Of a stretch of DNA of 38,047 bases, positions 1-38,047 are shown piece after piece. The notes below the pieces were generated by a model, which was given only the letters and a program-made list of their open reading frames with translations, searched no databases and was not told the DNA's origin. The first letter of the stretch is position 1. Every line of letters begins with the position of its first letter. The DNA is taken from the NCBI GenBank assembly GCA_947589095.1, contig CANQBX010000035.1:1-38047 (forward strand), given 5' to 3'. The translations under genes were made by a program, and so were the position numbers. The stretch is from an uncultured Lachnospiraceae bacterium. GTDB taxonomy: Bacteria > Bacillota > Clostridia > Lachnospirales > Lachnospiraceae.

Positions 1-102
1 GCCGCAGGATACAGCAGGCATGCGGAAGAGCAGCCGGGGGAAGGAAACAGCATGGAGGCCCGCAGAAGCGCGGGGGGGATAAATACAGCAAGGAGGCGGA
101 GA

Positions 103-1491
103 ATGAGCGTTACATACGACATCCTGGAATCATGGGGAAACACGGCCGGGACGGCCAACACGCTGGAGGAGATCCGGGAGTGGATCGAGAGGCGCAACAG
201 GGAGGTCAAAGTAGACATCCGGAAGGTGGATTTCTCCTACAACGGGTTTTGGTTCTATGACGAGAAGGACGGCTATATCCGCAACCGTAACAACAGCTTC
301 TTCCAGGTGGCTGGTTACCAGGAGATTGAGGGAGACCAGATCATCTGCGAGCAGCCGATCATCATCCAGGACGAGATCGGCTACCTGGGGATCATCTGCA
401 AAAAGATTGGGGGGGTTCTCAATTTCCTGATGCAGGCGAAGATCGAGCCTGGCAACATCAACAAGATCCAGCTGTCGCCGACGATCCAGGCGACGAAGAG
501 CAACTTCACCCGCATGCACGGGGGCAAGGCGCCGGCTTACCTGGAATATTTCATGCCGGACGCCCGTTACGAGGTGATCGTGGATCAGATCCAGTCGGAG
601 CAGTCCTCGCGGTTTTACAAGAAGAGGAACCGTAACATCATCATTTACGTGGATGAGGAGGTACAGCCGACGGAGAACCATAAGTGGATGACGCTGGGGC
701 AGATCAAGGAGCTTCTGAAGACGGACAACTTGGTCAACATGGATACCCGTACGGTTCTGAGCTGCCTGCCGTTCCCGCCTTCCGGACTGGAGGGAGGGGA
801 GAAAGAGAAGGCAGAGGGATTCTTCAGCGATAAAGCGTTCTTTCAGTCAATGTTCGCGTCTGTGGATTATAAGACGGTCGCACGGATCTACAGCGGGATC
901 AATGATTATAAGATGTACCGCAGCCAGTCTTCCCGCCTTGTCCCGCTTAAAAGCCTGAAAAGCTGGAATGTGGCGCAGAAGGAGATCTGCTGCAGGAAGC
1001 CGTATGATTTTAGGGTTGTGTACTGTTATATAGAGATTGACAGCCGGGAGGTGAAATACTGGGAGCAGCCGCTGTTCGAGGCGACGAGCCCCGCGGTATT
1101 CGGGGTCTTCACCTGTGTGATGGGCGGCGTGAGAAAGTTCCTGGTGCGGATAAAGGCGGAGCTGGGGTGCTTTGACGGGATCGAACTGGGGCCGGTCATA
1201 CAGCTGGAACCGTCGAACCCAAGGAACAGCCTTAACGAACTGGAGAGCCGGTTCCTGAGCAAGCTTAAGTCGGGTGACGGCGTATTGAAGAGCGTCATGC
1301 TTTCGGAAGAAGGCGGACGCTTTTATCATGAGGAAAACCGGAACGCGATCATAGAGGTGGGGCCGGATGAGTTCCCGTCCCTGCCGCCGGGGTATTTCTG
1401 GCTGGATTTTGCCACATTGAACGCCATGGTGCAGTTCAACAATGTTCTGAACATACAGCTGAGGAACCTGATGGCGCTGCTTGATCTGTGA
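103..1491 (+). CDS. NDP-hexose 2,3-dehydratase (EvaA family)
   Basis: The 462-residue protein contains two tandem copies of the same module. The first has GGVLNFLMQAKIEPGN followed by QLSPTIQATKSN; the second has GGVRKFLVRIKAELG followed by LGPVIQLEPSN. This internal duplication and the Q-A/I-K-x-E-x-G and P-T-I-Q signatures are typical of the EvaA/TylCVI/SpnO family, which removes water from NDP-4-keto-6-deoxyhexose to give a 3,4-diketo-2,6-dideoxy sugar. The ATG at 103 is chosen because AGGAGG lies at 91-96; an in-frame ATG at 52 lacks a comparable site. The gene opens a run of polysaccharide genes, so a cell-surface deoxysugar is more likely than an antibiotic. The exact NDP and sugar are unknown. 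A run of seven G at 409-415 is in frame here. Confidence 0.85.
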   Translation: MSVTYDILESWGNTAGTANTLEEIREWIERRNREVKVDIRKVDFSYNGFWFYDEKDGYIRNRNNSFFQVAGYQEIEGDQIICEQPIIIQDEIGYLGIICKKIGGVLNFLMQAKIEPGNINKIQLSPTIQATKSNFTRMHGGKAPAYLEYFMPDARYEVIVDQIQSEQSSRFYKKRNRNIIIYVDEEVQPTENHKWMTLGQIKELLKTDNLVNMDTRTVLSCLPFPPSGLEGGEKEKAEGFFSDKAFFQSMFASVDYKTVARIYSGINDYKMYRSQSSRLVPLKSLKSWNVAQKEICCRKPYDFRVVYCYIEIDSREVKYWEQPLFEATSPAVFGVFTCVMGGVRKFLVRIKAELGCFDGIELGPVIQLEPSNPRNSLNELESRFLSKLKSGDGVLKSVMLSEEGGRFYHEENRNAIIEVGPDEFPSLPPGYFWLDFATLNAMVQFNNVLNIQLRNLMALLDL

Positions 1492-1560
1492 GGGAAAGAG
1501 CGGAAGGGCTTTTTGGCGGAAAGCCGGAGGGGTCGGAAATTGGCAGAAGGAGTGGAGCGA

Positions 1561-2505
1561 ATGAAAAAGATCAGTGTAATCATCCCTTGCTACAATGAGG
1601 AAAAAAGTGTTCACGAAATGACCGTAAGGCTTAAGACAGTATTTAGTAACCTGGCCGGTTATGACTATGAGATCATATTTGTTGACGACTGTTCACCGGA
1701 CGGTACATGGGAAAAGATATGCACCGAGTGCGCGGAAGACAGGAAGATCAAGGGCGTCCATAATATCACGAATTTCGGACCGACAAGGAATATCTTCCAG
1801 TCCCTTTCCTATGGGGACGGGGATGCCTTTTTCCTGCTGATGGGCGACCTGCAGCAGCCACCGGAGTTTCTCCCGGAGTTCCTTAAATATTGGGAAGAAG
1901 GATATAAAGCCGTGAGCGGAATTCATGAGAATACGGAAGATCGGGGTCTCATGGCATTCGGAAGGAAAATGTATTACCGGCTGATGTCGGCTCTTTCCGG
2001 GCACAGGACATTCCCGAATTCCACTGGGTACGGGCTATATGACAGGAGCATCATACAGTCGATTCGGCAGATTCGGAATGTACAGCCGTACCTGCCGGGC
2101 CTGCTTGCGGAATACAGCGGGAAGATCAAGACGATCCCTGTGGAACAGGCAGCCAGCAGGAGAGGAAGAAGCAACCAGAACTTTTTCAGGAAATACGATT
2201 ATGCCATGGTAGGACTTACGTCGTATACAAAAATCCTGATGCGGGTGTCCACTTTTATCGGATGCATGGTGGGCCTGATTTCATTCATCTTTTCAGCAGT
2301 TGTGCTGATCATGAAGCTGACCCATTGGGATACATACCCGATGGGGATACCCAGCATCCTGATTGGAATTTTTTTCCTTGGTGCGGTCCAGCTTTTCTTC
2401 CTGGGAATCATGGGGGAGTATATCCTGAGCATCAATGAGCGTAGCATGGATCGGCCGGTTACCGTTACGGACCGGATGGTCAATTTTGGGGAGGAAGAGG
2501 TATGA
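1561..2505 (+). CDS. GT2 polyprenyl-phosphate glycosyltransferase (GtrB/DPM1-like)
   Basis: This 314-residue family 2 glycosyltransferase has the N-terminal VIIPCYNEE motif, the nucleotide-binding VDDCSPDGT (about residues 41-49), and LMGDLQQPPE in place of the usual DADLQxPPE. Two C-terminal hydrophobic helices follow (around FIGCMVGLISFIF and ILIGIFFLGAVQLFFLG). That layout is typical of enzymes that move a sugar from an NDP donor to undecaprenyl phosphate at the inner face of the membrane. AGAAGGAG at 1545-1552 supports the ATG at 1561. The stop overlaps the next start by 4 bp (ATGA), so the two are probably translationally coupled. A GtrA-like membrane protein 5 kb downstream is a natural partner for flipping the lipid-linked sugar. 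The sugar itself is unknown. Confidence 0.88.
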   Translation: MKKISVIIPCYNEEKSVHEMTVRLKTVFSNLAGYDYEIIFVDDCSPDGTWEKICTECAEDRKIKGVHNITNFGPTRNIFQSLSYGDGDAFFLLMGDLQQPPEFLPEFLKYWEEGYKAVSGIHENTEDRGLMAFGRKMYYRLMSALSGHRTFPNSTGYGLYDRSIIQSIRQIRNVQPYLPGLLAEYSGKIKTIPVEQAASRRGRSNQNFFRKYDYAMVGLTSYTKILMRVSTFIGCMVGLISFIFSAVVLIMKLTHWDTYPMGIPSILIGIFFLGAVQLFFLGIMGEYILSINERSMDRPVTVTDRMVNFGEEEV

Positions 2506-3404
2506 GGGTAGCAGTTCTGGGGGCCACGGGGCATGTGGCGAAATGTGCAGTCCATGCATTTGCCGGGGATGCCTCGGCGGAATTCTACCTGTTTTCACGG
2601 TCAGGTGAGAGGCTCAGACAGGAAATGGCGGAGTTTGACGGCCCACGAACCCATTTTATAGAAGGATACGGGGATTTTCCCGGTGGTGCCTATGATGTCA
2701 TATTCAACGGGATTGGTGTATGGGATACGCCCGGGGCAGATCCGAGGCAGATTTTTTTAATAACGGAAAGGTATGATAACCTGATCCTTGAGTACCAGCA
2801 GCGGCATCCGTATTCCGTTGCTATCCATGTCAGCAGCGGGGCTGTTTACGGTGGGGATTATTCCGTTCCGATCGGCAGGGACAGCAGATGTGAGATCAAT
2901 GTTAACCATGCCAGTCAGGGGGATTATTATACCGCTGCCAAACTGAACTCCGAGATCAAGCACCGGGCCTTCTCTGAACTGAACATCGTCGATATTCGCC
3001 TGTTCGGATTCTTCAGTAGGTATATGAATGTAGATTACAGCTATTTACTGTCCGGCATTATCAGGAGTATCAGAAATAATACTCCTTTTCATGCAGTTTC
3101 GGAAGAGTTTTACCGGGATTACATACATCCGGATGATTTTGCCGGACTGTTGAACGGGATTGCCGGCGAGAAACATATCAATATGGCGATTGATGTGAGG
3201 AGTAGCAGACCGGTGTCCAAAAGCGAGATGCTGGACTTTTTTTCCAGGAGATACGGGCTTGTAATAGAGGGAGGAACGGGACAGGCTGTTGTTTCCAGAA
3301 CAGGGATTAAGCCCTATTATTATTCCACAAGGGGGAACGGCGTTTATGTACCGAAACGCACGTCCATGGAAACGATAGAGAGCGAGATTAAATATTTTCT
3401 TTAG
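2502..3404 (+). CDS. Extended SDR sugar epimerase/dehydratase/reductase
   Basis: This is a 300-residue extended short-chain dehydrogenase. A glycine-rich NAD(P) motif, GATGHVA, lies at residues 7-13, a SSGAVYG strand at 111-117, and the catalytic Y143-x-x-x-K147 in YTAAK. The fold is that of NAD-dependent epimerases and dehydratases acting on NDP-sugars. Lying between a 2,3-dehydratase, a glycosyltransferase and a transketolase pair, it may act as a keto-sugar reductase or epimerase in the same deoxysugar pathway. The sequence alone does not fix which reaction it performs. It overlaps the preceding glycosyltransferase gene by 4 bp. Confidence 0.8.
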   Translation: MRVAVLGATGHVAKCAVHAFAGDASAEFYLFSRSGERLRQEMAEFDGPRTHFIEGYGDFPGGAYDVIFNGIGVWDTPGADPRQIFLITERYDNLILEYQQRHPYSVAIHVSSGAVYGGDYSVPIGRDSRCEINVNHASQGDYYTAAKLNSEIKHRAFSELNIVDIRLFGFFSRYMNVDYSYLLSGIIRSIRNNTPFHAVSEEFYRDYIHPDDFAGLLNGIAGEKHINMAIDVRSSRPVSKSEMLDFFSRRYGLVIEGGTGQAVVSRTGIKPYYYSTRGNGVYVPKRTSMETIESEIKYFL

Positions 3405-3416
3405 GGAGGTTTTGCA

Positions 3417-4220
3417 ATGGTGACAGAAGAGTTTGCCAGGCAGATACGCAGGGATGTGGTGGAGATGGCGCACCGGTCCGGGATTTCCCATATCGGTTCC
3501 GCGCTCTCCGCGGCGGACATTATCGCCGTCTTATACAATGAGGTCATGCGGATCTGCCCGGATGACCCCATGAACAGCCTGCGGGACCGGTTCATCCTGA
3601 GCAAGGGGCATGCGAGCATGGCGCTTTACGCAGCGCTGGCGGGGAAAGGGTATTTCCCGAGGGAGGAACTGTACCGCCAGGGCGAGAATGGGGGGATGCT
3701 TTCCGGGCATGTCGCCCACGGCGTGCCGGGGACAGAGCTTTCGACCGGCTCCCTGGGCATGGGGCTGTCCGTCGGGGCAGGGATGGCCACAGCCATAAAG
3801 CGGGACGGCGGGCGTCAGCGGGTGTTCGTTGTCCTGGGGGACGGGGAATGCGCGGAAGGCGCCGTATGGGAGGCGGCCCTCTTTTCCGGCCATAACTGCC
3901 TTTCCAACCTGACTGCGGTAGTAGACCACAACAAGCTGCAGGCCAATGACGAGTGTGAGAACGTCATTTCATGGAAGAACATGGCGGAGCTCTGGCGCAG
4001 CTGCGGCTGGCATGTGCTGGAGGTGAACGGGCACAGCATCCCGGCGCTCCGTGAGGCGCTTTCCTTCCGGCACGGGGTAAAGCCGGTATGCGTTGTCGCG
4101 CACACGGTTAAAGGGAAGGGTGTTTCCTTCATGGAGGGGCAGAAAGTCTGGCACCACCTGTCCCCGCAGGGGGAGGATTATGCCAATGCGGTAGCGGAAC
4201 TGGAGGCGGGAAACATATGA
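3417..4220 (+). CDS. Transketolase, N-terminal (ThDP-binding) subunit
   Basis: The 267-residue protein corresponds to the N-terminal third of transketolase. It has SKGHAS at 62-67, a GSLGMGLSVGAG loop at 111-122, and the thiamine diphosphate/metal motif GDG (141-143) with N172 about 28 residues later. GGGAGG just before 3417 supports the ATG. The stop overlaps the next gene's start by 4 bp, so the two subunits are expected to be made together. Split transketolases occur in pentose metabolism of many Clostridia. Here the pair lies inside a deoxysugar and polysaccharide cluster, so a dedicated role such as adding a two-carbon ketol unit to a keto-sugar is possible, though this is only inferred. 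Confidence 0.88.
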   Translation: MVTEEFARQIRRDVVEMAHRSGISHIGSALSAADIIAVLYNEVMRICPDDPMNSLRDRFILSKGHASMALYAALAGKGYFPREELYRQGENGGMLSGHVAHGVPGTELSTGSLGMGLSVGAGMATAIKRDGGRQRVFVVLGDGECAEGAVWEAALFSGHNCLSNLTAVVDHNKLQANDECENVISWKNMAELWRSCGWHVLEVNGHSIPALREALSFRHGVKPVCVVAHTVKGKGVSFMEGQKVWHHLSPQGEDYANAVAELEAGNI

Positions 4221-5155
4221 AGAAAACCTTTTTTCAGACCCTGTATGGGATGGCGGGGGAGAACCCGGACCTGGTATTCATCAAGGGGGATACGGCCTAT
4301 ATCCCGGATTTCCAGAAGCAGTACCCGGGGCAGTACCTGGACGTGGGGATTGCCGAGCAGAACATGATCGGCGTTGCCGCCGGGATGGCGCTGGAAGGGA
4401 AGCTGCCGGTCACCTATTCGATCGTGAATTTCGCGACGATGAGGTGCCTGGAGCAGATCCGGGATGATATCGCCTACCATAACCTGAATGTCAAGATCGT
4501 CTCCTGCGGCCAGGGGCTCGATTACGGGACGCTGGGGGCGACGCACCACGCAACCGAGGATCTGGCGATCATGCGCGCGATGCCCAACATGACCGTGTTC
4601 TGTCCCTGTGACCCCATCGAAACGGCTGCCGTTATGGAGGCCGCCATGGGGCTGAAGAGCCCCTGCTTTATCCGGAACGGACACGGCGGGGAGAAGAACC
4701 TCCACAAAGGTCCGGTCCGGCGGCTGGAAGTTGGGAAGGCGCTCCCGCTGGTTGAGGGTTCTGACATTGTCCTCTGCGCTACCGGCTCTATAGCCGGTGA
4801 CGCGTATAAGGCGGCTGAGGAATTAAGGGGGAAGGGCTATGATGCCGGTCTTTATTCCTTCCCGACGGTAAAGCCGGTTGACCGGGCCTTCCTCTTTGAA
4901 AGGATGGACACGGCCAGGCTGATCGTGTCCGTGGAGGAGCACAGCATTATCGGCGGGCTTGGGAGCGCCATCGCGGAAGTCATGGCGGAGGCAGGTCCCC
5001 ATAAGGCTCTGTTTAAGCGGGTGGGGATCCGTGATACGTTTACGGATGAGATCGGTTCACGGGAATACCTGAAGCATTATTACGGGATTGACGCGGAAGG
5101 TATCGCTGCGGCGGTGCTGGAAGCGCTCCGGCAGGATAAGAAGGATACGGAATAG
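4217..5155 (+). CDS. Transketolase, C-terminal subunit
   Basis: The 312-residue protein carries the pyrimidine-binding and C-terminal domains of transketolase. The conserved glutamate that activates the ThDP cofactor is in GIAEQNM (E47). It is followed by the typical GATHHATEDLA segment and, in the C-terminal domain, SVEEHSIIGGLGSA. Its start overlaps the stop of the N-terminal subunit gene, so the pair should form an alpha2-beta2 enzyme. The downstream UDP-galactopyranose mutase copy begins 16 bp later, consistent with one operon. Assignment to general pentose-phosphate metabolism or to a cluster-specific sugar is open. Confidence 0.88.
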   Translation: MKKTFFQTLYGMAGENPDLVFIKGDTAYIPDFQKQYPGQYLDVGIAEQNMIGVAAGMALEGKLPVTYSIVNFATMRCLEQIRDDIAYHNLNVKIVSCGQGLDYGTLGATHHATEDLAIMRAMPNMTVFCPCDPIETAAVMEAAMGLKSPCFIRNGHGGEKNLHKGPVRRLEVGKALPLVEGSDIVLCATGSIAGDAYKAAEELRGKGYDAGLYSFPTVKPVDRAFLFERMDTARLIVSVEEHSIIGGLGSAIAEVMAEAGPHKALFKRVGIRDTFTDEIGSREYLKHYYGIDAEGIAAAVLEALRQDKKDTE

Positions 5156-5171
5156 ATAGGAGGATGGGAAG

Positions 5172-6355
5172 ATGAGAAACATTGTTGTAGTAGGATGCGG
5201 CGGTTCCGGTGCCGTGATCGCCAGGAAGATCGCCGAGGAGCTGGACCAGCCGGTGCGTATTGTGGAACGGCGGTCCCATATCGCGGGCAATATGTATGAC
5301 GAGAGGGATGAACACGGGTTCCTGGTTCAGAAATACGGCCCGCACCATTTTTATACGAATGATTACAGGATATTCCATTTCTTTGAACAGTACGGGGAAT
5401 TCTTTGCCCATTATTACAAGAGCAGGAACCAGATCGACGGCCGGTATGTCACGATGCCGTTCAACTTCTTTACGGTCCAGGAGATGCTCAGCCGCGAGGC
5501 GGGGGGGTAACGGTCCGCAAGATGCGGGAGGCCTTCAGGGGACGTGACAGGGTCCCGATCCTTGAAGTTGTGAACCATCCGGACGCCGACATATCCGCGT
5601 TCGGGCGGATGCTGTTTGACAAGGCGTTCAAGACGTACATTTCGAAGATGTGGGACACGCCGGTGGAGGAGATAGACCAGTATGTGCTGGAACGGCGTTC
5701 CATGGCCATGAGTTATGACGAGAGGGTGGCCGATTTTGATTTCCAGGGACTTCCGAAGGAAGGGTTCACGAAGCTGTTTGAAAGGATGCTGGACCACAGG
5801 AACATCCGGGTGGAGCTGAATACGGATGCCCTGGAGCATATCACATTTGAAGGGGACCGGGTGCTGTATGACGGGCAGCATGTCGACTGCCTGGTCTTTA
5901 CGGGACCGATTGATGAACTGTTCGGCTTCAGGTATGGGAAGCTGCCATACAGAAGCCTGGACATCCGGTGGGATTATTACCCGGAATGCGACAGTGTACT
6001 GCCGGCGGAGGGTGTATCCTACCCGCAGGCCCCGGGATATGTCCGTAAAATTGAATACAGGAAAATGATGTACGACACGACAGGGCTCAAGGGAAGCGTG
6101 GTTTCCACGGAGTACCCCCTGCCGTACGACAGGGATGCCGAAAAAGGGAACGAGCCGTACTACCCGGTAGTGACGGAAGAGAGCGCGGCGCTCTACAGGA
6201 AGTATGTGGAAGAATCGAGGAAATACGGGAATATCTTCCTGTGCGGACGGCTGGCCGAGTTCCGGTATATTGACATGCATACCTGTGTCGAACATGCGCT
6301 GGAATATTTTGAAAATATCAGGGAATATCTGGAGGACGGTCCAGTCACCGGCTAA
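5172..6355 (+). pseudogene. glf: UDP-galactopyranose mutase, first copy, frameshifted at a G7 run
   Basis: The reading frame from ATG 5172 (AGGAGG at 5159-5164) codes for the FAD-binding start of UDP-galactopyranose mutase (VVGCGGSGAV, VERRSHIAGNMYD, KYGPHHFYTND) and stops at 5508-5510, directly after seven G at 5501-5507. The rest of the enzyme continues in another frame, from about 5511 to the stop at 6353-6355. Eight G would restore a 394-residue protein that aligns without gaps across the junction with the intact paralogue at 6516-7694. The two copies share 30 of their first 40 residues. Working or not, the gene would convert UDP-galactopyranose to UDP-galactofuranose. Mutation, phase-variable slippage and a homopolymer sequencing error all remain possible. 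Confidence 0.85.
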
Positions 6356-6515
6356 TCCGTTACGGTGAATGCCGCTTCCGGTATCACTCCATTACTGTTT
6401 CCAGCGGACAGTCTCCTGTATCAGGACGTTTTTTCCTGGCCTGCAGAGTTTTACCCGGCAGTTATTGCGGCCTTATATGGCTGTAGGAATATATGCAGTT
6501 CAGGAGGAAAATGCT

Positions 6516-7694
6516 ATGGAGAACATTATTGTGGTCGGAAGCGGGTTTTCAGGGGCTGTTCTGGCCCGAAAAATTGCGGAGGAGTTTGATATTCCGGTAA
6601 AAGTGGTGGAACGGCGTGCGCACATTGCAGGGAACATGTACGACGAATATGACGAACACGGGTTCCTGATCCAGAAATACGGCCCGCATCATTTCTATAC
6701 GAGTAATTGGGAAATCTTCCATTTCCTGGAGCAGTATGCGGAGTTCTTTCCACATTACTGTAAGAGCCGGAACTATATTGACGGGCGTTATGTCTCCATG
6801 CCTTTCAATTTTTACACGGTGCAGGAGCTTGTAGGACGGGAACGCTCATCTGTAATCATCAATAAGTTGAGAAAGGAGTATTCCGGTCGTGACCGGGTAC
6901 CGGTCATTGAACTGGTTGAAAGCTCCGATCCGGATATTTCAGCCTATGGGAATCTTCTGTTTGAGAAGTCATTCAGGCCATATATAGCGAAAATGTGGGA
7001 CATCCCGATGGATAAGGTGGACCGTTATGTGTTGGAGCGCCGTTCCATGGCGATCGGATATGACGAGCGGATGACACATTATGATTTCCAGGGCCTCCCT
7101 AAATATGGATTTACAAAACTGTTTGAGAATCTGCTGGATCATAAAAACATTGAAGTATGCCTTAATACGGATGCCCTGAAGCATATCGCGTTCCGGGAAA
7201 ATCATGTCCTGTATGACGGGGAAATATGCGGAAGCATGATTTTTACCGGCCCGATTGATGAACTTTTTGGATTTAAATATGGGAAGCTGCCGTACCGCAG
7301 CTTGGACATTCGGTGGGAGTACTTTCCTGACTGTGACAGTGTGCTGCCGACAGAAGGGGTAGCGTATCCGCAGGCCCCCGGGTTTGTGAGAAAAACCGAG
7401 TATAGGAAAATGATGTATGACACGACAGGGCTTAAGGGAAGCGTGGTTTCCACGGAGTATCCCCTGCCGTATGACCGTGAAGCGGACAAGGGGAATGTAC
7501 CTTACTATCCGGTAGTGACAAAAGAGAGTAAGGCGATCTACCAAAAGTATGTTGAGGAATCAAAAAAGTTTGGGAATATCTTCCTGTGTGGGAGACTGGC
7601 GGAGTTTCGGTACATCGACATGCATACATGCATCGAGCATGCGTTGTCCTATTTTGAAAATGTCAGGGATTATTTAAATGAACACTGTAATTAA
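6516..7694 (+). CDS. glf: UDP-galactopyranose mutase, intact copy
   Basis: This 392-residue flavoprotein is expected to interconvert UDP-galactopyranose and UDP-galactofuranose in the cytoplasm, supplying galactofuranose to surface glycans. It has the Rossmann FAD motif VVGSGFSGAV, followed by VERRAHIAGNMYDE, QKYGPHHFYTS, and conserved C-terminal RLAEFRYIDMH. Its length matches the family norm. The ATG at 6516 is preferred because CAGGAGG lies at 6501-6507; an upstream in-frame start at 6369 would add 49 residues that do not resemble the family. It is a tandem paralogue of the broken copy just upstream, and its 3' end overlaps the GtrA gene by 17 bp. Confidence 0.93.
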   Translation: MENIIVVGSGFSGAVLARKIAEEFDIPVKVVERRAHIAGNMYDEYDEHGFLIQKYGPHHFYTSNWEIFHFLEQYAEFFPHYCKSRNYIDGRYVSMPFNFYTVQELVGRERSSVIINKLRKEYSGRDRVPVIELVESSDPDISAYGNLLFEKSFRPYIAKMWDIPMDKVDRYVLERRSMAIGYDERMTHYDFQGLPKYGFTKLFENLLDHKNIEVCLNTDALKHIAFRENHVLYDGEICGSMIFTGPIDELFGFKYGKLPYRSLDIRWEYFPDCDSVLPTEGVAYPQAPGFVRKTEYRKMMYDTTGLKGSVVSTEYPLPYDREADKGNVPYYPVVTKESKAIYQKYVEESKKFGNIFLCGRLAEFRYIDMHTCIEHALSYFENVRDYLNEHCN

Positions 7695-8100
7695 AAAGGC
7701 ATGGGAATTTGTGCAGTCAGAGACTTTCCGATATCTTGTGTTCGGGGTGCTGACAGTCGTTGTTAACATAGCGTCCTTTAAAGTCCTGTCTGTGTTTCTC
7801 GGCCAGATGGCAGCCAATACACTGGCCTTTTTTATTTCTGTTCTATTCGCATACTGGACCAACAGTACGTTTGTATTCCGTGTTCCGTATACGTGGAAGA
7901 GCTTCATGCAGTTCGTAGGGATGCGGATCGGGACGCTGCCCATTGATGATGGGGGGATGTGGCTGCTGCTGGCGGCCGGAGTTAACGACATGGTGGCCAA
8001 GTGTCTGGTCTGCGTAGTGATCATTGTGATCAATTATGTTGTAAGCAAGTGGATTGTATTTCGGAAAAAGGAAGCGTCAGGACGTCGCTCTAAAGCTTGA
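7678..8100 (+). CDS. GtrA-like multi-spanning membrane protein
   Basis: This is a 140-residue hydrophobic protein with about four membrane segments. It has the family hallmarks FRYLVFGVLTVVVNIASF near the N-terminus, FWIS/FAYW-like text (FFISVLFAYWTNSTFVF) in the middle and a basic C-terminus after NYVVSKWIVFRKK. GtrA-family proteins are thought to help move undecaprenyl-phosphate-linked sugars across the membrane. That fits the GtrB-like transferase at 1561-2505 in the same gene run. The start lies inside the 3' end of the mutase gene, so translation is probably coupled. The stop codon overlaps the -35 box of the next transcription unit. Confidence 0.85.
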   Translation: MNTVIKKAWEFVQSETFRYLVFGVLTVVVNIASFKVLSVFLGQMAANTLAFFISVLFAYWTNSTFVFRVPYTWKSFMQFVGMRIGTLPIDDGGMWLLLAAGVNDMVAKCLVCVVIIVINYVVSKWIVFRKKEASGRRSKA

Positions 8101-8125
8101 CATTCCCACCCCAGTTTTATATAAT
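8097..8125 (+). promoter_or_regulatory. Sigma-70-type promoter of the AbrB/RelE cassette
   Basis: A consensus TTGACA at 8097-8102 and TATAAT at 8120-8125 are separated by exactly 17 bp. The -35 box overlaps the GtrA stop codon. Two dyads lie between the promoter and the antitoxin start: TCCAAG/CTTGGA at 8128-8150 and AGAGAA/TTCTCT at 8167-8183. They are good candidates for operators through which the antitoxin or its complex represses its own operon. Confidence 0.8.
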
Positions 8126-8215
8126 AATCCAAGAAACAAAGAAACTTGGAAAATTGAGCGAGCAATAGAGAATGATTTTCTCTTATGCTACGTATAATTG
8201 GGAGGAGAAGAAAAG

Positions 8216-8590
8216 ATGCCGGCAAGTGCGATGAAGGATCGTGTCCCTATGGAGAGAAAGAGAGTGGCTATTTCTGCCAAGCGGCAGATCACAATCCCGC
8301 AGAAATATTTTAAATCACTCGGCTTTGATACAGAGGCGGAGTGTATTGTCCGCGGAAATGAGTTGGTTCTTCGGCCGGTGAAGCGGGATGCGGGAGGTGA
8401 ATTCGCGGAGCAGATTCTGACGGAACTGATCGCCCAGGGATATGAGGGCGAAGAGTTGCTGGAACGGTTTAAAGCAGAACAGCGTAAGGTGCGCCCTGCT
8501 GTGGAGGTGATGCTCGCAGAAGCGTCGCGGGCCGCTGTGTCTGAGGCGGACTATGCGTCATATGACGATGTCTTTGGCGAGGAGGAGTAA
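8216..8590 (+). CDS. AbrB/MazE/SpoVT-type antitoxin
   Basis: This 124-residue protein has an N-terminal swapped-hairpin AbrB domain (VAISAKRQITIPQKYFKSLGF, then ECIVRGNELVLRPV) and an acidic C-terminal tail rich in E, D and A. That pattern suits an antitoxin whose tail wraps its toxin. GGAGGAG at 8201-8207, eight bases before ATG 8216, decides the start. The toxin gene begins 3 bp after its stop. A near-consensus promoter and two inverted repeats upstream suggest autoregulation. AbrB-type antitoxins more often pair with MazF or PIN toxins; here the partner is RelE-like. Confidence 0.8.
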   Translation: MPASAMKDRVPMERKRVAISAKRQITIPQKYFKSLGFDTEAECIVRGNELVLRPVKRDAGGEFAEQILTELIAQGYEGEELLERFKAEQRKVRPAVEVMLAEASRAAVSEADYASYDDVFGEEE

Positions 8591-8593
8591 AGG

Positions 8594-8887
8594 ATGACAG
8601 AAGTACGATTCCTTCCGCCTGCGGCAAGATACCTTAAGAAGATAAAGGATAAAAGACTGAAAATGCTCTACCAGGAAGCCATAGACAGAATTATGGAGGA
8701 TCATACGGTAGGGGAGGAGAAGACGGGAGACCTTCAGGGGATATATGGGTACGATATTTACTATAATAAGACAAACTATGAATTGGCGTATACGGTTGAG
8801 TATATAGAGGATAAAGTGATTGTCGTAATTATGGCGGGAACCCGGGAGAATTTCTATGAAGCATTGAAACGATATATGAAAGCGTAG
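8594..8887 (+). CDS. RelE/ParE-superfamily toxin
   Basis: This 97-residue basic protein matches the compact RelE/ParE/YoeB fold. An N-terminal strand (VRFLPPAARYLKKI) leads into two helices with many lysines, then strands DLQGIYGYDIYY, NYELAYTVEYI and KVIVVIMAGTRENFYE. The GTRENFYEALKRY tail is typical of HigB/RelE-like ribosome-dependent mRNA interferases. The gene lies 3 bp after the AbrB-type antitoxin with GGAGGAG just before its ATG, and a terminator follows directly. Specific catalytic residues cannot be assigned confidently from sequence alone. Confidence 0.8.
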   Translation: MTEVRFLPPAARYLKKIKDKRLKMLYQEAIDRIMEDHTVGEEKTGDLQGIYGYDIYYNKTNYELAYTVEYIEDKVIVVIMAGTRENFYEALKRYMKA

Positions 8888-8892
8888 ACGAG

Positions 8893-8918
8893 AAAGACTG
8901 CATTGCGCGGTCTTTTTT
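8893..8918 (+). terminator. Intrinsic terminator after the AbrB/RelE cassette
   Basis: A 9-bp stem (8893-8901 with 8907-8915, one G-T wobble) closes a 5-base loop and runs into six T. It lies 6 bp after the toxin stop codon and isolates the toxin-antitoxin cassette from the following polymer genes. Confidence 0.85.
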
Positions 8919-8993
8919 GATGAGTATTAGTTACGCAAGCATCGAAGTACGTTATAAATATAATAAATTCGTGAAAGGACAATTAAGACACCC

Positions 8994-10862
8994 ATGAATT
9001 TCTTTTCCAGCATACTTTCATCCCTGATAGCCCTGTGCTATCGCTTCCTTGGCAGCTACACAGCTGCCATCATTTTATTTACGGCACTGACCAAGGTGAT
9101 CCTGTTTCCCATTGCCCTGTGGACGCACCGCAACGGTATCAAGATGGTGGAGCTGACGCCGGAACTGAATGGGCTTAAGATCCGGCACTTTGGTGACCAG
9201 GACACCATCGCGGAGGAGACGCAGGCGCTGTACAAGCGCCGGGGCTACCACCCGCTCCTCAGCACCGTCCCCCTGTTCATCCAGCTTGCGCTGCTCGTCG
9301 GCGTGATCGGGGCTGTGAGAAGTATGCTCGCCGGGACGGACAGCGTGCTCTCCCGGCTGCCTTCGGCGGAGGGCGGGGCCTTCCTGCTGGTGCCGGTCCT
9401 GGCCGGCCTGGCGGCGCTGGCGCTGGGGTTTGCCCAGAACCATTTAAACCCGCTCCAGCGGGAGCAGCCCCCGGCCAGCCAGTGGGGTACCAACGGGTTC
9501 TCCATCGCCATCTCCCTGGCGCTGGGCGCGTTCGTCCCCACCGGGGTGGGGATCTACTGGATATTCAGCAACCTGTTCACGGTCCCGCAGCAGCTGGTGC
9601 TGAACGCTGTCCTGCCGCCGGGGCGGTACGTGGACTATGGGGCGTTAAAGAAGAGTAAGGCGGAGCTTGCCGCCATCAATGGGCTGTCCGCGGGGGTCTC
9701 ACGGGAGGACAGGCAGAGGGAGAAGGCCGACTATAAGAGGTTCTTCTCCGTGGCGAACAAGCACCTGGTGTTCTACTCGGAGGGGAGCGGGTTCTACAAG
9801 TATTTCAGCCGCCTGATCGGCTACCTGCTGGAGCATTCGAACCTGACGATCCATTACATAACCAGCGACCCGAAGGACCAGATATTCGGGATCGCGGAGA
9901 AGGAGGGCCGGATCCGGCCCTATTATATTGGCGAGAAACGGCTGATCACGCTGATGATGAAGATGGACGCGGACATCGTCGTGATGACGATGCCGGATAT
10001 CGAGAACTACCATATCAAGCGGAGCTATGTGAGGCAGGACGTGGAGTATATCTATATGCTGCATGGCTGTACGAGCGTCCATATGGCGATGAGGGAGAAG
10101 GCACTGGACCATTATGACACGGTGTTCTGTCCCGGACCGTATCAGGCTGAGGAAGTAAGATATGCGGAAAAACTGCACGGGCTTCCGCCTAAGAATGTCC
10201 TGGATACCGGGTACGGCCTGATCGAGGACCTGGTGGACGCATATGGGGAAATGGGGGAACAGGCGGCGGAACAGCCCCAGATCCTGATCGCGCCCTCTTA
10301 TCAGGCGGATAACATCATGGACAGCTGCATTGATGAGCTTCTCGGGCAGCTGCTTGGGAAAGGGTACCGTGTCATCGTGAGACCGCATCCGCAGTATATC
10401 CGGCGGACACCCCAGAAGATCGAAGCCTTTGCCCGGAGATATCAGGAACAGATCCGGGAAAAGCTGTTTGAATTCCAGACGGATTTTGCGGCCCCCGACA
10501 CGGTATACCGATCCGATATCGTCATTACGGACTGGTCGTCTATCTCCTGCGAGTTTTCGTTCACGACCTTAAGGCCGACCCTTTATATCAACACCCCGAT
10601 GAAGGTCACGAACCCGCACTATACAGATTATCCGATGACACCCCTGGATATAACGCTGCGGAAACGGCTCGGGGTGGAACTTGAACTGACGGAAACCGGT
10701 AGCGTGGAGTCCGTTATCCGTGAGATGCTGGAAAACCGGGAACAGTACCGGGAGAGGATCCTGCGGACAAGGGAGGATGTAATGCCCCAGTTCGGCCACA
10801 GCGCGGAGATTGGCGGAAAATATATCATATCACAACTTATGAAAAGGAAAGGAAGGGTTTAG
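8994..10862 (+). CDS. YidC/Oxa1 insertase fused to CDP-glycerol glycerophosphotransferase
   Basis: The 622-residue protein joins two domains usually found apart. Residues 1 to about 210 are a YidC/Oxa1-like membrane domain with the signature ALTKVILFPIALWTHRNGIKM, a lysine where the groove arginine of YidC usually lies, and several further membrane helices (for example VPLFIQLALLVGVIGAV and GVGIYWIFSNLFTVPQQ). Residues from about 245 onward are a TagB/TagF-like glycerophosphotransferase, with the conserved HG at 357-358, RPHP at 463-466 and the DWSS motif in the C-terminal part. The enzyme half should transfer glycerol phosphate from CDP-glycerol to a lipid-linked or glycan acceptor. The YidC half may anchor it in the membrane or move its product. 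A single continuous frame with no stop argues that the fusion is real. Confidence 0.88.
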   Translation: MNFFSSILSSLIALCYRFLGSYTAAIILFTALTKVILFPIALWTHRNGIKMVELTPELNGLKIRHFGDQDTIAEETQALYKRRGYHPLLSTVPLFIQLALLVGVIGAVRSMLAGTDSVLSRLPSAEGGAFLLVPVLAGLAALALGFAQNHLNPLQREQPPASQWGTNGFSIAISLALGAFVPTGVGIYWIFSNLFTVPQQLVLNAVLPPGRYVDYGALKKSKAELAAINGLSAGVSREDRQREKADYKRFFSVANKHLVFYSEGSGFYKYFSRLIGYLLEHSNLTIHYITSDPKDQIFGIAEKEGRIRPYYIGEKRLITLMMKMDADIVVMTMPDIENYHIKRSYVRQDVEYIYMLHGCTSVHMAMREKALDHYDTVFCPGPYQAEEVRYAEKLHGLPPKNVLDTGYGLIEDLVDAYGEMGEQAAEQPQILIAPSYQADNIMDSCIDELLGQLLGKGYRVIVRPHPQYIRRTPQKIEAFARRYQEQIREKLFEFQTDFAAPDTVYRSDIVITDWSSISCEFSFTTLRPTLYINTPMKVTNPHYTDYPMTPLDITLRKRLGVELELTETGSVESVIREMLENREQYRERILRTREDVMPQFGHSAEIGGKYIISQLMKRKGRV

Positions 10863-10864
10863 AA

Positions 10865-11122
10865 ATGAAAAAGGTTTTATTTAAGGCGGCAGAGTGCAGT
10901 TATTTTGTTGTCTGCTTCAGTATGCTGGCGGAGATGGAAAGTTATGCTTACATCGACCCGTCCGTTACAACGTATGCGATCCAGGCAATCGCGGGCGTGG
11001 CAATCGCGGTCGGGGCAGTTGCCGGCATTTACTGGAGAAAAGCGAAACGCAGGATCAACGACAGCCTTGGGATCGATGAAAACAGGAATAAGGAAGTTGA
11101 GGAAGAGATAGTCGAAAAATAA
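10865..11122 (+). CDS. Small membrane protein with YIDP motif
   Basis: This is an 85-residue protein with two hydrophobic segments. The first (about 4-22) could be a signal anchor. The second (about 37-57, AIQAIAGVAIAVGAVAGIYW) follows the motif YIDPS, and a charged tail (KRRIND to EEEIVEK) comes last. Small proteins with a YIDPxxxxY motif before a glycine-rich helix occur beside polysaccharide and glycerophosphotransferase genes in Clostridia. Their function is unknown to me. It begins 3 bp after the YidC-transferase fusion and is probably cotranslated; a role as a membrane partner of that enzyme is only inferred. Confidence 0.75.
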   Translation: MKKVLFKAAECSYFVVCFSMLAEMESYAYIDPSVTTYAIQAIAGVAIAVGAVAGIYWRKAKRRINDSLGIDENRNKEVEEEIVEK

Positions 11123-11140
11123 GTGCAGAGGTGCATTTTT

Positions 11141-11836
11141 ATGAAAGCAATTATACTGGCGGCCGGGCGTGGAACCCGGCTGCACGGCCTTACGGGAGGA
11201 AAGCCCAAATGCCTTTTGCAGCTGGGGAATGAAACAGTCCTGGGAAGGGAGATACGCCTTCTGCAGGAGGCGGGGATCCGAAAGGATGATATTTACGTTG
11301 TCGGCGGGTACCGTTATGAGTTTTTGGAGGATATTTCCCCTAACCTGATCATAAACCGTGAATTCGAGACGAAGGATAACTCGTATACCCTCGGGCTGGC
11401 ACTGGGGCAGGTCCCGCCGGATGACATACTGGTCCTTGATTCGGACCTGTGCTTTGAGAAGGATATTCTGACAGCGGTCATCTGTGATCCCCGCTCCAAT
11501 GTGCTGCTGAGCAAAATGTCCGGCGATCTTGGCGAGAGCACCGGGATCGTGACGCGATCCGACGGGAGGGTCACGGCCATTGGTAAAAAATATCAGGACA
11601 CAGGCTTTGTGTACATCAGCATATTTAAAATATCCAAGGATATCGTTGCCCCGTTCCGGGAGCTGCTGCTGGATGAACGGAACGGGAAGACCTGGTATAC
11701 GCTGGCGATTACGGATCTGTGTTCCCGGTATGAGTTTTATAACCTTCCCGTGACAGGAAAATGGCATGAAATTGACTTCCGGGAAGACTACGAGGAAACG
11801 CTTGACCTTTTCCAGCTTGGAGGGAACCGTGTATGA
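11141..11836 (+). CDS. LicC-like sugar-phosphate/choline-phosphate nucleotidyltransferase
   Basis: The 231-residue protein begins with the nucleotidyltransferase signature AIILAAGRGTRL followed by GGKPKCLLQ. It has NSYTLGLAL and the metal-binding VLDSDLCFE, and its length is typical of LicC-type CTP:phosphocholine cytidylyltransferases. It should activate a small phosphorylated alcohol or sugar as its CDP (or other NDP) derivative for attachment to a wall polymer. AGAGG at 11126-11130 suggests ATG 11141 rather than the GTG at 11123. It is clearly paralogous to the first domain of the following protein, whose gene overlaps it by 4 bp. Confidence 0.8.
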   Translation: MKAIILAAGRGTRLHGLTGGKPKCLLQLGNETVLGREIRLLQEAGIRKDDIYVVGGYRYEFLEDISPNLIINREFETKDNSYTLGLALGQVPPDDILVLDSDLCFEKDILTAVICDPRSNVLLSKMSGDLGESTGIVTRSDGRVTAIGKKYQDTGFVYISIFKISKDIVAPFRELLLDERNGKTWYTLAITDLCSRYEFYNLPVTGKWHEIDFREDYEETLDLFQLGGNRV

Positions 11837-14022
11837 AGGTGATTATTCTGGCGGCAGGACGCGGACTGCGCCTGGGAAGCATGACGGAACATATTCCCAA
11901 ATGCATGCTTCCATTCGGATCGGAAACGATCCTGGGACGGCAGGTCCGTATACTGGAGGAAGCCGGGATCCGGCCGGAGGACGTGACCATTATTGCCGGA
12001 TATAAGGCGGAAACGGTAACAGCCCTGTATAACAATGTTATTATCAATGATGATTATTACAAAACGGACAATTCATACAGCCTCTACCTGGCCATCCGGG
12101 AAACCACGGACGATGTCCTGGTCATGGATGGCGACCTTATATTTGAGGATGTCCTTATCCGGCAGCTGTTACAGATAAAAAATCCCAACTGGCTGCTGTG
12201 CCGTAAGACCCGCCAATCCCTGGGGGACACCGGGGCCATACTGGATGAGGATGGCAGCGTCTGTGGGATTGGCAAGCACATAGGGGATTCAGCTTATACA
12301 TATTGCGGGATAGCGCGCATCAGCGGCACGGCGGCCAGGGATCTGTCGGGGCAGCTGCTGGAGAATAAGTCGGAATGGTACACGGTTCCATTAGCACGCC
12401 TTTTTGGCACCCATCTGTTTACGGCGGCTTTTTCCGTCCATGAAGTGTTCGAGGTAAATACATATTTTGATTATGTGAACGCGAAGGACCACTTCGGGAT
12501 TGAGAAACTGAATATTGCGGTAACAGGGGCCTCCGGCCTTCTTGGGAAGAAGGTATACCATATCCTCAAACGCAGGTACCGGGTGACAGGGCTCCAGTAC
12601 AGCAGCGGGGAGCCGGAATTCATTTCGCTGGACATTACCAACAGGGAATCCGTAAAGGCCTTTTTTGAATTGTACCATCCGCAGATCGTGGTCAACTGCG
12701 CCGGCCTGGCGGAACCGGACCGGTGTGAAGCTGACCGGGAGCTGGCGCTGAAGGTCAATGTCGAAGCGGTTCGGATCCTGTGCGAGGTGTGCCGGGAATA
12801 TACGGCAAAACTGATCCATATATCCACGGATTATGTTTTTGACGGGGAAGAGGAGGCGGAGTATGAACCCGGCCACGAACGGCAGCCGCAGAATTATTAT
12901 GGACATACGAAGGTTGAAGCTGAAAATATCGTCATGGGATATAAGAACAGCCTGGTGGTCCGGATCCCGATTATCTATGGATACAATGATGCGTCTGACA
13001 AAGAAACATTTCCTTTGAAGGTTCTTGGAAACCTGAAAAAGGGAAAAACTGTATACATGGACAATAAACAGGTCCGGTATCCCGTGCTGATCGATGAGGT
13101 TGCCATGATGATCGGGGATTCCCTTTCCCGGTCAGGGATCCTCCATATCAGCAGTGCGGTTCCTGTAACCAAGTATACCTGGGCCCGGGTGATCGCCCGT
13201 GTTTTCGGCTTTGATGAAGCCCTTGTCCGGGAGGACAGGGAAAGCTGCCTGCTGAACCGCCCGCCCCATGTGAAACTGAAACTAAGCGATGAAAAATACC
13301 GGGCCAGCGATATCGTCCGCGGCACGGAAATCATGAAGGAACAGATGCACTGTGCTTTTAAGCTGATTTATTCAACCCACCCGGGGGACTCCATTTATGG
13401 GATCAATGTAGGTGAATTCCGGTATAAACTTGGACAGAAGCTTGGGAGATCGCTCCCCCGCGAAATTGTCCGTAAGCTGGACTATATCGTTCCGGTTCCA
13501 TCCAGCGGGTTATATTACGCGATGGGAGTGGCGGATGTGACGCAGGTGCCGTATCTGCAGGCCTTATATAAACCGGATACGACAGCGCGGAGCTTCCAGA
13601 TAGCCAGCAACCGGGCCAGGGCACAGATGATCCGGTCAAAGATCCTTCCGATCAGGAGCCTGCTGGAAGGGAAAAGTATCGCTCTGGTCGATGAGGCCAT
13701 TTTCACAGGGACGACACTGAAAGTTGTATGTGACATGTGTAAGGCATGCAACGTTAAAAAAATCTATATTTTCCTGCCGACTCCGCCCTGTTATAATCGG
13801 TGCGGGGCATATGTCCGGCCGGAACGGGAGCTGCTGTCTGAGTTTACGGATGTCGGGACACTCCGGGATTATTTTAAGGTGGAAGACGTCCTGTTCCAAC
13901 CGTATGGTAATTTTGAAGAATCCATCTGCGGAATCGGCGGTATATGTTATGAGTGCTTTAAACAGACGGCATCAGGCATACCATGTGCCATAACGACATC
14001 AACATTGACAACATGCTCCTGA
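11833..14022 (+). CDS. Three-domain fusion: nucleotidyltransferase, RmlD-like reductase, PurF-like phosphoribosyltransferase
   Basis: This 729-residue protein has three recognisable domains. Residues 1-215 are a LicC-like nucleotidyltransferase (VIILAAGRGLRL, PKCMLP, VMDGDL at 97-102). Residues 226 to about 500 are an RmlD-like extended SDR with TGASGLLG (231-238), HISTDYVFDG (329-338) and the catalytic Y356-x-x-x-K360. Residues about 503-709 match the phosphoribosyltransferase half of PurF: AFKLIYSTHPGDSIYGINV, PVPSSG (554-559), and the PRPP loop VDEAIFTGTT (619-628), where PurF has DDSIVRGTT. No glutaminase domain is present. The last 20 or so residues appear to be out-of-frame text from a joined choline-kinase remnant. 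The combination suggests synthesis of a nucleotide-activated, possibly ribosyl- or amino-modified, decoration. The reaction is unknown. Confidence 0.8.
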   Translation: MKVIILAAGRGLRLGSMTEHIPKCMLPFGSETILGRQVRILEEAGIRPEDVTIIAGYKAETVTALYNNVIINDDYYKTDNSYSLYLAIRETTDDVLVMDGDLIFEDVLIRQLLQIKNPNWLLCRKTRQSLGDTGAILDEDGSVCGIGKHIGDSAYTYCGIARISGTAARDLSGQLLENKSEWYTVPLARLFGTHLFTAAFSVHEVFEVNTYFDYVNAKDHFGIEKLNIAVTGASGLLGKKVYHILKRRYRVTGLQYSSGEPEFISLDITNRESVKAFFELYHPQIVVNCAGLAEPDRCEADRELALKVNVEAVRILCEVCREYTAKLIHISTDYVFDGEEEAEYEPGHERQPQNYYGHTKVEAENIVMGYKNSLVVRIPIIYGYNDASDKETFPLKVLGNLKKGKTVYMDNKQVRYPVLIDEVAMMIGDSLSRSGILHISSAVPVTKYTWARVIARVFGFDEALVREDRESCLLNRPPHVKLKLSDEKYRASDIVRGTEIMKEQMHCAFKLIYSTHPGDSIYGINVGEFRYKLGQKLGRSLPREIVRKLDYIVPVPSSGLYYAMGVADVTQVPYLQALYKPDTTARSFQIASNRARAQMIRSKILPIRSLLEGKSIALVDEAIFTGTTLKVVCDMCKACNVKKIYIFLPTPPCYNRCGAYVRPERELLSEFTDVGTLRDYFKVEDVLFQPYGNFEESICGIGGICYECFKQTASGIPCAITTSTLTTCS

Positions 14023-14363
14023 CGGACACGACGCTGGATATCATAGACTGGGAGTTCGCAGGTTATAACGACCCGGGCTATGACTTCGGTCGTGTGATCG
14101 CGGGGCTGGAATATGAGGCGGACGAGCCGAAGATCCAGGAGATCCTGGAAGCGTATTTCGGGCGTCCTGCGACGGAGAAGGAACACCTGCACTGGATGGC
14201 GTATTCGGCGATCCATAACTGGTACTATGTGGGATGGGCGCTGTATAAGGAGAGCATCGGTGAGAGCAGCCGGGACTGGATGCTGTTCTTCTTCAAGCAG
14301 TCGAAGAAGCTGGCAGAATGGTGCCTGCCGAGGTATGAGAGGTCATACGGGGAAATATATTGA
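13962..14363 (+). pseudogene. Remnant of a LicA-like choline kinase (C-lobe only)
   Basis: From about 13962 the frame offset by one from the preceding gene encodes the catalytic C-lobe of a choline kinase/aminoglycoside phosphotransferase. It has the catalytic loop HNDINIDNML (the H-x-D-x4-N signature) and the metal-binding IDWEFAGYNDPGYDFG. The protein then ends normally at 14363. The whole ATP-binding N-lobe, about 170 residues, is missing, and the frame is closed upstream by TAA at 13959-13961. The phosphoribosyltransferase domain of the previous gene runs straight into it, so a deletion probably joined two genes near 13955-13983. An ATG at 13983 lacks a clear ribosome site. LicA-like kinases normally phosphorylate choline for the adjacent LicC-type enzymes. 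Confidence 0.75.
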
Positions 14364-14445
14364 ATTTGTATTTGAATGCCAAATGCCAAAACCGTATTTA
14401 CTCTTCCCATTTCCCTCGCCCTGTGTTAAAATAATCTTGGCAGGA

Positions 14446-14474
14446 TATCCCCCGCCATCAAAAGGAGGGGGATA
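14446..14474 (+). promoter_or_regulatory. Hairpin sequestering the ribosome binding site of the Rpn gene
   Basis: TATCCCCC at 14446-14453 is perfectly complementary to GGGGGATA at 14467-14474, which contains the 3' part of the GGAGGGGG ribosome binding site just before ATG 14478. An 8-bp stem with a 13-base loop would hide the site and keep translation low. Confidence 0.65.
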
Positions 14475-14477
14475 AAC

Positions 14478-15366
14478 ATGGGTACAACAAGCAAAAGATT
14501 TCAGGATCTGAACCTGTCAAACTATTTCCTGTTCGCCGCCGCGGCGGAGGACGAGGAGACGAGCCAGCTGCTTCTGGAGACGCTGTTGGGCATCAATGTC
14601 AGCGGCGTGAAGGTGAGCGTCGAGCATTCGCTCCTGTACAGCAGTGATTTCCGGAGTGTGCGCCTGGACGTGTATGTCAGCGACACGGTGGAAGTCCATT
14701 ATAACATGGAGATGGAGAACGGCGAGCGGACGTTTCTGCCGCAGAGGAGCCGTTACCACCAGGCGGAGATGGACGTTATCGCATTAAAGCCTGGTGAGGA
14801 CTTCTCGGAGCTGAAACCGGTGTATGTGGTGTTCATCTGCACGTTCGATCCATTTGGGGGGGCTTTATCGTTACACGTTCACAAACCGATGCGAGGAGAA
14901 GGACTTTTTCCCGCTTGGCGACGGAGCGACCAGAGTATTCTTAAGCACGAAGGGAACGAACGAGTCCGAAGTGCCGAAGGAGCTGGTGAACCTGCTGCAT
15001 TATGTGGAGAATTCGACGGACGCGTATGTGAGCAAGGTGGCGGATCTGAAGGTGAGTAAGCTGCATGAGCGGGTCAGAAAGCTGAAGCAGAGCAGAAGCT
15101 GGGAGGCGAGGTATATGCTGTTTGAGGAGCTGCTGCGGGATCGGGAGAAAGAAGGCCATGCGGAAGGCCTCGCAGAAGGCCGTGAACAGGGCCTTGCGGA
15201 AGGCATTCAGGCGGGTGAGGCGCGTATCCTGGCGCTGACCGCGGCGATGGCCGCGGCCGGTGAAGCGGAGAAGATCCCGCGTCTGAGCGAGGATCCGGCG
15301 TTTCTTGAGGAAATGCTTATAAAGTACCGTCTGCAGGACGCGGACGCCGGGGATACGCGGGCGTAG
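14478..15366 (+). pseudogene. Rpn family PD-(D/E)XK nuclease/transposase, frameshifted at a G7 run
   Basis: The first frame gives the N-terminal nuclease half of an Rpn (recombination-promoting nuclease, YhgA-like) protein: FQDLNLSNYFLFAAAAEDEE, RLDVYVSD, the E-M-E-N segment YNMEMENGERT, LPQRSRYHQAEMD, ending in FICTFDPFGG. After seven G at 14856-14862 the expected continuation (LYRYTFTNRCEEKDFF) lies in another frame and runs to 15366, with the low-complexity EGLAEGREQGLAEGI tail typical of the family. Losing one G or gaining two would join the halves into about 296 residues, the normal length. These proteins cut DNA and promote RecA-independent recombination. The break may be genuine, phase-variable, or a sequencing slip. 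Confidence 0.85.
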
Positions 15367-15467
15367 CCGTGCGGCGGGAAGGTTCTATTTGACAGGAAGA
15401 GTAATTCAGTCAGTTACAGTCGAAAATAATCTGAACGAATCAACGCCTGCTTAGATGGCGGGCTTCA

Positions 15468-15557
15468 GGCCGGGCGCTGCGCGCCTCCGGCCGGTATTTT
15501 CACGGGAATATATTTTTTTTAAATAGCGTACAGCAGGGACAGGGCGGCCTGTCCCTG
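15468..15557. repeat. Two GC-rich inverted repeats in the Rpn-XRE intergenic region
   Basis: The gene-free stretch 15367-15730 holds several palindromes. A hairpin with arms 15468-15477 and 15481-15492 (GGCCGGGCGC against GCGC-CT-CCGGCC) is followed by a perfect 10-bp stem, CAGGGACAGG (15534-15543) with CCTGTCCCTG (15548-15557). No open frame of note is present. They could be REP-like repeats or transcript-end structures. Confidence 0.6.
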
Positions 15558-15608
15558 TGCGGCCGTATCGTGGCCGTACCGGCGCGGGGATATTCTGCCT
15601 GACAGCAT

Positions 15609-15659
15609 AAAACCCAAGCCCCTCCGAGCGTGTTGCCTGCGGCGGGGGCTTGGGTTTTT
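15609..15659. terminator. Bidirectional intrinsic terminator
   Basis: A perfect 14-bp stem pairs AAAACCCAAGCCCC (15609-15622) with GGGGCTTGGGTTTT (15645-15658). It has T runs on the 3' side in both orientations, and it lies between the plus-strand Rpn gene and the minus-strand XRE gene. It should end transcription from both sides. Confidence 0.88.
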
Positions 15660-15730
15660 GTTTTCCATGCGAGCCGGTCCGCGGAGGCGCCTGCTCGTAC
15701 TTATCGGTCGCTTCAGATGCCAGATTGGCT

Positions 15731-15970
15731 TTAGTCTTCCGGTTCCAGGTCGTCGAAGATCTCGGAATCGTAGAATTCACGGATCGTCACGCCGAGTCCT
15801 TCGGCAAGGCGCTTAATGTTCACGATGCCGGGATTCTGGCTCTTGCCGTGCAGAATGCTTTTTACTGTAGAGGGCGGCATGCCGCTCTGATAGATCAAGG
15901 CATACACGGATAATCTTTTCTCTTTGCGCAGTTGTTGGATCCTTAACGTGGTAGCTTCCTGTATCTTCAT
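15731..15970 (-). CDS. Small XRE-type helix-turn-helix regulator
   Basis: This 79-residue protein is almost entirely a Cro/C1-type DNA-binding domain. A helix IQQLRKEKRLSVYALIYQSG leads to the recognition helix PPSTVKSILHGKSQNPG, then IKRLAEGLGVTIREFYDSEIF and a short acidic tail. Small stand-alone regulators of this shape are common in Lachnospiraceae and usually act as dimers. Its target is unknown. It is transcribed alone toward the shared terminator at 15609-15659. AAGGAAGGGGC upstream of ATG 15970 (plus-strand 15972-15982) supplies a ribosome site. Confidence 0.85.
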   Translation of the reverse strand: MKIQEATTLRIQQLRKEKRLSVYALIYQSGMPPSTVKSILHGKSQNPGIVNIKRLAEGLGVTIREFYDSEIFDDLEPED

Positions 15971-16071
15971 ATGCCCCTTCCTTTCTTTTCTCCTAGTGTA
16001 TCTTATAAAACATGTCCGATGGGGCGATTTATTATCTTTTGCCTATAAAAGTCGGTAAGTCGAAATAGGCG

Positions 16072-16431
16072 TCAGCTGAGCACGCCTCCGATGATTCCGC
16101 TTCCGGCGCAGAAGCCGGCGGCTGTGGCCAGCTCCTGCGGGGTGGCAGTCAGTCCTTTATTTAACAGGACGGACACGGCCAGAAGGATGGCGAAATAGAG
16201 GAGACCCGCGATAACGCCGCAGAAGAAACGGCCCCGGCGCATGCCTTTGCCGGCCAGGAATCCGGCCAGGGCGCAGGAGAGTATGTAGACGGCGTTGACG
16301 GCCAGACGCACCTGGCTTTCCTGCAGGCGCAGCTTATAGAGACCGAAGGAGATGGCGATCAGCAGGATGGCGGACAGCAGGTAGGAGAAGAGCAGGGAGC
16401 GGAGAAATACTTTAGGAACAGAGATGTCCAT
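16072..16431 (-). CDS. TIGR04086-like four-helix membrane protein
   Basis: The 119-residue protein has four predicted membrane helices (LRSLLFSYLLSAILLIAISFGL, VNAVYILSCALAGFLAGKGM, FFCGVIAGLLYFAILLAVSVLL, ATAAGFCAGSGIIGGVL) linked by short loops with GKGMRRG. This shape and its place next to scfA match the TIGR04086 family of Clostridia. The family has no known function. AAGGAG on the minus strand (plus 16437-16442) places the start at 16431; an upstream in-frame ATG at 16491 would add 20 unlikely residues. It is divergent from scfA. Confidence 0.75.
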   Translation of the reverse strand: MDISVPKVFLRSLLFSYLLSAILLIAISFGLYKLRLQESQVRLAVNAVYILSCALAGFLAGKGMRRGRFFCGVIAGLLYFAILLAVSVLLNKGLTATPQELATAAGFCAGSGIIGGVLS

Positions 16432-16498
16432 GGATGTCTCCTTGATTGTTTGTTGGTTCAGTATATTACCGGATGCAAGAAAATAGTACAAGAAGACC

Positions 16499-16527
16499 TT
16501 GCAACAATGGAATTCTTATGATATACT
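16499..16527 (+). promoter_or_regulatory. Promoter of scfA
   Basis: TTGCAA (16499-16504) and TATACT (16522-16527) are spaced by 17 bp, about 115 bp upstream of the SCIFF peptide start. No other plausible promoter is evident between the divergent membrane protein gene and scfA. Confidence 0.6.
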
Positions 16528-16642
16528 AGCAATGCTTGACTTAAAAGATTCTTGGATACAGTATGTCTGTCAGAGAGCCGGAGGCGGGGAGCCGGACGGC
16601 GGCTGCAGGGCAGGCATCCGGTGCTTTGAAGGAGGATATGAC

Positions 16643-16789
16643 ATGAAGAAAGTTAAAACGCTGAGCGGCAATACGCTGAAAGAGACTATGAAGAAGGGTG
16701 GCTGCGGCGAGTGCCAGACATCCTGCCAGTCCGCTTGCAAGACTTCCTGTACGGTAGGCAACCAGAGCTGCGAGAACGCGAACAGGTAA
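16643..16789 (+). CDS. scfA: SCIFF ranthipeptide precursor (six cysteines in forty-five)
   Basis: This 48-residue peptide has a short leader (MKKVKTLSGNTLKETMKKGG) followed by a core with six cysteines in about 23 residues, spaced C-x2-C-x3-C-x3-C-x3-C-x6-C. It is the SCIFF peptide, found across nearly all Clostridia next to its radical SAM maturase, which forms thioether bonds from these cysteines. GGAGG at 16631-16635 supports ATG 16643. The maturase gene begins 252 bp downstream, beyond two hairpins that may make the peptide more abundant than the enzyme. Its biological role is not established. Confidence 0.95.
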   Translation: MKKVKTLSGNTLKETMKKGGCGECQTSCQSACKTSCTVGNQSCENANR

Positions 16790-16808
16790 TTACTATCGGC
16801 CGTATGTG

Positions 16809-16921
16809 CGCCGATGCGCGGAAATAATGGCTGACTCCAAGCGACGCGCGCATGCGGCGGCATTTTATCAGATGAATAAGCAGTAAGCGAGGAACCCCTA
16901 CGGTCCTTTTGATTGTAGGGG
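16809..16921 (+). terminator. Two hairpins between scfA and scfB, possible leaky terminators
   Basis: Arms CGCCGATGCGCG (16809-16820) and CGCGCATGCGGCG (16847-16859) form a 12-bp stem with one bulge, followed by CATTTTATC. A second hairpin pairs CCCCTAC (16895-16901) with GTAGGGG (16915-16921), followed by CGTTTCGTTT. Neither has a strong T run, so partial read-through into scfB is likely. Confidence 0.5.
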
Positions 16922-17041
16922 CGTTTCGTTTGTTATCATGTCAGTATGCGGGGAGACGGTCACGCCGGGGGATGGCTTTTGCGGCGGATGGATCTTCGCG
17001 GAGCGGCAGACGGCGGAAGCCGTTGTGTGAGGAGATTTCGA

Positions 17042-18451
17042 GTGATTCATCAGTACAGGAATAACGGATATAACATTGTCATGGATGTCAACAGCGGCGC
17101 GGTTCATGCGGTAGACGATGTGGTCTATGACGCGGTGGCGCTGCTGGCGGCGGAGATGCCGGAGATAGATATGGACGGAGCCGGGATCCCTGCGGAACTT
17201 TGCGGGCGTACCGAAAAGCGGCTGGCGGAAGAGTATGGCTACAGCGCGCAGGATATCGCGGACGCTATGGACGATATCCGGGAGCTGGTCGGCGCGGAGC
17301 AGCTTTTTACGAAGGACATTTACCATGACTATGTGATCGATTTTAAGAAGCGCAAGACAGTCGTGAAGGCGCTGTGCCTGCATATCGCACATGACTGCAA
17401 TCTGGCCTGCAGGTACTGCTTCGCCGAGGAAGGCGAGTACCATGGCCGGCGGGCGCTGATGAGCTTTGAGGTGGGGAAGAAGGCGCTGGATTTCCTGATC
17501 GCGAATTCAGGGAACCGGAAGCACCTGGAGGTGGATTTCTTCGGCGGCGAGCCGCTGATGAACTGGGACGTGGTGAAACGGCTGGTGGAGTACGGCCGGT
17601 CCCAGGAAGCGGAGTATAACAAGCAGTTCCGCTTCACGCTGACCACCAACGGCGTGCTCCTGAATGACGAGATCATGGAGTTCTGCAACCGGGAGATGTC
17701 CAATGTGGTCCTGAGTCTGGACGGAAGGAAGGAAGTCAACGACCGGATGCGGCCGTTTCGGAAGGGCGCGGGCAGCTACGATATCATTGTCCCGAAGTTT
17801 CAGAAGTTCGCGGAGAGCCGCGGGCAGATGAATTATTATGTGAGAGGGACGTTTACCAGGTATAATCTGGATTTTGCCAGCGATGTGCTGCATTTCGCGG
17901 ATCTGGGCTTTAAGCAGATGTCGGTGGAACCGGTGGTGGCTTCGCCGGACGAGCCCTATGCGATCCGCCGGGAAGACCTTCCGCAGATACTGGCCGAGTA
18001 TGACCGGCTGGCGGTTGAGTATATTAAGAGGAAGAAGGAGGGCCGCGGGTTTAATTTCTTCCATTTTATGATCGATCTGAACCAGGGGCCCTGCGTGGCT
18101 AAGCGGCTTTCGGGGTGCGGTTCGGGGACGGAGTATCTGGCGGTGACGCCGTGGGGGGATCTGTATCCCTGTCATCAGTTCGTAGGCCAGGAGCAGTTCC
18201 TTCTGGGAAATGTGGACGAGGGCATCACGAACACGGAGCTTCGGGACGAGTTCAAGCTGGTGAACGTCTACGCCAAGGACAAGTGCCGGGACTGCTTCGC
18301 CCGGTTCTACTGCAGCGGCGGCTGCGCGGCCAATGCCTGGAATTACGACGGTTCGATTACGGGCGCGTACGAGATCGGCTGCGAGATGCAGAAGAAGCGG
18401 ATCGAATGCGCGATCATGATCAAGGCGGCGCTGGCGGAGGACGAGGAGTAA
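17042..18451 (+). CDS. scfB: Radical SAM SCIFF maturase
   Basis: This 469-residue enzyme carries the radical SAM cluster motif CNLACRYC (C119, C123, C126 counted from the GTG start) and a C-terminal SPASM region with further cysteines (CGSGTEYLAVTPWGDLYPCHQF, CRDCFARFYCSGGCAANAW, IGCEMQ) for auxiliary Fe-S clusters. It uses S-adenosylmethionine to make thioether links in the SCIFF peptide encoded just upstream. An N-terminal peptide-recognition domain of about 100 residues comes first. GAGGAG at 17029-17034 favours GTG 17042; an in-frame ATG at 16946 would add 32 residues without family resemblance. Confidence 0.93.
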   Translation: MIHQYRNNGYNIVMDVNSGAVHAVDDVVYDAVALLAAEMPEIDMDGAGIPAELCGRTEKRLAEEYGYSAQDIADAMDDIRELVGAEQLFTKDIYHDYVIDFKKRKTVVKALCLHIAHDCNLACRYCFAEEGEYHGRRALMSFEVGKKALDFLIANSGNRKHLEVDFFGGEPLMNWDVVKRLVEYGRSQEAEYNKQFRFTLTTNGVLLNDEIMEFCNREMSNVVLSLDGRKEVNDRMRPFRKGAGSYDIIVPKFQKFAESRGQMNYYVRGTFTRYNLDFASDVLHFADLGFKQMSVEPVVASPDEPYAIRREDLPQILAEYDRLAVEYIKRKKEGRGFNFFHFMIDLNQGPCVAKRLSGCGSGTEYLAVTPWGDLYPCHQFVGQEQFLLGNVDEGITNTELRDEFKLVNVYAKDKCRDCFARFYCSGGCAANAWNYDGSITGAYEIGCEMQKKRIECAIMIKAALAEDEE

Positions 18452-18467
18452 CACGGCTGCCGGCGGC

Positions 18468-18612
18468 GCGGGAAGCGCGCCGGGGAGAGACTGCGGAGCC
18501 GGGGTGTGACAGCGGGAAGCGCGCCGGAGAGAGACCGCGGAGCCGGGGCGCGGCAGCGGGAAGCGCGCCGGAGAGAGACCGCGGAGTCGGGGCGCGGCAG
18601 TGGGAAGCGGCC
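18468..18612. repeat. 44-bp tandem repeat, three copies plus a partial
   Basis: A very GC-rich 44-bp unit starting GCGGGAAGCGCGCCGG repeats head to tail at 18468, 18512 and 18556, with a fourth, partial copy from 18600. Copies 2 and 3 differ at one or two positions; copy 1 is slightly more diverged. It fills the gap between scfB and the secDF ribosome binding site. There are no spacers, so it is not a CRISPR array. Confidence 0.88.
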
Positions 18613-18677
18613 GGCCCGGGAACCGGCGGGAGCCGGTACAGAATGAGTGCATTATAGTAGCAAAGGAGATAAAAGCA

Positions 18678-20849
18678 ATGAAGAATGGAAAAGTAAAAGG
18701 CCTGTTGTGCCTGATCGTCGTGCTGGCCTGCGTGGCCGTATTCGGCTGGTTCGGCTATGACACGGCGGACGACATCAAGCTGGGCCTGGATCTGGCCGGC
18801 GGCGTGAGCATCACCTACCGGACCGTCATCGACAATCCGTCCGACACGGATATGTCCGACACCATTTACAAGCTGCAGCAGAGGGTGCAGAACTACAGCA
18901 CCGAGGCTGAGGTGTATCAGGAAGGCAGCAACCGGATCAACATCGACATCCCCGGGGTATCGGATGCCAATACGATCCTGGAAGAGCTGGGCAAACCCGG
19001 TTCCTTAAGCTTTATAGATCCGGATGGCAATGTGATCCTGACCGGCGACCAGGTGGTACGCGCTGAGGCCGGTATCATGAAGGATCAGACCACAGGGCTT
19101 GACAATTATATCGTCAGCCTGGGATTCAATGAGGAAGGAACGCAGGCGTTCGCGGACGCGACTTCCGCGCATATCGGCGAGCCCATCTATATTATTTATG
19201 ATAACCAGATCGTTTCCGCGCCTACCGTACAGACGGCGATTACCGGCGGCGAGTGCTATATTGAGGGCATGGAGAATTATGAGGCGGCGCAGAATCTGGC
19301 TTCCACGATTCGCATCGGTTCCCTGTCTCTGGAGCTGGAAGAGCTGCGGTCCCAGGTAGTCGGCGCGAGACTGGGGCAGGACGCGATCCGCACGAGCCTT
19401 ATGGCGGCGCTGATCGGCTTTATCATCATCGCGGTCTTCATGATCGTGGTTTACCGGGTGCCCGGCGTGGCTTCTGTTATCGCCCTGGCTCTGTACGCCG
19501 GTCTGGAGATGATCCTGCTGTCCGCGTTTGAAGTGACGCTGACGCTGCCCGGCATTGCCGGTATCATCCTTTCCATCGGTATGGCTGTGGACGCCAACGT
19601 CATCATTTTCACGCGTATCATGGAAGAGATCGGCGTGGGCAAGACAGTGCGTTCCGCGATCAAGACCGGTTTCAGCAAGGCGTTGTCGGCGATCGTGGAC
19701 GGCAACGTGACGACGCTGATCGCGGCGGCGGTGCTGTTCCTGCGCGGTTCCGGTACGGTCAAGGGATTCGCGACGACGCTGGCTATCGGTATCATTTTGT
19801 CCATGTTCACGGCTCTGTTCGTGACCAGGACGGCGCTGTACGCCCTGTATGACCTGGGCCTACAGAACGTGAAGCTGTACGGCGTGAAGAAGGACAAGGC
19901 GCCGACCAACTTTGTCGGCAGGAAGAAAGTATTCTTCACGATCTCCATCGCGGCGATCCTGCTGGGCTGGGTCGTTATGGCCGGCGGAGCGGTGACCGGA
20001 CGCGGCGCCCTCAACTGGGGCATGGATTTCAAGGGCGGTACTTCGACGAATGTGCCGTTTACGACAGATATGAGTCTTGAGGAGATCGACAGCCAGGTGA
20101 TCCCGGTGATCCGCGAGGCGACCGGTGTGACCGACGTGCAGCAGCAGAAGGTGGCCGGTACGACGGAGGTGATCTTCCGGACCCAGACCCTGACCGTGGA
20201 GCAGAGGCAGGCGATGGCCGACGCTCTGGTGGAGCAGTTCGGCGTGGACAATGAGACCATTACCACGGAGAATATTTCCGGCGCTATCAGCGATGAGATG
20301 AAGCAGGACGCCATCGTGGCCGTGATCGTTGCGACGATCCTGATGCTTCTTTACATCTGGTTCCGGTTCAAGGATATCAATTTTGCGACCAGCGCGGTGG
20401 CGGCTCTGGTGCACGATGTGCTTGTGGTGCTGACCTTCTACGCGGTGGCACGGTGGTCCGTAGGCTCCACATTTATCGCCTGTATGCTGACCATCGTCGG
20501 TTACTCCATCAACGCCACGATCGTTATCTTCGACCGGATCCGCGAGCATCTGCAGACGAAGACGGCGAAGCAGAGCCTGGAGGAACTGGTGAATATCAGT
20601 ATCACGCAGACATTTACCAGAAGCATCTACACCTCGCTGACTACGTTCATCATGGTGTTCGTGCTGTTCATCCTGGGCGTCAGCTCCATCCGTGAGTTCG
20701 CGCTTCCGCTGATGGCGGGTATCGTCTGCGGTACGTATTCGTCCGTGTGCGTCACCGGCGCGCTGTGGCTGGTGCTGACCCATAAGACGAAGGCGATGAA
20801 GGCAGAGAAGGCCGCGAAGGAGAAGGCGGAGAAGAAAGCGGCGAAGTAA
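18678..20849 (+). CDS. secDF: SecDF protein-export membrane protein (SecD-SecF fusion)
   Basis: The 723-residue protein fuses SecD and SecF, the proton-driven accessory subunits that help pull secreted proteins through SecYEG. The SecD half has GLDLAGGVSITY after the first helix, a periplasmic-type P1 domain, and GIAGIILSIGMAVDANVIIFTR in the membrane region. The SecF half has NWGMDFKGGTSTNV, then VGYSINATIVIFDRIRE and ALPLMAGIVCGTYSSVCVTG. Twelve helices are expected. It ends with a lysine- and alanine-rich tail. AAGGAG at 18663-18668 marks the ATG at 18678. It is followed by tgt and yajC, a common export and tRNA-modification neighbourhood. Confidence 0.95.
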   Translation: MKNGKVKGLLCLIVVLACVAVFGWFGYDTADDIKLGLDLAGGVSITYRTVIDNPSDTDMSDTIYKLQQRVQNYSTEAEVYQEGSNRINIDIPGVSDANTILEELGKPGSLSFIDPDGNVILTGDQVVRAEAGIMKDQTTGLDNYIVSLGFNEEGTQAFADATSAHIGEPIYIIYDNQIVSAPTVQTAITGGECYIEGMENYEAAQNLASTIRIGSLSLELEELRSQVVGARLGQDAIRTSLMAALIGFIIIAVFMIVVYRVPGVASVIALALYAGLEMILLSAFEVTLTLPGIAGIILSIGMAVDANVIIFTRIMEEIGVGKTVRSAIKTGFSKALSAIVDGNVTTLIAAAVLFLRGSGTVKGFATTLAIGIILSMFTALFVTRTALYALYDLGLQNVKLYGVKKDKAPTNFVGRKKVFFTISIAAILLGWVVMAGGAVTGRGALNWGMDFKGGTSTNVPFTTDMSLEEIDSQVIPVIREATGVTDVQQQKVAGTTEVIFRTQTLTVEQRQAMADALVEQFGVDNETITTENISGAISDEMKQDAIVAVIVATILMLLYIWFRFKDINFATSAVAALVHDVLVVLTFYAVARWSVGSTFIACMLTIVGYSINATIVIFDRIREHLQTKTAKQSLEELVNISITQTFTRSIYTSLTTFIMVFVLFILGVSSIREFALPLMAGIVCGTYSSVCVTGALWLVLTHKTKAMKAEKAAKEKAEKKAAK

Positions 20850-21030
20850 GAAGCTTTGGGTTTTGCCGTGAGCGCAGCGAGAGGGACTTCGGCTGCGAAG
20901 TAAGAAGCCTGGCGCAAGTCCGGCAGAAGTTCCGCAGGAAGCAAAGAATGCCGGTTGGTATGCGGAACCCGGATGAGGAAAGAGTTTTTGGCAGAACAGC
21001 AGGCAGCGGAATTCAGAAAGCAGACAATCT

Positions 21031-22167
21031 ATGAGATATCAGTTGATAACGAAGGACGGACGTGCCAAGCGGGCGGAGGTAACCACTGTCCACGGCACGA
21101 TCCAGACTCCGGTGTTCATGAATGTGGGAACCGTAGGAGCCATCAAGGGCGCCGTGTCTACCGACGATCTGCGGCAGCTGGGCACCCAGGTGGAGCTGTC
21201 CAATACCTACCATCTTCATGTGCGGACCGGCGACAGGCTGATCCGGCAGTTCGGCGGCCTGCATAAGTTCATGAACTGGGATCGGCCGATCCTGACGGAT
21301 TCCGGCGGATTTCAGGTGTTCTCCCTGGCGGGAATGCGCAGGATCAAGGAAGAGGGAGTGTATTTCAACTCCCACATCGACGGGCGCAAGATCTTCATGG
21401 GGCCGGAGGAGAGCATGCAGATCCAGTCGAATCTGGGATCGACCATCGCGATGGCGCTGGACGAATGTCCGCCCCATCCGGCAACGAGGCAGTATATGCA
21501 GGATTCGGTGGACCGCACGACCCGGTGGCTCAGGCGCTGTAAGGACGAGATGGCAAGGCTTAACAGCCTGCCGGATACCCTGAATCGGGAGCAGCTTCTG
21601 TTCGGCATCAACCAGGGCGGAACCTTCGCGGACATCCGCATCGCCCATGCGCAGGCCATTTCCGAGCTGGATCTGGACGGCTACGCCATCGGCGGCCTGG
21701 CGGTAGGCGAGAGCCACGAGGAGATGTATCGGATCCTGGATGAGACGGTGCCGTATCTGCCTCTGGAGAAACCTACCTACCTGATGGGCGTGGGAACGCC
21801 GGCCAATATCCTGGAGGCGGTGGAGAGAGGAGTCGATTTCTTCGACTGCGTCTATCCGACCCGCAACGGACGCCACGGCCACGTCTACACGAACCATGGG
21901 AAACTGAATATGCACAACCAGCAGTACGAGCTGGACGACCGCCCCATCGAGGAGGGCTGCGGCTGCCCAGCCTGCCGTTCCTACAGCCGGGCCTACATCC
22001 GGCATCTGTTCAAGGCGAAAGAAATGCTGGGAATGCGTTTATGTGTGTTGCATAATTTGTATTTTTATAATACAATGATGGAAGAGATTCGGGACGCCAT
22101 CGAGGCCCACCGCTACAGCGAGTACAAAGCGGCCAAGCTGGCGGGGATGGCGCAGCAGGAAGCATGA
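21031..22167 (+). CDS. tgt: tRNA-guanine transglycosylase
   Basis: The 378-residue enzyme exchanges guanine-34 in tRNAs with GUN anticodons for preQ1, the queuosine precursor. It has TDSGGFQVFSL with a catalytic aspartate, GGLAVGE for base recognition, FDCVYPTRNGRHG with the nucleophilic aspartate, and a zinc site CGCPACRSYSRAYIRH at the C-terminus. Length and motifs match the bacterial family throughout. It lies between secDF and yajC. I see no preQ1 riboswitch before it. Confidence 0.95.
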   Translation: MRYQLITKDGRAKRAEVTTVHGTIQTPVFMNVGTVGAIKGAVSTDDLRQLGTQVELSNTYHLHVRTGDRLIRQFGGLHKFMNWDRPILTDSGGFQVFSLAGMRRIKEEGVYFNSHIDGRKIFMGPEESMQIQSNLGSTIAMALDECPPHPATRQYMQDSVDRTTRWLRRCKDEMARLNSLPDTLNREQLLFGINQGGTFADIRIAHAQAISELDLDGYAIGGLAVGESHEEMYRILDETVPYLPLEKPTYLMGVGTPANILEAVERGVDFFDCVYPTRNGRHGHVYTNHGKLNMHNQQYELDDRPIEEGCGCPACRSYSRAYIRHLFKAKEMLGMRLCVLHNLYFYNTMMEEIRDAIEAHRYSEYKAAKLAGMAQQEA

Positions 22168-22278
22168 GCCGCCCGTGAGGCCCGGCAAAACTCCTCCTGG
22201 CAGGGAGGACGATAACAGAAGCTGCACTTGCGGGGCGGATGCCGCCAGGCGGGGCAGGAGATGAAGGAGGAAATTGAT

Positions 22279-22578
22279 ATGTTGACAGCGACAGCGTCCG
22301 GCGGAGCCGGCGGATTGGGATTCTGGCTGATTTACGCGGCGTTTTTGATCGGTATGATGTATTTCATCGCCATCCGCCCGCAGCAGAAGGAGAAGAAGAG
22401 GATGGCCGAGCTTCTGGCCAGCGTCGCCGTGGGTGACAACATTCTCACCAGCAGCGGGTTCTACGGCGTGGTCATCGATATGACCGACGATACCGTGATC
22501 GTGGAGTTCGGCAGCAACAAGAACTGCCGTATTCCGATGCAGAAGAGCGCGATCGTGCAGGTGGAGAAGCCGGAGTAA
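22279..22578 (+). CDS. yajC: Preprotein translocase subunit YajC
   Basis: This 99-residue protein has one N-terminal membrane helix (GFWLIYAAFLIGMMYFIAI), the RPQQKEKKR motif and a small domain containing VGDNILTSSGFYGVVI. These are all typical of YajC, a component associated with SecDF in the export machinery. AAGGAGG at 22264-22270 sets the ATG at 22279. Gene order secDF-tgt-yajC keeps the translocon accessory genes together. Confidence 0.93.
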   Translation: MLTATASGGAGGLGFWLIYAAFLIGMMYFIAIRPQQKEKKRMAELLASVAVGDNILTSSGFYGVVIDMTDDTVIVEFGSNKNCRIPMQKSAIVQVEKPE

Positions 22579-22607
22579 GCGTAAATCGGGAAGAGTTTGG
22601 AAAGAAC

Positions 22608-22640
22608 ACCGGGGAGTCCTCTTTGGGGATTTCCCGGTTT
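22608..22640 (+). terminator. Likely terminator after yajC
   Basis: ACCGGGGA (22608-22615) can pair with the TTTCCCGGT segment ending at 22638 and is followed by TTGTTGTTAT. It lies 30 bp after the yajC stop and before the convergent DUF3800 gene. The T run is interrupted, so strength is uncertain. Confidence 0.5.
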
Positions 22641-22691
22641 GTTGTTATAACAGTGTGCGGGAAAGGACTCGCTGCACTGCAAAAAGTCATT

Positions 22692-23372
22692 TTACAATGG
22701 GAAACGAAAAACCATTTTCAAACAACCCGTTTCCTTGAGCAGCTTGAATTGCTGTTCATAATTATTTGTCCGCAGTTGAGAATAATATAAGTTGGCGAAC
22801 ACGTCTGCTATTTGAATAAGACGATTCGAAGATGAATCGAAATATTGCACGGTTATGTCTTTGGACAGTACATTTTTCATTCTGAGTTCTGTATTCAGAT
22901 AATTCTGCAAAAAATGTTTTGTATCGGTTCGCTCGTTGCGTTCATCCAATTGTAGTGAATACTCATCGTCAGGGAGATAGCCGTTCTTAAGAAAATACTC
23001 AAAGGCCAGCTTTAATGTGTAATTGAAAGCCCGTGCGGTATTTTCGTATAGTTTTTCTGATATTCTTTTATTGTCAAGCATAATATAGTAAAGTTCTAAA
23101 AGAGAGTCATCACAAAATGTTTCTGTAAAAGCTCTTTTTAGCGGAGGAGAAAACATAGCTCCCTTGAGTTCTTTGAAGTCAGTGCCTCGGAACATTTTGT
23201 GTTCCAGATCGGCTTTTTGTAATTCATCACTGTATTTGGTGACAAAGCGCTTATATAATTTGCGTAATTTATCGGGAGTATCTGTTCGGACGATAGAAAT
23301 AACGAAATAAGGCCAGTGCTGAGAATGCTGAGTTGTCATAGACCCGGATTCATCTATGTATAGGTATTGCAT
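22692..23372 (-). CDS. DUF3800 domain protein
   Basis: This 226-residue protein has the DUF3800 pattern: an N-terminal YIDESGSM strand with acidic residues, QLDERNER in the middle, and QIADVFANLYY near the end. The arrangement of conserved aspartates and glutamates suggests an RNase H-like metal-dependent fold. The molecular function of the family is unknown, although it is often found in mobile and defence-rich regions. The gene is AT-rich and sits on the opposite strand between yajC and leuB, which suggests insertion. A separate promoter and a terminator-bearing leader precede it (23401-23554), so expression is probably controlled by attenuation or an RNA partner. Confidence 0.88.
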   Translation of the reverse strand: MQYLYIDESGSMTTQHSQHWPYFVISIVRTDTPDKLRKLYKRFVTKYSDELQKADLEHKMFRGTDFKELKGAMFSPPLKRAFTETFCDDSLLELYYIMLDNKRISEKLYENTARAFNYTLKLAFEYFLKNGYLPDDEYSLQLDERNERTDTKHFLQNYLNTELRMKNVLSKDITVQYFDSSSNRLIQIADVFANLYYSQLRTNNYEQQFKLLKETGCLKMVFRFPL

Positions 23373-23400
23373 TATATTGGATAATCCCCCCTGTTAACAA

Positions 23401-23519
23401 AGAAAAGGGGATAGACTTCGCTATCCCCAATCCTATCTGGTAATACCAATTGCTTGCGGGCGAAGCCAACACATGACTCTTACCTGGACAATGGCGCTTA
23501 CGCAAGACTTACTGTTGGT
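23401..23519 (-). ncRNA. Structured leader RNA upstream of DUF3800
   Basis: Transcription on the minus strand should begin near 23519 and give about 120 nt. The RNA contains CCAACA pairing with TGTTGG, a possible long-range CTTGCG/CGCAAG pairing, and GGTAA/TTACC. It ends with a perfect 8-bp hairpin, GGGGATAG (plus 23421-23428 complement) with CTATCCCC (plus 23407-23414 complement), then TTTTCTTTG. The coding region of DUF3800 starts 29 bases later. Structured RNAs named DUF3800 motifs have been reported near such genes; whether this is one of them needs a covariance search. Confidence 0.65.
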
Positions 23520-23525
23520 GCCATT

Positions 23526-23554
23526 ATCGTATCATATGATGGCAGGAATGTCAA
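23526..23554 (-). promoter_or_regulatory. Minus-strand promoter of the DUF3800 leader
   Basis: On the minus strand, TTGACA (plus 23549-23554) and TACGAT (plus 23526-23531) are separated by exactly 17 bp. Transcription from here enters the structured leader and then DUF3800. Confidence 0.75.
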
Positions 23555-23658
23555 GGTTCATTTTGAAGAAGATGAAGTCTATCCATGATGGCATTTTAAC
23601 ATAACTCATAGTTATGAAATGAATTCCAAATATGTTTAGAATTTTTAACATGCGGATA

Positions 23659-23687
23659 TTGAAATCTGCGGACAAATAAGATATTAT
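23659..23687 (+). promoter_or_regulatory. Promoter of leuB
   Basis: TTGAAA (23659-23664) and TATTAT (23682-23687) have a 17-bp spacer, 57 bp upstream of the leuB start. A small hairpin, AGGCGG/CCGCCT (23705-23722), lies in the short leader. No T-box signature is visible. Confidence 0.65.
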
Positions 23688-23744
23688 GGTAGGAAACGGC
23701 GGAGAGGCGGCATTTTCCGCCTGAAAAGCAGAGAGGACAACGAC

Positions 23745-24833
<1,089 letters not shown>

Positions 24834-24924
24834 ACTTTCGACCATTTATACGTCGAAAAACGCAAATCGCATATCTTTCGGAAATACCCGATCCCCTGCA
24901 TTTTGCAGACCCGCCAACAACGCA

Positions 24925-25145
24925 GCGGCAGCCCCATCGTCCGCCTGGGTTGACTTTGCAGGATGGTTAGTATTTCTTAGTGAACAGTGATTTGCGTTGT
25001 AAGAAAAATGGGGGAGCCAGGACACTAAGCGATCGGATGAACCAACCCGCGGGACCCATTTTTCTTACGTTCTTAGCAAATTGCTGTGAACTTAGAAATA
25101 CTTCCATCCGAAACCGGAAACCCAGGCGGACGATGGGGCTGCCGC
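24925..25145. repeat. Long imperfect palindrome between leuB and ilvD
   Basis: The 408-bp gap between leuB and ilvD contains a 221-bp inverted repeat. Arms at 24925-24951 and 25119-25145 are perfectly complementary over 27 bp. After a 9/9 internal loop, 24961-24995 pairs with 25076-25109 with few mismatches, and 24999-25012 pairs perfectly with 25055-25068. The apical part is about 42 bases. As RNA or cruciform DNA it would form one long hairpin of roughly 80 to 90 pairs. No direct target duplication is visible at its ends, and no real gene is seen in the gap. Confidence 0.85.
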
Positions 25146-25241
25146 GGACCCGCTGCGACCCTGCCAATGCTCGCAGCGCCCTGTACATCTACCGCGAAAT
25201 TATTTCACCTAACATAACGAAGAAACAAGGAGGAGTAAAAA

Positions 25242-26900
25242 ATGAGAAGCGACAACGCAAAATCCGGTCTCCAGCAGGCCCCCGCCCGCTCCCTTTACCG
25301 GGCGTTAGGCCTCACCGAAGAAGAGCTCTCCCGCCCCTTAGTCGGCGTCGTCAGCTCCTACAATGAGATCGTTCCCGGCCACATGCACCTCGACAAGCTG
25401 GTCGAGGCCGTCAAGCAGGGCGTCGCCATGGCGGGCGGCACCCCCATCGTGTTCCCGGCCATCGCCGTCTGCGACGGCATCGCCATGGGCCACGTAGGCA
25501 TGAAATATTCCCTGGTCACCCGCGACCTGATCGCCGACTCCACCGAATGCATGGCCCTGGCCCATCAGTTTGACGCCCTGGTCATGATCCCCAACTGCGA
25601 CAAGAACGTACCCGGCCTCTTAATGGCCGCGGCGCGCCTCAATATCCCGACGGTATTCGTCAGCGGCGGTCCCATGCTGGCCGGCCATGTGAAGGGCCAG
25701 AAGCGCAGCCTTTCCAGCATGTTCGAGGCCGTAGGCGCCTGCGCCGCCGGAACCATGACCGAGGAGGATGTGGAAGATTTCGCCAATCATGTCTGCCCCA
25801 CCTGCGGCTCCTGCTCCGGCATGTACACCGCCAACAGCATGAACTGCCTGACCGAGGTCCTGGGCATGGGCCTTCGCGGCAATGGTACGATCCCGGCCGT
25901 CTACTCCGAGCGCATCCGTCTGGCGAAGCACGCCGGCATGGCTGTCATGGAGATGCTCAAGAAAAATATCTGCCCCCGCGACATCATGACCGAGGCCGCG
26001 TTCCGCAACGCCCTGACCATGGATATGGCTCTGGGCTGCAGCACCAACAGCATGCTGCACCTGCCCGCCATCGCCCATGAGGCCGGCGTGGAGCTGAACG
26101 TGGATATTGCCAATGAGATCAGCGCGAAGACGCCGAACCTGTGTCACCTGGCGCCGGCAGGCCCCACCTATATGGAGGATCTGAACGAGGCCGGCGGCAT
26201 TTACGCCGTCATGAAGGAGATCAGCAAGCTGGGTCTTCTGGATCTGAACTGCATGACCGTTACCGGTAAGACTGTAGGTGAGAATATCGCCGACGCTGTC
26301 AATAAAGACACCAATGTCATCCGCACCGTGGAGAATCCCTACTCGAAGACCGGCGGCATCGCCGTGCTGCGGGGCAACCTGGCTCCCGATTCCTGCGTAG
26401 TGAAGCGCTCCGCCGTGGTTCCCGAGATGCTGAAGCATGAGGGACCGGCCAGAGTCTTCGACTGCGAGGAGGACGCGATCGCGGCCATCAAGGGCGGCAG
26501 GATCGTGGCCGGCGACGTGGTGGTCATCCGCTACGAGGGCCCGAAGGGCGGCCCGGGCATGCGCGAGATGCTGAATCCCACCTCCGCCATCGCGGGCATG
26601 GGTCTCGGATCATCCGTGGCCCTGATCACCGACGGACGGTTCTCCGGCGCGTCCCGCGGCGCTTCCATCGGCCATGTGTGCCCGGAGGCGGCTGCAGGCG
26701 GCCCCATCGGACTTGTGGAGGAAGGCGACATCATTTCCATCGATATCGACGCCAATACGATCAATGTGCTGGTCAGCGACGAGGAGCTGGCGAGGCGCCG
26801 TGCGAACTGGACGCCGAAGACGAAGGAAGTGGACGGGTATCTCAGGAGATACCGCAATCTGGTGACGTCCGCAGACAAGGGCGCGGTGCTGGCGGACTGA
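25242..26900 (+). CDS. ilvD: Dihydroxy-acid dehydratase
   Basis: The 552-residue enzyme dehydrates 2,3-dihydroxy-isovalerate and 2,3-dihydroxy-3-methylvalerate to the keto-acid precursors of valine, leucine and isoleucine. It has the Fe-S cysteine motifs NCDKNVPG and [18 protein letters not shown], and the C-terminal signature [21 protein letters not shown]. Length and motifs are normal. AAGGAGGAG shortly upstream supports the ATG at 25242. It is followed by ilvB 73 bp later and is probably cotranscribed with it. Confidence 0.96.
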
Positions 26901-26973
26901 ACGGACGTTTTGGAGTGCAGTGTTTGCCGCAGGTTTCCGCGGCATCTGATACAGCAAGGAGAATAGAGTTTTT

Positions 26974-28653
26974 ATGCAGAAATTAAACGGATCAGAAATC
27001 GTAATCGAATGTTTGAAGGAACAGGGCGTGGATACCGTCTTCGGTTATCCCGGCGGGGCGATCTTAAATATTTACGACGCCCTCTATAAGCATCAGGATG
27101 AGATCACCCACATCCTGACCTCCCACGAGCAGGGCGCGGCCCACGCGGCCGACGGCTACGCCAGGGCGACCGGAAAGGTAGGCGTCTGCCTGGCTACGTC
27201 CGGCCCCGGGGCGACCAACCTGGTCACCGGTATCGCCACGGCGTACATGGATTCCATTCCGGTAGTCGCCATCACCTGCAACGTGGGCGTCAGCCTTCTC
27301 GGCAAGGACAGCTTCCAGGAGATCGACATCGCCGGCGTGACCATGCCCATTACCAAATACAATTTCATCGTTAAGGACGTGACGAAGCTGGCTTCCGTCA
27401 TGCGGCGCGCTTTCAAGATCGCCCGGTCCGGCCGTCCCGGTCCGGTGCTGGTGGATATCACCAAGGACGTGACCGCCGCCATGTGTGATTATGAATATCA
27501 GGCTCCTGAGGAAGTCAAGCGCCAGACGGACACGATTACCGAGGAAGACATGGAGCGGGCTATCCTGATGATCAAGGATTCTCAGAAGCCGTTTATCTTC
27601 GTGGGCGGCGGAGCCAATCTGTCCGACGCTGCCGAGGAAGTGCGGGCGTTTGCCCACAAGATCCAGGCTCCGGTGGCGGACAGCCTGATGGGCAAGGGCG
27701 CGTTTGACGGCACCGACGAGCTGTACACCGGAATGGCCGGCATGCACGGCACCAAGACGTCCAATTTCGGCATCACCGAGTGCGATCTGCTGATCGTCGT
27801 GGGCGCTCGTTTCAGCGACCGCGTCATCGGCAACGCCTCCAAGTTCGCCCAGAACGCGAAGATCCTCCAGCTGGATATCGACCCGGCGGAGATCAATAAG
27901 AACATCCGCGTGGACGCCAGCATCATCGGCGATGTGAAGATCATCCTGCGCAGGCTCAACGCGCGTCTGGATCCCCAGAACCACGACGAGTGGCTGGCCC
28001 ACATCGACCGCCTGAAATATATGTATCCGCTGCGGTATAATAAAGACCTTCTGACCGGCCCCGGCGTCATTGAAGACATTTACGACGTGACGAACGGCGA
28101 CGCCATCATCGTCACCGAAGTGGGCCAGCATCAGATGTGGGCGGCTCAGTATTACAAATACAAGAACCCCCACACGCTTCTGACCTCCGGCGGCCTTGGC
28201 ACCATGGGCTACGGCCTGGGCGCGGCCATCGGCGCCAAGATGGGGCGGAAGGACAAGATCGTCATCAACGTGGCCGGCGACGGCTGTTTCCGCATGAACA
28301 TGAACGAGATCGCCACGGCCACACGCTATAATATTCCGGTTATCGAAGTTGTCGTCAACAACCATGTGCTGGGCATGGTCCGCCAGTGGCAGACGCTGTA
28401 CTACGGCAAGCGCTATTCGCATACAGTGTTAAATGACCAGGTGGATTTTGTGAAGGTGGCGGAGGCCATGGGAGCGAAGGGCTACCGGGTCACGAAGAAG
28501 GAGGAGTTTAAGGACGTGCTGAAGGAAGCCATCGCCTTAAATATTCCGGTCCTTATCGACTGCCAGATCCACTGCGACGACAAGGTATTTCCTATGGTAT
28601 CGCCAGGTGCGCCGATTTCCGACGCATTTGATGATAGTGATTTAAAACTATAA
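26974..28653 (+). CDS. ilvB: Acetolactate synthase, large catalytic subunit
   Basis: The 559-residue ThDP enzyme condenses two pyruvates, or pyruvate and 2-ketobutyrate, at the start of branched-chain amino acid synthesis. It has TVFGYPGGAILNIYDAL, the catalytic glutamate in SHEQGAAHAADGYARA, and GDGCFRMNMNEIATA as the ThDP-binding motif with NNHVLGMVRQWQ following. No ilvN regulatory subunit gene follows. That gene may lie elsewhere, so the feedback control of this copy is unclear. Confidence 0.95.
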   Translation: MQKLNGSEIVIECLKEQGVDTVFGYPGGAILNIYDALYKHQDEITHILTSHEQGAAHAADGYARATGKVGVCLATSGPGATNLVTGIATAYMDSIPVVAITCNVGVSLLGKDSFQEIDIAGVTMPITKYNFIVKDVTKLASVMRRAFKIARSGRPGPVLVDITKDVTAAMCDYEYQAPEEVKRQTDTITEEDMERAILMIKDSQKPFIFVGGGANLSDAAEEVRAFAHKIQAPVADSLMGKGAFDGTDELYTGMAGMHGTKTSNFGITECDLLIVVGARFSDRVIGNASKFAQNAKILQLDIDPAEINKNIRVDASIIGDVKIILRRLNARLDPQNHDEWLAHIDRLKYMYPLRYNKDLLTGPGVIEDIYDVTNGDAIIVTEVGQHQMWAAQYYKYKNPHTLLTSGGLGTMGYGLGAAIGAKMGRKDKIVINVAGDGCFRMNMNEIATATRYNIPVIEVVVNNHVLGMVRQWQTLYYGKRYSHTVLNDQVDFVKVAEAMGAKGYRVTKKEEFKDVLKEAIALNIPVLIDCQIHCDDKVFPMVSPGAPISDAFDDSDLKL

Positions 28654-28663
28654 ATTTGTTATT

Positions 28664-28803
28664 GTTTTGCCGCGGCATTCGTAATTTGGCTTCGCCAAAT
28701 TACTCATGTCGGGCGTTCCGCCCTATAAAATATTCCGTCTGAATCGCGCTTAGTGAGCAAGCTCCCACGCACGATTCCGCCAGAATATTCTGCACGGCAA
28801 AAC
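28664..28803. repeat. Cloverleaf-like structured element between ilvB and serC
   Basis: The 186-bp gap between ilvB and serC folds into several nested stems. A closing stem pairs GTTTTGCCG (28664-28672) with CGGCAAAAC (28795-28803). Inside are a perfect 10-bp hairpin with a 3-base loop (28681-28703), a 5-bp hairpin GGGCG/CGCCC (28711-28723), and a two-part stem (AATATTC/GAATATT at 28729-28789 and GAATCG/CGATTC at 28741-28777). It could be a dispersed REP-like element or a structured leader before serC. Confidence 0.75.
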
Positions 28804-28839
28804 GGTAGCGCAAAATCAGAGGAGAGCGGGGAAAAGACT

Positions 28840-29925
28840 ATGAGCAGAGTTTACAATTTCTCAGCAGGTCCGGCGGTTCTGCCGGAAGAAGTATTGAAAG
28901 AAGCAGCAGAGGAAATGCTGGACTACAAGGGCACAGGCATGTCCGTGATGGAGATGTCCCACCGGTCCAAGGCATTCGAGACCATTATCAACGAGGCGGA
29001 GGCGGACCTTCGGGAACTGATGAACATCCCCGATAACTATAAGGTCCTGTTCCTGCAGGGCGGCGCCCATCTGCAGTTTTCGATGGTGCCGATGAACCTG
29101 ATGAAGAACGGCGTAGCCGACTACATCATCACCGGCCAGTGGGCCAAGAAGGCGTGGAAGGAAGCCCAGAAATACGGCAAGGCCAACGTGATCGCGTCCA
29201 GCGAAGACAAGACCTTCAGCTACATTCCGGACTGCTCCGACCTGCCCATCGACGACGACGCGGACTATGTCTATATCTGTGAGAACAACACGATCTACGG
29301 AACCAAATTTAAGACCCTTCCCAACACCAAGGGCAAGACCCTGGTGGCGGATGTGTCCTCCTGCTTTCTGTCCGAGCCGGTGGATGTGACCAAATACGGC
29401 GTCATCTACGGCGGCGTCCAGAAGAATATCGGCCCGGCCGGCGTGGTCATTGTGATCATCCGTGAGGACCTGATCACAGAGGATGTGCTTCCGGGCACTC
29501 CCACCATGTGCCAGTATAAGACCCACGCGGACGCCAAGTCCCTTTACAATACGCCGCCCTGCTACGGCATCTATATCTGCGGCAAGGTGTTCAAGTGGCT
29601 GAAGGCCAAGGGCGGTCTGGCGGCCATGAAGGAGATCAACGAGAAGAAGGCGAAGATCCTTTATGACTATCTGGATCAGAGCAAATTATTTAAGGGAACC
29701 GTCGTGAAGGAAGACCGGTCCCTGATGAACGTGCCCTTCGTCACCGGCGACGCGGATCTGGACGCGTTGTTCGTGAAGGAAGCGACGGCGGCCGGCTTCG
29801 TGAATCTGAAGGGCCACCGCACCGTGGGCGGCATGCGCGCCAGCATTTACAATGCGATGCCCATCGAAGGCGTGGAGAAGCTGGTGGAATTCATGAAGAA
29901 GTTTGAGGAGGCGCATCTGGCATGA
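28840..29925 (+). CDS. serC: Phosphoserine aminotransferase
   Basis: The 361-residue PLP enzyme makes 3-phosphoserine from 3-phosphohydroxypyruvate and glutamate. It starts with VYNFSAGPAVLPEEVL, contains MEMSHRSKAFE, and has its PLP lysine in GGVQKNIGPAGV. All are typical of SerC. The ATG at 28840 is chosen because the conserved MSRVYNFSAGP start begins there. AGAGGAG at 28818-28824 is somewhat distant, so GGGGA at 28828-28832 may also help. Its stop overlaps the serA start by 4 bp, giving a serCA operon. Confidence 0.95.
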   Translation: MSRVYNFSAGPAVLPEEVLKEAAEEMLDYKGTGMSVMEMSHRSKAFETIINEAEADLRELMNIPDNYKVLFLQGGAHLQFSMVPMNLMKNGVADYIITGQWAKKAWKEAQKYGKANVIASSEDKTFSYIPDCSDLPIDDDADYVYICENNTIYGTKFKTLPNTKGKTLVADVSSCFLSEPVDVTKYGVIYGGVQKNIGPAGVVIVIIREDLITEDVLPGTPTMCQYKTHADAKSLYNTPPCYGIYICGKVFKWLKAKGGLAAMKEINEKKAKILYDYLDQSKLFKGTVVKEDRSLMNVPFVTGDADLDALFVKEATAAGFVNLKGHRTVGGMRASIYNAMPIEGVEKLVEFMKKFEEAHLA

Positions 29926-31085
29926 GAAAGATCCATTGCTTAAACGCGATTTCAAAATACGGCACCGGTCTGCTGACGGCGGACTATGAGCTGACTGACA
30001 ATATGGCGGAGGCCGAGGGCGTTCTGGTCCGCAGCGCCGCCATGCACGATATGGAATTCGGAAATGACCTGCTGGCTATCGCCCGCGCCGGCGCCGGCGT
30101 CAACAACATCCCGTTGGACCGCTGCGCGGAGAACGGCATCGTGGTGTTCAATACCCCCGGCGCCAACGCTAACGGCGTGAAGGAGCTGGTGATCGCCGGC
30201 CTTCTTCTGGCGGCCCGCGACGTGGTGGGCGGCATCGAGTGGTGCAAGGCCAACACCGAGGACGAGAACATCGCCAAGTCGGTGGAGAAGAGCAAGAAGG
30301 CGTTTGCCGGCACCGAGATTATGGGCAAGAAGCTGGGCGTCATCGGCCTGGGAGCCATCGGCGCGCAGGTGGCCAATTCGGCGGTCGCCCTGGGGATGGA
30401 CGTCTACGGCTACGATCCGTTTATCTCCGTCAACGCGGCCTGGGGTCTGTCCCGGGCGGTAAAGCACATCACTTCCATGGACACGATCTACGCGGAGTGC
30501 GATTACATTACCGTGCATGTGCCGCTGATGGACGACACGAAGAAGATGATCAATGCGGATGCTATCAATAAGATGAAGGACGGCGTCGTGGTGCTGAATT
30601 TCGCCAGGGATCTGCTGGTGGACGACGAGGCCATGGCGGCGGCGCTTGAGAGCGGCAAGGTACACCGGTATGTGACCGATTTCCCGAATCCCAAGTCCGT
30701 TCATATGAAAAATGTGATCGCGATCCCCCATCTGGGCGCTTCCACCGAGGAGTCGGAGGATAACTGCGCGGTGATGGCGGTGAAGGAGCTGATGGATTAT
30801 CTGGAGAACGGCAATATCAGGAATTCCGTCAACTACCCCAGCTGCGATATGGGCGTCTGCAAGGAGGCGGGCCGTCTGGCGGTGCACCACCTGAATATCC
30901 CGAATATGATCGGCCAGTTCACTGGCCTGGTGGCGGCCAGCGGCGTGAACATCTCGGATATGACCAACAAGAGCCGGGATAAATACGCGTATACGCTTCT
31001 GGATCTGTCCAGTCCCATCGACGCGGAGACCGTGGAGAAGATGAGGGCGATCAAGGGCGTGCTGCGGGTGCGCGTGGTGAAATGA
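29922..31085 (+). CDS. serA: D-3-phosphoglycerate dehydrogenase
   Basis: The 387-residue enzyme begins serine synthesis by oxidising 3-phosphoglycerate. It has RAGAGVNNIP, the NAD fold GVIGLGAIGAQVAN, the catalytic arginine region VLNFARDLLVDD, and the catalytic histidine in IPHLGASTEESEDN. A short C-terminal ACT domain (from about residue 315) suggests serine feedback control. The usual following DUF1015 gene is displaced by 2.3 kb because the Septu-like pair and its leader lie in between. Confidence 0.95.
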   Translation: MRKIHCLNAISKYGTGLLTADYELTDNMAEAEGVLVRSAAMHDMEFGNDLLAIARAGAGVNNIPLDRCAENGIVVFNTPGANANGVKELVIAGLLLAARDVVGGIEWCKANTEDENIAKSVEKSKKAFAGTEIMGKKLGVIGLGAIGAQVANSAVALGMDVYGYDPFISVNAAWGLSRAVKHITSMDTIYAECDYITVHVPLMDDTKKMINADAINKMKDGVVVLNFARDLLVDDEAMAAALESGKVHRYVTDFPNPKSVHMKNVIAIPHLGASTEESEDNCAVMAVKELMDYLENGNIRNSVNYPSCDMGVCKEAGRLAVHHLNIPNMIGQFTGLVAASGVNISDMTNKSRDKYAYTLLDLSSPIDAETVEKMRAIKGVLRVRVVK

Positions 31086-31122
31086 AACGTGACTGGAGGC
31101 CGGTTTGATGGCCGGAAATACC

Positions 31123-31151
31123 TTGACATGTTTTTGCACGGAACATATAAT
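31123..31151 (+). promoter_or_regulatory. Consensus promoter ahead of the Septu-like operon
   Basis: Perfect TTGACA (31123-31128) and TATAAT (31146-31151) are spaced by 17 bp, 37 bp after the serA stop. It is the strongest promoter match in the window and drives a short leader before ptuA. Confidence 0.88.
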
Positions 31152-31157
31152 AAAATA

Positions 31158-31242
31158 GTGCAGATATACTCGAAAGCGGTGTACCCTACCAATAAGTGGG
31201 GGAAGGAAAACAGAGGGTTGGGCTGCAGAGCCTGACCCTTTT
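31158..31242 (+). ncRNA. Short leader or small RNA before ptuA, ending in a terminator
   Basis: From the expected start near 31158 to the terminator is about 85 nt. Hairpin I pairs CCCTAC (31184-31189) with GTGGGG (31196-31201) around loop CAATAA. Hairpin II is an 11-bp stem (31214-31224 with 31229-31239, two wobbles, loop GCAG) followed by TTTTCTGT, an intrinsic terminator. The ATPase gene starts 57 bp later. It may be an attenuator or an independent small RNA; I do not recognise the family. Confidence 0.65.
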
Positions 31243-31298
31243 CTGTATGGTAGAATATAAAAATTTAATCTTTGAGAAATGCTGTGGGGTAATCATTA

Positions 31299-32612
31299 AT
31301 GAAAATCAGGAAAATATCGTTAAAGAATTACAGATGTTTTGAACAGATTGAAATGGATTTTCATGACAGGCTGACGGTGATTGTAGGTAATAATGGCGCT
31401 GGCAAAACTTCTGTTTTGGAAGGAACGGCGATTGCCTTAGGGACAGTATTTACGGCTTTAGATGGCTTAAATGGGATGAGTATCAGCAAAAGAGACGCTC
31501 ATTTGAAGGCATATCAGATGGGAAGAACGGATGACGTTCAGGCTCAGTATCCGGTAGAGATTGAGGCAGAAGGAGTCTTAGACCAAAAAGAGGTTATATG
31601 GAAACGGTGCCTGAATGGGAGTGATGGGAATACAACAATCAGGGATGCGAAACAGATACTTGATATTGTAAGGGAGTATCAGGAGAGATTGCGGACTGGA
31701 GATCAGAAGCTCATTCTTCCCATAATTGCTTATTATGGTACTGGCCGGTTATGGGATTATCATAGGGAGAAAAAAACAGATACGTTTAAAGAAAATACAA
31801 AAACGAACGGATATATTGACAGTCTGGATGGTACGGCGAATATCAAGCTGATGATGAACTGGTTTCGTAAGAAGAGCATACAGATGTTTCAGCAAAGTGT
31901 AGCCGGTGTCGATCCGATGCTTGAATTATCTGCGGTATATCAGGCAATGGAGAGCTGTTTTGAACGCAGCACAGGATATAAAAATATCAGACTTGTTTAC
32001 AATTTTGATACGAATGAGATTGATTGCTGCTATGTGGGAGATGATGGCGTTTCTGCGCGGGTGCCGCTTTCGCAGATGAGTGATGGTTATAAAGGGACTA
32101 TTAGTCTGGTTGCGGATATTGCTTATCGTATGGCGGTTCTCAATCCGCAGTTGGGTGAAAATGTGCTGAAAAATACAGATGGCATTGTACTGGTTGATGA
32201 GATTGACCTTCATCTTCATCCGGCGTGGCAGCATCGGATTCTTTCTGACTTGATGGAAATTTTTCCCAAGGTTCAATTCATTGTTACGACACATGCGCCT
32301 GCTGTCATTAGCAGTGTAAAAAGTGAGAATCTTGTGATTTTAAAAAACTATGAGGCGATGGATGCCTTTGCCGAGATATATGGAAACGATGTTAATTCTA
32401 TTCTGAAAAATATTATGGGTGTATCGGATCGTAATCCCGCAGTTGCAAGGCTTTTTGAACAGTTCGATTCAGCCTTGAATGCTGGTCGGTATGATGATGC
32501 GGAGAAGGTGTTGGATGAAATCGATGAGCAGAGGGATTTCCATGATAAAGAAGCAACGGCTGACAGAGTGAAATTGAGATTAGAGAGGATTCGGGGAAGA
32601 AAAAATGATTAA
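31299..32612 (+). CDS. ptuA: Septu-like AAA/ABC-type ATPase (PtuA-like)
   Basis: The 437-residue ATPase has Walker A GNNGAGKTS (30-38), the ABC-type signature LSQMSDGYKG (258-267), Walker B IVLVDEID (296-303) and H-loop TTHAP (330-334), interrupted by a long insert as in SMC-like and RecF-like defence ATPases. It overlaps by 8 bp a gene for an HNH nuclease of the TIGR02646/PtuB type. This pairing defines Septu, an anti-phage system that also appears as the effector half of retron-Ec78. The N-terminal MKIRKISLKNYRCF and the C-terminal helical tail fit PtuA. The gene is AT-rich compared with its flanks, suggesting horizontal gain. Confidence 0.87.
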   Translation: MKIRKISLKNYRCFEQIEMDFHDRLTVIVGNNGAGKTSVLEGTAIALGTVFTALDGLNGMSISKRDAHLKAYQMGRTDDVQAQYPVEIEAEGVLDQKEVIWKRCLNGSDGNTTIRDAKQILDIVREYQERLRTGDQKLILPIIAYYGTGRLWDYHREKKTDTFKENTKTNGYIDSLDGTANIKLMMNWFRKKSIQMFQQSVAGVDPMLELSAVYQAMESCFERSTGYKNIRLVYNFDTNEIDCCYVGDDGVSARVPLSQMSDGYKGTISLVADIAYRMAVLNPQLGENVLKNTDGIVLVDEIDLHLHPAWQHRILSDLMEIFPKVQFIVTTHAPAVISSVKSENLVILKNYEAMDAFAEIYGNDVNSILKNIMGVSDRNPAVARLFEQFDSALNAGRYDDAEKVLDEIDEQRDFHDKEATADRVKLRLERIRGRKND

Positions 32613-33339
32613 AGTGGAAAAAGGCTCCGAACCGGATGCGCTAAAGAAATTACAGGCAGAATGTCTGGCTGCCGGATTTTCACCGAAAGTGTCTTTTGAA
32701 ATGTTGCGTAATCCGCTGAAAGAACAGGTGATAGGATGCTTGAAACGAGATCAGGGTCAATTATGTGTTTATTGTATGAGCAGGATTCCGAGAGATGATA
32801 AGGAAAGGGGAATTCCGGGGCAGACAATTGAGCATCTTATACCGCTCGAACCAACGGATGGACGTGATGTTGGACAGGGCCTTGATTATCAGAACATGTT
32901 TGCAGTATGTCATGGCAATGTGAAAAGACATGAACGTGGCGCCCGAAGAATAAACTCAAAGGACAGTTTGACTTGCGATAAGCATCGAGGAAATACGGAA
33001 TTTAAAAAAATTGATCCGTGCCGCGAGGAAACGTTGCAGACAATTTACTATACTTTAGACGGAAGAATAGATGCTTCTGATCCGGATGTTCAGTTTGATC
33101 TGGTTAATACCTTGAATTTAAATTGTATTTCATCACCAATCGTGGCAGAGCGAAAGGCGGCTTTGGATGAACTGATTGACAATATCGGAAAAATTGAAAT
33201 AGATCATCTACATAGCTATTGTTCGGTTATGTTGGAAGCATTTATGAATGAGATTGATCCTAAAACACCTTATGTTGGAATATTGATCTGGTATTTGAGG
33301 TCATTAGCTGAGGCATTGGAGCATAATATAGCAGGATAG
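32605..33339 (+). CDS. ptuB: Septu-like HNH endonuclease (PtuB-like)
   Basis: The 244-residue protein has the HNH layout of TIGR02646/PtuB proteins: C54-x-x-C57 in LCVYCMSR, the catalytic E76-H77 in TIEHLIPLEP, N97 in YQNMFAVC, and C124/H127 in CDKHRGN. In Septu and retron-Ec78, this nuclease forms a complex with the PtuA ATPase and cuts nucleic acid after infection. Its ATG lies 8 bp inside the end of ptuA, so the two proteins should be made in fixed ratio. No reverse transcriptase is found nearby, so this is the stand-alone form. Confidence 0.87.
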   Translation: MIKVEKGSEPDALKKLQAECLAAGFSPKVSFEMLRNPLKEQVIGCLKRDQGQLCVYCMSRIPRDDKERGIPGQTIEHLIPLEPTDGRDVGQGLDYQNMFAVCHGNVKRHERGARRINSKDSLTCDKHRGNTEFKKIDPCREETLQTIYYTLDGRIDASDPDVQFDLVNTLNLNCISSPIVAERKAALDELIDNIGKIEIDHLHSYCSVMLEAFMNEIDPKTPYVGILIWYLRSLAEALEHNIAG

Positions 33340-33355
33340 AAAAGAGGTAAGACAG

Positions 33356-34600
33356 ATGGCAGACGTAAGACCGTTTGTGTGCGTGAGGCCGGCTGCGGAT
33401 GCGGCGAGTCAGGTGGCGGCGCTTCCGTACGATGTGTACAGCAGGAAGGAAGCCTGCGAGGCGGTGAAAGGACACCCGCTTTCTTTTCTGAATATCGACC
33501 GGGCGGAGACTCAGTTCGCGGACGATGTGGACACTTACGACCCGCGGGTGTACGCGAAGGCGAAGGAGATGCTGGAAGCGGAGATCGCGGACGGGACGTT
33601 TGTGACGGACGAGGGGGAGAATTATTATCTGTACCGGCTGACGATGGACGGGCGGAGCCAGACGGGGATCGTGGCCTGCTGTTCGATCGATGATTATGTA
33701 AACGGCGTGATCAAGAAGCATGAGAATACGCGGGAGGAGAAGGAACTGGACCGGATCCGGCACGTGGATATCACGGGGGCGCATACGGGACCGATCTTTC
33801 TGGCGTACCGGAGAAATGAAACGCTTGCGCAGATCATGGCGGACGTGATGACGGAAGCGCCGCTTTATGATTTCGTTTCGGAGGACGGGATCGGGCATAC
33901 GGTCTGGAAGATCGGCGGCCGGGAAATGGTCGGGGAGATCCGGGAGGCTTTCGGGAAAATTCCGAACACCTATATCGCGGACGGGCATCACCGGGCGGCT
34001 TCGGCGGTGAAGGTAGGGCTGAAGCGGCGGGCGGAGAATCCGGGATACACGGGGCAGGAGGCGTTTAATTACTTCCTGGCGGTACTGTTTCCGGAGGATC
34101 AGCTGATGATCATGCCCTATAACCGGGTGGTGAAGGATCTGAACGGCATGACGGAGGAGGAATTCCTGGCGGCGGTCTCGGAGAAGTTCGGAGTGGAACC
34201 GGTTGGAAAGGCTGCTTACGCCCCGACGGCGAAGGGTACGTTTGGTATGTATCTTGGCGGTAAGTGGTACAAGCTGGCGGCGAAGCCGGAGGTCACCGCG
34301 GCGGTAAACGGCGACCCGGTGAAGAGTTTGGATGTATCGGTGCTGCAGGATTATCTGCTGGGGCCGGTGCTCGGCATCGGAGATCCGCGGCTGGATAAGC
34401 GGATCGATTTCATCGGAGGGATCCGCGGCCTGGGCGAGCTGGAGCGGAGAGTTTCCGAAGATATGACAGTGGCATTTTCCATGTATCCCACGTCGATCGG
34501 GGAGCTGTTCGCCGTGGCGGACGCGGGGCTTTTGATGCCGCCGAAGTCCACCTGGTTTGAGCCGAAGCTGCGCAGCGGGTTATTTATTCATAGAATTTAG
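33356..34600 (+). CDS. DUF1015 family protein
   Basis: The 414-residue protein begins with VRPFVCVRPAADAASQVAALPYDV and has DGHHRAASA (at about residues 207-215), the hallmark of DUF1015, plus NRVVKDLNG and a C-terminal PKSTWFEPKLRSGLFIHRI. The family is usually found next to serA and serC in Clostridia and related bacteria, hinting at a link to serine or phosphoserine metabolism. Its biochemical activity is not established. GAGGT at 33345-33349 provides the ribosome site. The Septu-like pair separates it from serA. Confidence 0.93.
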   Translation: MADVRPFVCVRPAADAASQVAALPYDVYSRKEACEAVKGHPLSFLNIDRAETQFADDVDTYDPRVYAKAKEMLEAEIADGTFVTDEGENYYLYRLTMDGRSQTGIVACCSIDDYVNGVIKKHENTREEKELDRIRHVDITGAHTGPIFLAYRRNETLAQIMADVMTEAPLYDFVSEDGIGHTVWKIGGREMVGEIREAFGKIPNTYIADGHHRAASAVKVGLKRRAENPGYTGQEAFNYFLAVLFPEDQLMIMPYNRVVKDLNGMTEEEFLAAVSEKFGVEPVGKAAYAPTAKGTFGMYLGGKWYKLAAKPEVTAAVNGDPVKSLDVSVLQDYLLGPVLGIGDPRLDKRIDFIGGIRGLGELERRVSEDMTVAFSMYPTSIGELFAVADAGLLMPPKSTWFEPKLRSGLFIHRI

Positions 34601-34636
34601 GCACAATCCTACAGCAGACGTATTACAGAAAATCCA

Positions 34637-34665
34637 TTGATATTTATTCTGGCCTGGCGTATAAT
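34637..34665 (+). promoter_or_regulatory. Promoter of the AbrB/PIN cassette
   Basis: TTGATA (34637-34642) and TATAAT (34660-34665) are spaced by 17 bp, 55 bp upstream of the antitoxin start, in a short gap after the DUF1015 gene. Confidence 0.75.
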
Positions 34666-34719
34666 ATGAAGGAAAGAAAGTAAAGAATGTAGGGAATGGG
34701 TTTGGAAAGGACGATAATT

Positions 34720-34977
34720 ATGGAAGTAGCGAAGGTTTCATCAAAAGGACAGATTACGATACCGGTATCGGTGAGGAATCGCTTGAAATTGAAGGCAGGC
34801 GACAAACTGGTAATCCTGGAAGAAAATGGCAGGTATTATATTGACAATGCAGCTTTGCTGGCATTCAGAAGGGTGGAGGATGCGTTTGCCGGGGAGGCCG
34901 TCAAAGCCGGATTTGAAACGGAGGCAGATATGCAGGATTATATGTTGGAGATTCGGAAAGAAGTAAGGGGGTATTAG
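34720..34977 (+). CDS. AbrB-type antitoxin
   Basis: The 85-residue protein carries the classic AbrB/VapB start VAKVSSKGQITIPVSVRNRLKLKAGDKL followed by VILEENGRYYIDN, and a helical acidic C-terminus that ends in MLEIRKEVRGY. GGAAAGG at 34704-34710 favours ATG 34720 over an in-frame ATG at 34696. A PIN-domain toxin gene starts one base after its stop. The pair should form an autoregulated toxin-antitoxin module. Confidence 0.87.
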   Translation: MEVAKVSSKGQITIPVSVRNRLKLKAGDKLVILEENGRYYIDNAALLAFRRVEDAFAGEAVKAGFETEADMQDYMLEIRKEVRGY

Positions 34978-34978
34978 G

Positions 34979-35377
34979 TTGCGTGTAATGCTTGATACCA
35001 ATGTATTTGTCTCTATGATTTTCTTTCCATCTGACCAAACGAGGGAGTTGGTAAGACGGCTGGCCGGGAGGCATCGTATTGTTGTCTGCGATTATGTAAC
35101 TGAGGAACTCCGCCTGGTGACAGAACGCAAATTTCCCATGAAAAGAGCAGTTCTGGATCAGTTTTTCAGGGAACTTCCGTTTGAATTGGTATATACGCCA
35201 CAAGCGCTCGATCTGTCTGGGTTTCCGAGTGTAAGAGATGCGAAGGATTCGCCAATACTGGCAACTGCTATTTTGGAAGATGTGGATGTCTTTGTAACGG
35301 GAGACAAAGACTTTTTAGTACTGGATATAGAGATACCGGATATAGTTACCATTGCGGAATTTCTGGAAAAATATTAG
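34979..35377 (+). CDS. PIN-domain toxin (TIGR00305-like)
   Basis: This 132-residue PIN-domain protein has its first catalytic aspartate in MLDTN (D6), an acidic TEELRL segment, RDAKDSPIL and TGDKDF. These acidic residues hold the metal ions for RNA cleavage. Translation most likely begins at TTG 34979, since the start LRVMLDTN matches the family and the next ATG would cut into the first strand; AAGGGGG precedes it. PIN toxins of this branch are the putative toxin component of AbrB-linked pairs. Confidence 0.87.
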   Translation: MRVMLDTNVFVSMIFFPSDQTRELVRRLAGRHRIVVCDYVTEELRLVTERKFPMKRAVLDQFFRELPFELVYTPQALDLSGFPSVRDAKDSPILATAILEDVDVFVTGDKDFLVLDIEIPDIVTIAEFLEKY

Positions 35378-35455
35378 ATTCTTTTGTTAAGAAAATGAAA
35401 ATGGCGATATCCGAAGCAAAGAAAAACAGACAGCAGACACATTATGCAAAATTGG

Positions 35456-35740
35456 TTATTTATTTTTCAGAATTTTGATCAGATCAGTTATAATCGCAAT
35501 TTCGTCTTCTGATAATCCGGATAAATCTGCGTCCTGATGATAATTAACCCCCAGAAGATAGTCCGTAGAGGTTTTGAATATTCTGGCCAGAGAAATCAAT
35601 ACATCGTAGGATGGCATACGAAGACCGGTTTCGTATGCGCTGATTACTGACTTCGTCAATCCCAATTTATCTGCAAGCTGTTTTTGCGTTAAATTATGCT
35701 TAATCCTCAGGGTTTTGAGTGTGTTGCCAAAGTATATCAT
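35456..35740 (-). CDS. XRE-type transcriptional regulator
   Basis: The 94-residue protein has a Cro/C1-type DNA-binding domain: LKTLRIKHNLTQKQLADKLG, recognition helix TKSVISAYETGLRMPS, and LISLARIFKTSTDYLLGV. A short acidic helical tail follows, probably for dimerisation. It is divergent from the small-protein JAMM operon and is the obvious candidate regulator. A perfect dyad, ACTATATC (35764-35771) with GATATAGT (35801-35808), lies in the shared control region. GGAGG (plus 35750-35754 complement) is its ribosome site. Confidence 0.88.
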   Translation of the reverse strand: MIYFGNTLKTLRIKHNLTQKQLADKLGLTKSVISAYETGLRMPSYDVLISLARIFKTSTDYLLGVNYHQDADLSGLSEDEIAIITDLIKILKNK

Positions 35741-35763
35741 GTCAATACCTCCATCTACAGTTT

Positions 35764-35808
35764 ACTATATCTATGGACTTTAATTGGTTGATTATGTATT
35801 GATATAGT
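35764..35808. promoter_or_regulatory. Candidate XRE operator dyad
   Basis: ACTATATC at 35764-35771 and its exact inverted copy GATATAGT at 35801-35808 lie between the divergent XRE gene and the JAMM operon. The right half directly abuts the -35 box at 35808, so binding should block that promoter. Confidence 0.55.
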
Positions 35809-35835
35809 TGACTTTTGCAAAGAATTCGTTATAAT
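35808..35835 (+). promoter_or_regulatory. Promoter of the JAMM operon
   Basis: TTGACT (35808-35813) and TATAAT (35830-35835) with a 16-bp spacer lie 81 bp upstream of the first small open frame of the operon. Confidence 0.75.
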
Positions 35836-35915
35836 ATTATGTAATGGCAAAAAGAAAATCAGGGTGATGGGATTTTGCCCTGAGCGCTGCTTATAAAACA
35901 GGCGGAGGTGGTTGC

Positions 35916-36089
35916 ATGTGTAAAATGACGACAAGCGATTACTACCGATACAGGTCCGCGATCCAGGCGGCCAATGATACCGGGGACAGGGAAGCCTTGA
36001 GACAGATTCAGAAGCAGCTTATTGCGAAATACGGATTGGATGATGAGGATGTAAGGCAGCTGTTAAAATATTTTAAATATTCCGTTTGA
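35916..36089 (+). CDS. Small helical protein of 57 residues
   Basis: A short open frame starts at ATG 35916 behind GGAGGTGG (35904-35911) and ends at TGA 36087-36089. The 57-residue product begins MCKMTTSDYYRY and is mostly predicted helix (AIQAANDTGDREALRQIQK, then DDEDVRQLLKYF). It has no signal peptide and no family I recognise. It is the first gene of the operon containing the zinc-ribbon and JAMM proteins. The strong ribosome site and promoter placement support it as a real gene. Confidence 0.7.
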   Translation: MCKMTTSDYYRYRSAIQAANDTGDREALRQIQKQLIAKYGLDDEDVRQLLKYFKYSV

Positions 36090-36149
36090 TATATTCCGGA
36101 AGGAACAAGGTCGAGGATTCTTATAAAACAAATGAAAAGGAGGACGATT

Positions 36150-36323
36150 ATGAAAAGAAAGATTCAGAAACTGGAGATCCCAACGCTCAAATTTAACAGC
36201 GATTATTTTGAGTGTCCGAAATGCGGATGGCGTTATCCCGGTCCTCTGCTTATTAAAGGAGATATCGCGCCGTCGACTCCGTGCCAAAACTGCGGCAATT
36301 CTTATCTGGTTCGTGTGAAATAA
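36150..36323 (+). CDS. Small zinc-ribbon protein
   Basis: The 57-residue protein contains a treble of C-x2-C pairs: ECPKCGW and PCQNCGNS, 26 residues apart, the arrangement of a zinc ribbon. AAAGGAGG at 36136-36142 indicates ATG 36150 rather than the in-frame ATG at 36132. It ends one base before the JAMM gene begins, so the two are probably coupled. Zinc ribbons can bind nucleic acid or partner proteins; no more specific role can be read from it. Confidence 0.78.
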   Translation: MKRKIQKLEIPTLKFNSDYFECPKCGWRYPGPLLIKGDIAPSTPCQNCGNSYLVRVK

Positions 36324-36324
36324 T

Positions 36325-36798
36325 ATGCGGTGCAGTTCTGCTGTAAAAGTTCTGCTGTTGCCAAAGGCATACTGTCAGATCAGAAGCGGGGTACTCGCTG
36401 TAAATAATGAATTTGAAATTGGCGGTATTCTTTTGGGATATAAATTCTTAAATCGATATTTTATTGCTGCAGTGACTGTTTCAACAGAACCGGCAGAGAG
36501 ATCGAAGGTGTCATTTGTTCTGGATGGCAAATGGCATACAGCTCGCGTGAAAGAGTATATGCAGGAGTTTCGGTGTAAGCCATCTATATTGGGGATTTGG
36601 CACAGCCATATTTGTGATGTCGATACTTTTTCGGAACTGGACAGGCAGTCAAACAGACGGCTTGCCGAGACCTTTGGAAGTATACTGTCTATGATAGTGA
36701 TGCTGACCATGCCTTCACGGGACTTGAATCTGACAACGTATTTTATACGCTCTGGGAGAAAGGAAACTCCTTGTCAGCTTATGTCTATGATCAGATAG
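36325..36798 (+). CDS. JAMM/MPN-type metalloprotease (Prok-JAB-like)
   Basis: The 157-residue protein has every element of a JAMM active site: the conserved glutamate in FEIGGILLG (E32) and the zinc signature H-S-H-x7-S-x2-D in WHSHICDVDTFSELD. The family cuts isopeptide or peptide bonds, often after a C-terminal glycine of ubiquitin-like proteins, and serves in deconjugation or sulphur transfer. It is preceded directly by a zinc-ribbon gene and followed by an unknown 244-residue protein. No E1, E2 or ubiquitin-like gene is in this window, so the substrate is unknown. Its start at 36325 lacks a clear ribosome site and probably relies on coupling. Confidence 0.87.
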   Translation: MRCSSAVKVLLLPKAYCQIRSGVLAVNNEFEIGGILLGYKFLNRYFIAAVTVSTEPAERSKVSFVLDGKWHTARVKEYMQEFRCKPSILGIWHSHICDVDTFSELDRQSNRRLAETFGSILSMIVMLTMPSRDLNLTTYFIRSGRKETPCQLMSMIR

Positions 36799-36838
36799 CT
36801 CGTTTTACAGTAGTCTGCAGATAAAAGAGGGGCGAATC

Positions 36839-37573
36839 ATGGGACGAACAATAAGAATAACGCGCCCGAAAAAGATGGCGGGGAGATTTGTTACGTATCA
36901 AATAACGATTGATAATATAATAATGGCTCAGATAGAGAATGATTCCACAATAAGTCTCACGATTGATTCATCACCACATGTCATCGGACTGGTCGTTCCA
37001 GACTGGTCTTCACCGGGAATCCAAATTCCGGAAGGTCGAGAAGGCTATGCTTTTTCTATTTCTTTCGTTACTGATTTCAGCAGATTGCGGTCGTGGGGGT
37101 TGACTACATCTGTTACGGTGGGTGGTCCCTGTCTGACGTTAACAGAAGTGCTTCCGGCGGAAGAACTCTCTGAAAACACAGAATCGGTGATGGATCAATA
37201 TGCAGATTTTATCGCCTTTAGAGAGTCTTTGGTAAAGTTCATGATAAAGGTATTTAACGGACAGGGAATCATGGATCGGATACAGCTTGAAAACAATAGT
37301 CATCACAATATATACATAGTCGTACATGATGATTGTATTTCTGTAGAATATGAACCGATACATACGAGAGACGTTATTCAGTGGGCAACAGGGCGAATTG
37401 CTGAAAAGATATATTATAGCGAAATGGGCTTGGAATTACCGGCAGAACTGCCGCCGCGCTGGTCTGAAACCCTTTTGCGGGAGATTACTCAGGGAATCAT
37501 TTCCAGCAATCCGGAATTGAGTTGTGACGAATTTGGAGGAATCTGTCGGACAAAACTACATCGGTTATACTGA
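36839..37573 (+). CDS. Unknown protein with N-terminal beta domain
   Basis: This 244-residue protein is not one I recognise. Its N-terminal 50 residues (IRITRPKKMAGRFVTYQITID, then IENDSTISLTIDSSPHVIGL) resemble small beta-sandwich domains that follow a K-R-P-K start, such as PEGA or DUF2846-like ones. The middle is beta-rich (GYAFSISFVTDFSRL). The C-terminal part is helical and acidic, and near the end has DEFGG followed by ten residues. A G-G pair ten residues from the end recalls a ubiquitin-like precursor tail, but the rest does not look ubiquitin-like. GAGGGG upstream of ATG 36839 supports the start. It lies between the JAMM gene and a small cysteine-rich protein. Confidence 0.72.
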   Translation: MGRTIRITRPKKMAGRFVTYQITIDNIIMAQIENDSTISLTIDSSPHVIGLVVPDWSSPGIQIPEGREGYAFSISFVTDFSRLRSWGLTTSVTVGGPCLTLTEVLPAEELSENTESVMDQYADFIAFRESLVKFMIKVFNGQGIMDRIQLENNSHHNIYIVVHDDCISVEYEPIHTRDVIQWATGRIAEKIYYSEMGLELPAELPPRWSETLLREITQGIISSNPELSCDEFGGICRTKLHRLY

Positions 37574-37605
37574 GAAAATTTCCATCTTTTACGGGAGGCG
37601 TCAAA

Positions 37606-37734
37606 ATGAGCGCTGACGAGCGGTGCAGCAATTGTGTTTACTGGCAGAACAGAAAATGCACGGTGACGGGACAAGTCAGGAATGACGGAATCTGTACCTG
37701 CGGAGAGTTCAAAAAACGCAGAGAGAATGCATAG
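37606..37734 (+). CDS. Small cysteine-rich protein of 42 residues
   Basis: A short frame starts at ATG 37606 behind GGGAGG (37593-37598) and ends at TAG 37732-37734. The product has five cysteines (C7, C10, C18, C30, C32) in RCSNCVYW, KCTVTG and ICTCGEF. That pattern suggests a small metal-binding knuckle. Proteins with a C-x2-C-x-Y-W start occur as short accessory proteins near mobile elements; the function is unknown. It is the last gene of the operon before a terminator. Confidence 0.72.
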   Translation: MSADERCSNCVYWQNRKCTVTGQVRNDGICTCGEFKKRRENA

Positions 37735-37791
37735 TGAGGAGAAATAACAGTTTTTCCGGAGAATTTAAGAATCTACGGAATATAAAATCAG

Positions 37792-37825
37792 GCATGGTCA
37801 GTTGAAAGACTTTCCATGCTTTTTT
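37792..37825 (+). terminator. Intrinsic terminator after the JAMM operon
   Basis: GCATGG (37792-37797) pairs with CCATGC (37814-37819), followed by six T, 57 bp after the stop of the cysteine-rich gene. Weak inner pairing (AGT with ACT) extends the stem. Confidence 0.82.
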
Positions 37826-37849
37826 ATAAAATATCAGACAATCCCTGTC

Positions 37850-37878
37850 TTGTCAGGCGGCGGCACTTATGCTATATT
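37850..37878 (+). promoter_or_regulatory. Promoter of the transcription unit leaving the window
   Basis: TTGTCA (37850-37855) and TATATT (37873-37878) are spaced by 17 bp, directly after the terminator. About 140 bp of leader separate it from the next start codon at 38024. Confidence 0.6.
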
Positions 37879-38023
37879 TTATATAGTTTGCGGTTCCAGC
37901 CGGCGGGCAGGGGCCGCAGGCCGCGAAAGAGACTCGCAGCAGGGCTTCATAGAAAAAATAGTAGAAGAGATTTATTACAGTGAGCGGTTCCTCAGAAGGA
38001 CGCCGCGTCGGGAGGATTCATCA

Positions 38024-38047
38024 ATGCAGTCAAGAACACATACTTGC
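38024..38047 (+). CDS. Start of an unknown gene, cut by the window end
   Basis: ATG 38024 follows a strong GGGAGG ribosome site (38010-38015), and eight codons are visible (MQSRTHTC). The same frame is open upstream to about 37850, so a longer N-terminus starting at TTG 37850 cannot be ruled out, but that would overlap the promoter. Nothing can be said about its function. Confidence 0.45.

Follow-up and report, generated by a model that had tools for sequence, protein, structure and literature searches.

A rare zinc ribbon-JAMM gene pair as a candidate E1-independent metallopeptidase in an accessory insert of a Lachnospiraceae genome

The window analysed here, a stretch of 38,047 nucleotides that constitutes one entire contig of an uncultured Lachnospiraceae bacterium, carries close to its end a gene for a small zinc ribbon protein (ZnR) directly followed by the gene of a JAMM metallopeptidase. 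As judged from the sequences of three loci, these two genes are the conserved core of the unit, to which other genes are added locally, and this core is rare. We tentatively propose, with a probability of roughly 45%, that the unit is an accessory, XRE-controlled and E1-independent two-subunit JAMM metallopeptidase of the defence or toxin-antitoxin class. JAMM peptidases of bacteria are commonly regarded as enzymes that remove a ubiquitin-like mark. A functional pair would mean that bacterial accessory islands also employ JAMM chemistry in the absence of E1, E2 and a ubiquitin-like protein (Ubl), and its two genes, ∼650 bp in all, would allow direct tests of partner-licensed JAMM activity.

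An earlier, sequence-only reading had described a divergent XRE gene and a five-gene operon between positions 35456 and 37734, and all these genes were found where it had placed them. The XRE repressor (94 aa; HTH_3, E 1.4e-18) is encoded on the reverse strand at 35456-35740. The forward strand carries p57 (35916-36089), a locus-specific and predicted helical protein of 57 aa with a weak match to DUF3867 (21.7 bits, cut-off 27), followed by the 57-aa ZnR (36150-36323), the JAMM (36325-36798), p244 (36839-37573), which is of unknown fold, and the small cysteine-rich Cys42 (37606-37734). The start of ZnR is best placed at 36150, where an ATG lies behind an AGGAGG; an alternative form of 63 aa would begin at 36132. 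A single nucleotide separates the ZnR stop codon from the JAMM start. The JAMM is complete, as had been claimed, with 157 aa and a full JAMM/MPN+ metal site (E31, H93-x-H95, S103-x-x-D106). It passes the Pfam Prok-JAB model narrowly (26.1 bits, cut-off 25) and is predicted to be a zinc-dependent (iso)peptidase of the JAMM/MPN+ class. In a second assembly (L008), a contig of 3,421 bp aligns over its full length to window positions 34475-37895, with 19 differences, and the arrangement is therefore unlikely to be an assembly accident. The L008 record, titled uncultured Alistipes, isolate 'Lapin-025', was probably wrongly binned. Between the two assemblies, no codon is changed in ZnR, three in the JAMM, two in p244 and seven in the fast-changing Cys42, the most among the eight genes compared.

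Among 392 genomes of the order, the closest JAMM was found in G288, a genome of another family. This protein is 39-42% identical to that of the window and is directly preceded by a ZnR 68% identical to the window's. A profile built from the window and G288 was then run against 358 genomes of the window's family and yielded a third pair, that of G935, again with ZnR directly before the JAMM (40 and 20% identity to the window, respectively). The G935 pair keeps the four cysteines of the ribbon (CxxC-x19-CxxC) and the IPxxKFxSxYF motif seen in the window; the C-terminus of ZnR is not conserved there. In the JAMMs of both the window and G935, a cysteine lies two or three residues past the HxH. The two genes are separated by a single base in the window and in G288; in G935 they overlap. 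The doublet is thus known from three loci, two of them in other genera, and its neighbours differ: rplQ and small proteins resembling, by eye, ribbon-helix-helix regulators in G288, and a serine resolvase and a protein with a CFI-box-CTERM domain in G935. When the ZnR profile was run, at different cut-offs, against overlapping sets of 391, 58 and 93 genomes, no strong match turned up outside the vicinity of a JAMM. Among the weak hits (E 4e-5 to 0.01), 40 loci were scanned for a reading frame encoding the JAMM motif, which was present at G288's own locus alone. In the literature searched, which did not extend to preprints or to most subscription papers, we found no description of a zinc ribbon-JAMM pair.

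Homologues that never co-occur had been named as evidence against the unit. Those of ZnR and the JAMM do co-occur, in three loci, whereas nothing matching p57, p244 or Cys42 was found in the ZnR-JAMM loci of G288 or G935. The idea of a five-gene unit conserved as one system is accordingly not supported: leaving aside the near-identical L008, the fetched loci share only ZnR and the JAMM with the window. The presence of a small gene directly before an enzyme gene, in a toxin-antitoxin hotspot with a VapBC-like neighbour and a local XRE gene, recalls a toxin-antitoxin-like pair, in which the upstream ZnR would restrain a toxic JAMM peptidase. However, antitoxins usually diverge faster than their partners, whereas ZnR is the more conserved of the two proteins in both comparisons (68% versus 39% in G288, 40% versus 20% in G935), and we regard this explanation as very unlikely. 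The stronger conservation of ZnR is easier to reconcile with a surface that has to match both the JAMM and something else than with an antitoxin.

The relation of the pair to ubiquitin-like conjugation was approached through the other clostridial JAMM loci. The search gave 14 hits outside the window's genome, and 12 were kept after two weak, partial matches with internal stops (G149 and G398) had been left out. A ThiF-family protein (Pfam) is encoded adjacent to the JAMM gene or one gene away in 10 of the 12 loci, and the remaining two are precisely the ZnR loci, G288 and G935. In the window, the sequence-only reading had seen no E1, E2 or Ubl beside the JAMM, and this was borne out: neither ThiF nor E2 was detected among the scanned window proteins, and the insert that carries the unit ends at aspS. 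It had also asked what lies past position 38047. The final 24 bases of the window are the start of aspS, and a ThiF/E1 or E2 gene is therefore not immediately beyond. The window's genome (97.6% complete) encodes a single ThiF, on contig C5, elsewhere than the unit; it is best matched by the TcdA model (169.7 bits, under the model cut-off of 304). No ThiS was found in this genome at E 0.01. As the sole ThiF is TcdA-like and ThiS was not found, the JAMM is unlikely to be an eraser of a Ubl mark made by its own host, although p57 or p244 could be a Ubl that escaped recognition. Searches of p57, ZnR, p244 and Cys42 against the sequence profiles of Pfam, NCBIfam and PHROGs gave no Ubl match. In G288 (85% complete), no ThiF was detected at E 0.001 and no ThiS over the cut-off, and in G935 genes for both exist on contigs other than that of the pair.

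We then compared the unit with known JAMM systems. In a tree of 15 rows, five CBASS-linked JAMMs, labelled from gene order by eye with PADLOC run on two of the five, form one clade (100/99). The ZnR-JAMMs fall with the JAMMs of operons that encode an E1 and an FtsK-like protein (branch 95/91; the FtsK domain was tested only in G085). The tree does not unite the three ZnR-JAMMs, which group together in 4% of the bootstrap trees, and that of G935 is a long branch. Cap3 of type II CBASS is a JAMM isopeptidase that acts on conjugates made by Cap2. Like Cap3, the window's JAMM is a stand-alone protein of similar size in an accessory setting, and the PADLOC JAB models match it; however, the unit has neither a CD-NTase nor a Cap2 (E1-E2) gene. 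The PADLOC score is 46.2 bits for the window's JAMM versus 154.8 and 163.8 for two CBASS-linked JAMMs, and the NCBIfam Cap3 model gives 31.9 bits against a cut-off of 200. With this gap in scores, the separate clade and the missing partners, we rejected an assignment to Cap3. In Bil/Bub operons, a JAMM-type deconjugase is likewise present together with E1, E2 and Ubl, none of which was seen in the window's unit.

The nearest E1-linked JAMMs by profile (66-73 bits), and those on the same side of the tree, belong to the E1-JAB-FtsK-like operons of Clostridia (G085, G196, G945 and G807). These operons differ from the window in having ThiF next door, no ZnR and the sequence HRHP where the window reads HSHIC. 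Their proximity to the ZnR-JAMMs in the tree, together with the lack of any conjugation system in the host that the JAMM could serve, is consistent with an orphan deconjugase for counter-defence, in which the JAMM would strip Ubl or CD-NTase conjugates made by the E1/E2 systems of other elements (type II CBASS, E1-JAB-FtsK) and ZnR would be a docking factor. We consider this unlikely, as the catalytic loop is unlike the HxHP of the E1-linked set, the CBASS JABs form a separate clade and no conjugate target is visible. The same position in the tree would also be expected of a JAMM left over from a decayed E1-JAB operon and drifting in the absence of its former partners. However, motif and reading frame are intact, a specific ZnR partner is kept in all three diverged loci, and ZnR is free of codon changes between the two assemblies, so that decay appears improbable.

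Pairs of a small carrier protein and a releasing metallopeptidase are also known, namely LysW/LysK and CysO/Mec+. The resemblance lies in the combination of a very small carrier-like protein with a metallopeptidase that acts on it, but neither a ligase gene nor a biosynthetic one was seen in the window's unit, and the match of ZnR to LysW is weak (E 0.023). JAB peptidases of sporadic accessory operons have been described by Iyer et al. 2006 (PMC1779556). In the parts of that work available to us, the JAB is paired with an E1-like and/or Ub-like protein, and operons of type 6e encode a further zinc-finger-like protein, whose finger (C-x3-C-x35-38-H-x2-C) differs from the CxxC-x19-CxxC ribbon of the window.

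Expression of the operon would start from a sigma-70-type promoter on the forward strand at 35808-35835 (TTGACT-16-TATAAT), which matches the consensus at 11 of 12 positions. The promoter scan alone is weak, with 10 sites in the region versus a mean of 6.0 in shuffled sequences. Of the promoter with an adjoining dyad proposed earlier, the promoter stands, and the dyad is better described as two operator-like copies in inverted orientation, one in front of the XRE gene (35759-35774, reverse strand) and the other running into the -35 box (35798-35813, forward strand). The copies are complementary at 13 of 16 positions, a value reached in 3 of 200 shuffles, and the motif GATATAGTNNACT occurs within the 38-kb window at these two places only. 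The operon ends, as had been suggested, at a terminator: after Cys42, a hairpin with a T run lies on the forward strand at 37781-37828 (-17.4 kcal/mol for 37775-37830, z -4.2), which is missing from the consensus-scan list. A metalloprotease operon that faces an XRE gene across shared operator-like repeats brings to mind the ImmA/ImmR switch, and the JAMM might cut the divergent repressor and thereby turn the island on. However, ImmA is another type of protease, and no XRE gene was seen by eye beside the pair in G288 or G935, which makes this the least probable of the explanations considered. The same observation indicates that XRE control is local.

The unit lies in an accessory insert. In G002, a genome of the same genus, the homologous sequence breaks off after window base 34599 and continues at 37842, the two parts being separated by only 25 nt. 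This identifies 34600-37841 as an insert, located between DUF1015 and aspS and made up of a VapBC-like pair and the XRE/JAMM unit. The GC content of these 3.2 kb is 41.9%, versus 59.2% for DUF1015 and 59.4% for serA. DUF1015 is present in 20 of the 26 genomes of the genus, including the window's own. In the DUF1015 stretches of the 19 others, JAMM, ZnR, Septu and VapBC-like genes were absent throughout (tblastn, E 1e-10); aspS lies within 208-317 nt after DUF1015 in four and was not found in the fetched stretch of the other 15. A second insert, located between serA and DUF1015, is formed by Septu (PtuA, E 8e-136; PtuB, E 4e-45). In a relative, G014, a ToxN toxin gene occupies the serA-DUF1015 gap, and a DUF6036 nucleotidyltransferase and an HTH protein follow DUF1015 before the contig ends. 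Taken together, the inserts of the window and the gene content of this one relative indicate that the serA-DUF1015-aspS region is a small exchange site for toxin-antitoxin and defence genes. The unit thus lies beside Septu and toxin-antitoxin genes, as had been noted, and its location in such an exchange site, with an empty site in G002, Septu and a VapBC-like pair in the window, and ToxN and DUF6036 in G014, is one expected of an anti-phage system.

A phage or plasmid origin was also considered and rejected, as no relative of the window's JAMM was confirmed in IMG/VR, PLSDB or INPHARED and the window's ZnR was not found in INPHARED or PLSDB. Alignment-led scans of IMG/VR with ZnR, the JAMM and the G935 JAMM confirmed nothing; confirmation by tblastn used the first sequence only, and divergent members may escape it. 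Among plasmids, the G935 ZnR gave no match and the G935 JAMM matched seven records at 25-27% identity (two from Gloeothece, one from Sphingobium, four from Burkholderia). The two Gloeothece plasmids carry stand-alone Mov34 genes without ZnR, and the Sphingobium match is a long Mov34 protein. Sequence searches of the PDB gave no hit for the JAMM and matches at chance level only for ZnR (best E 0.083).

In the mechanism that we propose, the divergent XRE repressor would bind the paired operators and hold the operon promoter down, as the overlap with the -35 box suggests. Upon relief, ZnR and the JAMM would be made together, probably by start-stop coupling, for which the observed spacing of the genes argues. 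ZnR would dock on the JAMM as an obligate partner and recognise, present or license the substrate, consistent with the co-occurrence, the spacing and the stronger conservation of ZnR. The zinc site (E31, H93, H95 and D106) would then cleave, at a peptide or isopeptide bond, a protein that is presumably not conjugated by the host itself, because searches of the host genome revealed neither a dedicated E1 nor ThiS. The hotspot suggests that protection from phage or competing elements is the most probable purpose. The E1-independent reading is favoured because ZnR precedes the JAMM in three loci with different neighbours and tight gene boundaries, and because the JAMM loci without ThiF are the ZnR loci and the host lacks a detectable ThiS. 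XRE control and the accessory class are favoured because the operators lie on the promoter, the insert is AT-rich and the site is empty in a relative. Against the E1-independent reading, we counted that only three loci are known, that G288 is 85% complete, that G935 has ThiF and ThiS elsewhere in its genome, that the JAMMs are not united in the tree, and that searches of phage, plasmid and viral-contig collections with the window's ZnR or JAMM recovered no member. It is possible, though rather doubtful, that ZnR and the JAMM form a minimal immune or conflict system without a ubiquitin-like cascade, with ZnR as sensor, adaptor or even JAMM substrate, a non-beta-grasp counterpart of ubiquitin/JAMM.

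In the proposed E1-independent unit, p57, p244 and Cys42 would be locus-specific passengers or helpers. Scans of profile databases assigned Cys42 to no family. No relative of p244 was found in IMG/VR or PLSDB, its best sequence match in the PDB is at chance level (E 0.56), and a match in G264 (E 0.004) also looks like chance. p244 is not kept with the JAMM: its one full-length homologue (G159, E 1.7e-30) stands alone between pncB- and gltS-like genes. A p244-like N-terminal domain alone occurs in G198 (98 aa), in G175, where the contig end cuts it, and in a second protein of G159 (287 aa).

A cysteine is found 2 or 3 residues past the HxH in all three JAMM proteins that are linked to a zinc ribbon (ZnR), namely those of the window and of two relatives' genomes, G288 and G935, and in the window protein (36325-36798) it is residue 97. 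At the same place, the other 12 JAMMs of the compared set have HxHP or HTHN. The cysteine of the ZnR-linked proteins could act as a metal or redox switch. In G935, a gene that lies downstream of the ZnR-JAMM pair (1998-2462 of the fetched stretch L063) encodes a Cys-rich N-terminus fused to a CFI-box-CTERM domain. By eye, its product faintly resembles Cys42, encoded downstream of the window pair, and a sequence comparison of the two proteins gave no match.

Two clostridial operons contain both E1 and JAB genes (L017, 2342-8814; L065, 905-3399), the former also encoding a 1,436-aa FtsK/SpoIIIE-type ATPase. They share a conserved neighbour protein of ∼170-190 aa, which has no Pfam match and could be E2-like.

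In the window, the JAMM unit forms one common insert with an AbrB/MazE-type antitoxin and a VapC-like PIN toxin with a TTG start (34720-35377). A 3.4-kb contig from a rabbit sample, L008, is near-identical to this locus and sits in an Alistipes bin; it is probably binned wrongly, because it carries the window's Clostridia locus.

Septu (PtuA/PtuB, 31299-33339) is inserted between serA and DUF1015 in the window and is missing from all 19 stretches fetched from relatives. In the relative G014, the serA-DUF1015 gap holds ToxN, and genes for an HTH protein and a DUF6036 nucleotidyltransferase lie together 3' of DUF1015 (these genes occupy 754-1467 and 2837-4163 of stretch L091). Elsewhere in the window, a DUF3800 protein is encoded on the minus strand (22692-23372), flanked by housekeeping genes.
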